Program-made: the position numbers and the translations under genes | The notes under the pieces: generated by a model | Told to the model about the DNA's origin: nothing | Seen by the model: the letters and a program-made list of their open reading frames with translations, nothing else | The model's database searches: none | Shown here: positions 1 to 64,000 of the stretch, in pieces | How the letters are laid out: each line of letters opens with the position of its first letter | Numbering within the stretch: the first letter of the stretch is position 1 | From: an uncultured Parvularculaceae bacterium | GTDB taxonomy: Bacteria; Pseudomonadota; Alphaproteobacteria; Caulobacterales; Parvularculaceae | Assembly: GCA_947259375.1 (NCBI GenBank) | Contig: CAMYLZ010000032.1 | Span: 193,501-257,500, forward strand | DNA length: 64,000 nucleotides | Reading direction: 5' to 3'

Positions 1-322
1 AAACGAAACAGCCGCCGGGCGCGCCATGAACACTTTTGGTGCGATTAATAATATCGTCGCACAATGCGCCAATCGCATCGGCCGCCGGCATATCGAATGA
101 CCGCAAAAGCTGCGCGCGCGGCGAGTCTTCATCCGCGTAATATTTCAGAGCCGACAGGTAGAGGTCTTTCTTGTCGCCGAAACACTGATAGAGACTGCCG
201 GCCTGCACGCCCGTTTCGTCGGCTAATTGCTGTACTGACGTACCGTGATATCCCTGCCGCCAGAACTTGTCGGCAACGACGCGCAAAACGTCACGATCGT
301 CAAAACTGCGCTTTCTCCCCAT
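1..322 (-). CDS. TetR/AcrR family transcriptional regulator (partial)
   Basis: This is the first ~106 codons of a one-component repressor; the rest lies beyond the left window edge. It begins at ATG 320-322 with MGRKRSF, followed by a TetR-type N-terminal helix-turn-helix in the first ~50 residues. The second half of that domain reads AGSLYQCFGDKKDLYLSAL, which closely fits the TetR DNA-recognition helix. The visible end reads PGGCFV, the stretch that in many AcrR-like members opens the ligand-binding domain. Family members repress nearby genes until a small ligand binds; the ligand and target cannot be read from this fragment. The bases upstream (323-370) are AT-rich and would hold its promoter. 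Confidence 0.9.
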   Translation of the reverse strand, partial: MGRKRSFDDRDVLRVVADKFWRQGYHGTSVQQLADETGVQAGSLYQCFGDKKDLYLSALKYYADEDSPRAQLLRSFDMPAADAIGALCDDIINRTKSVHGAPGGCFV

Positions 323-329
323 GATTCGG

Positions 330-604
330 CCCTTATTTCTTGGTCATTGGTTCAACAATAACATATCATCACAAAAGAGTCCATTGCCGGCCGGCCAATC
401 CGCACCGCATATAGAGACCTTGCATAGAACCCATACGCAACATTGACTGGTAGGTACGCGGTCTTTCTGGCATAGTCTTACTCATGGCGGATTGCTCAGC
501 GTAACGAGGGAAACGCCATAAACGCCCCCTCCCAAGCCCCCCCCGGGAAGCGTGGCGCATGCGGGCGGCGCGTGTAAATTGCACCGCCCGCATGCGCCTT
601 TTTT
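330..604 (+). ncRNA. Candidate small RNA ending in an intrinsic terminator
   Basis: No convincing ORF lies here on the plus strand, yet a textbook plus-strand terminator closes the segment at 554-604. Just before it is a stretch very rich in C (about 527-545), the kind of anti-Shine-Dalgarno, single-stranded C-rich segment found in several alphaproteobacterial trans-acting small RNAs. A weak TTGACT element sits at 443-448, but I see no well-spaced -10 box, so the 5' end is undefined. The inference rests on an orphan terminator with no upstream plus-strand gene. It could instead be a decayed gene end. Confidence 0.35.
554..604 (+). terminator. Strong Rho-independent terminator
   Basis: Perfect 15-bp inverted repeat: left arm 554-568 and right arm 584-598, separated by 15 bases and followed by six T (599-604). 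The T tract lies only on the plus strand, so it does not serve as a normal terminator for the leftward kinase gene ending at 801. Confidence 0.85.
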
Positions 605-800
605 CTAATATTTTCAGGACTTTTATGGCGCATGGGACGCGCGCGGAAAGGGTTTCGCGACTCGTCATCACATCCCGCATGTGACTTACGACTCGGACGA
701 AAATGATATTATCCGGCTGTGGAAAACCCGCGCTGAGACAACGTACAGCGTGCAGATGTTTCGCATGCCGCCTTTTATCGGCAGGCGATCACGCAAACGC

Positions 801-1523
801 TCACGCGCGTGCGGTTTGCGCCGGCCGGTCAAGGCCGCAAAGCGCCATATTTGGCAGGGTGATCATGAATTCGGTTCCGGTCTCGCCGGTCGCGACGAGT
901 TCCACATCGCCGCCCTCCTCGCGCATTAGCGTGCGCGACAACCACAAACCGAGCCGCAACCGCGCGCCGCCCGCTTCGCTCGCGGTGATGGCGAAGGGAT
1001 TGTCGCGCATCGCCTCGGGCAAGCCGCCGCCCGCATCGCGCACTGACAGCACAAGCCTGCCCTGACGGGCGGCGAGCTCAATTTCAATGCGCCCGGCATC
1101 CGCTTTCGCGGCATTCGACAGCAGGTTGAACAAAGTGCGTTCCAGCGGCAGCCGGCGGGCATAAATCGTCGCCGCAGCATCGATATTGACATGAATGGCG
1201 CAGCCATGCGCGCTAGCGACCGGGTGGCAGACGCTCTCGACCAGGCGGCGCAACATCAGCCATTCCGGCTGGCGCGCCTGGCGCTCCCGGCCGATCAGCC
1301 AAGCGCCTTCCTGGCTAAGCGCCCCCGCCAGCGCCGCATGCTGGCGCAGGCGCGCCGCAATGCGCTGGCGGCGCTCATCTCCGTCGTTCAATCCTGAAAT
1401 CGACAATTCCAGGGACGTCAGAACATTACGCAGATCATGAAAAATTCCGGCAAACACTTCCGCCGGCGCGTCGCCTGCCTGATCGCAAACTCGTTCCAGA
1501 AGCGCCATTTTTTCCACCCGCAT
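801..1523 (-). CDS. Soluble histidine kinase-like protein without sensor domain
   Basis: 240 residues. A HisKA-like H-box (IFHDLRNVLTSLE, His at about residue 29) is followed by an HATPase_c domain with an N-box (LFNLLSNAAKAD), a G1-type DAGGGL and a GLWLS motif. There is no membrane segment and no PAS, GAF or HAMP domain, so any input must come from a partner protein. No response regulator is adjacent. The H-box carries HDLRN rather than HELRN/HELKN, which is common in stand-alone kinases that phosphorylate Hpt or receiver partners. Phosphotransfer activity is likely from the motifs; the target is unknown. Confidence 0.8.
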   Translation of the reverse strand: MRVEKMALLERVCDQAGDAPAEVFAGIFHDLRNVLTSLELSISGLNDGDERRQRIAARLRQHAALAGALSQEGAWLIGRERQARQPEWLMLRRLVESVCHPVASAHGCAIHVNIDAAATIYARRLPLERTLFNLLSNAAKADAGRIEIELAARQGRLVLSVRDAGGGLPEAMRDNPFAITASEAGGARLRLGLWLSRTLMREEGGDVELVATGETGTEFMITLPNMALCGLDRPAQTARA

Positions 1524-2336
1524 TTGTCGCCACGACCTAAATCTAAGAGTTGTCGGCGCATTAACGCCAATACCAACGGTCTATGGATATGATCGGCAGG
1601 GGGCGATTTGCGCGCACGCGGAGAGCCATTTTTTTTGAACGAGCGGCCAATTAACTCGTCGACCGCCATGACAGGGTCGGCATGTCGCGGCGGCGGCTGT
1701 TACGGTGATTTCCGCCGTATCCGACGAACTTCACCGAGCGCACCGGGCCGGCACACCTGTCAGCATACCGACCAACTATGCCGGTGCGGAGACATTGCCT
1801 CTTCCCTGATCTGGGCCTCCTCCCTGATCTGGCTGGCGCTCGCGCGCTGACGCAGCGCTTTTCAAAGTGAACGCAACAAACAAGACGTGTTTTGCGCCTT
1901 GGCGCGTCCAAGCAATGCCCTAGAAAAATCCTAGCAAAACTCACGCCAATTTCGATTTCGAAGCAAAGTGTGAGTACTTGTTGCGCCTTTACTTGACGCC
2001 GTAGCTGAAATTTTCCACAACCCTTTCCCGATCGCGCATGGCATGATCCGCCACATAATCGCCACAATTACGCGAATTACGCCCTGGTCGTTCTATTTTT
2101 TGGCGCAAAATGATGCGCAATAGCGTCACCGTATGGAGAAATTGGCAAAAAGCGCCCGTTAACTATATTTTTGTTAAGAATTCATTTGATTCGCTGGCAT
2201 GATCCGTGCAAGCATTAATTACGGCCGTTCATAGCGGTTTTTCAGCCCTCATGAGCGGCTTTCGTTGTCGGTGGGACAACGACCGGGGAGAGACAATCAG
2301 AGACTATCTATCCCCGGCTCTGGGAGAGAGTAAGCT
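1524..2336. other. Long intergenic region upstream of the Tad pilus operon
   Basis: No ORF here has recognisable protein character. The right part (about 2090-2230) is AT-rich and contains the sigma-54-like promoter at 2195-2210. The transcribed leader then carries compact hairpins: 7-bp arms CGTTGTC/GACAACG around 2264-2282, and a CCGGGGA/TCCCCGG pair around 2282-2317. No function is assigned to 1524-2090. Confidence 0.6.
2195..2210 (+). promoter_or_regulatory. Sigma-54 (RpoN) promoter for the pilus operon
   Basis: The sequence TGGCATGATCCGTGCA matches the -24/-12 consensus TGGCACG-N4-TTGCA at all but two fixed positions. The GG (2196-2197) and GC (2208-2209) dinucleotides have the exact 12-base offset. 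It lies ~127 bp before the first pilin ATG, in an AT-rich upstream region. Use by RpoN is inferred; enhancer-binding sites were not identified. Confidence 0.6.
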
Positions 2337-2576
2337 ATGTGGGGAATGACCATGAAAAAGCTGATGGGCTTCTTTAATAAGGAAGACGGCCTGGTGGCCA
2401 TCGAATGGATCGGCATGGCCGCAATCATGCTGGTGGCGGCGATCGTGATCGCCGGCAGCGTCGCCAGCGGCGCCTTTCAGATTGGCGAAGCCGTCGAAAC
2501 AGAAGCGGAAACCGCTTCGACGACCGTGGGCAGCGCGCCCGGTCTCGACTGCTTCAAGACAGATACTTGCAACTAA
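2337..2576 (+). CDS. Flp/Fap-type pilin (major pilin candidate)
   Basis: 79-residue prepilin of the Tad (type IVc) system. A short basic leader (MKKLMGFFNKEDG) is followed by LVAIEWIGMAAIML, i.e. a Gly cleavage site, Glu at mature +5 and a long hydrophobic helix, as in Flp pilins. Position +6 is Trp where Flp pilins usually have Tyr or Phe. The tail has two Cys (DCFKTDTCN), which could form a disulfide. The start at 2337 has a purine-rich RBS GGGAGAGAG six bases upstream; an inner ATG at 2352 is possible. Processing by the TadV peptidase of the same locus is expected. It is the first gene of the operon. Confidence 0.88.
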   Translation: MWGMTMKKLMGFFNKEDGLVAIEWIGMAAIMLVAAIVIAGSVASGAFQIGEAVETEAETASTTVGSAPGLDCFKTDTCN

Positions 2577-2756
2577 CACCGGCGACGGTTCGCGGCGGCG
2601 AGGTCTGCCGCGAACCGTCCCGCGCCTGAAACAAACATGCGATGACGCTCGCGTCATTGCCCTCGAAGCGCTGCGACTTTCAGCGCGCGTCATGCCGCAA
2701 GCCCATGTCGCCGGCAAGAACACAGGCCAAGGACGCCAACTCGCAAGGACACTGAC

Positions 2757-2954
2757 ATGCGACGCAGAATTACCGGATTTATCTCGAAACAGGACGGCGT
2801 CGTCACCATTGAATGGGTCGGCATCGCCGGGATCGCTTTTCTCGCAGCGGTCGTTATCGCCGGAACGCTTTTGTCCGGCGCCAATAATCTCGGCGGCGCT
2901 GTCTCCGGCCAGATGGATGCGGCGGCGGACGACATTAATGGCGGAGGGAGCTGA
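2757..2954 (+). CDS. Second Flp-type pilin
   Basis: 65 residues: MRRRITGFISKQDG leader, then VVTIEWVGIAGIAFLAA, again Gly|X4-Glu-Trp with a hydrophobic helix. It is related to the first pilin but lacks the Cys-containing tail and ends in a Gly-rich DDINGGGS. AAGGA lies a few bases before the ATG. It may be a minor pilin or an alternative subunit. The 180-bp gap between the two pilins has no gene. Confidence 0.85.
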   Translation: MRRRITGFISKQDGVVTIEWVGIAGIAFLAAVVIAGTLLSGANNLGGAVSGQMDAAADDINGGGS

Positions 2955-3037
2955 CATTAGCCTGTCAGACTGATCCCGCCGGATCGGGCGGGCGCTGACC
3001 CGCCATTGCTTTACGGTTGCGTCTCGGGGAGGATTTT

Positions 3038-3853
3038 ATGCGCAGACCGATCATCAGTCTACTTATCGGCGCCGTGCTGGCGGCAGGCGCATTATTCATC
3101 GTCTACAATATGCGCGGCGGGGGCCGCATCGCGCAGGCTGCGGTCGTCGACGCGCCCGTTACCGCCGCAGTCCTGGTCGCCAAACAGGATCTTCCGTTTG
3201 GCGAGGTCATCAAGCCGGATTTCATCAAGGTCGTGCAATGGCCGGCGGACGCCCTTCCCGAAAACATCGTCGCAAGCCGCAACGAATTGCTCGAAGGCCC
3301 GGAAGGCGAGCGCATCGTCATCCGCAGTTTCGTCGCCGGCGAGCCGTTCCTGAGGTCGAAGGTCTCCGGTTATGGCGGCAAACCGGTGCTGTCGCGCAAG
3401 GTGACCGAAAATATGCGCGCCTTCTCGATCCGCATCAACGATGTCAGCGGCGTCGCCGGGTTCCTGCTGCCCAGCGACCGCATTGACGTCTTGCTGACGC
3501 GCGAACTCAACGGGCGCCCGGAAAACACCGTAACCGACGTCATCATCCAGAATGTCGGCGTCCTCGGCATCGACCAGCTCGCCAACGAGGAAGCCGACCA
3601 GCCGGTCGTCGCCAAGACGGCGACGGTCGAAGTCACGCCGGAGCAAGCGCAAAAGCTCGCCCTGGCGCAACAGCTCGGCACGCTCAGCCTGTCGCTGCGC
3701 AATTTCGCCGATCTTGAAGCCGCTGAGGTCAAGCGCGTTTCGGTCAGCGATCTCGGCATCGACACGCCGCGTCCCGTTATTCGCAATAACGGAATTTACG
3801 TGCGCGTCCGCAAGGGCGCCGACAAAGTAGAAAATGAACGCGTCCGGCAATAG
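3038..3853 (+). CDS. cpaB: Tad pilus assembly protein CpaB/RcpC
   Basis: 271 residues: one N-terminal membrane anchor (PIISLLIGAVLAAGALFIVY), a SAF-type domain around residues 45-110 (VLVAKQDLPFGEVI) and an RcpC/CpaB C-terminal domain. CpaB proteins are periplasmic partners of the secretin and may help its assembly or contact peptidoglycan. The start is ATG 3038, because GGGGAGG sits 6 bases upstream; the TTG at 3017 would put that RBS inside the gene. It overlaps or abuts the secretin gene, consistent with one operon. Confidence 0.9.
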   Translation: MRRPIISLLIGAVLAAGALFIVYNMRGGGRIAQAAVVDAPVTAAVLVAKQDLPFGEVIKPDFIKVVQWPADALPENIVASRNELLEGPEGERIVIRSFVAGEPFLRSKVSGYGGKPVLSRKVTENMRAFSIRINDVSGVAGFLLPSDRIDVLLTRELNGRPENTVTDVIIQNVGVLGIDQLANEEADQPVVAKTATVEVTPEQAQKLALAQQLGTLSLSLRNFADLEAAEVKRVSVSDLGIDTPRPVIRNNGIYVRVRKGADKVENERVRQ

Positions 3854-3860
3854 GACGGCC

Positions 3861-5372
3861 ATGGTGGGGGTAGATGTGAAAACAACGTTGCGTAGATTAA
3901 GCCCGGCGGGGCTGGCCATTGCGGCCGCCGCAGCGGGCATGCTGGCGCCCGCCAGCGCCGCCGCGCAAAATAGCGGCGATCCGGTCAAACTGTCGGCGCC
4001 CGCCGGCGAGGATGCTGTGGTCCGCCAGACGCGCATGAGCGCGCCGACGCCCAGCCTCAGCAATGGCGCCATGCCCGCCGGTTCCGAGGTGAATGTCATC
4101 CTCAACAAGTCGAGCGTCGTCTCGACCAGACGCCAATTTCGCGAACTGGCCGTCGGCAATCCCGACATCGCCGATGTCGTTCCCTTGTCGCGCAGCCGGT
4201 TTTACATTCTCGGCAAGGAAATCGGCTCGACCAATGTGGTGCTGACGGATTCGCGCGGTCAGGTGATCGACATTATCGACGTGCTCGTCGGTTATGACGT
4301 GCAGTCGCTGAAGCGCAAAATCTATGAAGTCGCGCCCGACGACGCCGTCGAGGTGCGCACGGCGAACAATTCGATTGTGCTGTCAGGCTCGGTCGATACG
4401 GCCGAGAAGGCGGGGCGCATCGCCGGGCTCGCCGAACGATATGCGCCTGATCGCGTCACCAACATGATGCATGTTTCCGGCAGCCAGCAAGTCATGCTGC
4501 AAGTGAAGTTCGCCGAAGTGCAACGCGGGGCGCTGAAAGATATCGGCACAAGGGTCGAGGTCAGAGACCTCAACGGCGCCGGCGGCTTCGCCGACCCGGT
4601 TCTCGGCGGATTGCCCGGCGAGTTCGGCGGACGAACGACGGACGGCCTTAATCCGCTCAGCTTTTTCGCCGGCGCGGCGACGCTGGTCTCCGCCGGTGAT
4701 TTCGATATTTCCATCGCCTTCGACGCGCTCGAGGAAAAAGGCCTGGTGCGCACGCTTGCGGAGCCAAATATCATCGCCCTTTCCGGCGATACGGCGAGCT
4801 TTCTCGCCGGCGGGGAATTCCCGATCCCGGTGGCGCAGTCGGTGGAAGACGGCGGCTTTGTCATCACCGTCGAGTTCAAGGAATTCGGCGTCGGTCTCGC
4901 CTTCACCCCGACCGTCGTTGAACGCGAAAAGGTCAATCTCGAATTGCGGGCCGAAGTCTCGGCCATCGATCCGACGGTTTCCGTCTCTACACAGAGCCTT
5001 TCAGTACCGGGGCTGAAAGTCCGGCGCACCAACACGACCGTCGAATTGCTTGACGGCCAAAGTTTCGCCATCGCCGGGCTCATTCAGGACGACCTTGAAA
5101 CAGCGGTGCGCCAGGTGCCGGGGCTCGGCAATCTGCCGATCATCGGCGCCCTGCTCCGCTCTCAGGACTTCAAGCGACGCCAAACAGAGCTTGTGGTGAT
5201 CATCACCGCGCGGCTGGTGCAGCCCGTTTCCGGGGCCCGCCTCGCCGCGCCGACCGACCATTTCCTTCCTCCGAAAGAGTTCGACCTGTTCCTGTTCGGG
5301 CGGGATTTTGAGCTCTCAGACCTTTCCGGCGCCGGCGGCGTCGATGGCCAGTATGGGTATGAACAGCCATGA
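3861..5372 (+). CDS. cpaC: Tad pilus outer-membrane secretin CpaC/RcpA
   Basis: 503 residues. A signal peptide (LAIAAAAAGMLAPASAAAQ) is followed by a pilus-assembly N-terminal domain (NVILNKSSVV ... VGNPDIADVVPLSRSRFYILG), a BON-like segment near residues 150-200 and a secretin core. The core contains TLAEPNIIALSGDTASFLAG and, near the end, VPGLGNLPIIGALLRS, both typical of secretins. It forms the outer-membrane pore for the Flp pilus. Possible starts are ATG 3834 (20-nt overlap with cpaB), ATG 3861 (AGGA upstream) and GTG 3876 (GGTGGGGGT upstream). I chose 3861; all three keep the signal peptide. Confidence 0.93.
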   Translation: MVGVDVKTTLRRLSPAGLAIAAAAAGMLAPASAAAQNSGDPVKLSAPAGEDAVVRQTRMSAPTPSLSNGAMPAGSEVNVILNKSSVVSTRRQFRELAVGNPDIADVVPLSRSRFYILGKEIGSTNVVLTDSRGQVIDIIDVLVGYDVQSLKRKIYEVAPDDAVEVRTANNSIVLSGSVDTAEKAGRIAGLAERYAPDRVTNMMHVSGSQQVMLQVKFAEVQRGALKDIGTRVEVRDLNGAGGFADPVLGGLPGEFGGRTTDGLNPLSFFAGAATLVSAGDFDISIAFDALEEKGLVRTLAEPNIIALSGDTASFLAGGEFPIPVAQSVEDGGFVITVEFKEFGVGLAFTPTVVEREKVNLELRAEVSAIDPTVSVSTQSLSVPGLKVRRTNTTVELLDGQSFAIAGLIQDDLETAVRQVPGLGNLPIIGALLRSQDFKRRQTELVVIITARLVQPVSGARLAAPTDHFLPPKEFDLFLFGRDFELSDLSGAGGVDGQYGYEQP

Positions 5373-5680
5373 AAATACACACAGCCATGATCACCATCGC
5401 CCTGGGGCTCGGCGGATGCGCGCATGAGACGGGATTGCCGGATTTCTACGCCGAGGAAACGGAAGCGAAATTCGGCCAGGCGGTTCGTCAGAACATCGCC
5501 GCCCAAACCGTCAACCCCGATGCGCCGGAAGGAACGCTGACCGCAAGCGGCGCGCGCACCGCGAAAGCGATAGAGCGGTATGAAGACGACAAGGTGGAAA
5601 AACCGCGTGAGGCGAGCACGCTGCGCGCCACACGGCCGACCGAGGATAGCGGCGGCGACTCCGGCGGTTCGAATGACTAA
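5369..5680 (+). CDS. Small Tad-locus lipoprotein
   Basis: 103 residues. A short signal peptide with lipobox LGGC predicts an outer-membrane-directed lipoprotein. The body has a conserved-looking stretch (FGQAVRQNIAAQTVNPD) and a charged, Gly/Ser-rich disordered tail. ATG overlaps the cpaC stop by four bases, and its stop overlaps the next start, so it is translationally embedded in the operon. I infer a role as a secretin accessory lipoprotein (a CpaD/pilotin-like place in the locus); homology to CpaD itself is not evident. Confidence 0.75.
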   Translation: MKIHTAMITIALGLGGCAHETGLPDFYAEETEAKFGQAVRQNIAAQTVNPDAPEGTLTASGARTAKAIERYEDDKVEKPREASTLRATRPTEDSGGDSGGSND

Positions 5681-7305
5681 TGGGGAAAGGGCGCGTCATG
5701 GGTCGAAAGGCTGGGCCAGCTTCCTCACGGATTAGCAATCCGGCGCCCCTGTTCGCTTCACAGGAAGACGGCGCCGCAACGATATTCGTCGTCGTGATGT
5801 TCACGCTGATGGTGGCGTTTACCGGCATGGTGATCGATGTCGGGCGCATCTTGAACATTCACAGCCAGGCAAGCTCCTATGTTGATCGGGTGGCGCTCGC
5901 CGCCGCCGCGGAACTCGACGCGGAATCAGGCGCCATGCAGCGCTCCGTGCGCGCCGGCGTCGGCGACGCGGCCGACGGCCCGATCATTCCGCAGGGATTT
6001 CGCTTTTCGCTCTCTGGCGACAACGCGGTCAATGTTTCGCGCATGGTGTTCATGTCCGCCATTGCCGATGATCCGGCCGACCCATATGCGCGCTCGCCCC
6101 TCGCCGGCGACACGGTCTTGTGCGAGTGGACGTCAGGCGCCGGTTTTGATTGCGGCGCATCCGGCCTGACCGTCGCCGAGGCCGATCTTGAGGCCGCTTT
6201 CGTTCTTGTCGACGCAACGACGGAAACCGAAAACTACATCATGTTCCCCATTGCGGCGGCGCTTTCGCCCGGCCTTGCAACAGACGCTTCCGTCGCGCCG
6301 CAGGCGGTTGCGGGGTTCAATCAGGAAGTCTGCAACGCGCCGCCGCTTGCGATCTGCAATCCTTATGAAAATCCCGGCGGCGGGGGCGATTTCACGCCGG
6401 TCGTCGGCCAACAGATTTTGCTGAAAACCAAGGGGTCCGGCGCATCCTGGGCGCCGGGCAATTTCGGCCTTTTGCAGATGCAGTCAGACGCCGGCGGCAA
6501 TTTGTGTAACGGCGCGCCGGGAAGCGCGGCGTTCATCCGTTGCGTGTTATCGCTGCAAAACCCGAATACGCGGTGCATCTCCACGCGGGTCAGCACCGCG
6601 CCCGGTGAAAAAAACACGATCCATAACGGCCTCAATGTCCGGTTCGATATTTATGACCCGCCGCTCAGCCGCAATGATCCGAACACGCCGCCTTCCGCCA
6701 ATGTGGCCAAAGGCAAATATTTCAACGGCAATCAATGCCAGACCAATAAACTGCAGGAACATCCCGAAGGCGACGCCGCGCATACCGAGGCGCTGCCGAG
6801 AGATCCGTGTTTTGCAACCGATACATGCGCCGGCGCATCGGGCGATCCGCGATTTGGCGACGGCATTTCCAGCGCCGAGCTGACCGCCTATTGGCAGGCC
6901 AATCACGGACAAGCGACGTTGCCGCTCGATTTCAACGGAACCACCCGGTACGACCTGTATCGCTACGAAATCGACAAACCGGACATGACCGACAAATCGG
7001 GCATCACCGGCGGCAATGGCGACAAGGGGGAAAATGGCGCGCCGACCTGCAGCGCGGCGACGCCTGTCAACAACCCGATCCGCGACCGCCGCGTCCTGAT
7101 CGTCGCCGTGATGAATTGCATTGAGCACGGGGTTGCGGGCAACAGCCCGGACGTGCCGGTCATCGATTTCATGGAAGTGTTCCTGACCGAACCCATCGGC
7201 GCTGAAGCATCGAATGAAGACGATATTTGGGGCGAGGTGCAGGGCGTGGTCAATCCTGGCGCTGATGATGGCGTCCTGCACGAATTTCCGGTGTTGTATC
7301 GATGA
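5680..7305 (+). CDS. tadG: TadG-like pilus assembly protein
   Basis: 541 residues. After a short basic start comes the TadE/TadG N-terminal signature EDGAATIFVVVMFTLMVAFTG: Gly, then a hydrophobic helix that resembles a pseudopilin. A large periplasmic region follows, rich in Cys, Asn and Pro, without an evident von Willebrand A MIDAS motif. TadG proteins are minor inner-membrane components needed for Flp pilus formation. ATG 5680 overlaps the previous stop by one base; ATG 5698, behind GGGAAAGGG, is an alternative start. The many cysteines suggest disulfide-stabilised periplasmic folding. Confidence 0.82.
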   Translation: MGKGRVMGRKAGPASSRISNPAPLFASQEDGAATIFVVVMFTLMVAFTGMVIDVGRILNIHSQASSYVDRVALAAAAELDAESGAMQRSVRAGVGDAADGPIIPQGFRFSLSGDNAVNVSRMVFMSAIADDPADPYARSPLAGDTVLCEWTSGAGFDCGASGLTVAEADLEAAFVLVDATTETENYIMFPIAAALSPGLATDASVAPQAVAGFNQEVCNAPPLAICNPYENPGGGGDFTPVVGQQILLKTKGSGASWAPGNFGLLQMQSDAGGNLCNGAPGSAAFIRCVLSLQNPNTRCISTRVSTAPGEKNTIHNGLNVRFDIYDPPLSRNDPNTPPSANVAKGKYFNGNQCQTNKLQEHPEGDAAHTEALPRDPCFATDTCAGASGDPRFGDGISSAELTAYWQANHGQATLPLDFNGTTRYDLYRYEIDKPDMTDKSGITGGNGDKGENGAPTCSAATPVNNPIRDRRVLIVAVMNCIEHGVAGNSPDVPVIDFMEVFLTEPIGAEASNEDDIWGEVQGVVNPGADDGVLHEFPVLYR

Positions 7306-7772
7306 GGACGCACCGACATAACACCGTGCACCGGCGATTTTTGCGCCGTGATGACGGGTCGATCACCGTTGAGTTTGTAATCACCTATCCGTTGATCCTC
7401 GCCGCGCTCGCATTCGCTTTCGAATTCGGGCGGATGTTCATCGCCCATCACATGCTGGTCAACAATGTACGCTCCGCCGAGCGATATCTTGCCCGCTCAG
7501 ATCTTTCCACCGGGCGTATTTCCGAAGCCGAGGAAATCATCCGCACCGGTGCGCCCTCGGGCGGCGATATGCCGAAATGGGCGACAAGCATCGATGTCGT
7601 CATCACGCCCGCGCAAGCCACTTTTACGGACGTCAATTTCCGCGAAGGCAGTCAGGTTATTCGCATCGATGCGACGATGAATTTCCAGCCCCTGATCGCC
7701 AGTTTCTTTGGCGGCGCGAATGGAACAATCCCAATCGCCGTGATCGAAGACATTCGGCATGTGGGGGAATGA
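7302..7772 (+). CDS. tadE: TadE-like pseudopilin
   Basis: 156 residues: basic N-terminus, DDGSITVEFVITYPLILAALAFAFEFGRMF. This is the TadE pattern of Gly, Glu at +5, and a long membrane helix. TadE is a pseudopilin processed by the prepilin peptidase and required for Flp assembly. It overlaps tadG by four bases. Confidence 0.88.
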   Translation: MRTHRHNTVHRRFLRRDDGSITVEFVITYPLILAALAFAFEFGRMFIAHHMLVNNVRSAERYLARSDLSTGRISEAEEIIRTGAPSGGDMPKWATSIDVVITPAQATFTDVNFREGSQVIRIDATMNFQPLIASFFGGANGTIPIAVIEDIRHVGE

Positions 7773-7774
7773 TT

Positions 7775-8359
7775 ATGAACCGCGCTCATTCCCGCCGCTT
7801 TATTCGCAACGACACCGGATCTTCGACCGTCGAATTCGTCGTGGTGAGCTTCGCCATTTTGATCTCTGTATTTTTCGTACTCGAAGTCACGCTCTACCTT
7901 TTTTTCTCGGCGGCCCTCAACAAGGCGGCCCAGGCCGGGACACGGACCGCAGTGGTCTCGACGCCCGCAGCGCCCGGCGTGCCGGCGCGCAACGCTCGCT
8001 CCGCAAACGGTGTTTTCGGCGTCGCCTGCTCCGACCCCTCTGTGCCATGTGTGCCGTTTACGGACGTTTCCTGCACCGGCGCCGCATGCGACCCGACGGA
8101 GTTCAACCGTATATTCGCGCATATGCAGGGATTTTCGGGCCAATTGCAGCCAGATAACGTCACCATCAGCTACCAATGGACCGGACTGGGATTTGCAGGC
8201 GGACCTGTCATCCCGCTGGTGACGGTCACAGTATCCGGCGTTCCGTTTCGAACCGGGGTCGTCGGATTATTGTTAACCAATGCAGGCGTACTCGCCAGCC
8301 TGCCAACGCATGCCGTCAGCATGACCGGCGAGGATTTGAACCGTGGGGGAGCGCCGTGA
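7775..8359 (+). CDS. tadF: TadF/TadE-family pseudopilin
   Basis: 194 residues beginning MNRAHSRRF, then DTGSSTVEFVVVSFAILISVFFVLEVTLYLFF, again a pseudopilin-like Gly/Glu+5/hydrophobic helix. The periplasmic part has several Cys (VACSDPSVPC, SCTGAAC). GGGGGA at 7763-7768 is well spaced for ATG 7775; ATG 7769 overlaps the tadE stop but is too close to that RBS. By position and architecture it is the second TadE-like pseudopilin. Confidence 0.85.
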   Translation: MNRAHSRRFIRNDTGSSTVEFVVVSFAILISVFFVLEVTLYLFFSAALNKAAQAGTRTAVVSTPAAPGVPARNARSANGVFGVACSDPSVPCVPFTDVSCTGAACDPTEFNRIFAHMQGFSGQLQPDNVTISYQWTGLGFAGGPVIPLVTVTVSGVPFRTGVVGLLLTNAGVLASLPTHAVSMTGEDLNRGGAP

Positions 8360-9633
8360 CAGACGGTAATGACAATGTAGTTGTGCTGGATTCGTCAATC
8401 GAAGAATCCTTGAACTTCGATGGATTGCGCCTGCTGGCCGTCGCCAACTCGCAGCCGGCCCGCACATCGATTTCCGCCTATCTAACGGGGTTCGAAGGGC
8501 TTGAATATGAGCTGTTGAACCACCAGCAATATGAACAGCATGGGGTCGCAGTCAAAGGCGAAATTCCCGATGTACTGGTATTGGAAGTCGCCGACGAAAA
8601 AGATGCGATGATCCACATCGAAGCGATACGCGCGGAACCGGAGCTTGAGTTCCTGCATATCTGCTTACTGATGAAACAGCCGACGAAAAAAACAATCGTA
8701 AATCTTTTGCATCACGGCGCTGACGATGTGCTGTCTTTAACGCCGAACGAGATTGAGCTGAGCAGTTGTCTCGCGCGCTCGGCCGTCAACCGCTCCAATG
8801 GCAATGACCGAAGCGCCGTCGCCAAGCGGCGAACCATCGTGTTTATTCACGCGTCCGGCGGCGCCGGCGCGACTACGCTGGCCGTCAACTGCGCGCTCAA
8901 ACTTAATAAAGAGGCAAAGCGATATGGCGGCTCCGCCTGTCTTCTCGATCTAGATATCCAGTTTGGCGACGCTGACCTGCAACTCGACCTTTCCGTGCGA
9001 TCGAACCTGCTTGATATTATCAAGGCGCCGGACCGCCTCGATTTCCGCATGCTCGAAAACCTGATGATTCAGGGCCCGGACGGTCTTCACGTATTGACGG
9101 CGCCGGACGAGCCGCTGCCCTTTGAGGCTCTGGAGAAAAGCACGGTCGAAAAAGTGCTGTCCCTCGCCCGTCGGCATCATCGCTTCGTCGTTATCGACAT
9201 GCCCATGGCGCTGACTTCGTGGACAGACGCGGTTTTAAAATCGGCAGATCATATCTTTCTCGTCACGCAGATGAATGTTCTCTCCCTGCGCGCCGCGCGG
9301 CGCCTCCTCGATGCGCTGCAAGACGTCAATCTCGAAAACGCGCCGATGAGCGCAATCGCCAACCGTTATCCATCCAAGGGTCAGGGACGCAAGATTTCGA
9401 TCGCCGAAGCGGAGAAAATGCTGCGCATCTCCGTCGACACAACCGTCCCAAGCAATTTCGGCCTGCTGATTAACAGCCTCGATCAGGGCATGCCCGCCGT
9501 CCTGCAACAACCATCAACCAAATATTGCCGCGCCATAGAAGAAATCCTGGAAAGAGCATCCGCTTTGGCGCCGCCGAAGAAACAACGGTTATCGCTCGGA
9601 AGTTTCTTCAATCGCGGAGGTTCCGATGTTTGA
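8356..9633 (+). CDS. cpaE: Tad pilus localisation ATPase-like protein CpaE/TadZ
   Basis: 425 residues. An N-terminal receiver-like domain (about residues 15-140) is followed by a MinD/ParA-type domain. Its deviant Walker A reads GGAGATT, lacking the usual Lys before TT, which is a known trait of TadZ proteins. Later motifs include LDLDIQFGDADLQLDL and VIDMP. CpaE/TadZ marks the pole and directs pilus assembly. The start is GTG 8356, overlapping the preceding stop, with GGGGGA five bases upstream. The gene ends by overlapping the TadA ATPase gene. Confidence 0.9.
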   Translation: MTDGNDNVVVLDSSIEESLNFDGLRLLAVANSQPARTSISAYLTGFEGLEYELLNHQQYEQHGVAVKGEIPDVLVLEVADEKDAMIHIEAIRAEPELEFLHICLLMKQPTKKTIVNLLHHGADDVLSLTPNEIELSSCLARSAVNRSNGNDRSAVAKRRTIVFIHASGGAGATTLAVNCALKLNKEAKRYGGSACLLDLDIQFGDADLQLDLSVRSNLLDIIKAPDRLDFRMLENLMIQGPDGLHVLTAPDEPLPFEALEKSTVEKVLSLARRHHRFVVIDMPMALTSWTDAVLKSADHIFLVTQMNVLSLRAARRLLDALQDVNLENAPMSAIANRYPSKGQGRKISIAEAEKMLRISVDTTVPSNFGLLINSLDQGMPAVLQQPSTKYCRAIEEILERASALAPPKKQRLSLGSFFNRGGSDV

Positions 9634-11014
9634 GCGTTTCAACAATTCTTCAAACGGCGCCCGCTTCGAACCGCGCCTGGCCTATTCCGACAACGCACGC
9701 TTCAATGGGCTGACCGACGACACGGATAACGCCGTCGCAACACATCTCAAGGTGGCCATTCACCAGCGGCTGCTCGACAAAATCAATCTCGCGGCGTTGG
9801 AAAAAATGCCGCGCGACAAGATCGCCGAACAAATTTCGCCGCTGGTCCGCAAGCTGCTCAATGAAGAACGCGCGGCGCTTAACACGTCTGAATATGCGCA
9901 GCTCCTGTCGGAAATTCTCGACGAGGTTCTTGGCCTTGGACCGCTGGAGCCGCTCCTCAAAGACCCGATGATTTCCGACATTCTCGTCAACACGCATTCG
10001 CAGGTTTTTGTCGAGCGCCTGGGCATGCTGGAAAAGACCGAAGTCCGTTTCAAGGATGACGCTCATCTGTTGCGCATCATCCAGAAAATCGTCTCAGCGG
10101 TCGGGCGCCGGGTGGACGAGTCCCAACCATGGGTTGACGCGCGCCTCGCCGACGGAAGCCGCGTCAATGCATTATTGCCGCCATGCGCTGTGGACGGCCC
10201 GCTATTGTCGATCAGGAAATTCTCAAAAATGCCGTTCACTATCGATCGCCTGATCGACAATGGCACAATCACGCCGGAAATTGCCGATTTCTTTGAGGTT
10301 GTCGTCCGCACCCGCCTGAATGTCCTGATCTCGGGCGGAACCGGCACAGGCAAAACCACCATGCTGAACGCCATGTCGAGCCTCATCGGCAATAAGGAAC
10401 GGATCGTCACGATTGAAGATACAGCGGAACTGCAGATGCAGCAGGACCATGTCGGCCGCATGGAAACACGGCCAGCAAACATAGAAGGACAGGGCAAAGT
10501 TTCACAGCGCGACCTTGTGCGGAACGCCCTTCGAATGCGTCCCGACCGCATCATCCTGGGCGAAGTGCGCGGCGTCGAGGTGATCGACATGCTGCAAGCC
10601 ATGAATACCGGTCATGACGGATCAATGACCACCATTCACGCCAACGGTCCCCGCGACGCCCTCACCCGGCTCGAACATATGACCGCAATGACCGGGTTTG
10701 ATATACCGACGCGTTCGCTGCGCGGACAAATGGCGTCCGCCCTTCAGGTGATCGTGCAATTGCGGCGGTTTTCCGACGGGAAACGCCGGGTTGTCTCCAT
10801 TCAGGAGATTACCGGTCTCGAAGGCGACATCATCTCCATGCAGGAAATATACACCTATCGCCAACAGGGCATAGACAAGGACGGTCGAGTGATCGGCTAT
10901 CACACGCCGACCGGCATTCGCCCGAAACTCGCCGAACGCGCGGCTGAATTCGGCTACGCCTTGCCGGAAAAAGCGTTCAAGCCCATTCGCGAGGAAGCCG
11001 GAGCGAGCGCATGA
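9626..11014 (+). CDS. cpaF: Tad pilus motor ATPase CpaF/TadA
   Basis: 462 residues, the usual length. It is a T2SE/VirB11-type ATPase with Walker A SGGTGTGKTT, an Asp box around TIEDTAELQ, Walker B RIILGEVRG and a His box (MTTIHAN). It powers both extension and retraction of Flp pili on the cytoplasmic face, working with TadB and TadC. The start ATG 9626 overlaps cpaE by eight bases and has GGAGG just upstream. Confidence 0.95.
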   Translation: MFERFNNSSNGARFEPRLAYSDNARFNGLTDDTDNAVATHLKVAIHQRLLDKINLAALEKMPRDKIAEQISPLVRKLLNEERAALNTSEYAQLLSEILDEVLGLGPLEPLLKDPMISDILVNTHSQVFVERLGMLEKTEVRFKDDAHLLRIIQKIVSAVGRRVDESQPWVDARLADGSRVNALLPPCAVDGPLLSIRKFSKMPFTIDRLIDNGTITPEIADFFEVVVRTRLNVLISGGTGTGKTTMLNAMSSLIGNKERIVTIEDTAELQMQQDHVGRMETRPANIEGQGKVSQRDLVRNALRMRPDRIILGEVRGVEVIDMLQAMNTGHDGSMTTIHANGPRDALTRLEHMTAMTGFDIPTRSLRGQMASALQVIVQLRRFSDGKRRVVSIQEITGLEGDIISMQEIYTYRQQGIDKDGRVIGYHTPTGIRPKLAERAAEFGYALPEKAFKPIREEAGASA

Positions 11015-11973
11015 CCCTATTCTCCCAATTACTCGCAATCGGCGGCGCCTTGCTCGGTTTTTTCCTGCTCGTCGACGGCGTCGCATTCATCCTCGCCAAT
11101 ACCGGCGGGCGCGGCGCATCGCGCGCCAATCGCCGGCTCAAATTCGACGACAAGGGCGACCCGGCCGACCATATCGAGGTCGTTGCCCGTCAAAACGAGG
11201 AGCATAACGCCAGGACATCCATCGGGCGTTACTTCGAAACGCTGGCGAGGCGCGCGGACATTACATTACCGCCTTATCGCATCTACTTTCTGATCGGCGT
11301 CATGACGGTGCTGTTTTTCTTTGTATTTCTTCTGACCTTGCCGTTCATCCCGAAATCGATACTGTTTTTCATCGCAGCGACCACGGCGACGCTTCTGCCG
11401 GTCATGTATCTGAACGCCAAATCGCGCGATCGCGTGAACAAGTTTCAGGAACAGTTTCCCGACGCGCTTGATCTTATTGTTCGCAGCCTGAAGGTCGGCC
11501 ACCCGTTGAGCGCGGCCCTAACCACAATCGCCAACGAAATACCGGATCCGCTCGGCGCCGAATTCGAGATTGCCGCCCGTCAAATCGCTTACGGGAAAAG
11601 CACGCCGGAGGCGATAAACGCCATCTCCCAGCGGATCGACCTCGCCGACGTGCGTTTCTTCGCCGTCGCGGTTCAGATCCATCATGAAGCCGGCGGCAAT
11701 CTCGCTGAAATCCTGAGCGGCTTGTCGACAATAATCCGCGGCCGGTTTCAGCTATTCCGGAAGGTCAAGGCGCTTACCGTGGAAGGGCGATTTTCCGCCT
11801 GGTTCCTCTCCCTGTTTCCAGTGGTGATGATTTTTGTCATGGCGGGCATGCAGCCTGGTTATTACCAGAATGTTGCTGATTTTGCATATTTTCCGCATGC
11901 GGTCGTTCTCGTCTTTTTCCTGCTGATCGTCAACGTCATCGCGATGAAGCTGATCACGAAGCTGGAGGTGTAA
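11011..11973 (+). CDS. tadB: Tad pilus inner-membrane platform protein TadB
   Basis: 320 residues. Membrane helices lie at the N-terminus (about 5-28), around 90-130 and at the C-terminus (about 270-310). They surround a T2SSF domain (FPDALDLIVRSLKVGHPLSAAL ... HHEAGGNLAEIL). TadB pairs with TadC as the membrane platform through which the ATPase acts. The start overlaps the cpaF stop (ATGA), implying coupled translation. Confidence 0.93.
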   Translation: MTLFSQLLAIGGALLGFFLLVDGVAFILANTGGRGASRANRRLKFDDKGDPADHIEVVARQNEEHNARTSIGRYFETLARRADITLPPYRIYFLIGVMTVLFFFVFLLTLPFIPKSILFFIAATTATLLPVMYLNAKSRDRVNKFQEQFPDALDLIVRSLKVGHPLSAALTTIANEIPDPLGAEFEIAARQIAYGKSTPEAINAISQRIDLADVRFFAVAVQIHHEAGGNLAEILSGLSTIIRGRFQLFRKVKALTVEGRFSAWFLSLFPVVMIFVMAGMQPGYYQNVADFAYFPHAVVLVFFLLIVNVIAMKLITKLEV

Positions 11974-11982
11974 GAAACGCAA

Positions 11983-12933
11983 ATGGCGATAACGGTTTTA
12001 ACAATTCTGGTCGCATTGGCGCTGGCGGGCGCAGCCATCGCGTTTCTTTATTCCGGCGTAAATCAGTATTTCGCTCAAAGCTCGCGTTTCTCGCGGCGCC
12101 TGCACCCGTCCGCCAGTCCAGTCGCTTCCGCCGCCCCCGACAGCAAGCTTGTTCCCGATGACAGTGTAATCGATTCAGTTGAACGTTATTTGACGCCCAA
12201 GGATCCCAAGCAGCTTTCAAAACTCCGCAAGCGGTTGATGCTTGCAGGGTATCGCAATCCGTCCGCGGTGAAAGCGTTTGTCGCGTGGAAATGGGGAATC
12301 GCGATAGCCGGCCTGTTCATTTCAAGCATCCTGTTTTCAGCCATGATGGCCGGCGCCAATACGCTCCTGCCGATCGCGGGCATGGGAATCGTCGTGCTGA
12401 TTTCCTATTTCGCCGCCGATATGTGGGTGTTGCGGAACATCGCCTATCGCCAGATGGACATCGAAAAGGCGTTTCCGGACGCGCTTGATCTCATGCTCGT
12501 CTGCATCGAGGCGGGACACGGTCTTGACCAGGCGATACATCGCGTGGCGCAGGAAATTCGCAACGCCGCGCCCGTTTTGTCCGAAGAGCTCACGCTGGTC
12601 GTCAATGAACTGCGCGCGGGCAAAATGCGCGACCGCGTGCTCGCCGACTTTGCGGCGCGTACCAATATCAGCGACGTCGCCGCCTTCGTCACGGTCATCA
12701 AACAGGCCGACCAGTTCGGCGTATCGATCGCCGACACCTTGCGCGTATATGCGCGCGAGATGCGCAACAAGCGTTATATTCGCGCGGAGGAAAAGGCCAA
12801 CATGATGCCGATCAAACTGGCGATAGGCGCAATCGCGTTTACCGTGCCGCCAGTGATTGTAATTTTGATCGGTCCGTCGATCATTCTCATTCTACGAGAG
12901 ATGATGAAAGCCGCATCGGGAGGGGCGTTTTAA
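11983..12933 (+). CDS. tadC: Tad pilus inner-membrane platform protein TadC
   Basis: 316 residues. The T2SSF domain reads FPDALDLMLVCIEAGHGLDQA, with the typical C-terminal hydrophobic pair (VPPVIVILIGPSIILIL). It is homologous in layout to TadB and forms the second platform subunit. It starts ten bases after tadB and ends directly against the tadD start codon. Confidence 0.93.
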   Translation: MAITVLTILVALALAGAAIAFLYSGVNQYFAQSSRFSRRLHPSASPVASAAPDSKLVPDDSVIDSVERYLTPKDPKQLSKLRKRLMLAGYRNPSAVKAFVAWKWGIAIAGLFISSILFSAMMAGANTLLPIAGMGIVVLISYFAADMWVLRNIAYRQMDIEKAFPDALDLMLVCIEAGHGLDQAIHRVAQEIRNAAPVLSEELTLVVNELRAGKMRDRVLADFAARTNISDVAAFVTVIKQADQFGVSIADTLRVYAREMRNKRYIRAEEKANMMPIKLAIGAIAFTVPPVIVILIGPSIILILREMMKAASGGAF

Positions 12934-13842
12934 ATGGATAATCACAGGACATCGATTGGCCCGGTCGCCAACCTGCTTCGAACAATGGCGCTTGGGGCGG
13001 TATGCCTTGCCTTGCAAGGGTGCTTTTCAAGTTTTTCCATGAGCGATGCGGACATTACCCTCGCAGAACCGGTAGCCGCTCCACATGCGATGAAAACTGG
13101 CTGGGAGTATATGGACCAGCGCGCTTTCGGCGCCGCCATCCAGGCGTTCCGTGTTGAACTTTCAAATGACGCCGAAAATGAGTCGCTCCGTTTCGGTCTC
13201 GCAGAAGCCTACCGATATGCCGGCTATTCGCAGCAGGCGGAGAGCCGCTATGCGGAATTGCTCGAAAGCGTCGAGTTCCGTAGCCAGGCGTTGACCGGAA
13301 TCGGTCATTTGAAATTGTCGAATTACGATGCGGACGGGGCGTTTGAGATTTTCTCCACCGCCGTCGCTGAAGACGAAGCCGCCTGGAAAGCATGGCTGGG
13401 ATTGGCGCAATTGCGCGATCTTGCCGGCGACTGGGACGCCGCCGACGCCGCCTATAAAAGAGCGCTGCTGGAGACGACAAACCGTGCGGTCGTGTTGAAC
13501 AATCACGGCGTCTCGATGATGGCGCGCGGCGAGCCGCAAGCGGCGCTCGCTTACCTCGATATGGCCGCGTCCATCGCGTCGGACGACGTGCGTATTCGCA
13601 CGAATATCGATCTGGCGCAGGCGATGAGCGAGGAGGCACCGGACCTGGACCGCGAAGGCCAGCCGGACAGCAAGGTCCGCGCCCGTATTTTCAACAATAG
13701 AGGATATGTGGCGATGTTGAACGGCAGACATGCCGACGCTGAAAATTACTTCAATGCGGCTATTGATACGCATCCGTCCTTTTACGCCGTCGCTCATAAA
13801 AACCTGAGAACCTTGAAAACAAACAGCGCAAAGCCGCGCTGA
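12934..13842 (+). CDS. tadD: TPR lipoprotein TadD
   Basis: 302 residues. A signal peptide with lipobox LQGC (Cys near residue 29) is followed by tandem tetratricopeptide repeats from about residue 45 to 290 (GLAEAYRYAGYSQQAESRY, NNHGVSMMARGEPQAALAYL, NNRGYVAMLNGRHADAENYF). TadD-type TPR lipoproteins act as pilotins or scaffolds for the secretin. ATG follows the tadC stop immediately. Confidence 0.88.
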   Translation: MDNHRTSIGPVANLLRTMALGAVCLALQGCFSSFSMSDADITLAEPVAAPHAMKTGWEYMDQRAFGAAIQAFRVELSNDAENESLRFGLAEAYRYAGYSQQAESRYAELLESVEFRSQALTGIGHLKLSNYDADGAFEIFSTAVAEDEAAWKAWLGLAQLRDLAGDWDAADAAYKRALLETTNRAVVLNNHGVSMMARGEPQAALAYLDMAASIASDDVRIRTNIDLAQAMSEEAPDLDREGQPDSKVRARIFNNRGYVAMLNGRHADAENYFNAAIDTHPSFYAVAHKNLRTLKTNSAKPR

Positions 13843-13863
13843 TTGCTGGAACAGGCTGGCAAC

Positions 13864-14355
13864 GTGGACATCCCTTTCGAGAGACCGTTCTGGCTGCTAT
13901 TCGCCTGCTTTATCATCGTCATTACGGTTATCGACGCCCGCAGCTACAAGATACCGAATTCAGGCGTCGTCGCGCTGGCGGCAAGCGGCGTAGTCGCGGT
14001 GCTGCTCACGGCGCCGGAACTTGCCGCGGTTAACCTGGCCGTTGCCGCGGCCACGATTGCGATCGGCTTCGTTCTTTACAGATTCACCAGCTTTGGCGCG
14101 GGCGACGCCAAACTCTTCTCCGCGATCATGCTCTGGTTCGGAATCAAAGGCGCCATACCCTTGCTGTTCTGGTTCGGCGTATGCTGCGCCGCGCTGACTT
14201 TGCTTTTGGTTGTCGGGCGACGCATGCCCATCGCCGGCATCCCTGGCCTTGGCGCATGGCGCCCTTTGCACAAGGGCGCGCCAGTGCCCCTCGCCCTCGC
14301 CATCGGCCCTGCCGCCCTGATCGCCAGCACGCAATTTTCGAACGGCATCTGGTAA
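13864..14355 (+). CDS. cpaA: Prepilin peptidase CpaA/TadV
   Basis: 163 residues from GTG 13864 (170 from TTG 13843, which abuts the tadD stop). It is an A24-type aspartyl prepilin peptidase with the two active-site motifs DARSYKIPN and FGAGDAK, in a protein of several membrane helices. It lacks the N-methylase domain, as is normal for TadV. It should process both Flp pilins and the TadE/F/G pseudopilins. It is the last gene of the operon. The GTG is weakly favoured because an AGG-containing stretch precedes it. Confidence 0.9.
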   Translation: MDIPFERPFWLLFACFIIVITVIDARSYKIPNSGVVALAASGVVAVLLTAPELAAVNLAVAAATIAIGFVLYRFTSFGAGDAKLFSAIMLWFGIKGAIPLLFWFGVCCAALTLLLVVGRRMPIAGIPGLGAWRPLHKGAPVPLALAIGPAALIASTQFSNGIW

Positions 14356-14863
14356 TGACGCGCCTCTCCGCGCAGGCAGCCGGATGCGACAGCGCGACGG
14401 CGCCATTTGCGAACCGTCCCCGCGCATCGGGCTGAGCGCCCATATTCGAAGCCCCGTGATTATACTGCCAGACCCGGCTTTTTTTCAGAGATATGAATTT
14501 TCCACAGCCGTTTATTGGCGGCGACCTTTAGTCCGCAATCCAGTCCGATTCTGGCCCACCTTTTTGCGGACCAGTCTGCTTAGCCGCAATGTTCAATTGT
14601 CCACACGCTTTTCCGGCAAAGACTGTTGATTACGGCGACCGAGAAACTTCGACAGTATCTTTGCGCCGTGTTCTGATCTTTTCAGCGTACTCAAGGGAGG
14701 GCATTAAACACCATCTCTGTATCCGCCATCATCCATTCTGAAGCCTCTTTAGCAATCGCTTTAAGCAAACACGCCGGGTAATATCACACCTGCCGACAAG
14801 CGAATTCCACGCTTCTGCAAAGACAGTCATTCCGCCCGTTCAGGCTGCAGACAAGAGGAGTAG
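14356..14863. other. Intergenic region, convergent gene ends
   Basis: This lies between the end of the rightward Tad operon and the end of the leftward BCCT gene. No coding signal, RNA gene or clear T-tailed hairpin was recognised in its ~500 bases. Confidence 0.5.
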
Positions 14864-16477
14864 CTACGCCGCTTTGGCAATCTGGTTCGGCAATTCCGTC
14901 ATCAAGCCGCGATAAAGGCTTAAGCAACAGGCAAGCAACACGAGCGTGAACGGCAAGCCGGCCGTAATGGCGCCAGCCTGCAGCGATGAAAGCGCAACGG
15001 AGCCGCCGCCCACGAGCAGTACGATTGCAACCAGCCCTTCCATTGTCGCCCAGAAAATCCGTTGCGGCACGGGCGCATGCAGCTTGCCGCCCGCCGTGAT
15101 GCTGTCGATAACGAGCGAACCGGAATCCGACGAGGTTACAAAAAACACCATCAGGAGGACGATCGCCACAAAGGATGAGACTTCGGCGAAGGGAAGGTTC
15201 TCCAACATCTGGAACAGGACAAGCGTAACATCGGAAACGCCCCCCGGCAGCGCACCGACATTGTTGTCGACTTGTTCAAGCGCGGTCACACCGAAAGACG
15301 AAAACCAGATGATCACGACGAACACCGGCACGATCATCACCGCGCCCAGGAACTCACGAATGGTGCGCCCTCGCGAGACGCGGGCGATAAACATGCCGAC
15401 AAACGGCGACCAGGAAATCCACCATGCCCAATAAAAGACCGTCCAGCCATGGAACCATTCCTTGTCCTCCCTGCCGATCCAGTTGCTGAGCCGAAAGGTG
15501 TCCGCCACATAGCCGACCGCGTTAACGCCAAAACTCTTCAAGATGACGAGCGTCGGCCCGGCGATAATCACGAAGGCCAACAGCGCGATGGCGATGATGA
15601 TGTTGACGTTGCTCAGGAGTTTAACGCCGCCATCGAGCCCGCGAACAACCGAGAAAATCGCCATTGCCGTTATGCCGGAAATCAACAGCACCTGAGTCGC
15701 CAAGCCAGCATCTACGCCGAAGAGGAAATTAAGGCCGCTCGCCGCCTGTTTGGCCCCAAGCCCAAGCGATGTCGCCAGGCCGAACAATGTCGCCACTACA
15801 GCGATAAGATCAATGATATGGCCCGCCCATCCCCAGATTCGCTCGCCAAACAATGGATAAAAGGCGGACCGGATCGTCAACGGCAGACCCTTGTTGAAAG
15901 TGAAAAATGCGAGCGCGAGCCCCACTAGCGCGTATACGGACCAAGGGGTCACGCCCCAGTGAAAAATCGTAGCGCTGAAAGCAAGCCGGCGCGCTTCGGG
16001 CGTCAAGGGTTCAACGCCCAATGGCGTCCCCGCCCAATCCGTATAATACGCCATCGGTTCGGCCGCGCCGTAAAATATCATACCGATGCCAACGCCTGCA
16101 GAAAACAGCATTGAAAGCCACGACTTTGTGCTGAAGTCCGGCTTGGCGTCCGGTCCGCCCAAGCGAATGCGACCGAGCGGCGACACCCCGACGGCGATGC
16201 AAAACAGGATGACGATGTTGGTTGTGATAACGAAAAGCCAGTCGAAGCTATTCAAAGTCCAGTCTCTGGCGCCATTGAGCCAGACACTCGCCGTCTCCGG
16301 GAATGCCAGCGCCCCGAATACGAACGACAAGATCGCGGCGGCGCTGATGAAAAACACCGGATTGTGAAGGTCGAGCCCCAGGATCTCCACATTGTCCTGA
16401 CCGGTTTCATAATCTGTATCATAGATCGACTGCTCCGGCGCCAGGTTTTCCGGAAGGTGTTTTTCGTCGTTCGTCAC
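14864..16477 (-). CDS. BCCT family betaine/choline/carnitine transporter
   Basis: 537 residues with about 12 membrane helices. The BCCT signature is clear: YWAWWISWSPFVGMFIARVSRGRT in helix 8, and GAAEPMAYYTDW earlier. Members import quaternary ammonium compounds (glycine betaine, choline, carnitine) or DMSP with Na+ or H+ and serve in osmoprotection or nutrition; the substrate cannot be fixed from sequence. The start is GTG 16477, which overlaps the upstream sulfotransferase stop as GTGA. A longer ORF to 16549 lies wholly inside that gene and is rejected. A C-terminal osmosensing tail is short here. Confidence 0.93.
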   Translation of the reverse strand: MTNDEKHLPENLAPEQSIYDTDYETGQDNVEILGLDLHNPVFFISAAAILSFVFGALAFPETASVWLNGARDWTLNSFDWLFVITTNIVILFCIAVGVSPLGRIRLGGPDAKPDFSTKSWLSMLFSAGVGIGMIFYGAAEPMAYYTDWAGTPLGVEPLTPEARRLAFSATIFHWGVTPWSVYALVGLALAFFTFNKGLPLTIRSAFYPLFGERIWGWAGHIIDLIAVVATLFGLATSLGLGAKQAASGLNFLFGVDAGLATQVLLISGITAMAIFSVVRGLDGGVKLLSNVNIIIAIALLAFVIIAGPTLVILKSFGVNAVGYVADTFRLSNWIGREDKEWFHGWTVFYWAWWISWSPFVGMFIARVSRGRTIREFLGAVMIVPVFVVIIWFSSFGVTALEQVDNNVGALPGGVSDVTLVLFQMLENLPFAEVSSFVAIVLLMVFFVTSSDSGSLVIDSITAGGKLHAPVPQRIFWATMEGLVAIVLLVGGGSVALSSLQAGAITAGLPFTLVLLACCLSLYRGLMTELPNQIAKAA

Positions 16478-18486
16478 GCACGATACTCCGTTACTGCGGG
16501 ACCGAGCGCTTGTTTGAGCGGCCCCAGATAAGGTTCGAATGGACGCCATTGATCGACGCCGGATTTATTGATCGGCCTACGCACTTGTTCGGAGCTTGCG
16601 GTCCTTACCGACCGGTCTGTCGCATGAAACTCAAGGCAGGCTTCTTCAAATGGCAAGCCGCAATGCTCAAGGATACGCCGAACCTGTCCTTCCAGATCGA
16701 CGAGGACATCCTCGTGGCTAACCTTGAGAACTTTTCCGGGCAACACATCGTCCCAGTGCCGCATCACCTGAAGGTAGTCGCGATAATACTGCCCGATTTC
16801 TCTCAAGCCGTAGGTAAATTCCTGGCCTTCCGCAAAAAGCTGCTTGAAATTGGAAAAACAGCACGCCATTGGCTCGCGCCGCGCGTCAATGATTTTCGCG
16901 TTGGGCAAGATCAAATGAATAAGCCCAATATGGCGGAAATTGTTCGGCATCTTGTCCGTAAAGTACGGCGCGCCAGCACGGTGTATTTGTGTATCGGCGA
17001 TATATTGCTCGCCCATGTCGCGTAGCTGATCCACTGACAGGTCATGAAGAATTTCCGGATAAGCGGACTTGCCCGCCCGCTGGTTAGCGCCTCGCAATCG
17101 CTGCGAAAGGCTGAGAATATTCGGCAATTCCAGCGTTCCGTCGATTTGCGAATGTGATGCAAGTATCTGCTCGAGCAAGGTCGAGCCTGCTCGCGGCAGT
17201 CCGACAATAAAGATAGGATCCGGCGCTTCGCACCCGGCCCCTCGGTGTTCGGCGAACAAGGGCTCTTGGCAATGTCTGATTTGCTCTTCTAGCTCCGCTG
17301 TCATCTTGTCCGCATCATATCGGCTTTGCGCACGTTTCAATCCATTGCCGCGATCATAATGCTCGAATGAACGCGCATAATCGCCCCTATCCTCGAACGC
17401 TTTTCCAAGCGCGAAGCATAAATGCACGCGGTCTGCATGTGACAGGTCGGTTCTTGACTGCGCCGCCGACATCGCCGCGATCTCTTGATCTGAAAACCGG
17501 TAGGTCTTGAGGTTCGCAAGGGAAAAATATGCATCGCCGTGCCCAGGCTTTGCTTCATACGCTCTCCGATAGGAGGCGATCGCTTGTTCGGTTCGGCCGT
17601 AGGTTTTCAGCGCATGTCCGCGCGAGGTCAGCGTTGCAGGGTCGTTCGGCAGTTTCTCCAGGATCCGATCGAACAGCTCCAATGCGCCATCAAAGTCCCC
17701 CGTCTGCAACCGCTCAATTGCAAAATGCGACTGAAACAAGGAGTTTTCCGGATCGGTTTCGTAAAGCCGCTTCGCCTGATCGAGCGCCGCCTCAAACTTC
17801 TGGCGCTTGCGAAGCACCTGGATGTAATCAAGCCGGATCTGTATGTTGTCCGGTTCAAACTCAGCTGCGCTCTCCAAAAGAAACTCAGCATCATCAAGCA
17901 CGCCGAGCTGAATGCCGATATCGGCGAGCAGGCGCATGGCTTCGACATGATGCGGCGTCTTTTGCAGGAAGGCGCGGCAAAGGGCTTCCGCCTTCAGCAG
18001 TTTTCCTTCATGGATCAGGTTCGAAACGGCAAGCAATTCCGGTGAAAGCTTCGCCAACCGATCAGCTTGCGCGCGCGCATGCGCAGCTTGACTCGCGCGC
18101 CCCGCCGCAGCCGCAAGATCAGCCAAGGCGCGCCAACTCGCAGTCAATGCCGGGTTCGATTCACACGCCAACTCATAAGCGCGCAACGCTTCGCGGCTCT
18201 TCCCCAGCGTTGAAAGCAAATGCCCTTGCTCTTGATAAGCGCGCCCGAAATGCGGCGCCGCTTCGAGAAGTTTGTCCAGCGCAACGCCAGCGTTATCAAA
18301 ACGCTTCAGATAGCGCAAACAAACCGCATGAATATAAAGCGCATCAACGTCCGACGGATTACCATCAAGAATAGGCGCAACAGCATCCATCGCCTCATCA
18401 AACCGGTTCGCATACATGAACTTTTGCGCTGATCCGAGCGCATCACTCCTGGCTTTCTCCGCCTGCCGGCTATCTTTGGCTGTCAT
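16474..18486 (-). CDS. TPR-repeat sulfotransferase
   Basis: 670 residues. The N-terminal ~400 residues are tetratricopeptide repeats (for example RFDEAMDAVAPILDGNPSD, GDFDGALELFDRILEKLPND). The C-terminal domain is a Sulfotransfer_3-like PAPS-dependent sulfotransferase, with a 5'-phosphosulfate loop (FIVGLPRAGSTLLEQI) and a 3'-phosphate motif near IIDARREPMACCFSNF. Such cytoplasmic TPR-sulfotransferases are common in marine alphaproteobacteria; their acceptors are mostly unknown. Start ATG 18486 has GGAG six bases upstream. The stop overlaps the BCCT start, so the two are probably coupled and co-regulated. Confidence 0.9.
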   Translation of the reverse strand: MTAKDSRQAEKARSDALGSAQKFMYANRFDEAMDAVAPILDGNPSDVDALYIHAVCLRYLKRFDNAGVALDKLLEAAPHFGRAYQEQGHLLSTLGKSREALRAYELACESNPALTASWRALADLAAAAGRASQAAHARAQADRLAKLSPELLAVSNLIHEGKLLKAEALCRAFLQKTPHHVEAMRLLADIGIQLGVLDDAEFLLESAAEFEPDNIQIRLDYIQVLRKRQKFEAALDQAKRLYETDPENSLFQSHFAIERLQTGDFDGALELFDRILEKLPNDPATLTSRGHALKTYGRTEQAIASYRRAYEAKPGHGDAYFSLANLKTYRFSDQEIAAMSAAQSRTDLSHADRVHLCFALGKAFEDRGDYARSFEHYDRGNGLKRAQSRYDADKMTAELEEQIRHCQEPLFAEHRGAGCEAPDPIFIVGLPRAGSTLLEQILASHSQIDGTLELPNILSLSQRLRGANQRAGKSAYPEILHDLSVDQLRDMGEQYIADTQIHRAGAPYFTDKMPNNFRHIGLIHLILPNAKIIDARREPMACCFSNFKQLFAEGQEFTYGLREIGQYYRDYLQVMRHWDDVLPGKVLKVSHEDVLVDLEGQVRRILEHCGLPFEEACLEFHATDRSVRTASSEQVRRPINKSGVDQWRPFEPYLGPLKQALGPAVTEYRA

Positions 18487-18496
18487 CCGAGACTCC

Positions 18497-18526
18497 GAAA
18501 AGGCGCTCCTTTTGCGGGAGCGCCTT
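18497..18526 (-). terminator. Intrinsic terminator after the TonB receptor gene
   Basis: Ten-base-pair hairpin arms 18500-18509 and 18517-18526 around a seven-base loop. On the minus strand the stem is followed by TTTT. It sits between the TonB receptor stop and the sulfotransferase RBS, so it would limit read-through into the next two genes. Confidence 0.7.
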
Positions 18527-18558
18527 CTCACTGCTTCATTGTGCCTTCAAACGCGATG

Positions 18559-21174
18559 TCAGTACCGAACGCTCACACGCACGCCAATTGTTCTCGGCCG
18601 AAGCACCGTCACCCGCTCTCGGTCGAAAATGAAATTGTTTGAAGTTTCACCATAGGTATTGCCGAGGTTTTCACCAAACACCTCAGCCGACCAGCGGTCG
18701 GCTGAAACGCCGGCCGCGAGTGCGAATGTCGTGTAGCTATCGACCTTCGCCGCATTGATTTCAATGATGTCGCTGCGGCTCGACCCCGAATAGACAATCT
18801 GCGGCATTATGTGAGCGACATAGTCGCTGCTCAGATCCCACTCATATCGTGCCCTGAGATTACCCTGAAACGACGGCGCGAAAGCCAGTTCAGCCCCGGA
18901 AACAACATCGCCTGTCGGCGTGATGACATCCTTGATCTCGGTATCGAGAATGGAAAACGCGCCCGCAACCGTCAGGCCCGGAACGGCGCTCGGCGCAAGA
19001 ATGAAATCGCCTTCGACGCCATAGATTTCAGCATCCGCAGCATTGTCGGAAAAGAACAAATTCGTAATCGACGGGTCGAAGATCGTTGTCTGAAGACGCT
19101 CGACTTCAACGAAGAACGCGTTGCCGTTGAGTTGCAGCTGATTGTCGAAGAGGTTGGTCTTCCAGCCGATTTCGTAATTGGTGACTTCATCCGTATCGAG
19201 CTCAAACGGCACCGTAAACCCGTTTGGCCCCGGCGCGCCGCCGGGCCGGTTCAACAGGCCGGGCCGGAAGCCTTCGGAATATGTCGCATAAAGCAACACG
19301 CCGTCCGTAGGCGTCCAGCTGATATTCCCTTTATAGATAAAGCCGTCCGTGGACGCCTTGTCCGGGGCCGCCAGCGCGTTGAAGATTTGCGTCGCCTGAG
19401 CCGTGCTTAACAGCGGATCGATAGTCTGGATGTCCGCTATCGACTGGCCTCGCGTGTAGGTGATGTGGCGGCTGGTGTCGCATGTCCCGCGGAAGGTGAA
19501 TTCGCCATCCCCATTATAAAGGTCGCTGATATCCGTGCCAAAGGCGTCTGCATCAGGCTGAAAGCCATTGCAGAATGACGAATTGGCGCCGCCTTCGAAG
19601 TCCACTTCGATGTCGTAATAGCGCGTGCCGAAAGTCAAGGTCAGCGTATCCGGAATGAGGTCGAAATTGACCTCTCCAAAGAAACCAAGCTGCTCGTCAG
19701 TGCGCTTGACGTCATTTCGGAAAATCACACCCGGCGGAAACGGCCCGGCATCCGAAAAGAAACCGGTGGTGAACGGAAAGTTCTGAGAAAACCCGGTCTG
19801 GCCGAAAAGAACCACGTCATCAAAGCCAGTCGTATATGAATAGTCGTTGCGCTCCCTTAGCTCGAGGTCGCTATAAAATGCGCCAATCGTTGCACGGATG
19901 CGATATTCTGACGGCGTGTTGAAACGCAGCTCATGCGTGAAGGTCTGGGTTTCCGTCGTCGAACGAACAAATCCGTCCGGCGCCTGACAGTCGCCGCTGG
20001 GAGCCGCCGCACCGGGATAACTAACCGAACCGTCACAGATATAATAAGGCAGATACTGTCCGACAAACAGATAGTCCGAATAGTCGACCGTTTGATCCGT
20101 GTCACGATCCGTGTAAGCGCCCGTATAGACAGCCTCCAACGCGCCGAGCCGGCCCTCTAGCGTCCAGCTGGTGTTGTTGAAGTCGTCCTCCAACTCATCG
20201 CCGGCATATCGCTGGATTTCGTATTCGCCAAGATCAGGGTCAGTGAAAAAGACGCCCTCGGTTTCAAGACTTTGACGCGCGTGAGCGACCGTCAACGTCC
20301 AGTCATCGTTCAGCGCGTAAAGGCCGCTGATGCGGAAGCCGGCATAAGAAGAATCATTGAAATCATCTTCGACGAACGCAGTGTTGTTCGCCTGCCGGAA
20401 ATTCACGCCGGAAAGATCGGCCGCAGACTGGAAACCCGCACGGTTCGAGGAAACAGGCACGCCATTTGCCCGAACAAACCCTTCCGGGCGAAAGCGCGCC
20501 GATTCCGACGCATCGCGCGCGCCGGGAACATTGTCGATATATCCGCCGCGATCATCGACAAATGCGACGCCCCGCAGAGCAAAATCCTCAGTGACCGGGA
20601 TATTGATAATCCCTTCCACCTTATTGCTCATTTCACCGCCTTTTGTGAAAGAGACGCCGGCATTCGCGATCGCCTCAAACTCGCCGAGCTTTGGTTTGTT
20701 CGTAATCAGACGAATAGTCCCAGCCTGCGAGCTCGCGCCAAACAGGGTTCCTTGCGGGCCAGGCAAAACTTCGATGCGCTCAAGATCGACCGCATAAACA
20801 TCAAGATTGCGGCCCGGTTGCGCCAAAGGTTGTTCATCAAGATAGAATGCGACATTCGGCGCCAGGCCAGCCACGCCCGCAACGGTCAGGTTAGGCGTCG
20901 TTGAAGCAAGCCCGCGAATATAGATCGTATTTTGCCCGGGACCGCTGCCGCCCGCCGTTACGCCCGGCAATTGCTGGAGATAGTCGGTGAAGTTGTCGAC
21001 ATTCAGATCATCAAGTTGTTGTGCGCCGATTGCCTGAACGGCCACGGGAATGTCTTGGGCGTTTTCCGCGCGTTTTGTGGCGGTGACGACGATCTGGTCG
21101 ACTTGTGCATTGGCCGTCGAAACGAGCGCAGCAGAAACGGCGAATACGGAAACGCCGGCTAGATAGTGTTTCAC
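18559..21174 (-). CDS. TonB-dependent outer-membrane receptor
   Basis: 871 residues: signal peptide ending STANA, then a plug domain (IVVTATKRAENAQDIPVAV, then IYIRGLAS, ERIEVLPGPQGTLFGASSQAG). A 22-strand-type beta barrel ends in the aromatic C-terminal residue (VRVSVRY), as expected for BAM-dependent insertion. No STN signalling domain is present. The family imports siderophores, carbohydrates, steroids or other bulky nutrients using TonB energy. The substrate is unknown, though the plug style resembles broad Sphingomonad/Hyphomonad receptors. It is upstream of the sulfotransferase-BCCT pair and divergent from a MarR regulator. Confidence 0.93.
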   Translation of the reverse strand: MKHYLAGVSVFAVSAALVSTANAQVDQIVVTATKRAENAQDIPVAVQAIGAQQLDDLNVDNFTDYLQQLPGVTAGGSGPGQNTIYIRGLASTTPNLTVAGVAGLAPNVAFYLDEQPLAQPGRNLDVYAVDLERIEVLPGPQGTLFGASSQAGTIRLITNKPKLGEFEAIANAGVSFTKGGEMSNKVEGIINIPVTEDFALRGVAFVDDRGGYIDNVPGARDASESARFRPEGFVRANGVPVSSNRAGFQSAADLSGVNFRQANNTAFVEDDFNDSSYAGFRISGLYALNDDWTLTVAHARQSLETEGVFFTDPDLGEYEIQRYAGDELEDDFNNTSWTLEGRLGALEAVYTGAYTDRDTDQTVDYSDYLFVGQYLPYYICDGSVSYPGAAAPSGDCQAPDGFVRSTTETQTFTHELRFNTPSEYRIRATIGAFYSDLELRERNDYSYTTGFDDVVLFGQTGFSQNFPFTTGFFSDAGPFPPGVIFRNDVKRTDEQLGFFGEVNFDLIPDTLTLTFGTRYYDIEVDFEGGANSSFCNGFQPDADAFGTDISDLYNGDGEFTFRGTCDTSRHITYTRGQSIADIQTIDPLLSTAQATQIFNALAAPDKASTDGFIYKGNISWTPTDGVLLYATYSEGFRPGLLNRPGGAPGPNGFTVPFELDTDEVTNYEIGWKTNLFDNQLQLNGNAFFVEVERLQTTIFDPSITNLFFSDNAADAEIYGVEGDFILAPSAVPGLTVAGAFSILDTEIKDVITPTGDVVSGAELAFAPSFQGNLRARYEWDLSSDYVAHIMPQIVYSGSSRSDIIEINAAKVDSYTTFALAAGVSADRWSAEVFGENLGNTYGETSNNFIFDRERVTVLRPRTIGVRVSVRY

Positions 21175-21760
21175 TGGTTTTAACCCCTCATTCGATGTTT
21201 TTCTGGCTGGTGCAACAGCAAAAGCGCGCCGTTATCCGGCGAAGCGAAAACGCGCTGGCGCGTTTCGACGCGGCTGAAGCCAAAGCCATTTGAATTGATA
21301 GCCGCCTTATAAAGGGTAATTAGAAAAACGAAACAGTTTCAAAGTTTTTTGCGGAGAAATTTGGTGGCGCGCCATGTCGCAGTTCTCGTTTATCTGCGAA
21401 ATTACAACCGTTTATCGCCCCTGCGCAGCAATCAAAATGATTTGATATTCAAATAATTTCTTTCGCGATCATCGCCGAAACCACTTCAAACGACGGAATC
21501 AATCGGCTTATCGAGCCCCCGGCCGATAGAACCCTTAGGCTCGACCGCTAAAGCGGAGCCGCAATATAACGAATAGCATCAAACGGGCTGATTGAACATG
21601 GGAGGCAGGCGACATTGAGGTCGCCTTGGCGATAACCATGCCTGGCGATCCAGCAAGTTTTTTAGGAAGGCTATAATTAGGATGCGCTTGAGGTCTGGAT
21701 TTCAAAAATCCTGACGCTATTGAGGAACTGGCTCCTGAAGATTTCACGACGTTGATAAAA
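21175..21760. other. Divergent promoter region between TonB receptor and MarR
   Basis: About 585 bases without a credible gene. It contains AT-rich stretches and the palindrome described at 21324-21350. A minus-strand ORF at 21535-21825 overlaps the MarR start and has no protein-like features. Confidence 0.5.
21324..21350. promoter_or_regulatory. Candidate MarR-type operator
   Basis: Core palindrome GAAAC-A-GTTTC (21330-21340), flanked by A-rich and T-rich outer arms, about 155 bp upstream of the TonB receptor start. MarR dimers bind AT-rich palindromes of this size. The pairing with the divergent MarR gene is inference only. Confidence 0.3.
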
Positions 21761-22252
21761 ATGGAAAACCGATCAGATTCAGCCTTGGTCGCCTTGCGCC
21801 GGATATTGCGCGCAACCGAATTCAATTCTCGTAATATCGCGCGCGCCTCCGGTCTAACGCCCTCTCAAGTATTGGCGTTGCAATTCCTGAATGATCGCGC
21901 CAAGGCGACGCCCACCGAAATCGCCGCTCACGCATCGCTGAAACAGGCAACAATAACCTCCCTGCTCGACCGCCTTGAAGAGCGCAAATTCATCGAACGC
22001 CGCAGGGATACCCGAGACGGCCGGCGCATTCTTGTAACTTTGACGGCCGCGGGCCAGCGCGCGCTCGACGCATCGCCCGATGCCTTGCAACAGCTCTTTC
22101 AAGAACGCTTCAACGGCCTCGCCGACTGGGAGCAGGCCGGAATCATCGCCTCGCTGGAACGGGTTGCATCGCTGCTCGACGCCGAAACCATCGACGCCGG
22201 CCCCGTGCTCGATATCGGCGCGCTGGATGAGCCGCCAAACAAGAACCCATAG
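21761..22252 (+). CDS. MarR family transcriptional regulator
   Basis: 163 residues from ATG 21761 (TTG 21752 would add three). The winged helix is clear: SGLTPSQVLALQFL, TPTEIAAHASLKQATITSLLDRLEERKFIERRRDTRDGRRILVTLT, with the DxRDGR wing. The C-terminal helix forms the dimer. No good RBS is visible. It is divergent from the TonB receptor and is the most likely local regulator of that block. The ligand is unknown. Confidence 0.9.
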   Translation: MENRSDSALVALRRILRATEFNSRNIARASGLTPSQVLALQFLNDRAKATPTEIAAHASLKQATITSLLDRLEERKFIERRRDTRDGRRILVTLTAAGQRALDASPDALQQLFQERFNGLADWEQAGIIASLERVASLLDAETIDAGPVLDIGALDEPPNKNP

Positions 22253-22330
22253 CGCCGCTTGTCAGGGCTTTGTTGAACTAACTAACGAACCCACTGAACA
22301 CAGCCCAACTCCGGTTAAGCTACTTACACT

Positions 22331-22379
22331 TGGCCTGAGCCCCTTGGGTCCTTCACCGGTTAAGTGAGTCTTGCTGCTG
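22331..22379 (+). repeat. Relic of an IS3-family left end
   Basis: 49 bases that match the left end of the complete IS at 33859-33907 in 46 positions and the same orientation, starting TGGCCTGAGCCCC against TGACCTGAGCCCC. No transposase sequence follows it, so it is a decapitated IS end. It marks the left edge of the accessory stretch. Confidence 0.85.
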
Positions 22380-22458
22380 CACACACAACACTCTTCAATT
22401 TGGCAAACACGCCGGAGGGAAAGCCTTCGCGCAACATTTCCATTGCTTTGCGAAAGCG

Positions 22459-23430
22459 CTAAATTAAATACTCCAAAGCGTCTGGCATGAATTGATCCGC
22501 GTGCTCAAAAACGAGAGGCCCTCGATCACTGACTCTTATCATTTCCGGCGCATTACGAATCGTCGCATGTACTGATTTCATCGCTTCGTGGCCCATTATT
22601 TTACAATCACTCGCAATAATCGCTGATTTACCAGTCCACTCTTCACTCAAGAACTGCTTCGCGCGCAGCGTCACCGCAGTTGTCCTATGCTCTGCGGAGA
22701 GCGGGACCAGATTCGGAAATGCTCGAATGCCAGCTTTGTAGCGGCTATCCGGAAATGGCGCGTCATACGCGCGAGCCACGCCCCCCCTAACCACATTGTT
22801 TTCGGCTCTCAAAACAGGGCTAACTGCAGGATCCACCTGCGCGTTATGCATCGAACGCCACACGTGGAACCCCGGCCACGGCTCGTTTCCAGGTGTATGG
22901 ATCAAAGCATTACCAAGCAGAAGTCCAGCAATTCTGTCTTCCATGTCCATCGGTAGTGTAGCCGAGATCCAACCACCCCATCCAAACCCCACCAAACAAA
23001 GCTCGCCGAGGCCCAATTCCTCAATCAACCGAATAATTGACGTACGATGAAATTCAAAACTGTATAGATCCACGCAGGACGGCTTGTCTGACCTACCAAA
23101 CCCAAATAGGTCCGGTATTATTATCCGATACCCATATCCAGCCAAATGCCGAACCGCCTTTCGAAAAGCGAACCCCCAAGTACGCTGACCATGGATGCAC
23201 AGTGCTGTCCGCTTTGCATTAGCGTCTGCAATGTCTACAAAGTGCATCTGCATACCCGAATAACCGGCTAGGCCAGTCACATAGCGGGGTTCATACGGCC
23301 AATCACACACACCCTCAAAGCACTTATCCGGCGTCCTCATTACAGTAGGGCACACCGCCTCGCTCCCTTGACCCAGAATTTCAAAGTTCCGTGTCTCACG
23401 CTCCGACTGCATTTCCCTGCCTGATTCCAT
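22459..23430 (-). CDS. Haloalkane dehalogenase-like alpha/beta hydrolase lacking the nucleophile
   Basis: 323 residues. The N-terminal half follows the haloalkane dehalogenase pattern closely: RTPDKCF, YVTGLAGYSGMQMHFVD, the oxyanion-side HGQRTW and IPDLFGFGRSDKP. The nucleophile elbow, normally CQDWGG, reads GFGWGG, so Gly150 stands where the catalytic Asp belongs (codon GGA). The Trp after it and a C-terminal His (FEHADQF) remain. It is probably not a working dehalogenase; a binding or altered function is possible, or decay. ATG 23430 has GAGGGA six bases upstream; a longer GTG start exists at 23469. It is the last gene of the leftward P460/HemA block. Confidence 0.75.
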   Translation of the reverse strand: MESGREMQSERETRNFEILGQGSEAVCPTVMRTPDKCFEGVCDWPYEPRYVTGLAGYSGMQMHFVDIADANAKRTALCIHGQRTWGFAFRKAVRHLAGYGYRIIIPDLFGFGRSDKPSCVDLYSFEFHRTSIIRLIEELGLGELCLVGFGWGGWISATLPMDMEDRIAGLLLGNALIHTPGNEPWPGFHVWRSMHNAQVDPAVSPVLRAENNVVRGGVARAYDAPFPDSRYKAGIRAFPNLVPLSAEHRTTAVTLRAKQFLSEEWTGKSAIIASDCKIMGHEAMKSVHATIRNAPEMIRVSDRGPLVFEHADQFMPDALEYLI

Positions 23431-23701
23431 CCGCAATCCCTCTAATAACGCCTCTCTCGACACCCGCACATTGTGCCATACCCACCTCGAACGTCACCAT
23501 ACGGACGCCTACAAATACTTGCCTTGAGATCCAAAAACCCATTTGCTTTCACCAAACGAACCAATCAATCGAAAAACCTGCGACTCTAAATCAACGCACC
23601 TCCGCCAATATATTACCATATCCAGGACCAACAAACGTCAACCGCACCCGCCCGTTTGGTATAACGAGGGCACGGAACTCCGATTGGCGCCACACAATTG
23701 G

Positions 23702-24322
23702 TTAGGTGTTTATCTGTCTGCGTGTCATTCGAATCCACGTTTCCGCCACCAGCGCATGAACAATAAACGCAACTGTAAATGACCCTATCGAATACAATGC
23801 TGTAATTTCCGCTGAAGATACTTTATTGATGATAAGTAACGGAATAAATATTAGTCGCATCGTGACGATGGCGGATCCCAAGGCGTAAGCCCGGATCATC
23901 CATTCTCTATGTTCAGCGAAACGCTTAGCTCGCGCATGAACGAAACCGGTAATAACTGATAATAAAAAAAACACTCCAAAAAAACCCATAACCACTTGTT
24001 CCGGAAACCCTGAAAATGGAATTACCAATCCCATAAACAGAGCGGATCCGCCGATAATTACCGCCGCCGAAAGCAGAGCCCTGCCCGCCCATCGGTGATA
24101 ACGCGGCCACCTTTTTCGTATGAATGGAGCAAACTGAAAAACTCCAAACACGAGGTATGCCGCTCCCAATACCACATGCAAATTTACAATTGTCGGAAAC
24201 CGTAAAAATCCCTCATTGTACGGCGGCCTTAAATAGTGAAAAACCGCCGACCCAACCCCAAGTATTGCAAATGCAATGAGCAGAAGACTGAATATTACCA
24301 CCGAGAGCGCCCTAAACAACAT
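23702..24322 (-). CDS. DUF2306-like integral membrane protein
   Basis: 206 residues with about six or seven membrane helices. Features of the DUF2306 family are visible: an early HVVLGAAYLVFGVFQF helix, then RYHRWAGRALL, and a later helix followed by HREWMIRAYAL. Conserved His residues at helix ends could bind haem or metal, but the family function is not established. The RBS AGGGAAAT lies before ATG 24322. It shares direction with the P460 genes. Confidence 0.75.
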   Translation of the reverse strand: MLFRALSVVIFSLLLIAFAILGVGSAVFHYLRPPYNEGFLRFPTIVNLHVVLGAAYLVFGVFQFAPFIRKRWPRYHRWAGRALLSAAVIIGGSALFMGLVIPFSGFPEQVVMGFFGVFFLLSVITGFVHARAKRFAEHREWMIRAYALGSAIVTMRLIFIPLLIINKVSSAEITALYSIGSFTVAFIVHALVAETWIRMTRRQINT

Positions 24323-25262
24323 TTTCCATTTCCCTTCTATAAATTGACGGCGCCATGCCTAATCAATTTTACATCTAGGCTTCGACAACCCGGATCCCTG
24401 CGCAAATTCCGGCGTACTAGTCGTACCCCAACCAAACCATACTTAATAGCTCGATCGAACTTACTCTGCCCCAGAAAATCATATTGGTTAAAAACGGTTC
24501 TTCAGCACAGACGCACGCTATCAACATCTTTCATTGAAACCACAGACGTCCCTACCCCGACTTCTCAACACCCGTGGCAATCACCAGATCGATTACTTGC
24601 AATAAAGGCCAAAACGCATTCCGGGATAGCGATGTTCCTCAGACGAGGGTCACCGAATCGCCGCCAAACTAAGGTCCACCCTGCTAAATTCATCAGCATT
24701 GGAAGCGCACCCCCAAGAGATGCAACATTGAAGACGGATTTAATGTGGAACACCATTAGACCGGCGCCATGCCCCTCAAAGCCCCTCGGCATAGATGGCC
24801 AACATCGGCACACCCGGCCATATTCCCGCAAAAACCAGTGGACATGTCCAGGCGTAAACTGATCAAAGCTGCTATTCCACGACTGGCACGGAGCCACTTA
24901 ATTTCTTCTTTGGCCGTGTCCGGAGGAATGATTAAGAAGCACCACCCAGAGGAAGACCGCAGGACAACTTTTTTTAGGCAACACTTTATCAACCATCAAA
25001 TGAAAGTGAAAATCACCAAAAAGTAATCGCGGCCTCTGAAGGAACAACAATGCCGCCCCTGATTTAGTCACCCTAATGTCACCTGTCCGGTGGGTCCTAG
25101 CGAGCGCCATTCAACGTTTTCAGCAGTTGGTCCGTGTATTCGGCGGCAACTCAGCCGAACAAACCCCGCAACTCATTGGCCCAATTGAATACCATCATAG
25201 CGCTAAAACCACCTACCTTTAGCCGAAAGCATTCATTCGTTGCCGGGTTGGCCTACCCAATA
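24323..25262. other. Gene-poor stretch with an unassigned ORF
   Basis: About 940 bases lie between the DUF2306 gene and the first P460 gene. The longest minus-strand ORF here (24565-24897, 110 codons) contains FTPGHVHWF and a hydrophobic run ending LVWRRFGD, and finishes DCHGC. I do not recognise it. Its neighbours in other frames are broken by stops, so this may be a decayed membrane-protein gene. No RNA gene was seen. Confidence 0.4.
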
Positions 25263-25787
25263 TCAATCACGGTATTCGCTGAATACATAATCAGCACCCT
25301 CTCGCGTCTTATGGCATCCATGGCAAGATGCATTAGGGTCGCTAATCAACCGTACCCGGCTATCTCCTTGAAACGTTTCATATCCCCACCCTCCGGTATC
25401 AAACCACAAACTGGCGTCTTTCTGCATCACGTCCAACCTAATACGATGCCCCTCGACTGTTGCCGTTGCCTGTTCGTCTGTGCTGGTTTCGAGCAAATCG
25501 AAAACCAGCACAGAGCCGTCCGGGTAATCCGTTCCAGCCTTCATCGCCCTCAGAGCGGTCTCGTTTGCGTAGACGTGATGGAGGCCGCCAAAAGTCTCAG
25601 CGAAAGGGTGGTCTGGCAACAATATCATAGACTTGACATGCGTCCAATCCCGATAACCCTCCGGATATTCCACCTCCTGCTCCTTAGACGTCTCAGCCAG
25701 GGATTCACTTGCTGTGAAGCTGATTATTCCCGTACTGATCACTACTGGCACAACAATAAACGCCAAATAGGCATTCGTTATATTCAT
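25263..25787 (-). CDS. Cytochrome P460 family protein (first copy)
   Basis: 174 residues. An N-terminal signal/anchor (YLAFIVVPVVISTGIISF) is followed by a P460-like domain: YRDWTHVKSMIL, HHVYANETAL, FPDG-type YPDGSVLVFDLLE, and a terminal c-type haem site CHGCH (residues 155-159). P460 cytochromes carry a haem crosslinked to a Lys and oxidise hydroxylamine or nitric oxide species; whether this member does so is unknown. GGAGG lies eight bases before the ATG. It is one of three P460 genes in tandem, located in the periplasm by its signal. Confidence 0.85.
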   Translation of the reverse strand: MNITNAYLAFIVVPVVISTGIISFTASESLAETSKEQEVEYPEGYRDWTHVKSMILLPDHPFAETFGGLHHVYANETALRAMKAGTDYPDGSVLVFDLLETSTDEQATATVEGHRIRLDVMQKDASLWFDTGGWGYETFQGDSRVRLISDPNASCHGCHKTREGADYVFSEYRD

Positions 25788-26199
25788 AACAATTTCCTCC
25801 AGATAACCTCATGTCGAGCATCGAGCGAACATCCATCCCACTCCGTACAGGATCTTTTCGCACCACAATTGAGATGATCGCTCCATAAACTTACGTGGAT
25901 CCCATACCTTTGATTGCACGCCAGGGATGATTATGGGAAGGTGCGACGCGGGGCGGTAGTCAGGGGCTATGCGCGCGCGCCCTCCCGCACGGATTCGCCG
26001 ATACACATTCCAACTTCTGCAAGTCGAAAGCGCATCTACCTCATCCGTGAACCGGAATTGAATGTTAAATTGTTGGTTTTCTTTACGTCTCACTTGATCA
26101 TCAGAAGACGTTATAGAGGAATTCCAAATTTTGCCTAACCGCCTCACCATCTCAGAGATGCCTACTCAACGACCGCTTTCAGTTCCACACCAGCCACAA
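25788..26199. other. Intergenic region between P460 genes
   Basis: About 410 bases. A minus-strand ORF (25809-26150) ends just before the P460 gene RBS, but it has no recognisable domain and an atypical composition. I could not identify a gene, RNA or hairpin here. Confidence 0.4.
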
Positions 26200-27174
26200 T
26201 TACTCTGAAGGCAATGATTGAATATACTGTATTATAAGTTTCCTTTGCTTCGCATCCTGCACACCGGCCGGAAACAATGGAACCATTTTATTGTTTGGGA
26301 TGAATCCTTTGATGTCGAGAAGATAAGCATCTAGCGATTCCGGCGTCCAAACCACATCCGCTGACTTCATCGCATCGGAGTACCGGTACCCCTCCAGAGA
26401 ACCCGCCCTCCTGCCAATCAAGCCCGCCAATGAAGGACCAAGCCCTTTGCCGCCTACTTTATCGGAATGGCAAGAAGCACACCTCGAGCTAAAAGCCGCC
26501 TTTGACGCTGCTAAATCGATTTCGGTCGCATCCGTTGACCCGCCCATCGAGGCCGCTTCAGGATCGGAGCCGCGCCCGTCAACTTCGCCAGAGCTCATCG
26601 CCACCTCATAAGCTCCTGCTTTGGAGCCAAGAACAGCTGAATATCCGTACGTATACATCCAATCTCTATTTTTGACAGGAACGTGGCACCCAAGACAATC
26701 GCTTTTGTAGTCCTTAGCGATTTGTTTGGATGGATCGGCAGCGGCAAACAAAGCCCAGCCCCAACCATCACCCCACAATGGATTATTCGGGAACCGACCA
26801 ACAGTGTCTTTAATAGAAACGAACCAGACAGCAGGCTCCGCCGCCCAATGCACGCTACCCGTGGTTAGCTGGCCATTTGTTGAGCCGCGCACCTCTTTAA
26901 TCAGTACGGCGCCGTCTGGAAACACTCCATTCTGACGAAAATGCGCCACAACATCATGTGTAGTGTACACATTGTGAAACCCATTATCGTCGCCATCCTC
27001 GTTAACAACGGCCCAACCGCCGATATGAACCCACTCCGGACTTGTCAAAAAATCAGTTGGCCGGCTGATGTTACCCTGACCATCAACAAAGGGCGAAAAA
27101 TCCGGTCGCTGTGCACTCGCGGCGTTCATTGACAACGTAACGAAGGCGAGTACGAGAGATATTTGATATTTCAC
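26200..27174 (-). CDS. Cytochrome P460-cytochrome c fusion
   Basis: 324 residues from GTG 27174 (TTG 27189 is an alternative): signal peptide ending ASAQ, then a P460 domain (WVHIGGWAVVNEDG, FHNVYTTHDVV, FPDGAVLIKEVR) with haem motif CLGCH at residues 160-164. A class I cytochrome c domain follows, with CASCH at 232-236, GKGLGPSLAGLIGR and a candidate axial Met in NNKMVPLF (about residue 297). The fusion implies electron transfer from the P460 site to a covalently attached c-haem, then to the respiratory chain. It is the middle one of three P460 genes. Confidence 0.88.
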   Translation of the reverse strand: MKYQISLVLAFVTLSMNAASAQRPDFSPFVDGQGNISRPTDFLTSPEWVHIGGWAVVNEDGDDNGFHNVYTTHDVVAHFRQNGVFPDGAVLIKEVRGSTNGQLTTGSVHWAAEPAVWFVSIKDTVGRFPNNPLWGDGWGWALFAAADPSKQIAKDYKSDCLGCHVPVKNRDWMYTYGYSAVLGSKAGAYEVAMSSGEVDGRGSDPEAASMGGSTDATEIDLAASKAAFSSRCASCHSDKVGGKGLGPSLAGLIGRRAGSLEGYRYSDAMKSADVVWTPESLDAYLLDIKGFIPNNKMVPLFPAGVQDAKQRKLIIQYIQSLPSE

Positions 27175-27308
27175 AAACGTACCAATCAATTGAGCGTTTA
27201 ATAGAAATTACTTTCCTGGAACCTCACGGTCTGGGAACAAACTCCACAAAACCGTAGGGCCTTTAATGCCCGGGCAACCCAGTTAGCTCCAAGAAAGTGC
27301 GCGAATGC

Positions 27309-27911
27309 CTACTCCTGCACGGCTCGAACTACGGGATAGAATTGCGTAAACACGAAATCCGTCTCCGCACCAACCTCATGGCATACATTGCAAGCCTCGG
27401 TTGGCGAAGCTTCGGCCGTTTGGTTGTAAGGTTCCGGCTGGTGACCGAACGTAAAGTAAGCCCAGCCTCCAGGCTCGCCACTAAACCGCTTGTTGTCTTT
27501 CACAGTAAGCTCGAGCCCATTAAATTCCCCTTGAAAGTAACCGCGACCACTAACTTCCTGGGAAGACCCGTCCGGCGCATTATTGTTCGGACGAACCGAT
27601 ACCAATTCCTTGGCAATTTGCGTTCCCTCAGCCCACTCGCCAGTCTTTACGAAATGCTTGTAAGCGCTTGGCTCAATATAGACATTGTGAAATTCCGGAA
27701 ATGGCGCTTCACCGCCATTCAGCGCATTCGGCGTCAGTGGGGTTCCAATAAAGATCCACTCGCGCCAATTCTCTGGAATCTCTACAGCACCGGACGATGT
27801 GAATTTGGCCTCGACAATCTCGGCGCTTTCTGCGTTCGCCGCCCCTGAACACGCCGACAAAAGCGAGGCTGCCATGACGCCCGCAATTGAGTAACCGAAG
27901 TATTTTTTCAT
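27309..27911 (-). CDS. Cytochrome P460 family lipoprotein (third copy)
   Basis: 200 residues. A lipobox LSAC ends the signal, predicting a periplasm-facing lipoprotein. The P460-like domain has WREWIFIGTPLTPN, FHNVYIEPSAY, a GEWAEGTQIAKEL segment and the haem motif CNVCH at 174-178. AGGAG lies upstream of the ATG. Compared with the first copy it carries a longer insert before the haem site. Membrane tethering suggests it works close to the inner or outer membrane with the other two P460 proteins. Confidence 0.85.
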   Translation of the reverse strand: MKKYFGYSIAGVMAASLLSACSGAANAESAEIVEAKFTSSGAVEIPENWREWIFIGTPLTPNALNGGEAPFPEFHNVYIEPSAYKHFVKTGEWAEGTQIAKELVSVRPNNNAPDGSSQEVSGRGYFQGEFNGLELTVKDNKRFSGEPGGWAYFTFGHQPEPYNQTAEASPTEACNVCHEVGAETDFVFTQFYPVVRAVQE

Positions 27912-28057
27912 TGCCTAACTGACTCCTGCTCCAACGCAGCCGATCCTCGCTGCCATGGTTAGTGGACCACGACCACACGTCCGGCCGCCAATAAAAGTTG
28001 GGCATAATACACAAAACCAAAAGTAATAGCCTCGACCGCGCTGGCTTCATGCCGCGG

Positions 28058-29338
28058 TTAGTCGGCGAATCCGCCACTTTCCCAGATCGCCTCAGACAAC
28101 GCATCACCGAGGCGCACTATGGCTCTCTCAGTATGAAACGGCGACGGGGTAATTCGAATCCTCTCTCCACCCCGCCGCACAGTTGGGTAGACAATCGGCT
28201 GAGCATAAATATTCCAGTCCCGCATCAATTTGTTCGCAACCGACACACAGCGCTCCGCCCCTTCAATCATCACCGGAATGATGTGCGTAGGCTGATCCAA
28301 AAAACGAATTCCCTTTTCTCGGAGTGTCGACTTTACGAGACACACGTTTTCGCGCTGACGATCGCGCTCATAATCACTCGAAACCAAATGGCGGACACTT
28401 GCCAGCGCCGCCGCAGCCAATACAGGAGAAAGCGCGGTTGAAAAGATAAATCCCGGTGCAAAACTTCGAACGAAGTCTATAATCACCTTCGATCCCGCAA
28501 TATATCCGCCTTGCACGCCAAACGCCTTTCCGAGCGTTCCCTGCAAAACGTCAATGCGTGCACCCTGGCGATTTTTCGCTGCAATACCCGCACCGCTCGA
28601 GCCATAAAGGCCAACTGCGTGCACTTCATCAAGAAACACGAATGCCCCAAACTCTTCAGCGAGGTCGCAAACCTCCCTAACGGGCCCGACATCGCCATCC
28701 ATCGAATACACGCTTTCCAAAGCTATAAGCTTCGAACCATCACGCGGCGCATTTTCCAACAAACTCCGCAGGTGGGAAACATCATTATGTCGCCATATGC
28801 GACAGGTCGCCTTCGACGACCGAATGCCTGCGATCATCGACGCATGGTTTAATTCGTCAGAAAAAATGGTACATTTTGGAAGGTACCGTCCAAGCACACT
28901 GAGCGTGGCCTCATTTGCATTATAACCGGAAGTAAATATCAGCGCCGCTTCTTTTTGATGTAATCCAGCCAGCTCCTTCTCCAGCAAGACCTGGAAAACG
29001 TTCGTCCCTGCTATATTCCGCGTACCCCCCGCACCAACGCCGCACGATTCAAGCGCCGCCTTAGCAGCGGCCAACACTACCGGATGCCTAGACATGCCGA
29101 GATAGTCATTCGAGCACCAGACTGTGAATTCATCTGCCCCGGGCTCGCAAAACCCGTCTGGCCCCAACTCCACGTCCGCACTAAGCGCTGAGTGTCCAAA
29201 ACACTCTGCCAGAGATGGAGCCGACGCCATACGCCGCAACACCGCAAATTTTCGGTATTCCCCACGCTTTTTTAGTCCCGAAAGCAGGGATTCGAGACCA
29301 ATTCCAAAGCCAACCGATGACTCCCCGTTAGAAGACAT
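28058..29338 (-). CDS. hemA: 5-aminolevulinate synthase
   Basis: 426 residues. PLP-dependent alpha-oxoamine synthase that condenses glycine and succinyl-CoA to 5-aminolevulinate, the first step of the C4 haem pathway. Motifs include WCSNDYLGMSRHP, GTRNIAGT, the substrate-binding DEVHAVGLYG and the PLP Lys in TLGKAFGVQGGYIAG, with ITPSPFH near the end, as in HemA. ATG 29338 is preferred to GTG 29356. Alphaproteobacteria usually have a housekeeping hemA elsewhere. This copy, upstream of three c-type haem proteins in the same direction, may boost haem supply for them. A related oxoamine synthase is possible but less likely. Confidence 0.9.
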   Translation of the reverse strand: MSSNGESSVGFGIGLESLLSGLKKRGEYRKFAVLRRMASAPSLAECFGHSALSADVELGPDGFCEPGADEFTVWCSNDYLGMSRHPVVLAAAKAALESCGVGAGGTRNIAGTNVFQVLLEKELAGLHQKEAALIFTSGYNANEATLSVLGRYLPKCTIFSDELNHASMIAGIRSSKATCRIWRHNDVSHLRSLLENAPRDGSKLIALESVYSMDGDVGPVREVCDLAEEFGAFVFLDEVHAVGLYGSSGAGIAAKNRQGARIDVLQGTLGKAFGVQGGYIAGSKVIIDFVRSFAPGFIFSTALSPVLAAAALASVRHLVSSDYERDRQRENVCLVKSTLREKGIRFLDQPTHIIPVMIEGAERCVSVANKLMRDWNIYAQPIVYPTVRRGGERIRITPSPFHTERAIVRLGDALSEAIWESGGFAD

Positions 29339-29411
29339 ACATTTCCATCCGCGCACACAGCCAAATATATGTTATGCTACGCCCAAACTCCCCGCCGAGA
29401 AATTGCTTATG

Positions 29412-29428
29412 GTTATGCCGTTCATAAC
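29412..29428. promoter_or_regulatory. Candidate LysR binding site between hemA and lysR
   Basis: Perfect 6-bp inverted repeat GTTATG-N5-CATAAC, containing a T-N11-A motif as expected for LysR regulators. It sits in the 277-bp divergent gap, 74 bp upstream of the hemA start. Target assignment is inference. Confidence 0.4.
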
Positions 29429-29615
29429 AACGAGCCTATTGCAGGCGGCTGGATTATTTTTTTATTTCCCGGATCCCGCGCCGCCAATACGTCCGTTGGA
29501 ATTGAAATCTTTGTTATTTCAACCTGCAGATTTTCAAACGGCCGACCAGAAAACCCGCCGAACGATAGGTTTCTATGTCCGTCCGGCCAGCTAGTTTTGT
29601 AGATTGGATGATCTC

Positions 29616-30503
29616 ATGGAATTGCACCAGGTCAGGTACTTTCTCGCCACCTGCGAGACACTGAACATTACCAAAGCGGCCGAAGCATGCAATATATCGC
29701 AACCCGCCCTAACTAAAGCGCTTCGGTTGCTCGAAACCGAAATGGGAGGCCCGCTCCTTGATCGACAGTCAAGACCGATGCGACTCACCGAACTCGGCAA
29801 TCATTTGAAGAGCAAATTTCGTCAGTTAAATGATGTCAGCCAGGAAATATCTGCACAAGCTAAACTTTTCAGCAATCTAGAATCCGCGGTTCATACACTT
29901 GGTATACTTAGTACATTGGGCGAGCACCGCTTCCTTCCTATGCTTGAGGGTCTACAGCGTGCGTCATCCGGGATTTCCTTATCTTTGAAGGTTGTGCCGC
30001 AATCGCACCTCGTATCTTATGTTCGTTCTGGAATTCTTGAACTTGTTGTCATCGCCGACACACTTTCCTGTACGGATGGCCTGGAAGTGGTGCCGTTGTT
30101 TGAGGAAGAGTATTTTCTTGGCATGCCGCCCGACCATCCGTTGACAAAAATAAACAGAATAGAGCTATCAGATTTGGAAGGCGTAGACTTTGTTCGGCGA
30201 ATTCATTGTGAGCTAAACGACTACATGGACTCCCTTTTCACCCAGCACGCCATATCGGTAAAAAACCGACTAGCGACAGACCAAGATGCTATTGCTCGAA
30301 AAATGGTTCATGCCGGATTGGGGTTATCGATAATGCCGGAATCTGTCTGCCACGGGCTATCGGATTTCCGTCCTATATCCGACACAAAATTACGGAGAAA
30401 AATTGTATTGACGAGTATGGCCGGTCGCAAACTTTCACCCTCCGCCAAACGCATTAAGGAAGTTATTCTTTCACGCTGGCAAGAGACCCGATTCGCAACA
30501 TAG
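29616..30503 (+). CDS. LysR family transcriptional regulator
   Basis: 295 residues starting MELHQVRYFLATCETLNITK, the classic LysR start; the TTG at 29604 is less likely. The winged helix-turn-helix covers the first ~60 residues (KAAEACNISQPALTKALRLLE), followed by a periplasmic-binding-like effector domain. It is divergent from hemA, the arrangement in which LysR proteins often control their neighbour. The effector is unknown. Confidence 0.9.
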   Translation: MELHQVRYFLATCETLNITKAAEACNISQPALTKALRLLETEMGGPLLDRQSRPMRLTELGNHLKSKFRQLNDVSQEISAQAKLFSNLESAVHTLGILSTLGEHRFLPMLEGLQRASSGISLSLKVVPQSHLVSYVRSGILELVVIADTLSCTDGLEVVPLFEEEYFLGMPPDHPLTKINRIELSDLEGVDFVRRIHCELNDYMDSLFTQHAISVKNRLATDQDAIARKMVHAGLGLSIMPESVCHGLSDFRPISDTKLRRKIVLTSMAGRKLSPSAKRIKEVILSRWQETRFAT

Positions 30504-30852
30504 GAGAAGTCCGACTGATATCCCAAATACTCAAAGCACTATTACTGCGCCTCTTCTTAACAATGGAAACGCATGTCACTGTTATGGCTGAGAGAAAATT
30601 CATCTTAGATACATGACGATTACTTCCCTCATTTTTCCGTTTAAATTACTATTATTGCAACAGTCAAAAATCCTGCCAGCATTGCGGCTTCCTTCTACCA
30701 GATACAACCCTGCCAATTACAGATCGAGTGCTGGATCCTGTTATTCATCAAAAATGGTCTCCCCAAAAGAATTCAAACAATCGCTTCGCTGGGTGATTTG
30801 TGCATCTGTTTAATTGTACTTTTTTAAAGGCTACGAGAAAGGAAACCAAATC
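30504..30852. other. Intergenic region after lysR
   Basis: About 350 AT-rich bases with no gene or RNA recognised. A good RBS (AAAGGA) for the next ORF lies at its right end. Confidence 0.5.
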
Positions 30853-31506
30853 ATGACAATCGACTTCGCGACATTCCAAGTAGCTGCGCTCGCGCTCCTG
30901 AGTGCACAAAACGGCTTCGAACAGGAAATTGACGCTACCGACTATTCTGGCAGACCGCCATGTCCTGTAGTAGAAATCACTTCACCTGAGCCGATTAGCG
31001 GGCTCACTTTTGTTTCTGTACCGAGCGCATCTCAGCCGGAGTCAACTTCTGATTTTCTGATCGGCGCGCATGGAGATGCGGGCCTTTCTGTTTTTAGCCT
31101 GAAAAACCGGCATGTCCGAAAACACGCTATTCATGCGGATGTCGTGTCGTCTTACGGGATCAATCTATTGGCGTTTCGAAATACTGCCGATGGGTCGGAA
31201 TTGCAGCGGATGACGGTCAATCAATCTGGCGGACTGCAGACGCTCAACGTCACTAGCCCCGCCGATGTTTCTGCCACGACTCTTATTCGCAATGCCTATG
31301 CCTTACTGGGCCCCGTTCGAATGACGGACACCGGTATAAAAACAGAGTTCGGATTTTTCTCCTTCCCTGAGCGGCCAACTGCGGTTGCCGCCACGACTTT
31401 ACAGATCCACGAGATGCATTCCGCCGGCGCAATCGCTGTGGGCTTTGAAAATCGAAGAATATCGATTTTTCCAATGGAGTTCCTAGATGGCGAATGCAGG
31501 GCGTGA
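30853..31506 (+). CDS. Unknown protein, possibly part of a beta-propeller
   Basis: 217 residues from ATG 30853, which has AAAGGA about ten bases upstream; a longer start at 30814 lacks an RBS. Repeating beta-like segments (DFLIGAHGDAGLSVFSLKN, YGINLLAFRNTADGSELQRMTV) loosely resemble the blades of phytase-type propellers, but the protein is too short for a full propeller. A weak hydrophobic N-terminus (FQVAALALLSA) might be a signal. I do not recognise it with confidence. It is followed by transposase debris, so it could be truncated. Confidence 0.5.
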   Translation: MTIDFATFQVAALALLSAQNGFEQEIDATDYSGRPPCPVVEITSPEPISGLTFVSVPSASQPESTSDFLIGAHGDAGLSVFSLKNRHVRKHAIHADVVSSYGINLLAFRNTADGSELQRMTVNQSGGLQTLNVTSPADVSATTLIRNAYALLGPVRMTDTGIKTEFGFFSFPERPTAVAATTLQIHEMHSAGAIAVGFENRRISIFPMEFLDGECRA

Positions 31507-32140
31507 GTAGACGTTGCCCGTTGGTTGCCCTTGTTGATTGTCCCGGCCTGTTCTGGTTATGGTTCCTGATGGACTAGGTTGCAAATTCCTTTAGGGTAAG
31601 CAAGTCAAGGCTCTTGTGGGATCGTTTCAGATTTTTATCACACTTCCAGTTGAAGCTGCGGAATAGATGTTCGTTCAGACACTCATCGCGCAGCCGGCCA
31701 TCGAAGCTCTCAACGACCCGCTCTGCATCGGCTTGCCAGTCTGGAAGTAATGCCAGTCAACGCAGCGCCCCTCTCGCCACTGAAGAATGGCGTTTGACGT
31801 CCGCTCCATGCCGCTGTCACTGACAACCTTACAAGGGTACCGCGACGCTCGGCGATGCGGTCGAGTTCGCGGGCCACCCAAATGGCAGCCAGTTAGTTTT
31901 CAACCACAGTCGCCAGAGTTTCACGGGTGAAGTCATCAATCACCACCAGAATGCGGAACCGCCGCCCGATTGCTCTTCGACCCCAAGATCGAGCAGTTCC
32001 GTATCGAAATCGGTGATGACAGACGGGCGACATTCAACTACGCTTGCCGTGACGCGCAGTTCGTACACCAACTGCTTCTGGACACTTGGATTCGTTGGAC
32101 ACGCGCAAGATTGGTTCAGCCACAAAAAAGGACCTGAAAT
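31507..32140. other. Transposase debris and unassigned sequence
   Basis: It contains the decayed IS3-type transposase described at 31610-31970. The segment 31971-32130 has no recognised content apart from the promoter/RBS zone of the serine hydrolase. Confidence 0.5.
31610..31970 (-). pseudogene. Decayed IS3-family transposase (OrfB) fragment
   Basis: Read leftward and across frameshifts, the sequence gives RRFRILVVIDDFTRETLATVV, RVARELDRIAERRG-type residues, SNAILQWREGRCVDWHY and ESFDGRLRDECLNEHLFRSF. These are in the order of an IS3-type rve integrase core. At least one internal stop and two frame changes break it. It resembles, but is not the same as, the OrfB at 33888-34738. Confidence 0.75.
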
Positions 32141-33523
32141 ATGTTGTTTATCCTCAAAAGTAAGTCTGCGCTATTTGGAGTTGTAGGTTTTTTCCTATTC
32201 TCGTGTTCAAGCACGAACGTGGTCGAACATGTATCTGTATCTGCCGCCTCCGAAGAGGCGCAATCGATGGAAGCGACGCTACGAGCCTATTTTGAACCAA
32301 TTGAGGCGATGAAGGACTTCTCTGGAGTCATTCGTGTGCAGCGCGGTGACGAGCTTATCGTAGAAACACGTTTTGGGTATTCCAATATTGAGGATCAGTT
32401 ACTGCATTCAGATTCCACCCGTTTCGCAGCCGGCTCAATCACAAAAAGCATGACGGGAGCGCTGCTATTGTCACTCGAATCTGCAGGCCATCTCGACCTC
32501 GCATCATCAGTATCGAGATATGTTCCGGAATACAAGGACGGAGCGCGCATGACTGTCGATCAGGTGTTGCGTCATTCGGCCGGTTTGCCCCGCGATGTGC
32601 CTGTGAGTCATCGGGAAACTTTTGGTGAGGATGGCATTGTCGGTTGGCTAAACCGTCAAGATTTGGTTGGTGAGCCGGGAGCGAACTACGCTTATTCGAA
32701 CGTTGGCTACGAGCTTCTCGCCTTAATCTGTGAGCGAGTCGCAAACACGTCTTATCCTGAGTTGGTTACTGCGCATGTTTTGAATCCACTCGGGTTAACT
32801 GACAGCACAGTGGAAACCAACCGCTATTCTGAAGCGGAAAACATCGCGGTTGGATATTCTGCTGGCCCAGCGCCGGTCGATTTGCGCCCAGCGCCGGTTG
32901 TCCCCATAGCAACAGGCGCAGAGGGGCTGGTAGCGACAGCTGCCGATCTTATCGGATGGATGCGTGCGATCGTTATTAGTGAGCATGTAAATTTACTTGA
33001 TGAGGAAGCCTCAGAGTTGGGATTGGTCAAAACTACTGAGTATGAAGGCCGCCAAGTTTATCGTTTACAGGGGGCTACGCGCGGTTACGGCGCCAGTACG
33101 TTAGCGATTCCTGAGGACGATATTTACGTTGTGATGGCGGCGAACATTGAAGCTTATCCGTTGTTCGGCGCGGAGCCAACATTGCTCGCCCTTGTATATG
33201 GTGAGAAGCCAGGTCCGGCGCCATTGCGAAGCGAAACGGCTGAGCTCTCGGACGTTCATCGCGCTCTTATTGGGGTGTACGAACATCCTGAATTCGGTCC
33301 GGTGCAGATCTCAGAACAGGGTGACGGGCTTTATATCACGTTTTTAGAGCCTGGCTGGGTACACTACCTGTCTCCTACTGCAGACGGGGCACTTGTCCTT
33401 AGACTGCTAAATTCGCGATTCTTCCGTACCCCTGACGGAGTCGCCCATGCGACTCAATCATTGATCGGAAGAAAACCACAAATATTTGAACTTGTTTCAG
33501 CCGAGTCGGCGAATAGTGAGTGA
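32141..33523 (+). CDS. Serine hydrolase lipoprotein, beta-lactamase/class C PBP family
   Basis: 460 residues. A signal with lipobox FSCS predicts a lipoprotein. Catalytic motifs are SITK (Ser-X-X-Lys, in AGSITKSMTG), YSN (in YAYSNVGYE) and a C-terminal RGYG where penicillin-binding relatives have HxG or KTG. The fold is that of class C beta-lactamases, DD-peptidases and esterases, and a long C-terminal lipocalin-like tail follows. Substrate may be peptidoglycan peptides, D-amino-acid peptides or esters; a true beta-lactamase role is not supported. AAGGA lies before the ATG. The stop abuts transposase debris, but the protein appears complete. Confidence 0.85.
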   Translation: MLFILKSKSALFGVVGFFLFSCSSTNVVEHVSVSAASEEAQSMEATLRAYFEPIEAMKDFSGVIRVQRGDELIVETRFGYSNIEDQLLHSDSTRFAAGSITKSMTGALLLSLESAGHLDLASSVSRYVPEYKDGARMTVDQVLRHSAGLPRDVPVSHRETFGEDGIVGWLNRQDLVGEPGANYAYSNVGYELLALICERVANTSYPELVTAHVLNPLGLTDSTVETNRYSEAENIAVGYSAGPAPVDLRPAPVVPIATGAEGLVATAADLIGWMRAIVISEHVNLLDEEASELGLVKTTEYEGRQVYRLQGATRGYGASTLAIPEDDIYVVMAANIEAYPLFGAEPTLLALVYGEKPGPAPLRSETAELSDVHRALIGVYEHPEFGPVQISEQGDGLYITFLEPGWVHYLSPTADGALVLRLLNSRFFRTPDGVAHATQSLIGRKPQIFELVSAESANSE

Positions 33524-33529
33524 CGGCAT

Positions 33530-33858
33530 TCGCCCCTCTGCGGGAAATGCGCTGCTGGCCCTCAACGCCTCAGGGCTTGAGGCGACCAACATTGAAAACC
33601 GGTTGCGTCTGCTTTCGGACAACGGCCCGTCCTACATTTCTGGCGACCTCGCAGAGTGGCTGGGCGAGCGAAAGATCGGTCATGTTCGTGGCGCGCCGAA
33701 CCATCCGCAGACGCAAGGCAAGATCGAACGATGGCATCAGACGCTGAAGAACCGCATCCTCTTGGAAAACCACTTTCAGCAGGAAAGCTTCGAAGCGGCG
33801 ATCGACGAATTTGTCGGTCACTACAATCACCGGCGCTACCACGAGAGCCTAAACAATC
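33530..33858 (+). pseudogene. Truncated IS3-family transposase fragment
   Basis: The reading frame encodes the C-terminal part of an rve transposase: RLRLLSDNGPSYISGDL, VRGAPNHPQTQGKIERW, GHYNHRRYHESLNNL. The N-terminal two thirds are missing, and the end is cut exactly where the complete IS starts at 33859. It belongs to a different IS3 subgroup from that element. Confidence 0.85.
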
Positions 33859-33887
33859 TGACCTGAGCCCCTTGGGTCCTTCACCGG

Positions 33888-34738
33888 TTAGGTGAGTCCT
33901 GCTGCTGAATAACTCATTGATTTCGGTTTGGCGAGCGCGTCGGGCGCGGAGCTTATCTGTAGCTCAAGCGCCCGGCGCGCGGTCGCCGGTGATTGTCCGT
34001 TCAGAGCCGAATGAGGCCTGATATTATTGTAATCATATCTCCAGATCGACAGCCGACGCCGGGCGTCAGCGAGGCTTGCGAAGACGGTCTCGTTGAGGAG
34101 TTCATCGCACAAGCGACCATTGAACGACTCGATGAAAGCGTTCTGGGTTGGCTTGCCGGGCGCGATGTAATGCCAGTTAACGCCGTTTCGGTTCTGCCAG
34201 TCGAGGATGGCGCGCGAAGTAAATTCTGTTCCATTGTCGCTGACAATGGTTTGCGGTTGGCCATAGAGCCTGATCAGCTTGTCGAGTTCGCGAGCGACGC
34301 GCGCGCCGGAGAGCGATGTGTCAGCGACCAAACCGAGGCATTCGCGGGTGCAGTCGTCGATCACGCCGAGGATGCGGAAGCGCCGCCCTGGCTCGAAGAC
34401 ATCCGACAGAAAGTCGAGCGACCAGCGTTCATTGGGCTTTGCGGGCGTGCCGATCGGCGCCCTGACGCCGGTCGCGCGTTTGCGGCCGCGCGCCGTCGCT
34501 TTACCGACAGGCCTTCTTCTGCGTACAGCCTGCGAAGCTTCTTGTGGTTCATGCGTGTTCCTTCGCGTTCAAGCATGAGGCCAATGCGGCGATAACCGAA
34601 GCGCCGCCGCTCTGACGCAATCTCCCGCATCCGCTGTCTGATCTCGGGACAGTCGGGGATGCGCTCGCGGCGCACCGTCTTCGGATCGACGCTGACCAGC
34701 CGACAGGCGCGTCTTTGGGAGATGTCGTGTCGTTCCAT
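33888..34738 (-). pseudogene. IS transposase OrfB, frameshifted
   Basis: The first part reads MERHDISQRRACRLVSVDPK and carries the HTH_21 helix region up to GLSVKRR. Then a GC repeat near 34485-34495 appears to hold two extra bases and throws the frame. The correct frame resumes as GRKRATGV ... [12 protein letters not shown] and CVIDD-type [12 protein letters not shown], through the DDE core ([25 protein letters not shown]) to the end. The catalytic core is intact but unreachable without frameshifting, so this copy is probably inactive unless supplied in trans. Confidence 0.8.
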
Positions 34739-34776
34739 CGCCCTCAGCGCCGCATCGAGTTTCGCCTGGGGGGTCG

Positions 34777-35040
34777 TCAGCTCTTTCCCAGAAGATCTTT
34801 CAAGACGACATTGTCGAGCATCGCGTCGGCCAGAAGCTTCTTCAGCCGGACGTTCTCGGTCTCCAGGGCTTTAAGCTTCCGGGCGTCAGAAACCTCCATG
34901 CCGCCGAATTTGGCTTTCCACTTGTAGAATGTGTTCGGGCTGATCCCGTACTTGCGGCAGACCTCGGCGGTCTTCATCCCGCGCTCCTGCTCGTTAAGGA
35001 TCGCGATGATCTGTTCCTCTGTGAAACGCGATTTGCGCAT
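34777..35040 (-). CDS. IS transposase OrfA
   Basis: 87 residues: MRKSRFTEEQIIAILNEQER, helix-turn-helix with AEVCRKYGISPNTFYKWK, and a leucine-zipper-like tail (LETENVRLKKLLADAML). This is the DNA-binding half of an IS3-family transposase, normally joined to OrfB by programmed -1 frameshifting. AAGGAG precedes the ATG. Confidence 0.9.
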   Translation of the reverse strand: MRKSRFTEEQIIAILNEQERGMKTAEVCRKYGISPNTFYKWKAKFGGMEVSDARKLKALETENVRLKKLLADAMLDNVVLKDLLGKS

Positions 35041-35106
35041 GTCCGTCGTCTCCTTCCGGTTGACGGACTCACCTTTCAAATGAGGGACCAATCGGGGCTC
35101 AGGTCA

Positions 35107-35295
35107 TGCTGGCAGCGTGAGCTCTGGCAGGACGACAGCGGCGACCGTCCCGAATGGATGATCCTTGGCGACGTCCGACCATGATGCACGGAAAGCCGCA
35201 ATCTCCTCCGTCAAAAGGCGACGGCGACGATCACGCAGGTTGACCGTAAAGAAGTAGGCGGCGCCCGGAACATAAAGGCGGCGATAGTTCGGCAT
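35107..35295 (-). pseudogene. Truncated RAYT (REP-associated tyrosine transposase)
   Basis: Starts MPNYRRLYVPGAAYFFTVNL, the hallmark of Y1-transposase-like RAYTs, and runs to VVLPELTLPA, where the family has VVLPDHLHCVWTLP. It stops at the IS end, losing the HUH motif and the catalytic Tyr. The rest is missing. Confidence 0.75.
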
Positions 35296-35471
35296 GTCTT
35301 CATGATGGCCATATCCGCGCTCTTGGTAAAGATAATCGGCGGGTATCGCTAACACTCAACCCGCCCTACCGGCCGAAGGCCGATACTGGACCATCCTCGC
35401 CGCGCAACCACAACGGAAAGCGCGTTTCCGATTGATTTCGCTACTTCAGTCAGTGTCAATGTTGCTTGAAG

Positions 35472-35516
35472 TGGCGCGAGTGACGGGACTCGAACCCGCG
35501 ACCTCCGGCGTGACAG
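35472..35516 (-). repeat. Left attachment-site copy: 3' half of tRNA-Asp
   Basis: 45 bases identical to the tRNA-Asp gene from its CCA end to the anticodon loop (53281-53325), same orientation. The anticodon-stem 5' half, D-arm and 5' acceptor strand are absent, so it is not a tRNA gene. Such a partial copy is the usual footprint of integration into a tRNA 3' end. Confidence 0.92.
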
Positions 35517-35674
35517 ATCCGACATTAATTGTCTCAATTGTTTGAGGTGACGATTTCTTTAACAAAACAAAGCGTTACCCACGAAATCATATTCTGCATG
35601 AAAAGAGCGAACTTCTTTGAGGTTTGGTCCCCTAACGCGCAACGCAAAATAGCATTTCTACCGCTTATCTCCAT

Positions 35675-36049
35675 TCAGTTCACATATTTCCCGAATATGG
35701 GTTCGGTGAGATATGTGAGAAGCGCGAGCGTAAGCGTTCCGCCGACGATCATGATGAGTCCGTTAGGGCCGAGCGAAACGACCTCAAAGCCAACGAGCAA
35801 AACAGCGACGCCACCGGCGAGAAAGATCGGGCCGGAATAGTAACAATGCCGCCGCCGGCAGCGTTTCGCGTTCATCACACAGGCAAGCCCCATCCAGAAA
35901 AACGCGCCGCTCATGATGAGGACAATTACCGGGAACGGCACGGCCTCTTGCATGAAGTTTGTCGAAAACAACAAAGCGAGCGGCAAACCCCAGGAAATCA
36001 AAAAAGGCAGCGGGCGCGCCGCCAAGTCTTTTGAAGATGGGTCAGCCAC
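35675..36049 (-). CDS. Small membrane protein of the mer-type cluster
   Basis: 124 residues from GTG 36049, which overlaps the upstream stop (GTG 36061 is possible). Four predicted membrane helices are present. Between helices two and three sits CVMNAKRCRRRHCYYSGP, with three Cys and a His that could bind a soft metal. Similar small proteins accompany MerR/MerT-type genes, but the function is not known to me. It is the last gene of the leftward mer-like unit. Confidence 0.65.
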   Translation of the reverse strand: MADPSSKDLAARPLPFLISWGLPLALLFSTNFMQEAVPFPVIVLIMSGAFFWMGLACVMNAKRCRRRHCYYSGPIFLAGGVAVLLVGFEVVSLGPNGLIMIVGGTLTLALLTYLTEPIFGKYVN

Positions 36050-36266
36050 GACAATTAACACCTGTCTGCACGGGCGGGCATTTCACATCGCCATAGGAGC
36101 AATAGACACAACAATCGCCGGGTTTCGGTTTCAAGACGGCGCCGCAGCCTTTGCAATCGCAAAACCATTGACAGCTATCGGTCGGCATCCGATCCGTAGA
36201 CTGGTGCCCGCATTCAGGACAGGTGATTGTGGATTGTTCGATGAACGTGCTCATTGGTTCATCCAA
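36042..36266 (-). CDS. GDCCVxC domain protein (mer-cluster zinc-ribbon-like)
   Basis: 74 residues, possibly shorter (an inner ATG gives MSTFIEQSTITCPECGHQS). It has a zinc-ribbon-like CPECG, CDCKGCG, then the defining GDCCVYCSYGDVKCPP. Members are often found in mercury-resistance units, and some have selenocysteine in the GDCCV motif; here both are Cys codons. A metal-binding or thiol chemistry role is inferred. It overlaps its neighbours at both ends. Confidence 0.8.
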   Translation of the reverse strand: MDEPMSTFIEQSTITCPECGHQSTDRMPTDSCQWFCDCKGCGAVLKPKPGDCCVYCSYGDVKCPPVQTGVNCRG

Positions 36267-36628
36267 CGAAGCAATTGAGGTTCATAGAAAGGCATGATGT
36301 AGGCGACAACTTCGAGCACCGCAGCAAGGACGATGGTGGTCGCGACTCGCTTGCTTGGCCGCCGGCCGTTCCAGAAGGCAGCGATGACGGCGGCGGCGAT
36401 GAGAATGATGCTTGCGCCCAGAAAATAAGGTTGCACGCGGGCGAAGAATGCGAGCTTGCTCACCATCGCCGTGCTGGCGCCGAGATTGATGAGGACCAGC
36501 GGCAGCACGCAACACGAAGTCCCGATGAGCGCCGCCAGACCTGACAACGCGCCGCCGCCGGCGATCATGCCGCTCTTGCCTCTCGCAATTGTTTTCGGGT
36601 CTTCCCTTTTCGGGGCTTCACTCGACAT
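36251..36628 (-). CDS. merT: Mercuric ion transporter MerT
   Basis: 125 residues. Three membrane helices, with the vicinal Cys pair of MerT (GTSCCVLPL, Cys39-Cys40) in the first. It carries Hg(II) across the inner membrane. Start ATG 36628 is chosen because the promoter -10 element lies at 36636-36641, so an upstream start at 36655 would precede transcription. The mRNA would begin within a few bases of this ATG (leaderless or nearly so). No merA reductase or merP is found in the window, so this unit alone would import mercury without detoxifying it. Confidence 0.85.
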   Translation of the reverse strand: MSSEAPKREDPKTIARGKSGMIAGGGALSGLAALIGTSCCVLPLVLINLGASTAMVSKLAFFARVQPYFLGASIILIAAAVIAAFWNGRRPSKRVATTIVLAAVLEVVAYIMPFYEPQLLRWMNQ

Positions 36629-36635
36629 GGGCGTC

Positions 36636-36666
36636 ATCGTAATATCTGTAGTCACTACAGGATCAA
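36636..36666 (-). promoter_or_regulatory. MerR-type promoter/operator of merT
   Basis: Read leftward: -35 TTGATC (36661-36666), a 19-bp spacer containing the perfect dyad CTGTAGT-C-ACTACAG (36646-36660), then -10 TACGAT (36636-36641). The long spacer with a central dyad is the hallmark of promoters activated by DNA distortion by MerR proteins. Confidence 0.85.
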
Positions 36667-36671
36667 GGCCA

Positions 36672-37070
36672 ATGGATGGATTTGAACTGACGATCGGGAA
36701 ATTGAGCGATCAAACCGGCGTGAAGATCGAGACCATCCGCTATTACGAGAAAATCGGGCTAATGCCAGCGCCGCCGCGGACGGAGAGCAGGCGCCGGATG
36801 TATAATAGCGCCCTCGCCGACCAGCTGCGCTTCATCCGGCGCGGCCGCGAGCTTGGGTTTTCCCTTGATGATATCCGCGCGTTGCTTGGGCTTGAGGATC
36901 GAAAACCCACTTGCGCGGAAGTGTTCGAAATCACGTCTGCGCATGTCGATTTGATCCGGACAAAGATCGCGGATCTCAAAAAGCTCGAAAAAACATTGTC
37001 GTCGGTGGCAAAGGAATGCAGCCGCAATAAAACCCCCGACTGCGCGATCATCAAGACGCTGTTCTCCTGA
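36672..37070 (+). CDS. merR: Mercury-responsive MerR regulator
   Basis: 132 residues. N-terminal winged helix (TIGKLSDQTGVKIETIRYYE) and a dimer helix, with metal-ligand cysteines at 81, 116 and 124 (TCAEV, ECSRNKTPDC). Their spacing matches the three Hg(II) ligands of classical MerR. It is divergent from merT across the dyad at 36646-36660 and should repress then activate it upon Hg binding. A longer ORF from 36456 has no start context and covers merT; it is rejected. Confidence 0.92.
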   Translation: MDGFELTIGKLSDQTGVKIETIRYYEKIGLMPAPPRTESRRRMYNSALADQLRFIRRGRELGFSLDDIRALLGLEDRKPTCAEVFEITSAHVDLIRTKIADLKKLEKTLSSVAKECSRNKTPDCAIIKTLFS

Positions 37071-37266
37071 GAGCATGCGCCTTTTCGGCTGACGCCAGAC
37101 CAGATTCAAGGTGTCTTTCTCTTGCTTTTCAGCGACTTCCGCTCATTTCAGGGGATGGGCGCCCAGCTTTATATTTTCTTAGTTTTAATGGGCTTGAACC
37201 CCCATAATTCAATTTTGGCAAACTTCACTCTTGCAATGACTTTGAAATTATTCTATTTCATTGGCT

Positions 37267-38106
37267 ATGACCCAACAACGCCAGGAACGACTAAAGCCCC
37301 TGCTTGACGACCTGCCGCCCGGCTATGTCGCCGACGCCGCCTGGCTGGTCGCGCGCGGCATCGACCGCAAATCGATCCTGCAATATGAGCAGCGCGGCTG
37401 GCTCGAAAAGCTCGCCCGCGGCGTCTACCGCAGGCCTGACACACACCGCGATGTTGGCGGCGCCGGCGACTGGCGCCGCCTCGTTCTCTCCTTGCAGCGC
37501 GTCATGGGATATGAGGTCCATGTGGGCGGCCGCACCGCCCTGTCGCTCCAGGGCTACGAGCATTATCTGAGCCTCGGCGAAACGGCGGCCCCCGTTTATC
37601 TTTATGGCGAAACGCCGCCCTGGCTCGCACGGCTGCCGAACGCAGATCGGTTCGAGACACGAACCTTAACCCTCTTCGGCGGATCCAAAACCGGCGTCGA
37701 CGGCATAAACAACGAAAAGCAATCATCCCCGTCACAACGACGATTGAACGAACTTATGGTTTCAACGCCCGAACGGGCGATCCTCGAACTCCTGAACGAG
37801 TTGCCTGTGGATGAAAGCTTTCACAACGCTGATATGGTGTTTGAAGGACTCGCCAACTTACGCCCGCGGCTACTCGAAACCCTGCTCAAGGAATGTCGCA
37901 GCGTGAAGGTAAAGCGCCTGTTCTTCGTCTTTGCCGACCGGCACGATCACGCCTGGAGACAATATCTGAACCCGGACGACTTTGATCTCGGATCGGGCCC
38001 GCGCGCGCTGGTCGAAGGCGGAAGGCTGCATCCACGCTACGCCATCACGGCGCCGCCGGAGTTGATAGACAACATGCAACGCCCTGAGTCTGAAGATGGC
38101 CCGTGA
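37267..38106 (+). CDS. abiEi: AbiEi-type antitoxin
   Basis: 279 residues from ATG 37267. The N-terminal wHTH (AAWLVARGIDRKSILQYEQRGWLEKLARGVYRRP) and the following domain (VHVGGRTALSLQGYEHYLSLG) fit the AbiEi family antitoxins of type IV toxin-antitoxin/abortive infection systems, which also bind their own promoter. The gene overlaps the AbiEii toxin by 11 bases. It probably stabilises the island and may give phage defence. The 195-bp upstream gap is AT-rich and holds the likely promoter. Confidence 0.88.
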   Translation: MTQQRQERLKPLLDDLPPGYVADAAWLVARGIDRKSILQYEQRGWLEKLARGVYRRPDTHRDVGGAGDWRRLVLSLQRVMGYEVHVGGRTALSLQGYEHYLSLGETAAPVYLYGETPPWLARLPNADRFETRTLTLFGGSKTGVDGINNEKQSSPSQRRLNELMVSTPERAILELLNELPVDESFHNADMVFEGLANLRPRLLETLLKECRSVKVKRLFFVFADRHDHAWRQYLNPDDFDLGSGPRALVEGGRLHPRYAITAPPELIDNMQRPESEDGP

Positions 38107-39031
38107 AACCTATCTGGCGCAGGTGCGGCTGCTGATGCGCGTTCTGCCCGTCATCTCGACCGAATCCGCCTTCGCCCTGAAAGGCGGAACCGCGATCAAT
38201 CTATTTCATCGCGACATGCCGCGCCTGTCGGTCGATATCGACCTCGCCTATCTACCAATCGAGGATCGCGCAACGTCATTGAAAGCGATCAACGACGCGT
38301 TTGACCGGCTCACGTCGCAAATCAACAAGCTGCCCGGCGTCAGCGCTCGGCGCATCGCCGGCGGCGGGGCCGGCGACACGCGCATCCTCGCAAATGCAGA
38401 CGGCGTGACCGTCAAGATCGAGACCTCGCCCGTCATGCGCGGCGCGGTCGGCGAGCCGCGCCTGATGCGCACGGAAACCTCAGTCGAAGACGCTTTCGGT
38501 TTCGTCGAAACGAACGTCGTTTCCTTTGAAGATCTCTACGCCGGAAAGCTGCACGCCGCGCTCGATCGCCAGCACCCGCGAGATTTGTTCGACGTCAAGC
38601 TCCTATATGAAAACGAAGGCCTTACCGACGACCTCTTCCACGTATTTCTCGTTTACGCCGCCTGTTCCAGCCGCCCTATTCATGAACTCTTGGCGCCAAA
38701 TGAAAAAGACGTCTCTGAGGAATTCACACGCGAATTCGCCGGCATGACTGCAGAACCGGTCGACTGCAATGCGCTTACTGCGGCGCGTGGACGACTGATC
38801 GGCGATATCCAGGCGCGCCTCAACGGACCCGCCGCCGACTTCCTGAAGGGCCTGCAATCGGGCGAACCGGATTTCACGCTTGTCGGTTTGCCGCAGGCTG
38901 CGGACCTGCCTGCGATAAAATGGAAAATTTTGAATCTGAAGAAGTTGATGGCGGACAATCCGGAAAAGCATCGCAAGCAAACTGATACGCTCTATGAACT
39001 CATCAGCGCCAACACGCGCCTGCAGCAATGA
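38096..39031 (+). CDS. abiEii: AbiEii nucleotidyltransferase toxin
   Basis: 311 residues. DNA polymerase beta-like nucleotidyltransferase with GGTAINLF followed by SVDIDLAYLP, i.e. the GG and DxD catalytic elements, and later KIETSP and DLYAGKL, typical of the AbiEii/MenT group. These enzymes transfer nucleotides to RNA targets (tRNA in MenT) and halt growth. It overlaps abiEi, so it is translationally coupled with its antitoxin. Confidence 0.9.
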   Translation: MARETYLAQVRLLMRVLPVISTESAFALKGGTAINLFHRDMPRLSVDIDLAYLPIEDRATSLKAINDAFDRLTSQINKLPGVSARRIAGGGAGDTRILANADGVTVKIETSPVMRGAVGEPRLMRTETSVEDAFGFVETNVVSFEDLYAGKLHAALDRQHPRDLFDVKLLYENEGLTDDLFHVFLVYAACSSRPIHELLAPNEKDVSEEFTREFAGMTAEPVDCNALTAARGRLIGDIQARLNGPAADFLKGLQSGEPDFTLVGLPQAADLPAIKWKILNLKKLMADNPEKHRKQTDTLYELISANTRLQQ

Positions 39032-39116
39032 CATTGTCGCTATTCGATGCGCAAGAGCCGTTAGCGCAGCGTGTTCGAAGTCCCGACCGCAGGGCTACCG
39101 ACACGCTTCGCGAATA

Positions 39117-39136
39117 GGCCGCCGTATCAGGCGGTC
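39117..39136 (+). terminator. Weak hairpin downstream of abiEii
   Basis: Seven-base-pair arms 39117-39123 and 39130-39136 with a six-base loop, followed by a short pyrimidine-rich stretch but no clean T run. Possibly the abiE terminator. Confidence 0.35.
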
Positions 39137-39287
39137 TCCTTGTTATGGCTACTTTGCCAATAATCCTGCCCTTGCGGCGCAATAAATGTCGGTCAGTTGC
39201 AAAGATCTGGTGGAATAAAAACCTAATGGGTGTCCTGAAATCGACTATGTTTTCGTGATCGCCTTCGGCTATTTCGGCGACCGACTC

Positions 39288-39876
39288 TCACCATCTGACC
39301 GCCATGGGATCGCGCGGGACGCCGTCGACAATAATTTCATAGTGCAGGATGACGGCGTTCGCGTTGCCTGTGCTGCCGGTGCGGCCGATCACCTCGTCCA
39401 TTCGCACTCGATGGCCGGCATGAAGATTGGATGAATAAGACGACAGATGTCCGTAACGAGTCTGCACACGGCCGTTGTGGCGGATCAAGATCATATTGCC
39501 GTAACCGCCCGCGACACGCAATTCTTCCACGACGCCGTCGCCGGCGGCGTAAACCGCATGCGGATGACCCGTTGAGAGATCAATGCCGTTATGACGACCG
39601 GCGCGATCGTGGCGTCGGCCGAAACCGGAAGAAAAACAGGCCCGCCGCACCGGCGATGTGCGTAATTGGTTCGTAACCTATGACATGCTTTTTACGATCA
39701 ACCGGCGGCGCGTTGTCGATGTGATCGCCGTTGCAAAGATGCAAGACTGTCGCAAATACTCCGGAAGAGGACGCCGAAGAAGGCGGCCCCGATGACGACG
39801 GCGCCGTGACGCAAGCGGTGAGGATGACGGTCAGGCCCGCGATAATCGCCAGTCTAAAACTTCGCATTCCCTGCAT
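39288..39876 (-). pseudogene. M23 metallopeptidase lipoprotein, frameshifted
   Basis: Two adjoining frames make one gene. The upstream frame has a lipoprotein signal (lipobox LTAC) and a short linker ending GYEPITHIAG. The downstream frame carries a LytM domain: SSGFGRRHDRAGRHNGIDLS, YGNMILIRHNG, RYGHLS and LHYEI near the end, holding the H-x(n)-D and HxH-type zinc ligands (the last His of HLHYE appears as ILHYE). The frame change is near 39670-39690. A one-base indel in nature or in the read is equally possible. Family members cut peptidoglycan cross-links. Confidence 0.65.
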
Positions 39877-40051
39877 AGCCTATATATTCGACGATTAAAT
39901 TTGAACTTAGCGTGTCAAGAATATGGCGATGCCGTGAATTGCCTTATTGATGTGATTTCTTCGTCACCGCCTTGCTACGATTGGGGGAGCGAGGCAAAGC
40001 GCTTGCGCGTCATCCGCCGAACCCCAATATACGACAGATAAGGCTAATTTG

Positions 40052-40687
40052 ATGACGTCAACGCCGGAACAAAAAGCTCATTGGGAAACAATCTACGGCT
40101 CCAAATCGCCCGAAACCGTGAGCTGACGCCAGGAACGACCGGACGTTTCAATCGAATTTATTCATCGGGCCGAAATTGCACCCGACGCGACAATCCTCGA
40201 CGTCGGCGGCGGCGGCGCGACGCTGGCCGATCACCTTCTGGCCGAAGGACGGCGCTCGCTCGCTGTGCTCGATATTTCGGAAGCCGCCCTCGCCCATGCG
40301 CGCAAACGTCTTGGCCAAAATGCGAAGCGCGTGAAATGGATCACAGCGGACGTAACGACATGGGCGCCAGAGATCACCGTTGACTTCTGGCATGATCGCG
40401 CCGTCCTGCATTTTCTAACTGCACGTGCGGACCAGGAAGCCTATTTCCGTACATTGAAAAACACCTTGCGCCCCGGCGGCTGGGCCATGATTGCCGGCTT
40501 CGCGCCGGGCGGTCCGACCGAATGCAGCGGCCTGCCGATCGTGCAGCACGACGCTGACAGTTTGCAGAACCTACTGGGCGACGACTTCACGCTGATTGAA
40601 CAGCGCGACGAAACGCACAGGACGCCGTCGGGCGCGAAACAGGCCTTTCGGTATCATTTGTTTCGTCACACAGCGCAGACCCAATAA
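40052..40687 (+). pseudogene. SAM-dependent methyltransferase interrupted by an in-frame TGA
   Basis: A single frame from ATG 40052 encodes TPEQKAHWETIYGSKSPETVS, then TGA at 40124-40126, then RQERPDVSIEF and a class I methyltransferase domain (ILDVGGGGATLADHLLAEG, LDISEAAL, ADVTTWAP, HDRAVLHFLT, LRPGGWAMIAGF). In relatives the TGA position is normally Trp (VSWY), so TGG to TGA is the simplest reading, giving a nonsense mutation. No start codon after the stop restores the first motif. Confidence 0.75.
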
Positions 40688-40863
40688 GAACGTATGCTTC
40701 GTGATCGGAGCGACGAAAAGCCCGAACAGCTTCGCGGATCGCGCCTATTTCTTGTGAAAAAAAGGTATTTTACGAATGCTGCAATTCCCAGCAGCAGGAA
40801 CAGCACGAACAGGGTGATTATAATCGCCCCGCTTGCTCCCATCATGGCGCCGCTTTCCATCAT
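40666..40863 (-). CDS. Small single-pass membrane protein at the end of the Cus operon
   Basis: 65 residues from ATG 40863 (GGAGG five bases upstream). One membrane helix (GAIIITLFVLFLLLGIAAFV) follows a Met-containing start (MMESGAMMG) and precedes a basic cytoplasmic tail. Unknown family. It follows cusA in the same direction after ~80 bases and overlaps the 3' end of the opposing methyltransferase relic by 22 bases. Confidence 0.6.
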   Translation of the reverse strand: MMESGAMMGASGAIIITLFVLFLLLGIAAFVKYLFFTRNRRDPRSCSGFSSLRSRSIRSYWVCAV

Positions 40864-40944
40864 TTTATCCTCCGTTTCAGGTCTCCATAGAGATTGCCCA
40901 ACTTGTCCTGATAATATCTCATTCATCTCTCACATGCGCGGCAT

Positions 40945-43900
40945 TCATTCCGCTGGCGCCAGTCCGCCATGCGGAGAAGCGATGGAACGTGTCGCCAGCA
41001 CCCGGCGATTCCACAGAAAATAGACTGCGGGAATGACCACGAGGGCGAGAACTGTCGCGCTGACGATGCCGCCGATCATTGGCGCGGCGATGCGGCGCAT
41101 GACGTCGCCGCCTGCGCCGTGACCGTACATGATCGGCATAAGCCCGGCGAGGATCACTGCGAACGTCATCATGATCGGGCGCAAGCGTCGTAGCGCGCCC
41201 TTGACGATCGCTTGCGCAAAATGCGCTTCGTCTAGCGGCGCGCCTTCTTGCTCCGCTTTGGCGTTCGCCGCCGCGATCTCTTGTTTCAGATACATGATCA
41301 TCAAGACACCGATTTCGACGGCGACGCCGGCAAGCGCGATGAGCCCAACAGCGGAAGCCACGGATAAATTAAAGCCGAGCAGGAACATCAGCCACAGCCC
41401 GCCAACCAGCGCGAAAGGCAGCGATCCAAGAATAATCAGCACGTCCGACGCTTTTCTAAAATTCAGGAACAGCAGCAGCATGATGATGACAAGCATCGCA
41501 GGGCCGACCAGCGCAAAGCGCGCCTTCGCCCGTTGCATATACTCGTACTGACCCGACCAGGCGATGGAATAACCCGCCGGCAAGTCGACATTGTCGGCGA
41601 CTACGCGCCGCGCTTCGTCGACATAGGAACCGATATCGCGTCCCGCGATGTCCACATAAATCCAGCCATTGAGCCGGGCATTTTCACTGCGGATGACGGC
41701 CGGCCCTTCGCTGACGCGAATGTCCGTGATGCGGCCGAGTGGAATCTCTGCGCCCGACGCCGTCACGATCGGCAATTCGCGCAAGCGTTCGGGCGAATCG
41801 CGAATGTCGCGCGGGTAGCGCAGATTGATGGGATAGCGTTCGAGGCCCTCGACACTCTGGCTGACAGTCATGCCGCCGATCGCCGTCTTCACCACGTCTT
41901 GCACGTCTGCGATATTGAGCCCGAAGCGGGCCGCCGCCTCACGATTGATATCGACGTCGATAAAGCGTCCGCCGGTCACGCGCTCGGCGTAAACGGAGGA
42001 CGTTCCCGGCACGCCTTGCAGAACGCGTTCGATCTCGCGGCCGACCTCGCCGATAATATTGAGGTCGGGACCCGCAACCTTCACGCCGACCGGCGTTTTG
42101 ATGCCGGTCGCCAGCATGTCGAGCCGGTTCTTGATCGGCATGATCCAGACATTGGTGAGGCTCGGCACGTCGACCAAGGCGTTCAATTCAGCTTTGAGCG
42201 ACTCCATCGTAACCCCGGGCCGCCACTGATCGCGCGGCTTCAACTGGATCGTCGTCTCGATCATCGGCAGCGGCGCCGGGTCGGTCGCGGTCTCGGCCCT
42301 TCCCGCCTTGCCGTAAACGGTCTCGACTTCCGGGATCGTCATGATCAGCTTGTTCGTCTGCTGAACGACTTGGCTCACCTTGCCGGCGGAAATTCCCGGA
42401 TAGGCGCTCGGCATGTAAAGAAGATCGCCTTCATCGAGATCGGGCATGAATTCGCCGCCGATAAGGCTTGCCGGAATCGCCATGCTGGCGATGGCGACGC
42501 CCGCCGCCGCCAGGGTCATCCACGGGCGGCGCAAGGCGAGCCCGATGACGGGACGATAGCCGCGTGTCAGCAATCTGTTGATGGGATTCTCGTGCTCCGG
42601 GGCGATGCGTCCTCGCACGAGAAAGCCGATCAACACCGGCACAAGCGTTACAGACAGGATCGTCGCCGCCGCCATAGCGTAGGTTTTCGTAAAGGCGAGC
42701 GGCGAAAACAGGCGCCCTTCCTGCGCCTGCAGCGCGAAGATGGGGGTAAAGCTCAGCGTAATGATCAGAAGCGAGAAGAAGAGCGGCGGGCCGACCTCGA
42801 CGCAGGCATCGGCGATCAACCGCCAGCGGGTCGCCCCGCTTGCCGGATGTTCTTCCAGTTTCTTGTGGACGTTTTCGATCATAACGATGGTCGCATCGAC
42901 CATGGCGCCGATGGCGATGGCGATGCCGCCCAGCGACATAATGTTCGCGGTTATGCCTTGCACATTCATCACGATGAACGCGGCCAGAACACCGAGCGGA
43001 AGACTGATGACGACGACGAGAGCCGACCGCAAGTGATAGAGAAACAGCGCGCAGACCAGCGCAACGATAAGAAATTCCTCAAGCAGCTTTCCCTGCAAAG
43101 TCTCGACTGCGCGTTCGATGAGCTTCGAGCGGTCATAGGTCGTCACCAGTTCGACGCCTTCCGGCAGGCTCGCTTTCAGGGCCTTGAGTTTTTCCTTGAC
43201 GCCTTTGATCGTGGCTTCGGCATTGCCGCCGGCGCGCATGATGATGACGCCGCCAACCGCCTCGCCCTCGCCGTTCAGTTCGCCGATGCCGCGCCGCAGT
43301 TCCGGCCCAAGGCGGATATCGGCGACATCGCGCAGCAGAATCGGCGTGCCGGTCTCACTGACGCGCAACGGGATCCGTTCGAGATCGGCGATCGATTCCA
43401 CATAGCCGCCGGCGCGGACGATATATTCCGCTTCCGCCATTTCGACGACGCGGCCGCCGGTCTCCATATTGCCGCGCTCGACGGCGCGGCGAACGTCGAT
43501 GAGCGGGATGCCGAAAGACCTTAACCGGTTCGGATCGACGACAATCTGATATTGCTTTACCATGCCGCCGATCGCCGCGACTTCAGCGACGCCCTCAACG
43601 GTCTGGAGTTCGTACTTTAAAAACCAGTCCTGCACGGCGCGCAGATCGGCGAGATTGTGCCGACCTGTTCTGTCGACCAATGCATATTGATAGACCCAAC
43701 CGACGCCGGTGGCGTCGGGTCCGAGCGCCGGTTTTGCGCTATCGGGAAGCTGTGGCGCGACCTGGCTTAGATATTCGAGAACGCGCGAGCGCGCCCAGTA
43801 AAGGTCCGTGCCGTCTTCGAAGATAATGTAGACGTAGGAATCGTTGAAGAAGGAATAGCCGCGCACTGTCTTCGCGCCCGGTACTGCGAGCATCGCCGTC

Positions 43901-44109
43901 GCCAGGGGATAGGTGACCTGATCCTCAACCACCTGCGGCGCCTGGCCGGGATAGCTGGTTTTGACGATGACCTGCACATCGGAAAGATCCGGGATCGCGT
44001 CGAGCGGCGTCGAGCGCAGCGAAATAACGCCCGCGACCGCGAGGAAGAGAGCGCCCACAATAACGAGAAACCGGTTCTCGATTGAGCCGCGGATGATTTG
44101 GGAGATCAT
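40945..44109 (-). CDS. cusA: Cu(I)/Ag(I) RND efflux pump CusA
   Basis: 1054 residues, the usual length for heavy-metal efflux RND proteins. Twelve membrane helices and two large periplasmic loops. Typical stretches are TPLDAIPDLSDVQVIVKTSYPGQAP at the start (here given in part), GAMVDATIVMIENVHKKLE in helix 4, and Met residues in the periplasmic cleft region. It exports metal from the periplasm or cytoplasm through a tripartite complex with the CusB adaptor and CusC channel. The start overlaps the cusB stop (ATGA). Confidence 0.94.
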   Translation of the reverse strand: MISQIIRGSIENRFLVIVGALFLAVAGVISLRSTPLDAIPDLSDVQVIVKTSYPGQAPQVVEDQVTYPLATAMLAVPGAKTVRGYSFFNDSYVYIIFEDGTDLYWARSRVLEYLSQVAPQLPDSAKPALGPDATGVGWVYQYALVDRTGRHNLADLRAVQDWFLKYELQTVEGVAEVAAIGGMVKQYQIVVDPNRLRSFGIPLIDVRRAVERGNMETGGRVVEMAEAEYIVRAGGYVESIADLERIPLRVSETGTPILLRDVADIRLGPELRRGIGELNGEGEAVGGVIIMRAGGNAEATIKGVKEKLKALKASLPEGVELVTTYDRSKLIERAVETLQGKLLEEFLIVALVCALFLYHLRSALVVVISLPLGVLAAFIVMNVQGITANIMSLGGIAIAIGAMVDATIVMIENVHKKLEEHPASGATRWRLIADACVEVGPPLFFSLLIITLSFTPIFALQAQEGRLFSPLAFTKTYAMAAATILSVTLVPVLIGFLVRGRIAPEHENPINRLLTRGYRPVIGLALRRPWMTLAAAGVAIASMAIPASLIGGEFMPDLDEGDLLYMPSAYPGISAGKVSQVVQQTNKLIMTIPEVETVYGKAGRAETATDPAPLPMIETTIQLKPRDQWRPGVTMESLKAELNALVDVPSLTNVWIMPIKNRLDMLATGIKTPVGVKVAGPDLNIIGEVGREIERVLQGVPGTSSVYAERVTGGRFIDVDINREAAARFGLNIADVQDVVKTAIGGMTVSQSVEGLERYPINLRYPRDIRDSPERLRELPIVTASGAEIPLGRITDIRVSEGPAVIRSENARLNGWIYVDIAGRDIGSYVDEARRVVADNVDLPAGYSIAWSGQYEYMQRAKARFALVGPAMLVIIMLLLFLNFRKASDVLIILGSLPFALVGGLWLMFLLGFNLSVASAVGLIALAGVAVEIGVLMIMYLKQEIAAANAKAEQEGAPLDEAHFAQAIVKGALRRLRPIMMTFAVILAGLMPIMYGHGAGGDVMRRIAAPMIGGIVSATVLALVVIPAVYFLWNRRVLATRSIASPHGGLAPAE

Positions 44110-45713
44110 TGTACATCTCCCTTTTCACTGTCTTCGGCCATCGGCTCGATCATGCTGAGTTCGTAGCCAGTCGCTGTTTCACGAAACGCAAAGCGCACGG
44201 GCTCGCCAACCTTGACGCTCATGATGTTCATTCCGGGCGGCGCCTTGAAAGCCATCACCATCGACGGCCAACCGAGCTGCGGGACCGGATCGTGGTCGAT
44301 GGTGACGCTCTTTGCAGCCATATCCATCCCGACGATGCGGCCTTGCGCCTCGACGACCGGAGCGGCCGGCGCTGCGTGTCCGTCATGCTTCATGTCCGTG
44401 CCGGCCATCGACTCGCCGCCTACGTCATCGCTCAAATCTTCGTGCGACATGTCCATTCCGTCCATCGAGCTTTCTTCCGCCGGCATAGAGCCCGGTTCTG
44501 TATTCTGAGGCGGGACAAGACGCAGTAATCCGGAATCAAGACTCGCCTCAGAGTCGATCAGGAAATGGCTTTCGACGACGACGCGCTCGCCATCTTCAAG
44601 GCCAGCGAGCACTTCGACCTTGCCGTCGCTTTCCATGCCGGTCCTGACTTCCGCCGGGCGAAAACGCCCCTCGCCGAGAGCGAGGATGACGCGATCGCCC
44701 TTGCTCGACCGGATCACGGCGGACTGTGCGACGGCCAGCACGTTTTCTTTCGGCTCCGCCTTAATCGTGACGTTTGCGAACATGTTGGGTCGCAGCCGGT
44801 CGCCAGGATTGGGAAAGCGCAGTCGCACCTGAACCGTCCGCGTCATCATCTGTGCGGTCGGATAGACATAATCGACCTCCCCTTCCCAGCGTTCGCCGGG
44901 AAAGGCGGGCAGCGTCATCACGGCGCGGTCGCCTGCTTCGACCCAGGCGGCTTTTGTGTCGAACACGTCGGCGATGATCCAGACGTTGGAAAGATCGGCG
45001 AGGCGCATGGCCATATCGCTCGGTCGCAAATACATGCCTTCGCGCGCATTGAGCATGGCGACGACGCCCGCCTGCGGCGCCGTCACCGCAACGCGGCGCA
45101 TGGTCTTCCGTGTGCGCTTTAATTCCGCGATCTGATCGGCGCTCATGCCGAGCGCGGTCAGCCTTTCGGATGCGGCGCCGATCAACGCCGGCCGACTGAT
45201 CTTCAAGGCCTGGATGAATTCCGATTGGGCCGCGACAAGCGCCGGTGCGTAGAGCTCAAATAGAACCTCGCCTTCATCAACTTTCTCGCCGACCGCTTCC
45301 ACATGAAGCTTTTCGATCCAGCCTTCGGCGCGGACATGAATGTCGGAACGCGCCTCTTCGTCGATCATGACGGCGCCGACGGTGGTGATCTCGCGCGCTA
45401 TATCCTCGCACATAACGGCTTGGGTCTTGACGCCAATATTATTGACGACAGCGGGATCGATCTGGAGTGACGGTTCGCCGCCAGCATTCCCCCCGCCTTC
45501 ATAGACCGGGATCAGGTCCATCCCCATGGGCGATTTACCGGGCTCATCGCGACGATAGTTCGGGTCCATCGGCGCCACCCAATAAGCGATTTTGCGTTCG
45601 CCGCCCGAGGCGCCATCAGCGCCCGTTTCGTTTCCGTTTGATCGCAGGATAAGAAAGACGCCGGCGGCGCCAGCGATAATCAGTACTATGAATAAAATAC
45701 GCATTCTGGTCAT
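44106..45713 (-). CDS. cusB: Cus-type membrane fusion protein with HMBD and CusF-like domains
   Basis: 535 residues. One N-terminal membrane anchor, then a heavy-metal-binding motif (WVAPMDPNYRRDEPGKSPMGMDLIP), the barrel-sandwich/lipoyl and beta-barrel regions of an RND adaptor, a Met/His/Asp-rich linker (SSMDGMDMSHEDLSDD, DMKHDGHA) and a C-terminal CusF-like domain (GRIVGMDMAAKSVTIDHDP, WPSMVMAF). CusF is a separate periplasmic metallochaperone in E. coli; here it is fused, so delivery and adaptor roles are on one chain. ATG 45713 overlaps the cusC stop. Confidence 0.92.
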   Translation of the reverse strand: MTRMRILFIVLIIAGAAGVFLILRSNGNETGADGASGGERKIAYWVAPMDPNYRRDEPGKSPMGMDLIPVYEGGGNAGGEPSLQIDPAVVNNIGVKTQAVMCEDIAREITTVGAVMIDEEARSDIHVRAEGWIEKLHVEAVGEKVDEGEVLFELYAPALVAAQSEFIQALKISRPALIGAASERLTALGMSADQIAELKRTRKTMRRVAVTAPQAGVVAMLNAREGMYLRPSDMAMRLADLSNVWIIADVFDTKAAWVEAGDRAVMTLPAFPGERWEGEVDYVYPTAQMMTRTVQVRLRFPNPGDRLRPNMFANVTIKAEPKENVLAVAQSAVIRSSKGDRVILALGEGRFRPAEVRTGMESDGKVEVLAGLEDGERVVVESHFLIDSEASLDSGLLRLVPPQNTEPGSMPAEESSMDGMDMSHEDLSDDVGGESMAGTDMKHDGHAAPAAPVVEAQGRIVGMDMAAKSVTIDHDPVPQLGWPSMVMAFKAPPGMNIMSVKVGEPVRFAFRETATGYELSMIEPMAEDSEKGDVQ

Positions 45714-46954
45714 TGATCGTCTCCTGCGAGATAGGAAAGCCGCGCCCACGCAATGGCGTGTTGAATTCTCAATTCATGGCGCATCAATTTGGCGTCGAGT
45801 TCCGCTAGCTGACTTCGAATTAACTCCGGAAAATCCGCCAGACCGCCGCCATAGGCGGAAACGGATGCTTCGGCCGCTTCTCCCGCACGCTGGATAACAG
45901 CCGCGTCATAGAGCGACAGGCGTTGTTCAAGTTGGGTCCAGTCAGCATAAGTTTTTACAAGTTCGCGGCGCAGATCGAGCAACGTCGTCGCGCGATCCAG
46001 TTCTGCTGCGGATTTTTCCTTGCGAGCCGCGGAGAGAGCGCGGTCCTGTCGCTTTGCGGTAAAGATCGGAACAGAAAAGCGAACGCCGACACTTGCAAAA
46101 TCAGGACGATCAGCGCCACGCAGACCGTATTCGCCTTCCAGCGACCATTTCGGCTTATAGGCTTGCTTGGCCAACCCGACTTCGGTCTCGTGGGCGGCGA
46201 TCAACGTATCGTCAACGAGAATGACGGGATGGCGCACCAACGCCGCTTCCATCTCCGCGACTGTTGCTGGCGCGGAATAATCCGGCAGGAGATCGGGCAA
46301 TGGACGGTAAGCATCCCTACCGATGAATCGTGACAATTCCGCCTCGGCGACGGCCTCGTTCTGACGAAGCTCTGCCAGCTTGTCGTCAAGCAGCGACAAT
46401 TCAAGCTCGGCGCGTAATACGTCCTGGCTCGTCAGTTTTCCTTGCGCATAGGAAGCGCTGAGAGCGTCAACGAGTTCGTTCACGGCCGCTCTGCTCTCTT
46501 CAACGATGCTTTGACCGACCGACGCATGAAACTTGTGGAGCCAGGCCATCCGAACGGCAAGCGCGGCATCTCGCACTGCAAGCGCCCTTTTCATACGCTC
46601 CATCTCAGCTTCGGCCTGCCGCTTTTCGCGATTGAGCCGCAGGGTCGAGCCGCGTGGAAATTCTTGGACGAGCCCGACTTGCACTTGTGTCATCGGCTCC
46701 TGTCCAAAAGCGAATGTGTCGATGGGAAGGTTTGCGATTTCTGTCCGGATCGTCGGATCGGGCAGTTGCGAGTCTGAAACCGCGCGATCTTCCTGCGCGG
46801 CGGCGCGCGCCTCGAAGCGGGCATATGCCGGGTCTTCCGCCGTAACGGCAATTGCAATCGCTTCATTCAACTCCAGTGGCTGATCGGAGGCATTTGCAAT
46901 GCCCGACGCCAATCCCGCGACGGCCGCAGCCATCGCGCCAATAATCTTAAGCAT
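45710..46954 (-). CDS. cusC: Outer-membrane efflux channel CusC/TolC family
   Basis: 414 residues from ATG 46954, which gives a clean signal peptide (MLKIIGAMAAAVAGLASGIANA); the 47005 start adds an unlikely leader. Two OEP repeats of alpha-helical hairpins (EARAAAQEDRAVSDSQLPDP, KRQDRALSAARKEKSAAEL) are typical of TolC-like channels. No lipobox is present. First gene of the cusCBA operon. A small Cys-rich protein gene lies upstream in the same direction. Confidence 0.9.
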   Translation of the reverse strand: MLKIIGAMAAAVAGLASGIANASDQPLELNEAIAIAVTAEDPAYARFEARAAAQEDRAVSDSQLPDPTIRTEIANLPIDTFAFGQEPMTQVQVGLVQEFPRGSTLRLNREKRQAEAEMERMKRALAVRDAALAVRMAWLHKFHASVGQSIVEESRAAVNELVDALSASYAQGKLTSQDVLRAELELSLLDDKLAELRQNEAVAEAELSRFIGRDAYRPLPDLLPDYSAPATVAEMEAALVRHPVILVDDTLIAAHETEVGLAKQAYKPKWSLEGEYGLRGADRPDFASVGVRFSVPIFTAKRQDRALSAARKEKSAAELDRATTLLDLRRELVKTYADWTQLEQRLSLYDAAVIQRAGEAAEASVSAYGGGLADFPELIRSQLAELDAKLMRHELRIQHAIAWARLSYLAGDDQ

Positions 46955-47043
46955 GATAAATCTCGAATCTTGAGCAGGTTCAACAAACGCCGCACGAATG
47001 CGCACAGCGCGATGACAAAGCCCGCATTACGAAGCGGGCGTGC

Positions 47044-47406
47044 TCAGATTCGAGGAGGCGGCGGATCGAGATGCGACGGCGTCGCAAGGCCGGGAAAGGC
47101 CGGCGGGATCGCATACTGAATTAGTAGAAAGGCCGGATCGTCAGCCGCCGATAGGTCGGGGCCTGAATAAAAGCCCGGGCAGACGAGCGCGCAGGCGGCA
47201 GCGCAGCCGGCGTCATGAGTTTGCGACTTCTCACCGCCCATGCTGTCGCAATCCTTAGTACTCATTGTGTCCATAGGCATGATCGGATCGGCATTCGCCT
47301 TTTCCATCATCCCCGCCTCGTCGCCCATGGTGGCGCAAGACGCGAGCGCCACGGTCGGCGAAACCGCCATGGAGACAATCAGAGATATGAAAAGAAAGAA
47401 GCGCAT
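47044..47406 (-). CDS. Cys/Met-rich small secreted protein
   Basis: 120 residues: signal peptide ending ALASC, then a Met/Asp-rich metal-binding-like stretch (DPIMPMDTMSTKDCDSMGG), a Cys-rich helix (GCAAACALVCPG) and a C-terminal PSHLDPPPPRI, a tail seen in small proteins of copper clusters. It is probably periplasmic and may bind Cu(I). The family is not named with certainty. It lies between csoR and cusC, all leftward. Confidence 0.65.
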   Translation of the reverse strand: MRFFLFISLIVSMAVSPTVALASCATMGDEAGMMEKANADPIMPMDTMSTKDCDSMGGEKSQTHDAGCAAACALVCPGFYSGPDLSAADDPAFLLIQYAIPPAFPGLATPSHLDPPPPRI

Positions 47407-47513
47407 TAGTTCAAATATCCGCCTCGAACGGCTTCGATGTCAATCAAAGATATGGTGAACGAGTTTCCTAAACGTTCTTTTAACTTCTCCGACAGGCAAA
47501 TCCGTTGGAGGAG

Positions 47514-47783
47514 CTAGCGTTTCGTCCTCTCGAACAAATCCACCAATTCCGAAAACTTCTCCCTCTGCGCTTTGGCGCTGCCAGCAGTAATCGCCTCCTC
47601 CACGCAATGGTGGGCATGGTTTTTGAGGATTTCACTCTCGGCTCGCGATAGAGCGGACTTGATCGCCTGCACCTGATGCAAAATATCGATGCAGTACCGA
47701 TCTTCCTCAATCATGCGGGCGACGCCGCGGACCTGTCCTTCGATGCGTTTAAGGCGCGATATGATGGCGGTCGAGTTTGACAT
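47514..47783 (-). CDS. csoR: Copper-sensing repressor CsoR
   Basis: 89 residues, all-helical CsoR/RcnR family. Ligands Cys31, His56 and Cys60 (RYCIDIL; ILKNHAHHC) reproduce the Cys-His-Cys Cu(I) site of CsoR, not the FrmR or RcnR patterns. It should repress until Cu(I) binds. A perfect operator lies 21 bp upstream (47804-47822), and a near-identical one at 50338-50356 precedes the copper ATPase module. Confidence 0.9.
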   Translation of the reverse strand: MSNSTAIISRLKRIEGQVRGVARMIEEDRYCIDILHQVQAIKSALSRAESEILKNHAHHCVEEAITAGSAKAQREKFSELVDLFERTKR

Positions 47784-47803
47784 TTAACATTGCATCGTTG
47801 AAT

Positions 47804-47822
47804 TATACCCCAGTAGGGTATA
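47804..47822. promoter_or_regulatory. CsoR operator 1
   Basis: Perfect dyad TATACCC-CAGTA-GGGTATA between divergent csoR and the gene at 47926. This is the known G/C-centred TATACCC...GGGTATA architecture of CsoR sites, so it can autoregulate csoR and control the rightward unit. Confidence 0.85.
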
Positions 47823-47925
47823 TACTCTTTCCAGCCGGCGCCGTCAAGCCCAAACAATCGGCGGCCGGCGTCAACCGTAGCGAATTGTCCGTGCATTGGC
47901 GTTACAGCTACAGGGAGGGAAAAGA

Positions 47926-48987
47926 ATGGAAAACCTCATCGAACCCAACTGGCATCCGATTGCGGTTCATTTCGTCATCGCATTTCTATTGACGAGCCCT
48001 GTGCTGTTGCTGCTTGCTTCGTTGGGGCCGGAACGCATGCGCTGGCGAAGGTCGCTTCAGGCGGCGGGCGACTGGATGCTGGCGCTGGGCGTTGTCGCCG
48101 CCGTTCTCGCCGTCGCCGCCGGACTGCAGGCCTATTACACCGTCGCCCATGACGGCCCATCGCATGCGGCGATGACCGATCACCGCAACTTCGCTTTTGC
48201 AACCATTGCCTTGCTCGGCGCGTTTGCGGTCTGGCGATACGCAACCAGGTCATCCGCGCCTTCAAAACTGTTCGCTGTTCTATTTTTCGCCGCAACGCTT
48301 CTGCCGGCGACAACGGCGTGGAAGGGCGGGCGGCTCGTTTATCACCACGGGCTTGGCGTCGCGAGTCTTCCCTCAGCCGAAGGCGAAGGCCACGATCACG
48401 AGCACCCGCCCGGTCAAGGACATGACGATGAACCGGGCGCTGCGTCAGCCGATAAGCCAGATGACGGTCATGAACATGGCGTTGCCGGAGACCAAGAAAC
48501 AGGCGATGATCACGATCATGGCGACAATGCTGACGCAGACGCATCCAGAGCAACCTCTGCGCCGAGATCGGCCATGGCTTTCGACGCCGACAACTATCCG
48601 GCGACGCCGGAAGCGGTTGTCGACGCCTATGGCGCGGCGTTGAGAGCCGAAGACGAAGCCGCCCTGCGCATGTTGCTCGCGCCCGATGTCATCATCGCCG
48701 AGGGCGGCGGCGCGGAACGCTCCATAGAGGAATATGCCGGCCATCACATGCCGGCCGACATGGCGTTTACGGCGGCCGTCGAGTTTTCACTGAAGAAACG
48801 TGACGTGATTGAGAACGCCGATCTTGCAACGGTCGTATCCGAGTCGCAGGTTCACGGAACATATAAGGGTGAAAATGTGCATTCTCGTATGATGGAGACA
48901 ATGGTCCTGCGCCGCGATGACGATCGTTGGCGCATTGTTCACATCCACTGGTCATCAGCGCTGATCACGGGCGAACACGAGCACTGA
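47926..48987 (+). CDS. DUF2231-like membrane protein fused to a SnoaL/DUF4440-like domain
   Basis: 353 residues. Residues ~1-130 have four membrane helices in the DUF2231 style (NWHPIAVHFVIAFLL, TTAWKGGRLVYHHG). A linker rich in His, Asp and Glu follows (GHDHEHPPGQGHDDE, DDHDHGDNADAD). The last ~120 residues resemble a SnoaL/DUF4440 cone fold (EAVVDAYGAALRAEDEAALRMLLAPDV, DRWRIVHIHWSS). The His-rich linker is probably a metal sponge in the periplasm. GGGAGGG lies upstream of ATG 47926. First gene behind CsoR operator 1. Confidence 0.7.
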   Translation: MENLIEPNWHPIAVHFVIAFLLTSPVLLLLASLGPERMRWRRSLQAAGDWMLALGVVAAVLAVAAGLQAYYTVAHDGPSHAAMTDHRNFAFATIALLGAFAVWRYATRSSAPSKLFAVLFFAATLLPATTAWKGGRLVYHHGLGVASLPSAEGEGHDHEHPPGQGHDDEPGAASADKPDDGHEHGVAGDQETGDDHDHGDNADADASRATSAPRSAMAFDADNYPATPEAVVDAYGAALRAEDEAALRMLLAPDVIIAEGGGAERSIEEYAGHHMPADMAFTAAVEFSLKKRDVIENADLATVVSESQVHGTYKGENVHSRMMETMVLRRDDDRWRIVHIHWSSALITGEHEH

Positions 48988-50336
48988 TGCCTGATGAACA
49001 CCGCAAAAGCGCCTACAAGAAAGGCAGCTTGACCCTATCGGGCGCTGTCGCCATCGGAACCGGCGTCACGATCGGCGCTGGCATTTTCGCCCTGACCGGT
49101 CAGGTGGCGGAGTATGCGGGCCCTTGGTTCCCGGCGGCGTTCCTTGTCGCCGCCATCATCAGCGCCTTCAGCGCCTACACCTACATCAAGATGTCGAACA
49201 AATATCCGTCCGCTGGCGGCATTGCGACGATTTTGCACAAAGCCTACGGACAATCGGCCGTCACCGGCGCTTGCGCCCTGTTGATGGCCTTTTCCATGGT
49301 CATCAACGAAAGCCTCGTTGCGCGCACATTTGGAACCTACACGCTACAGCTTTTCGATATTGAAAATAGCACTACGCTGGTTCCGCTCCTCGCTGTCGGG
49401 CTGATCGCCTTTGCATTTCTGATTAACCTTGCGGGCAATAAATACATCGGAGCTGTTTCGAAAATCACGGCCGTTCTCAAAGTCGGCGGCATTCTGGTCT
49501 TTGCCGGCGCTGCGCTTTGGGCTTCGGGCTTTTCATCCGACGTTGCGACCGCATCGCTGAATTCTGAGTTTTCCTTTACCGGATTCCTCGCCGGCGTCGC
49601 CCTCGCGATTCTTGCCTATAAAGGCTTCACGACAATAACAAACAGCGGCGATGAGGTGAAAAATCCTACTCAAAATGTCGGGCGCGCGATCATGATCTCG
49701 CTGGGCATTTGTCTCGCTGTTTACATGGCGGTTGCGTTCGCGGTTGGGTCTTCGTTGACGATCGACGAACTCGTCGCCGCGAAAGACTATGCCCTCGCCG
49801 AAGCGGCGCGCCCGGCGCTTGGGCAATATGGCTTAGTCTTCACAGTCGCTATCGCTATTATTGCAACCGCATCGGGACTGCTGGCGAGCGTTTTCGCCGT
49901 GTCGCGGATGCTCGCGATGCTGACGGAAATGAATCTCATTCCCCACAGTCATTTCGGCATGCCGGGACGCATCCAGAAGCACACGCTCGTCTACACCGTG
50001 GTGTTGGCGGCGTTTCTTGCTGTCTTTTTCGATCTGAGCCGTATCGCCTCGCTCGGCGCGATATTTTATCTTGTCATGGACATCGCCATTCACTGGGGCG
50101 TCTACCGACATCTTCGTCATGACGTCGATGCAAAAGGGTGGATTCTATTATCGGCGATTGCACTGGATACGGTCGCGCTGGGCGCATTCCTGGCGATCAA
50201 ATCGGCCGCCGACCCGGTGATCGTTTTTATCGGAATTGCGGCTATCGCGTCTATTTTCGCGTTTGAGCTCTTTTACCTTCGCGGTCTGAGGGGCGAAGAC
50301 GGCGTCAGGGCGTCGCATCATCAGCACGACGCTTGA
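48987..50336 (+). CDS. APC superfamily amino-acid/polyamine permease
   Basis: 449 residues with about 12 membrane helices. The APC start GAVAIGTGVTIGAGIFALTG (helix 1) and GFTTITNSGDEVKNP after helix 6 are characteristic. It has a His-rich C-terminal tail (HHQHD). The start overlaps the previous stop by one base, so it is co-transcribed with the upstream fusion protein. A link with copper handling is suggested only by position. Confidence 0.88.
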   Translation: MPDEHRKSAYKKGSLTLSGAVAIGTGVTIGAGIFALTGQVAEYAGPWFPAAFLVAAIISAFSAYTYIKMSNKYPSAGGIATILHKAYGQSAVTGACALLMAFSMVINESLVARTFGTYTLQLFDIENSTTLVPLLAVGLIAFAFLINLAGNKYIGAVSKITAVLKVGGILVFAGAALWASGFSSDVATASLNSEFSFTGFLAGVALAILAYKGFTTITNSGDEVKNPTQNVGRAIMISLGICLAVYMAVAFAVGSSLTIDELVAAKDYALAEAARPALGQYGLVFTVAIAIIATASGLLASVFAVSRMLAMLTEMNLIPHSHFGMPGRIQKHTLVYTVVLAAFLAVFFDLSRIASLGAIFYLVMDIAIHWGVYRHLRHDVDAKGWILLSAIALDTVALGAFLAIKSAADPVIVFIGIAAIASIFAFELFYLRGLRGEDGVRASHHQHDA

Positions 50337-50337
50337 T

Positions 50338-50356
50338 TATACCCTATAGGGGTATT
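50338..50356. promoter_or_regulatory. CsoR operator 2
   Basis: TATACCC-TATAG-GGGTATT: same arm length and 5-bp spacer as operator 1, with one mismatch. It lies about 100 bp before the DUF5676-like gene and the copper ATPase, so CsoR probably controls both units. Confidence 0.82.
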
Positions 50357-50457
50357 ATGTATAACCCATCAGCAGCCGGGACCCTTGCTGCGACCGACTG
50401 GAATTCGACAGCGCCAACTCGGTACTGACGCTGCCTGCCAACAAACGGAGGCAAATT

Positions 50458-50715
50458 ATGCGTATCGTTCCTGTCGGACATGCTCTGTCCATCTTCTTTG
50501 TTATCACGTTCGCCATTTGCATCAGCTGGGGTCTTGTTACACCTCCCGCCATGCATATTCATGAAGCGTGGGAAATGATGATGCCGGGCTTTCACTGGCT
50601 TTCATTTCCAGCTTTTCTGATCGGACTCGTCTGGGCCTACTTCTATGGCTGGTACACGGCGCTCGTATTCGTCCCCCTTTACAACCTGTCCAACAAGCGC
50701 GGAGCCGCGGCTTAA
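50458..50715 (+). CDS. DUF5676-like small membrane protein
   Basis: 85 residues, two membrane helices ([41 protein letters not shown]) with His/Met residues between them ([16 protein letters not shown]). Small proteins of this kind accompany copper P-type ATPases and may bind copper at the membrane. GGAGG lies ahead of the ATG. It ends one base before the ATPase start, in the unit behind CsoR operator 2. Confidence 0.75.
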
Positions 50716-50716
50716 T

Positions 50717-52918
50717 ATGGATAAGTATACTCATTGTCACGCCGCTTCGGGCGCTGCCGACGCAGCGCCCGATCAATATGATCATGTTCCCGAAGGAAAC
50801 GCAGGCACGGTTTACACTTGCCCGATGCACCCACAGGTGCGCGAGACTAGCAACACCGGTTGCCCGATCTGCGGCATGGCGCTGGAACCGGAAACCGTAA
50901 CGGCGGAGGAAGACACCGCCGAACTCGATTCGATGACGCGCCGCTTCTGGGTCGGCGCGGGCCTGAGCTTGCCCCTTTTCATTTACGCTATGGGCGATCT
51001 CATTCCGGGCAAGCCTTTCGAAGGATTAGAGCCGGGCGCGATTGCGCAATGGATCCAATTCGCCATGGCGACCCCTGTTGTCTTGTGGGGCGGCTGGCCT
51101 TTCTTTGTGCGCGGCGCGCAATCCCTCCGCACGATGAATCTGAACATGTTCACGCTGATCGCGCTCGGCGTCGGAGTCGCTTATCTGTTCAGCTTTGTCG
51201 CAACTGTGACGCCGGGTATATTCCCGGAAGCCTTTCGCGACATGCATGGCAATGTCGCGGTCTACTATGAGGCCGCGGCCGTTATCACGACATTAGTTTT
51301 GCTCGGTCAGGTGCTCGAATTGCGCGCCCGCAGCCAGACGTCCGGCGCGATCCGCGCGCTTCTCGAACTCGCGCCGCCAACGGCGCATCGCATCAATGAG
51401 AATGGTGAGGAAGAAGATGTCTCTATCGATGATTTGCGCGAAGGCGATCGCTTGCGGGTGCGTCCCGGTGAAAAAGTCCCGGTCGATGGCGAAATTATCG
51501 TAGGCAAAAGCGCGGTCGATGAATCGATGGTCACGGGAGAACCGATCCCGGTCGAAAAGAATGCCGGCGACAAGGTGACGGGCGGCACGGTCAACGGAAC
51601 CGGCGGCTTTATCATGAAGGCGACCCGCGTCGGCGAAGACACGATGTTGTCGCAGATCGTCAAAATGGTCTCGGAAGCGCAGCGCAGCCGGGCGCCGATT
51701 CAGCGGCTCGCGGACACGGTTTCAGGCTGGTTCGTTCCCGCTGTCGTCGTCGTCGCAATTTTCACGTTCATCATCTGGAGTCTTTTTGGTCCCGACCCGG
51801 CAATGGCGTTCGCGACGGTCAACGCAGTCGCGGTGCTGATAATCGCCTGTCCCTGCGCGCTTGGTCTGGCGACCCCGATGTCGATTATGGTCGGGACGGG
51901 CAAGGGCGCCCAGAATGGCATTCTCACCAAGAACGCCGAAGCTCTCGAATCCTTCGAAAAAGTCGACATCATCGTCGTCGACAAGACCGGAACCCTGACA
52001 GAGGGCCATCCGAAACTCGTTCTGGTCGACCCGCAATCTCCATTCGCGGAAACCGAACTCCTGTCCTTAGCGGCGTCTGTCGAAAAAGGCAGCGAACACC
52101 CGCTCGCAGCGGCCATCGTTGAAGGCGCTGAAGAGCGCGGCGCCCAAATTTATTCGGCGTCGGAATTTTCTTCCGTCACCGGCGAAGGGGTTGAGGCGAT
52201 GGTCGAGCGCCGCAAGGTGGCGCTCGGCAATGCCAAGATGATGAAACGCGTCGGCGCATATGACGACGCTATTGCCGCGACCGCTGAAAAGCATCGGCGC
52301 GATGGCCAGACCGTGATGTTTGTCGCCGTTGATGGAAAACCCGCCGGGCTGATCGGCGTCGCCGATCCGATTAAGGAAACCACGGCCGAAGCCATCAAAG
52401 CGTTGCATGATGCAGGCGTCAAAGTCGTGATGCTCACGGGCGACAGCCGCGCGACTGCAGAAGCCGTCGGCGCCAAAATCGGCATTGACGAGATTCAGGC
52501 TGACGTTTCGCCTGAAGACAAAAACCGCATCGTCCGTGAACTGCAGGAAAACGGCGCCAAGGTCGCCATGGCCGGCGACGGCATTAACGACGCCCCCGCC
52601 CTCGCCCAAGCAGATGTCGGCATCGCGATGGGAACAGGCACGGACGTCGCCATGGAAAGCGCGGGCGTTACGCTTGTTAAAGGCGATCTGCGCGGCGTCG
52701 CCAGGGCACGCCGGTTAAGTCAGGCGACGATGCGCAATATCCGGCAGAATCTCTTCTTCGCGTTTGTCTACAACGCGCTCGGCGTGCCGATTGCAGCGGG
52801 CATTCTCTACCCCGTCTTCGGCTTGCTGTTGAGTCCGATGATCGCAGCGGCGGCTATGAGCTTTTCATCCGTGTCGGTCATCGGCAATGCACTTCGCCTT
52901 CGAGGTGCAAAGCTGTGA
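50717..52918 (+). CDS. copA: Cu(I)-exporting P1B-type ATPase
   Basis: 733 residues. Instead of HMA domains, the N-terminus has a heavy-metal-binding motif ([22 protein letters not shown]). Core motifs: CPC in [13 protein letters not shown], phosphorylation DKTGTLT, the P1B HP motif [13 protein letters not shown]-type MVTGEPIP, and [13 protein letters not shown] with the HMBD start fits Cu(I)/Ag(I) efflux. It removes cytoplasmic Cu(I) to the periplasm, complementing the Cus system. It is co-transcribed with the DUF5676-like gene behind CsoR operator 2. Confidence 0.95.
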
Positions 52919-53280
52919 CCGAAGCTGAAGATATCACCAAGAACAATAAACGACATACGCCGCTACTCGGTCACAGCGCTTAACGCCAGCATTCTCCATA
53001 TCGAAGAAATAGAAAGATTCAATACGGCGACAGGCGTGCTTTCCGTTTATCACACAGGTCCCAATCGATGACGACGGTTCGGTTCCTCGTTCAATCAACA
53101 GCGATTTCTGACCGAAGTAGAATCAAACCTGCCCAAGGGAACTTCCAAGGCGAACAAAACGAAAAAATTGTCCCCAGGATATGGCCGCAAAGTTTGGTAC
53201 CCCGGTGGTACCCCGAGCAAAAAAACGCTTTCCTGAAAGAAATACGATTTCCACTAAGCACCTGATTTATTTTCGAGAAA
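52919..53280. other. Gene-free right end of the island
   Basis: About 360 bases between the copper ATPase and tRNA-Asp. A near-palindromic GGTACCCC stretch lies near 53196-53214. No integrase or other gene was recognised, although this is where one would be expected for an element in this tRNA. Confidence 0.55.
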
Positions 53281-53357
<77 letters not shown>

Positions 53358-53582
53358 AAATCTCCCGCCGCGCCGATCATTGACGGCGCAACAGAAGTAG
53401 GAGCGCGCGGTTTAGGATAGCCGGGTTGAGCCGTCAAGCAGAATATCACGGTATTTTTCGCCGCGCGCCAAGGGGTTGAAATCCGCCGCGCAGGCGCGCT
53501 CTATCGGCGGCGCCGGCCGGCGCCATGTCGGCCCCGAAATCCGGGAAATGTTCAAGCCCCAGGAAACGGGAGAAAACGCCCC

Positions 53583-54329
53583 ATGCCGCAAGCTGCCCAA
53601 TTCATGAATGGACCGCATGGCGCCCTCGCCTATCGTCGCCGGGCGGGAGCAGGCCCCGGCATTGTCTGGCTTGGCGGCTTCCGCTCCGACATGCTTGGCG
53701 CAAAAGCCGAATATCTTGACCAGTGGGCGGCGGCCCGAGGGCGCGCATTCCTGCGGTTTGATTATTCCGGCCACGGAGAATCAAGCGGCGCCTTCGAGGA
53801 CGGCGCCATCGGCGACTGGGCCGCGGACGCCCTCGCCGTCTTTGACCAATTGACCGAAGGCCCGCAAATCCTTGTCGGATCTTCGATGGGCGGCTGGATC
53901 GCCAGCCTTGTCGCCCGCGCCCGGCCGGAGCGAATCGCCGCCCTCATTTTCATCGCTCCGGCGCCCGATTTCACGGAAAAGCTGATGTGGCCGTCCTTCA
54001 CCGAAGCCCAGCGAGAGGCCATCCTGAGCGAGGGACGTCTCGAACAGCCGTCGGATTATTCGGACGAGCCGGAAATCATCACCGCCAGGCTGATTGAGGA
54101 TGGCCGCGCGCATCTGGTCATGACGGGCCGCCTGCCGATCCGGCGCCCGGTGCGCATCCTGCAAGGCATGAAGGACGATGCGGTGCCTTATCGCCATGCG
54201 CTCGAATTCGCACAGCTCATCGACAGCGACGATATTGAGATCACCCTGACGCCGGACGGCGATCATCGCCTGTCTGCGCCGGCGGACCTCGAAAGGCTGG
54301 GCGCAAGTCTCGACCGCCTCGCCCGCTAG
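53583..54329 (+). CDS. Alpha/beta hydrolase (ABHD10-like serine esterase)
   Basis: 248 residues. Nucleophile elbow GSSMGGW, an early WLGGFRSDM oxyanion loop, FDYSGHGESSG, and a late acid/base pair in MKDDAVPY and DGDHRLS. The overall pattern matches small bacterial hydrolases related to ABHD10 thioesterases. Substrate unknown; cytoplasmic (no signal). The start is ATG 53583 with GGGAG upstream. Confidence 0.85.
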   Translation: MPQAAQFMNGPHGALAYRRRAGAGPGIVWLGGFRSDMLGAKAEYLDQWAAARGRAFLRFDYSGHGESSGAFEDGAIGDWAADALAVFDQLTEGPQILVGSSMGGWIASLVARARPERIAALIFIAPAPDFTEKLMWPSFTEAQREAILSEGRLEQPSDYSDEPEIITARLIEDGRAHLVMTGRLPIRRPVRILQGMKDDAVPYRHALEFAQLIDSDDIEITLTPDGDHRLSAPADLERLGASLDRLAR

Positions 54330-54411
54330 CCCTGGCGGCGCGCCTTCGCTTCGTCGCGATCCGTACTCGCTTTATCGCACAAGCCTCGCATTGTTGCGCG
54401 CCTGCCATTGC

Positions 54412-54449
54412 TACAAATGTCACATTCCATTAGGGTGGCGACAGGTGTA
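54412..54449. promoter_or_regulatory. Paired BlaI operator-like sites upstream of blaI
   Basis: TACAAATGTC (54412-54421) and GACAGGTGTA (54440-54449) each contain the ACA-N2-TGT core of BlaI/MecI operators. Their centres are 28 bp apart, about 54-91 bp upstream of the blaI start. Confidence 0.5.
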
Positions 54450-54502
54450 ACAGGGCGCGCCGCGCGTCCAATCGAATTCCGAGCGAAAATCAGGCGAATT
54501 TT

Positions 54503-54901
54503 ATGACAGATCCGAAACGGACCGATCAACGGCAGAGCGAACCGACCAAGCCCGAGCTTGCGATATTGAAACTGCTGTGGCGGTCGCGGGAAATGAGCGC
54601 CCGGGATATTCATGGCGATATCGCCGATGAATTCGGCTGGTCCTACTCCACTGTCCGCACTGTTCTCGAACGGATGGCCGACAAGGGGCTGATTTCAAAA
54701 ACGCCCGTGGACGGGGTTAACATTTATGCGCCGCAGGTTGGCAAGGTCGCCATGCTCAGCCGGATGATCGCCGACTTTTCAAAGCGGGTGCTCGAACTCG
54801 ATTCAACCCCGGCCACCGCCTTTTTCGCCGATTCCAAATTACTGAGCGATGACGAGCTTCAAGAGTTGGAAGCCGTCTTGAGCGATGCGGAGAAAGAATA
54901 A
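54503..54901 (+). CDS. blaI: BlaI/MecI family transcriptional repressor
   Basis: 132 residues. Winged helix: KPELAILKLLWRSREMSARDIHGDI, GWSYSTVRTVLERMADKGLISK, then a C-terminal dimer/cleavage region. BlaI dimers repress cell-wall-responsive genes until the partner BlaR1 protease triggers their removal. The stop overlaps the blaR1-like start by one base, the usual blaI-blaR pairing. ACA-N2-TGT sites lie upstream. Confidence 0.92.
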   Translation: MTDPKRTDQRQSEPTKPELAILKLLWRSREMSARDIHGDIADEFGWSYSTVRTVLERMADKGLISKTPVDGVNIYAPQVGKVAMLSRMIADFSKRVLELDSTPATAFFADSKLLSDDELQELEAVLSDAEKE

Positions 54902-57210
54902 TGGGCGCACTGATCGAACCGTTTTTCTATTGCCTTTTCGCCTCGGTCATCTGGGCGCCGCTGGTGTTTTTCGCCGCCCGTCAGCTGTGCGCGGGCGCGG
55001 CGCAACCTGTTGACAGCTACGGCTCTATCAGCGGCAAGGTCTGGCCGCTGGCTTTGGTTCTGGCCGCCCTGCCGGTTTTGCTTGCGCCGTTCGCCGCATC
55101 GCTGGGCCTGTCGCTGCGCGCCGCCGCGCCGCTGCCGCCAATGGCCGACATTGCAGCGCCCGCCTTGGCAACCACCGCACTGCCTGAGCCGGCGCCCATA
55201 GCGGCGACGACCACCGTTTCGCTCGCGGATATTTTGCGCGCCTCGGCCGTTCTTTATTTCTACGGTTTCATCATGCTGATGGCCCTCGCCGTCATTCGCC
55301 ATATCTGGTTCGCCTACCGGCTGAACTTTGCAGCGCCCATCGACACGCCGGCGCTTGAAGCAAAACTCGACGCCTGGCGCCGGCGCATCGGCGTCAACCG
55401 CCAGCCGCGCTATGTCTTTTCGCACGTCGTATCAAGTGTTTGCGTATACGGCTTTTTTCGCCCGGTGATTGTCATGCCGGATAATCTGCTTGATCGCGTT
55501 TCCATCGAGGATGCCGCGCTGATGGGCGCGCATGAAATGGCGCATGTGAAACGCGGCGACGTGGCCCTGTTCGCGCTTTGCTCGGCTGTGAAAGCCGTCT
55601 TCTGGTTCAACCCGTTCACGCACCGGATCTGCGCGCGCGCCAATCTCGCCGCAGAACAGGGCGCGGATGCTTTGGTGCTGGCGAGCGGCGTCGACCGGCG
55701 GCAATATGCGCATTGTTTCGTACAAGGACTGAAATTCGCTTCCGGCGCCGCCCCCAATCGTTTCGCTGGAGAGCTCGTTCCGTCATTCACGCCGTTTGAC
55801 AAGCGCTCGCGCCGCGCGCGCCTCGACGCGATCCTTTCCGGCGCCCCGCAAACACCGTCAATGAGTTGGCCCGCACGGCTATCGCTCACCGCTGCTGCGG
55901 CCCTGGCCTGCGTGCTCGCCTTTGCACAGGCGGCGCTCGCCGTTGCGCCCCCGCCGCCGCGCGACGCCCTGCCCGTCGCGCCCGTCGAAGGCAAAATCAC
56001 TTTCGGCTATGGCCAATATTCGAAAAAAATGGGGCCGAACCGCATCGCCCATGAAGGCGTTGACATCAAGGCCGCCACCGGAACGCCGGTCCGCGCCGCT
56101 GGTCCGGGCAAGGTGATAGACGCCACCGACAATTACAGTCTCGGCAAGAATTGGGGCAATGTCGTCGTCGTCGATCACGGCCATGGCCTGGTGACGCGGT
56201 ATGCGCATCTCGACAGCTTCATCGTTAAAAAAGGCGACAAGGTAAAGGCCGGCGATGTCATCGGCGCTGTCGGGGCCACCGGCAAGGTGACGGGACCGCA
56301 CCTTCATTTCGAAGTCATCAAGGATGGCGAAACTATCGACCCGACGCCGGTTGTCGCCGCCGCCCCTGAACCCGCGCTCGCCCCTGCGCCGGCGGTGCGC
56401 ACCAATCGCCGCGTGCAAATTGCGCCGGATGTCGATGCGGCATCGATTGCGCCGCGCGCACCCGCCGTCCCGAAAGTCGATCATGACGCGGAAATTCGGC
56501 ACAATACGCAAAACGCGCATAAGCTGGAAAAACGCTTCGCGAAGATGACCGACAATCTCCGCGCGCGGTTCGAAAATTTCGACGCCTTTGAAGAGCTCGA
56601 TGGCGTCTTTATCAGCACCGAGGATCTTGAAAGCGTCGAAGCCCTGTCGGAAGCCCTCGAAGACCAGTTCGACATCGACGTGGATACAGCTTTCGCCTTC
56701 GCTTCGCCTGAGGGCATGAGGTTTGAATTCAATGGCGGCCTGACCGATGAACAGCGCGCCGAAATAGACCGCGCCAGGGAAGACGCGAAGAAACAGGCGC
56801 GCAAAGCCGCCGCACAGGCGAAGCAAAACATCGCCCGCGCCAAAGAGGATGCAAAACGCATCCAGCGCCAGGCGTTTGCGGCGCTCGAGCGCGACCAGAA
56901 AGAATTCGCACGCGCCGCGGCCGCATCCGAACGCGCCCGCGAACGGGCGATGGAAGCCGCTGAACGCACAACCGAGCGGGCGCTCGCCGATTCCGAACGC
57001 GAGCGAGAGCGCGCCATCGAAGAAATGGAACGCGAAATCGACCATCAAATTGATCGCGCCGAGCGAGAGGCTGAACGCGCGATGAAGCATTCCGAAGCCG
57101 ACGCGCTCGCAGCCGAGGAAAAGGCATTGCGTGAAGCCAATGTCGAGATACAAGAACGGCTGAAAGAAATCCGCGAACGCAAACGCGAACTCGCACGCCG
57201 CGAGCGTTAA
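54901..57210 (+). CDS. BlaR1-type M56 peptidase fused to an M23 (LytM) domain and coiled coil
   Basis: 769 residues. N-terminal membrane helices and an M56 zinc-peptidase domain with HEMAH at 211-215 and a downstream AEQGAD Glu (252). A further helix (~331-349) leads to a periplasmic M23 domain (HEGVD 384-388, HLHFE 467-471) and then ~250 residues of highly charged Arg/Glu/Ala coiled coil (515-769). BlaR1 proteins normally end in a penicillin-binding sensor; here a peptidoglycan-hydrolase-like domain takes that place, suggesting wall sensing other than beta-lactam acylation. The M23 zinc ligands look intact. Confidence 0.85.
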   Translation: MGALIEPFFYCLFASVIWAPLVFFAARQLCAGAAQPVDSYGSISGKVWPLALVLAALPVLLAPFAASLGLSLRAAAPLPPMADIAAPALATTALPEPAPIAATTTVSLADILRASAVLYFYGFIMLMALAVIRHIWFAYRLNFAAPIDTPALEAKLDAWRRRIGVNRQPRYVFSHVVSSVCVYGFFRPVIVMPDNLLDRVSIEDAALMGAHEMAHVKRGDVALFALCSAVKAVFWFNPFTHRICARANLAAEQGADALVLASGVDRRQYAHCFVQGLKFASGAAPNRFAGELVPSFTPFDKRSRRARLDAILSGAPQTPSMSWPARLSLTAAAALACVLAFAQAALAVAPPPPRDALPVAPVEGKITFGYGQYSKKMGPNRIAHEGVDIKAATGTPVRAAGPGKVIDATDNYSLGKNWGNVVVVDHGHGLVTRYAHLDSFIVKKGDKVKAGDVIGAVGATGKVTGPHLHFEVIKDGETIDPTPVVAAAPEPALAPAPAVRTNRRVQIAPDVDAASIAPRAPAVPKVDHDAEIRHNTQNAHKLEKRFAKMTDNLRARFENFDAFEELDGVFISTEDLESVEALSEALEDQFDIDVDTAFAFASPEGMRFEFNGGLTDEQRAEIDRAREDAKKQARKAAAQAKQNIARAKEDAKRIQRQAFAALERDQKEFARAAAASERARERAMEAAERTTERALADSERERERAIEEMEREIDHQIDRAEREAERAMKHSEADALAAEEKALREANVEIQERLKEIRERKRELARRER

Positions 57211-57317
57211 TCTCCCCCCTTCCAATGATCAGCCCCGCACTGGCTTAGGCCGGCGCGGCTTGTCGCAACTGACATGCGCCCTGTCGAAAAGGGCGTGCGC
57301 CGACGCTGAAAAACAGC

Positions 57318-57327
57318 GACACTTGTA
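57318..57327. promoter_or_regulatory. BlaI-like site upstream of the RND operon
   Basis: GACACTTGTA: the same ACA-N2-TGT core as the two sites before blaI, 40 bp before the RND pump start. It suggests BlaI control of this operon. Confidence 0.4.
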
Positions 57328-57366
57328 GCTCCTTATACAGCATGCAATTCGGCGGGAGGGTCGCGC

Positions 57367-60300
57367 ATGGGGTTAACTCGGCTTTGCCTGAACAACCCGG
57401 CTGCTGCGGGTGTTGCGCTGGCGCTGATTACGCTGCTCGGCATATTGTCCGTATCGCAATTGCCGGTACAGCTTTTCCCGACAATCGAACGTCCGCAAAT
57501 CGGGATTTGGACCGGCTGGCGCGCCGCCTCCCCCCGCGAAGTGGAAAGCGAGATTACAGAGCCGATCGAACGCGAGCTAAGGGGCATTCCCGGTGTGACC
57601 CAGATGCAATCATGGTCGAACCAGGGCGGCGCATGGATCTCTCTTGAATTTACGCTCGGCACGGATATGGACAAAGCCTTCGCTGAGGTGAATGCGCGGT
57701 TGCAACGGGTGCGCGGATTGCCCGCCGACGCCGACCGCCCACGGATTAATAATGGCGGCGGCGGGACGGGTTCCGACAATCTGATCTATCTATTCCTGCA
57801 ACGCCTGCCGGGCAGCGCCAATGAAGGGACGAGCCTCGGCGATTTCGCCGAACAGCGCATCGTACCGGAACTCGAAGCCGTGCCCGGCGTCGCTGGCGTT
57901 GAAGTCCACGCGCAAAGCGGCGAACGTATTCTACATATCGAGTTTGATCCGTTCCTCGCCGCGCAACTCGGCGTCTCGCTCGATGAAATTGCGCAAAACG
58001 TCAATCGCTCCGCGGACGTCACCGGCGGCTCGGTGGAAGTCGGCCGTCGAAATTATACGATGCGATTTGAAGGCCGCTTCACTGCTGACCAGCTCAGCGA
58101 AACCATTCTCGCCTGGCGCGATGGCGCGCCGGTGCGCCTTGGCGATATCGCCGACATATCGGTGGGCCCTGACGCCCGCAATCAGGGGGCGGCTTATCAA
58201 AACGGCAACCCGGCGATTGGTTTGAATATTTTACGCGAGCCGGGATCGAACACGCTCGAAGCCATTAACGCCCTTACCGAAGTGATTGACGAACTCAACG
58301 CCGGTCCCCTCGCCGAGATGGGCTACGCCATTCACAAAAGCTTCGATCCGTCGGTGTTCATCAAACGCGCATTATCCCTGCTCACCGGCAATCTGCTGAT
58401 CGGCGTCCTGCTCGCCGTCGGCGCGCTGTGGCTGTTTTTGCGGCGCGCCATGGCGACAATGATCATTGCCGCCGCCATTCCGGTTTGCCTGATGGCGACG
58501 CTCGTGGCGCTCAACCTTTTTGGCCGGACGATCAACGTGATCTCGCTTGCCGGGCTCGCCTTCGCCACCGGCATGGTTCTCGATGCGGCGATCGTGGTGC
58601 TGGAAAACTTCGTGCGCATGCGCGAGGAAGGAAAGTCGCCCATGCAAGCGGCCGAGGCGGCGGTCGGGCAGGTCTTCGGCGCGCTGTTCGCATCCACGGT
58701 GACGACGGTCGCGATCTTTATTCCGATTATGTTTTTCGAAGATGTCGAAGGCCAGCTATTCGCCGACCTCGCACTCACTATTGCGATCGCCGTGTCATTC
58801 AGCCTGCTTGTGGCGGTCACGCTCTTGCCGACCGGCGCCCGGCTGTTCATTAAGAAAGACGCCGCCGGCGGCGCCGGCGGGCGGCCGAAATTCGTTCACC
58901 GGCTCGCGGACTTTATCATCCGCCTGACCGGCACGAATTTGCGCAGGATCGCCATCATCTGCGGCTTGACGCTCGCGCCCGTCATTGCCTCTTTCCTTCT
59001 CTGGCCGCAACTGAACTATTTGCCGCCGGTGAAGCGCGATGCGGTCGATGGTTTCATCAGCTTTCCATCCGGGGCCAGCGCCGACATGATCCGCGAAGAA
59101 TGGGCCGAAGTGGTGATCGCGCGGCTGCAACCCTATATGGACGGCGAGAAAGAACCCTCGCTGAGGAATTACTATCTCTTTTCCGGCTCATGGGGCGGTA
59201 ATATTGGTGTGCGGATCAATGATCAATCGCGCATCGACGAGATGGTCGACATTGTCAACAATGAAGTGCTGAAAGGGTTTCCCGACACACGCGCATTCGC
59301 CAGCCAGGGCAATCTGTTCGGCAATTTCGGCGGCAATGCGTCGATCAACCTGCAATTACAGGCGGCCGATTATGATGCGCTCGCCGAGGCGATCCCTGCA
59401 GCGACCGGGATCATCGAAAGCGTGTTGCCCGGCGCGCAAGTCTGGCCAAACCCGGACCCGCAAGTGGTGACGCCCGAATTGCGCCTTTTGCCGAATGACC
59501 GGCGCATTGCGGAAGTCGGCATGACGCGCGACGCGGTCGCCCGCACGGTGCGCGCCCTTGGCGACGGTCAGTGGCTCGGCGAGTTCTTCCACGAGGACGG
59601 GCGCATCGACGTCTATCTCAAGACCAAGAAATGGACTGAGCCGGAATACCTTGAAAACACGCCGATTGCGACGCCTTCCGGCGCCGTGGTGCCGCTTGGC
59701 GAACTGGTCGCCATCAGCCGCGGCGTCGGCCCGCAACAGGTTCGCCGCCTTGATTCCAGACGCACCATCTCGCTCGGCATTTCTCCGCCCGACGGCGTGG
59801 CGCTCGGTCCGGCGGTCGATGCGCTGAAACGCGACGCGCAAGCCCAGCTTTATGACGTGCTGCCGCAAGGCGCATCAATGAAATGGGGCGGCGACGCCGA
59901 CGCGCTGGCGCGCGCGGTGAAAAATCTTAGCGGCAATTTCTTCCTCGCGGTCGTCATCTTGTTCCTGATCATGGCGGCGTTGTTCAAATCGGTAAAAGAC
60001 TCGGCGCTGGTCATCATCACCCTGCCCATGGCCGCCGTTGGCGGCGTCCTCGCCATACGCGCGCTCGACCTCGTCAAGCCAACACCGCTCGACCTGCTCG
60101 GCATGATCGGATTCATCATCCTGCTCGGGCTGGTGGTCAATAATGCTATCTTACTGGTGACGCAAACCCGCGCCTCCGAAGCGTCCGGCAAGTCTCGGGC
60201 CGAAGCCGTGCACGAGGCGCTCACGCTCCGCATACGCCCGATCTTCATGTCGACATCAACATCGCTGATGGGCATGCTGCCGCTGGTCCTCGCACCAGGC

Positions 60301-60462
60301 GCCGGCAGCCTTATCTATCGCGGCCTCGCCACCGTCATTGTCGGCGGCATGGCGATTTCCACCGTCTTTACCCTGATCTTGTTGCCAGCACTGTTGCAGC
60401 TTGGATCCGCGCCCGCGCTGGCCCGCACCGCAGGCAACTTCACTGCGCAACCGGCCGAATGA
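57367..60462 (+). CDS. RND multidrug efflux transporter (AcrB/MexB-like)
   Basis: 1031 residues. Twelve membrane helices, two periplasmic loops, HAE1/ACR_tran features: LPVQLFPTIERPQI at the start, GMVLDAAIVVLENFVRMREEG in helix 4 with the proton-relay Asp, and GLVVNNAILLVTQTR in helix 10. Unlike cusA it lacks heavy-metal-type hallmarks. It exports hydrophobic compounds using the proton gradient. The adaptor gene follows it rather than preceding it. No outer-membrane channel gene is adjacent. Confidence 0.93.
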   Translation: MGLTRLCLNNPAAAGVALALITLLGILSVSQLPVQLFPTIERPQIGIWTGWRAASPREVESEITEPIERELRGIPGVTQMQSWSNQGGAWISLEFTLGTDMDKAFAEVNARLQRVRGLPADADRPRINNGGGGTGSDNLIYLFLQRLPGSANEGTSLGDFAEQRIVPELEAVPGVAGVEVHAQSGERILHIEFDPFLAAQLGVSLDEIAQNVNRSADVTGGSVEVGRRNYTMRFEGRFTADQLSETILAWRDGAPVRLGDIADISVGPDARNQGAAYQNGNPAIGLNILREPGSNTLEAINALTEVIDELNAGPLAEMGYAIHKSFDPSVFIKRALSLLTGNLLIGVLLAVGALWLFLRRAMATMIIAAAIPVCLMATLVALNLFGRTINVISLAGLAFATGMVLDAAIVVLENFVRMREEGKSPMQAAEAAVGQVFGALFASTVTTVAIFIPIMFFEDVEGQLFADLALTIAIAVSFSLLVAVTLLPTGARLFIKKDAAGGAGGRPKFVHRLADFIIRLTGTNLRRIAIICGLTLAPVIASFLLWPQLNYLPPVKRDAVDGFISFPSGASADMIREEWAEVVIARLQPYMDGEKEPSLRNYYLFSGSWGGNIGVRINDQSRIDEMVDIVNNEVLKGFPDTRAFASQGNLFGNFGGNASINLQLQAADYDALAEAIPAATGIIESVLPGAQVWPNPDPQVVTPELRLLPNDRRIAEVGMTRDAVARTVRALGDGQWLGEFFHEDGRIDVYLKTKKWTEPEYLENTPIATPSGAVVPLGELVAISRGVGPQQVRRLDSRRTISLGISPPDGVALGPAVDALKRDAQAQLYDVLPQGASMKWGGDADALARAVKNLSGNFFLAVVILFLIMAALFKSVKDSALVIITLPMAAVGGVLAIRALDLVKPTPLDLLGMIGFIILLGLVVNNAILLVTQTRASEASGKSRAEAVHEALTLRIRPIFMSTSTSLMGMLPLVLAPGAGSLIYRGLATVIVGGMAISTVFTLILLPALLQLGSAPALARTAGNFTAQPAE

Positions 60463-60476
60463 AGGAGCATGATGCA

Positions 60477-61601
60477 ATGAAACGCGAAATCATCCTGAGC
60501 GCCGGCGCTTTGCTCGCCGCGGCTGCGACCATCGCCTTCGTCTATGGGGGACAAATCGGATCGGGCGCCAGCGCGGAGACTGAGGCGAGCGAAGAACAAC
60601 GCGAAGGCCCGCCGCCCGCGCCGGTCGCCGTCGCCAAAGCGGCGCAAAAAACGCTCGCCCCGCGTGCCGATACGCCAGGCGCTGTCGTTTCCACCCGCGA
60701 CAGCCGCATCGCCGCGGCGACATCCGGCAAGATCGAGTGGGTTGCGGAAGTCGGCGCCGAAGTCGAAAAAGGCGATATCATCGCGCTTATCGACGAGGCG
60801 GATGCGAAATTCACGCGCGACGACACAGCCGCCGATCTGCGCAGGCTGCGCGCCCGGGCTGACTATCTCGACAGTCTTTACAATCGCTATGTCGGGCTCG
60901 GTCAGGAGGCCGGCGAATCCGCCGCCGCCATGGACGAGATGCGCGCCAATCGCGATGAGGCCATGCAGGCGCTGGCGCAGGCGGAAGTTGCGCTCGAACG
61001 CGCGGAAACCAATCTCGCCCGCACCAAAGTGCGCGCGCCCTTTGCCGGGCGGATCGCCGCGCAACAGGTCCAGCCCGGCGAGTTCGCCAATCCCGGCGCC
61101 GAGCTGGTGCGGCTGGTGGATATTCGCCACCTTGAAGTCACCGCCCGCGCGCCTGTCGGCCTGACGCGCAATATCAAGCCGGGTGACAATGTCGCTGTGG
61201 TTAACGGCGCCGAGACCATCGACGCCGCGGTGCGCGCGGTTGTTCCGGTTGGCGACGAGCGCTCGCGCATGCTGGAAATCCGCCTCGCCCTGCCGCCCGA
61301 GACGGCGTGGTATATCGGCTCGGCGGTGCGGGTGAATCTGCCTTCGGCGCAGCCCCGCGACGTTGTCGCCGTACCGCGCGACGCGCTGGTGCTGCGCGCC
61401 GACCGCATCAGCGTTTATGTCGTCAGCGACGACAGCGTCGCCAAACGCGTCGATGTGGAGCTTGGGGCGGCGGATGGCGGCTTCATCGAAGTCATTGGCG
61501 ATATTCAGCCTGACGACGACGTCGTCATTCGCGGCGGCGAACGCCTGCGCGACGGCCAGGCGGTGACAATGTCGGCAGCCCCCGCGAAGCCGACAGCGTA
61601 A
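60477..61601 (+). CDS. RND periplasmic adaptor (membrane fusion protein)
   Basis: 374 residues. N-terminal anchor (REIILSAGALLAAAATIAF), then the split lipoyl/barrel-sandwich halves (IAAATSGKIEWVAEVGAEVEKGD; ARTKVRAPFAGRIAAQQVQPGE-like), an alpha-hairpin and a beta-barrel domain. It joins the pump to a TolC-type channel. ATG 60477 has AAGGAG nine bases upstream; an earlier ATG (60459) overlaps the pump stop. Confidence 0.92.
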   Translation: MKREIILSAGALLAAAATIAFVYGGQIGSGASAETEASEEQREGPPPAPVAVAKAAQKTLAPRADTPGAVVSTRDSRIAAATSGKIEWVAEVGAEVEKGDIIALIDEADAKFTRDDTAADLRRLRARADYLDSLYNRYVGLGQEAGESAAAMDEMRANRDEAMQALAQAEVALERAETNLARTKVRAPFAGRIAAQQVQPGEFANPGAELVRLVDIRHLEVTARAPVGLTRNIKPGDNVAVVNGAETIDAAVRAVVPVGDERSRMLEIRLALPPETAWYIGSAVRVNLPSAQPRDVVAVPRDALVLRADRISVYVVSDDSVAKRVDVELGAADGGFIEVIGDIQPDDDVVIRGGERLRDGQAVTMSAAPAKPTA

Positions 61602-61678
61602 TCGGCGACAATATGTCAACGCGCGGGCGACACATCACCCACGCGCTCATTTTGGCATTCGCTGCAGGGAACCGGCGC

Positions 61679-61957
61679 TCAGTCCTTTTCGCCAAAGCGG
61701 TCCTTGACCAGCCCGACAATCGCTTCCACCGCCTCTTCCGCCTGCGGGCCGGTTGCGGAAATCTCAAGCTTGGCGCCCTTGCTCGCCAGCAACATCAATA
61801 AGTCGAGCTGTGAATCGGCAAGCGCAACACGGTCATTGTTGCGCACGGAGACGACGGCGTCGAAAGATTTGGCGAGCGCGGACAGGTAACGCGATGGGCG
61901 GATATGCAAGCCCAGCTTGTTGCAAATCTCAACCTGCGCTTTCGCCTCCTCGCTCAC
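61679..61957 (-). CDS. ptsH: Phosphocarrier protein HPr
   Basis: 92 residues. Active-site His18 in NKLGLHIRPS, where the family usually has LHARPA; regulatory Ser49 in ADSQLDLLMLLAS. HPr transfers phosphate from EI to EIIA in the regulatory alphaproteobacterial PTS, which has no sugar permeases here. It starts next to the EIIA gene. EI is not in the window. Confidence 0.93.
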   Translation of the reverse strand: MSEEAKAQVEICNKLGLHIRPSRYLSALAKSFDAVVSVRNNDRVALADSQLDLLMLLASKGAKLEISATGPQAEEAVEAIVGLVKDRFGEKD

Positions 61958-62367
61958 TAATCCGACGCCTCGCCGGAGAGCACCCAGGATGCGACATTGA
62001 TATATTTGCGGCCCGCTTCATGCGCGGCCTTCACCGCCTCCGCGAGATCATCGTCGGCGCGGGCCGATGCGAGCTTGATCAACATCGGCAAATTGACGCC
62101 GGCGATGACTTCGGCATTCGCTTTTTCCATCACCGAGATGGCGAGATTGGACGGCGTGCCGCCGAACATATCCGTCAGGATGACGACGCCGTCGCCGGTA
62201 TTCACCGATTGCGCCGCATCAAGAATATCCTTGCGGCGCTTTTCCATATCGTCGTCAGGGCCGATCGATACGGCCTTCACCTGTTCTTGCGGTCCGACCA
62301 CATGCTCCGCCGCGGAAAGGAATTCTTCCGCCAGACGCCCATGGGTCACAACTACCAATCCAATCAT
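61957..62367 (-). CDS. PTS mannose-class EIIA (ManX/PtsM-like)
   Basis: 136 residues. MIGLVVVTHGRLAEEFL, with phosphorylated His9, and TDMFGGTPSNLA, are EIIA-Man signatures. In alphaproteobacteria a stand-alone EIIA-Man is phosphorylated by HPr and regulates, rather than transports, carbon metabolism. Its stop overlaps the HPr start region. Confidence 0.93.
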   Translation of the reverse strand: MIGLVVVTHGRLAEEFLSAAEHVVGPQEQVKAVSIGPDDDMEKRRKDILDAAQSVNTGDGVVILTDMFGGTPSNLAISVMEKANAEVIAGVNLPMLIKLASARADDDLAEAVKAAHEAGRKYINVASWVLSGEASD

Positions 62368-62470
62368 GCGCTGCTTCCGACTTTGTAAAACGCTGTTCCA
62401 TGGTGCGTGATTGCCGAGCGATGTCCACTAAAAAAATTCACGCAACGGCGCAATCCTGTAAAGCGCGGCG

Positions 62471-64000
62471 TCATGTACCAGGCAGCTCGACGATGAAACG
62501 CGCGCCCTTGCGCGCGCTATTCGGGTCGCCAGGGTCACTCAAGCGGTTCTCGGCGAAGATGCGGCCGCCATGCGAATTGACGATTTGCCGCGATATTGCG
62601 AGTCCCAGCCCGGAATTATTGCCAAAGGCCGATCCTTGCGGCCGCTTGGTGTAAAATCGCTTGAAGATCGATTCGATATTATCCGACGGGATGCCCGGCC
62701 CGTCATCCTCGACAATGATCCGCGAACGATTGTTGCGAACGGTTTGCGGATCAAGAATGACGCGCACTTCGCCATCAACGGGGCTGAAGGAGCGGCCATT
62801 GTCGATAAGATTGCGGATGACCTGGCTGAAGGCGGACGGGCTGCCGAGCACATAGACCGGCTGCAGCGGCTCTTCGAATATGACGCGCGCCGCGCCCGGC
62901 CCGCCTGTATGGCTGTAACTCGCGACGATATCCTTGATCAGCTTCCCAAGATCGATCGCTTCCCGGCTTTCGCGCGCCAGCTCCGCATCAAGACGCGAGG
63001 CATTGGAAATGTCAGTGATCAGCCTATCCATGCGGGCGACATCACTCTGGATGACGTTGAGCAATTTCTCCTGTTGCTCCGGGGTCATTGCCAATTGCAA
63101 CGTCTCCGCCGCGCTTCGGATCGAAGTCAACGGGTTCTTTAACTCATGCGAAACATCCGCGGCGAAACTCTCAATGGCGTCGATGCGCGCATAAATCGCT
63201 TGCGTCATCGACTTCAACGAGGCGGAAAGTTCGCCAATCTCATCCTTGCGATGGGTGAAGTCGGGAATGCGCGCGCGCCCCGCCGCGGCGATGCCTTCTC
63301 GCACCTTGTCAGACGCAATGGCGAGTTGCCGGATCGGCTGCGCTATCATCGTTGTCAACAAGAGCGAGGAAAGGATCGCCGCCGCCACCGCCCAGCCGAA
63401 AAACGGCAGGATCGACAGCCGCGCATCTTCGACCAGTTCGTCAATCCCGCCGCTCTCTGCGGTGACAATGCCGTAGATCGCCTGCACGCGGCGGATCGGC
63501 ACGGACACGGACGCCACCAGCTCGCCTTCTTCATCGATGCGCACCGAAGCGGCGCCGCGTTCCTCAGCGAATGGAGACGACGCCAAGGCGGCGTTCAACT
63601 CGTCTTCAAGCGACCGGCGCGCAGCCTGATCGCGATAATCGCGGGAAAAGAACCGCGACAAACGCCGCCACATCCCCTCTTCTTCCAACGAACTGATGAC
63701 GCCATTGCCCTGATCGATCGGCGGCAAGTTCTGCGCAACGATTTCATCCTCGCGCAGCACGACATCCTCAATCAGCAAAATGCGTGCATCCGTGACGGGC
63801 GGGTCGTCAAACGTCTGGGGCGCGTTGAAGATCCGCACACGGCCTTCGAAACTGTCCCAGACGCGATTGAATACCTCGCGCACGTCGCGTTGACGAAGCG
63901 ACAGCGCGCATATGGCCGTATCTTCCTGGCCCGCGATCTCCACTTCTTCCACCGGCTGGCACGTCGTCTCGTCAATTGCGACCTGGGCCAGCACGTCCGC
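62471..64000 (-). CDS. chvG: ChvG/ExoS-type sensor histidine kinase (partial)
   Basis: The C-terminal ~509 residues; the N-terminus is past the window edge. Periplasmic part, membrane helix (WAVAAAILSSLLLTTMIAQP), HAMP, HisKA (FAADVSHELKNPLTS), then HATPase with an N-box (IRNLIDNGRSFSP) and G-boxes (DDGPGIP; GLGLAISRQIV). Its position beside EIIA-Man and HPr fits ChvG, which with ChvI controls envelope and acid responses. The usual hprK between it and the EIIA gene is missing (only 103 bases). Confidence 0.9.
   Translation of the reverse strand, partial: ADVLAQVAIDETTCQPVEEVEIAGQEDTAICALSLRQRDVREVFNRVWDSFEGRVRIFNAPQTFDDPPVTDARILLIEDVVLREDEIVAQNLPPIDQGNGVISSLEEEGMWRRLSRFFSRDYRDQAARRSLEDELNAALASSPFAEERGAASVRIDEEGELVASVSVPIRRVQAIYGIVTAESGGIDELVEDARLSILPFFGWAVAAAILSSLLLTTMIAQPIRQLAIASDKVREGIAAAGRARIPDFTHRKDEIGELSASLKSMTQAIYARIDAIESFAADVSHELKNPLTSIRSAAETLQLAMTPEQQEKLLNVIQSDVARMDRLITDISNASRLDAELARESREAIDLGKLIKDIVASYSHTGGPGAARVIFEEPLQPVYVLGSPSAFSQVIRNLIDNGRSFSPVDGEVRVILDPQTVRNNRSRIIVEDDGPGIPSDNIESIFKRFYTKRPQGSAFGNNSGLGLAISRQIVNSHGGRIFAENRLSDPGDPNSARKGARFIVELPGT

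Follow-up and report, generated by a model that had tools for sequence, protein, structure and literature searches.

Among the closest described systems is cytochrome P460 of N. europaea (PDB 2je2, 2je3), which has a crosslinking lysine (Lys70), a distal glutamate (Glu96) and a capping phenylalanine. In a 2025 superfamily review (PMC11928373), such phenylalanine, crosslink lysine and distal glutamate features are tied to hydroxylamine oxidation; the N. europaea enzyme is inactivated by a Glu-to-Asp change, whereas M. capsulatus P460 works with Asp. NsP460 (6amg) is crosslinked and cannot oxidise hydroxylamine, and the cytochrome c'-beta of M. capsulatus (6hih) has no crosslinking lysine. The same review assigns peroxidase-like activity to a c'-beta with a polar pocket, describes the physiological roles of cytochromes c' as undetermined and finds the joint presence of P460 and c'-beta in some organisms intriguing (PMC11928373). 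Two further systems bear on the locus described here, namely 5-aminolevulinate synthase (ALAS; 2bwn, 7x98), with the duplicated hemA of alphaproteobacteria, and the cytochrome c maturation system I (Ccm).

We analyzed a 64,000-nucleotide stretch of DNA (the window) from an uncultured Parvularculaceae bacterium, in which three P460-family genes lie with an ALAS gene and a divergent LysR gene. Profile searches located all of the genes listed in a preliminary description of this DNA, including the divergent regulator. Among the matches listed, no description of the P460-ALAS-LysR combination was found in the open-access literature. The features are as follows.

22331-22379, plus strand: 49-nt direct repeat at the left edge of a low-GC stretch, 94% identical to 33859-33907
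22459-23469, minus strand: haloalkane-dehalogenase-fold protein (PRK00870 213 bits, under the cut-off of 265)
23702-24322, minus strand: DUF2306 membrane protein (PF10067 93.7 bits)
25263-25787, minus strand: P460c, predicted cytochrome c'-beta (PF16694 104.7 bits; best PDB match 6hih, E 4.8e-41)
26200-27189, minus strand: P460b, P460 domain with C-terminal cytochrome c, TTG start (PF16694 82 bits, PF00034 34.2 bits)
27309-27911, minus strand: P460a, cytochrome P460 (PF16694 95.9 bits, cut-off 27)
28058-29356, minus strand: ALAS, predicted second 5-aminolevulinate synthase, hemA-type (TIGR01821 513.6 bits, cut-off 338.55)
29412-29428, no strand: probable LysR operator GTTAT-N7-ATAAC, the best dyad in LysR gaps of other loci
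29604-30503, plus strand: divergent LysR regulator (PF00126 and PF03466)
30814-31506, plus strand: protein of unknown family, with homologues in four relatives (25-32% identity)
33859-33907, plus strand: 49-nt direct repeat at the right edge of the low-GC stretch, adjoining the integrase-core ORF
33888-34364: integrase-core ORF, IS3-type (family read from sequence)

Gaps of 412 and 940 bp within the gene set argue against a single transcript for the whole set. Sigma-70 and terminator scans of the window gave signal no higher than shuffles, and its gaps, when translated, had no match to the ORFs of related loci (E 0.01).

P460a belongs to the P460 fold family with a C-terminal CxxCH, and its lipobox, read from the sequence, is LSAC. 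Its best PDB match was 8gar (E 9.1e-49), followed by N. europaea P460 2je2 (E 5.6e-48). Lys101 aligns with the crosslinking Lys70 of the N. europaea protein and is invariant in all 16 aligned sequences; Glu134 corresponds to the distal Glu96 and Phe71 to the capping phenylalanine. With all three known determinants present, the residues of P460a support a fit to hydroxylamine oxidation, as judged by alignment. The Phe/Lys/Glu set is kept in 85 of the 86 P460a hits of the 80 closest named loci, a count of BLAST hits and not of loci, and Asp replaces Glu at the carboxylate site in two ALAS-linked P460a proteins (relative G002 and a Sinorhizobium plasmid). P460a differs from N. europaea P460 in its setting, as it adjoins a P460-cytochrome c fusion, ALAS and LysR, with no known nitrifier setting.

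The other two proteins depart from this pattern in different ways. P460b has the crosslinking lysine (Lys98, invariant in 13/13 aligned) and lacks the distal carboxylate, with Phe123 at the site where catalysis needs one. In this it resembles NsP460, which has Ala at that site and does not share the fused cytochrome c. P460c has Phe96 in place of the crosslinking lysine, and its Phe66 and Phe96 correspond to the pocket residues Phe32 and Phe61 of M. capsulatus c'-beta, so that by its residues it is classed as a cytochrome c'-beta. It departs from the hydrophobic-pocket c'-beta type, however, in having Asp119 where M. capsulatus has Gly82. The three proteins had been grouped as P460-like; all match PF16694, and P460a and P460b carry the crosslink lysine, but the absence of that lysine from P460c rules out a trio of like P460 enzymes.

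The ALAS of the window passed the equivalog-domain model for 5-aminolevulinate synthase (TIGR01821) in scoring that covered the window's own genome. When it was aligned to ALAS 2bwn, the pyridoxal phosphate (PLP) lysine and the other substrate-pocket residues were kept; the N-terminal Arg falls outside the aligned part. These features mark it as a genuine 5-aminolevulinate synthase. An own-genome search for the housekeeping hemA, proposed as a check in the preliminary description, found a second, higher-scoring copy (G000:C12:94085-95314, 637 bits), and the ALAS of the window is thus not the sole hemA of the genome. Compared with the duplicated alphaproteobacterial hemA, it is of the same enzyme family with its pocket intact, but it falls in a P460-linked clade, has a palindrome and LysR upstream, and is extra to a higher-scoring hemA.

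Of the 18 P460 loci in 100 relatives, 10 had ALAS no more than 8 kb away, against 0.16 expected (loci were grouped, and genomes with at least two ALAS matches counted, by hand). The link is far above chance in relatives. Among 62 Parvularculaceae genomes it was present in 9 of the 12 that bear P460. ALAS was also present at 16 of the 80 closest named P460 loci (17 matches, less an oxoamine synthase match of 36% at L091), five of these being the same contigs as in four of the relatives (L068 is G035, L071 and L144 are G021, L133 is G005, and L134 is G009). The remaining 64 show no ALAS, many being cut by contig ends; in 45 of the 80 both flanks extend for 9 kb. A class-wide survey covered 51 of 90 P460-bearing genomes, namely those with a best E no weaker than 1.4e-15; the genome of the window itself and 38 with weaker P460 matches were set aside. 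Linkage was read from contig coordinates. The link was seen in 1/51, where the ALAS was the only one found in that genome and lay on the opposite strand, and in three of the 51 nothing matched ALAS. The expected conserved neighbourhood thus recurs in relatives but is rare outside the family, and linkage as a class-wide rule is ruled out.

In an ALAS tree of 87 rows, P460 linkage required seven label changes, six of them forced, and a single clade of linked ALAS was rejected, excluding a single origin. This implies that ALAS joined P460 clusters repeatedly, and by this phylogeny the pairing appears to have originated independently on several occasions. The tree omits three short or weak matches, rows that duplicate others and a partial copy of the window ALAS; the G456 ALAS was labelled unlinked and both G016 copies linked. 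Outside the window, the linked genes were identified as ALAS from 46-64% identity to the window ALAS together with tree position. The clade of the window ALAS has six rows, all P460-linked, and in four of the six cytochrome c maturation genes are also present.

The sequence GTTATG-N5-CATAAC occurs once in the window, inside the 247 bp that separate ALAS from LysR. This perfect site stands where the preliminary description placed it, but the core common to relatives is the shorter GTTAT-N7-ATAAC, the best of 9,216 dyads in the gaps between LysR and P460a or ALAS of other loci. It was present in 15/40 such gaps (12 before P460a and 3 before ALAS), a set that includes near relatives and does not amount to 15 independent events; the runner-up was present in four of the 40. 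The other 25 gaps lack it, and the exact palindrome is absent from relative G035, where the LysR beside ALAS is 59% identical to that of the window. On this recurrence, GTTAT-N7-ATAAC is a probable LysR operator.

ALAS, a ccm gene set and P460 occur together in G021 (which has a second CcmF elsewhere in its genome), G035, L074, L086 and the Sinorhizobium plasmid. The sister clusters hold CcmF, CcmH, CcmB and CcmA-, CcmC- and CcmI-like proteins of Ccm, with CcmE nearby, whereas the window cluster has no ccm genes and the only CcmF found in its genome is on another contig. The 30814-31506 protein has one relative that adjoins CcmE in G035 and one that carries a fused CcmE domain in L086; the predicted structure of the window protein (pLDDT 76) gave only weak propeller-type matches in Foldseek (TM about 0.3). 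Downstream, the DUF2306 protein is 76% identical to its counterpart in the G011 cluster, the one relative among the loci examined with DUF2306 beside P460. The dehalogenase-fold protein, relatives of which occur in several P460 clusters, had been described as lacking its nucleophile. In the window's protein Gly does replace the Asp, and the catalytic His is also missing in all six aligned (window and five relatives). The window's protein therefore lacks both the Asp nucleophile and the catalytic His of haloalkane dehalogenase. Globin-like genes were present in 9 of the 80 named loci. GC content was 0.504 in the cluster stretch versus 0.576 to its left, which, with the bracketing 49-nt repeats, suggests acquired DNA.

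On balance we think it probable that the cluster is a periplasmic module under LysR control that defends the cell against nitrogen oxides and brings a haem supply of its own. Here we infer an inducer, LysR binding, the crosslink, substrate, products, electron path, co-transcription and a purpose for the extra ALAS. An inducer would act on LysR, which would bind GTTAT-N7-ATAAC and turn on ALAS and the P460 genes; ALAS would raise 5-aminolevulinate, and with it the haem that several exported c-type cytochromes require. P460a, its haem crosslinked to Lys and a Glu on the distal side, would oxidise hydroxylamine to N2O or NO, electrons would move to the cytochrome c domain of P460b and then to the respiratory chain, and P460c would trap NO. 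Of the LysR-controlled, haem-supplying oxidation module first proposed, the LysR-linked unit with its own ALAS is borne out by the recurring neighbourhood, repeated recruitment and recurring operator, and the residues of P460a are suited to hydroxylamine oxidation, but the three P460s are not alike. In a search confined to the Cu type of nitrite reductase, none was over the cut-off in the window's genome or 11 relatives, hence no internal NO source was found in these 12 genomes and denitrification is not supported as the setting. A bolder version, possible though doubtful, is a repeatedly evolved, LysR-switched and self-sufficient haem enzyme factory, combining haem precursor synthesis, haem attachment (in sister clusters) and P460-fold cytochromes, with a spare ALAS needed because the compound that the factory consumes would itself poison haem synthesis. 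Enzymes that use pyridoxal phosphate, the housekeeping ALAS included, are attacked by hydroxylamine, so under the factory reading a cell stressed by hydroxylamine or NO would, but for the spare copy, lose the haem on which its defence depends.

The P460s might instead be peroxidase-like or oxidant-consuming parts of a general module for oxidative or chlorine stress, the extra ALAS replacing haem lost to oxidants. P460s on plasmids of Pseudomonas, Aquincola, Rhizobium and Sinorhizobium, the last itself ALAS-linked, lie beside various of MsrA/MsrB, DUF417, YeeE, GST, OsmC, peroxiredoxin and ergothioneine genes; MsrA is near P460a in L086, L143 and L144, and OsmC is in G021. Asp119 of P460c also recalls the polar-pocket c'-beta that the review describes as peroxidase-like (PMC11928373). 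We nevertheless regard such a module as unlikely, as MsrA occurs in only 3/80 of the closest loci, the 10 window proteins searched (21.7-33.6 kb) include no Msr, DUF417 or peroxiredoxin, and the hydroxylamine-oxidase residues are kept in nearly all P460a hits. At the carboxylate site, moreover, four of the five P460s on these plasmids have Asp and the remaining one has Ala, and they may therefore work differently.

The cytochrome c fused to P460b would also suit a respiratory side branch, in which the cell would gain electrons by oxidising hydroxylamine or a similar compound, with detoxification not the aim. P460a is near cbb3 oxidase (FixO), Crp/FNR-type and hemN-like genes in L104, L114, L117, L118 and L120 (one representative of each checked with Pfam, the hemN C-terminal domain below cut-off). 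That setting is confined to 5/80 loci, however, and no ammonia- or hydroxylamine-generating enzyme was among the 10 window proteins searched, making this branch improbable. In other settings, ALAS-like enzymes have been recruited to make products other than haem, and the ALAS here could likewise have a different role, for instance in making a five-carbon metabolite or using a changed substrate, its place beside P460 being secondary. Its intact pocket, its haem-protein neighbours and the haem c attachment genes in four of six clade members make this very unlikely. Chance hitchhiking in an island would accord with the low GC and bracketing repeats, as whole clusters may move together, but with linkage in several separate ALAS lineages, far above chance, and a shared palindrome we consider it the most remote of the explanations.

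The cluster places these cytochromes in a genetic setting where the regulator is defined and both an operator and an active enzyme are predicted. Relatives of the cluster are found in named Ruegeria strains, with LysR, P460a, P460b and ALAS together at L080, L085 and L088. The arrangement suggests that a stress module can include haem supply as a component under selection that can be switched on. If P460a makes N2O, the cluster may be a source of N2O outside the nitrifiers.

The cluster is headed by a gene for 5-aminolevulinate synthase (ALAS), with a LysR gene divergent from it, and is laid out as follows.

Features of the cluster, with positions in the window
28058-29356, minus strand, ALAS, first of the minus-strand series
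27309-27911, minus strand, P460a, second
26200-27189, minus strand, P460b, third
25263-25787, minus strand, P460c, fourth
23702-24322, minus strand, DUF2306 protein, fifth
22459-23469, minus strand, dehalogenase-fold protein, last
29604-30503, plus strand, LysR, divergent from the ALAS series
22331-22379 and 33859-33907, 49-nt direct repeat pair (94% identical), flanking an 11.5-kb low-GC stretch

The intergenic distances (ALAS-P460a 146 bp, P460a-P460b 119 bp, P460b-P460c 412 bp, P460c-DUF2306 940 bp) make co-transcription of ALAS, P460a and P460b plausible. As the stretch has a GC content of 0.504, against 0.576 in the DNA to its left, and is flanked by direct repeats, the right one at an IS3-type element/ORF (its only full-length match in the genome being itself), it looks like acquired DNA. 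In a second 49-nt repeat pair (35468-35516 and 53277-53325, 98%), the right copy and a tRNA-Asp gene (53281-53357) overlap. This arrangement resembles the two termini of an integrated element, which would span ~17.8 kb and contain metal-efflux-like and MerR-like ORFs, named from the ORF list. The dehalogenase-fold family has members in several P460 clusters; in the window protein and five relatives the catalytic His was missing (6/6), with Asp, Glu or Gly at the nucleophile site.

The pairing of P460 genes with hemA, put forward from this window in the preliminary description, recurred in relatives. P460 was found in 15 of 100 relatives' genomes, and ALAS lay within 8 kb of it at 10 of 18 P460 loci (grouped by hand; 0.16 expected). 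Within the family, 12 of 62 genomes had P460, nine of them ALAS-linked; class-wide the link was rare (1/51), the linked ALAS there being the only one found in its genome. Among the named loci nearest to P460a (best 80 of 460 relatives), ALAS occurred in 16 (0.79 expected for a density of two ALAS per 3.5 Mb), and the genomes behind such loci had at least two ALAS matches in 10 of 11 cases, that of locus L086 having one. The same 80 held P460b in 49, LysR within 2.5 kb in 53, a globin-like gene in nine and CcmF in four.

The window ALAS scored 513.6 bits (cut-off 338.55), and alignment with solved ALAS structures showed that it retains the PLP lysine as well as every other pocket residue read off. 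A second copy, which would be expected if this gene were additional to a housekeeping hemA, is indeed present on another contig; it scored higher (637 bits) and is taken as the housekeeping gene. At least two ALAS matches were found in 9/15 P460-bearing genomes vs 18/85 others, and eight of nine linked genomes had an additional ALAS outside the cluster; in G016 the P460 gene lies between the two copies.

An ALAS tree of 87 rows, 23 of them linked, needed seven label changes, six forced by well-supported branches (shuffle mean 20.5), and constraining the linked rows into one group was rejected (p-AU 3.4e-57); the program gave a long-branch warning, and exact placement is less sure than rejection of a single clade. 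ALAS has been recruited to P460 clusters repeatedly, with gains and losses inseparable by count alone. The window ALAS and five others form a clade (support 100/100) whose members are all P460-linked; four of them (G035, G021, L074, L086) have ccm genes, and the window and L066 none.

Cluster composition varied. G035 and one G021 cluster have LysR divergent from ALAS-CcmF-CcmH-CcmA-CcmB-CcmC-CcmI-like-P460, with CcmE on the other side (CcmA and CcmC named from position and general domains). The order globin-ALAS-P460 was seen in the other G021 cluster, G045, G005 and G009, and G016 has an ORF of globin-gene size, by size comparison alone, at the corresponding place. G011 has ALAS-SnoaL-like-P460a-c'-beta-P460b-DUF2306, G002 has P460a-P460b-ALAS adjoining AraC-type regulators, and on a Sinorhizobium mexicanum plasmid P460 is accompanied by hemA, ccm genes, msrA and LysR. 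As G035 and G021 encode homologues of the window 30814-31506 protein close to CcmE, and L086 a fusion of one with CcmE (L086:1351-2508), this family may belong to haem attachment.

The three tandem P460-like proteins of the preliminary description do stand in series, but are of three different kinds. The best solved relatives of P460a are 8gar (E 9.1e-49) and Nitrosomonas europaea P460 (2je2, E 5.6e-48), its Lys101, Glu134 and Phe71 matching Lys70, Glu96 and Phe41, which are among the features deemed important for NH2OH oxidation in a 2025 review (PMC11928373). This trio was present in 85 of 86 P460a matches (80 loci, best 80 of 460). In a separate 16-protein alignment, which includes one P460b type, Asp replaced Glu in two P460a proteins with a linked ALAS, those of G002 and of the Sinorhizobium plasmid. 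P460b retains Lys98, has Phe123 at the carboxylate site and is fused to cytochrome c; its Lys + Phe combination was found in 51/52 matches. P460c, with 6hih as its best solved match (E 4.8e-41), is a cytochrome c'-beta that shares both pocket Phe with the Methylococcus capsulatus protein but has Asp119 where that has Gly82. A fourth P460-cytochrome c protein of this genome (L049, G000:C22:117511-117891) lies close to ORFs of RND-efflux size, with no ALAS in the 20 kb read.

Of 40 gaps that separate a divergent LysR from P460a or ALAS, 15 held GTTAT-N7-ATAAC, some of these 15 being from close relatives; the runner-up of 9,216 dyads occurred in four. The window's palindrome is an extra case outside the 40. 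The exact palindrome was not found in G035, nor in 25 of the 40 gaps. It had 16 sites in 1.38 Mb of loci, 15 near a LysR start. The same palindrome thus precedes ALAS in one lineage (three gaps) and P460a in others (12); we infer that LysR binds it. Five loci (L104, L114, L117, L118 and L120) combine P460a, LysR and the exact palindrome with cbb3 oxidase, Crp/FNR-type and hemN-like genes in the vicinity.

P460, c'-beta, ALAS and Ccm are each already known. Among the matches listed from an open-access library, none described their combination, the repeated assembly of it or the palindrome, and the review's main text contains none of 'operon', 'gene cluster' or 'aminolevulin' (PMC11928373). A rival reading, a role of P460 modules in oxidative or chlorine stress, would account for the Msr (L040, L042, L043), DUF417 (L040, L041, L045) and related genes adjoining P460 genes on plasmids, but those P460s have Asp (L040, L041, L042, L043) or Ala (L045) at the carboxylate site, and MsrA occurred in only 3 of the 80 close loci (best 80 of 460). 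The window's genome and 11 relatives yielded no Cu nitrite reductase scoring above the cut-off. The residues and partner genes of the ALAS-P460 clusters would suit hydroxylamine or NO handling, and the nearby globin-like genes would suit NO.
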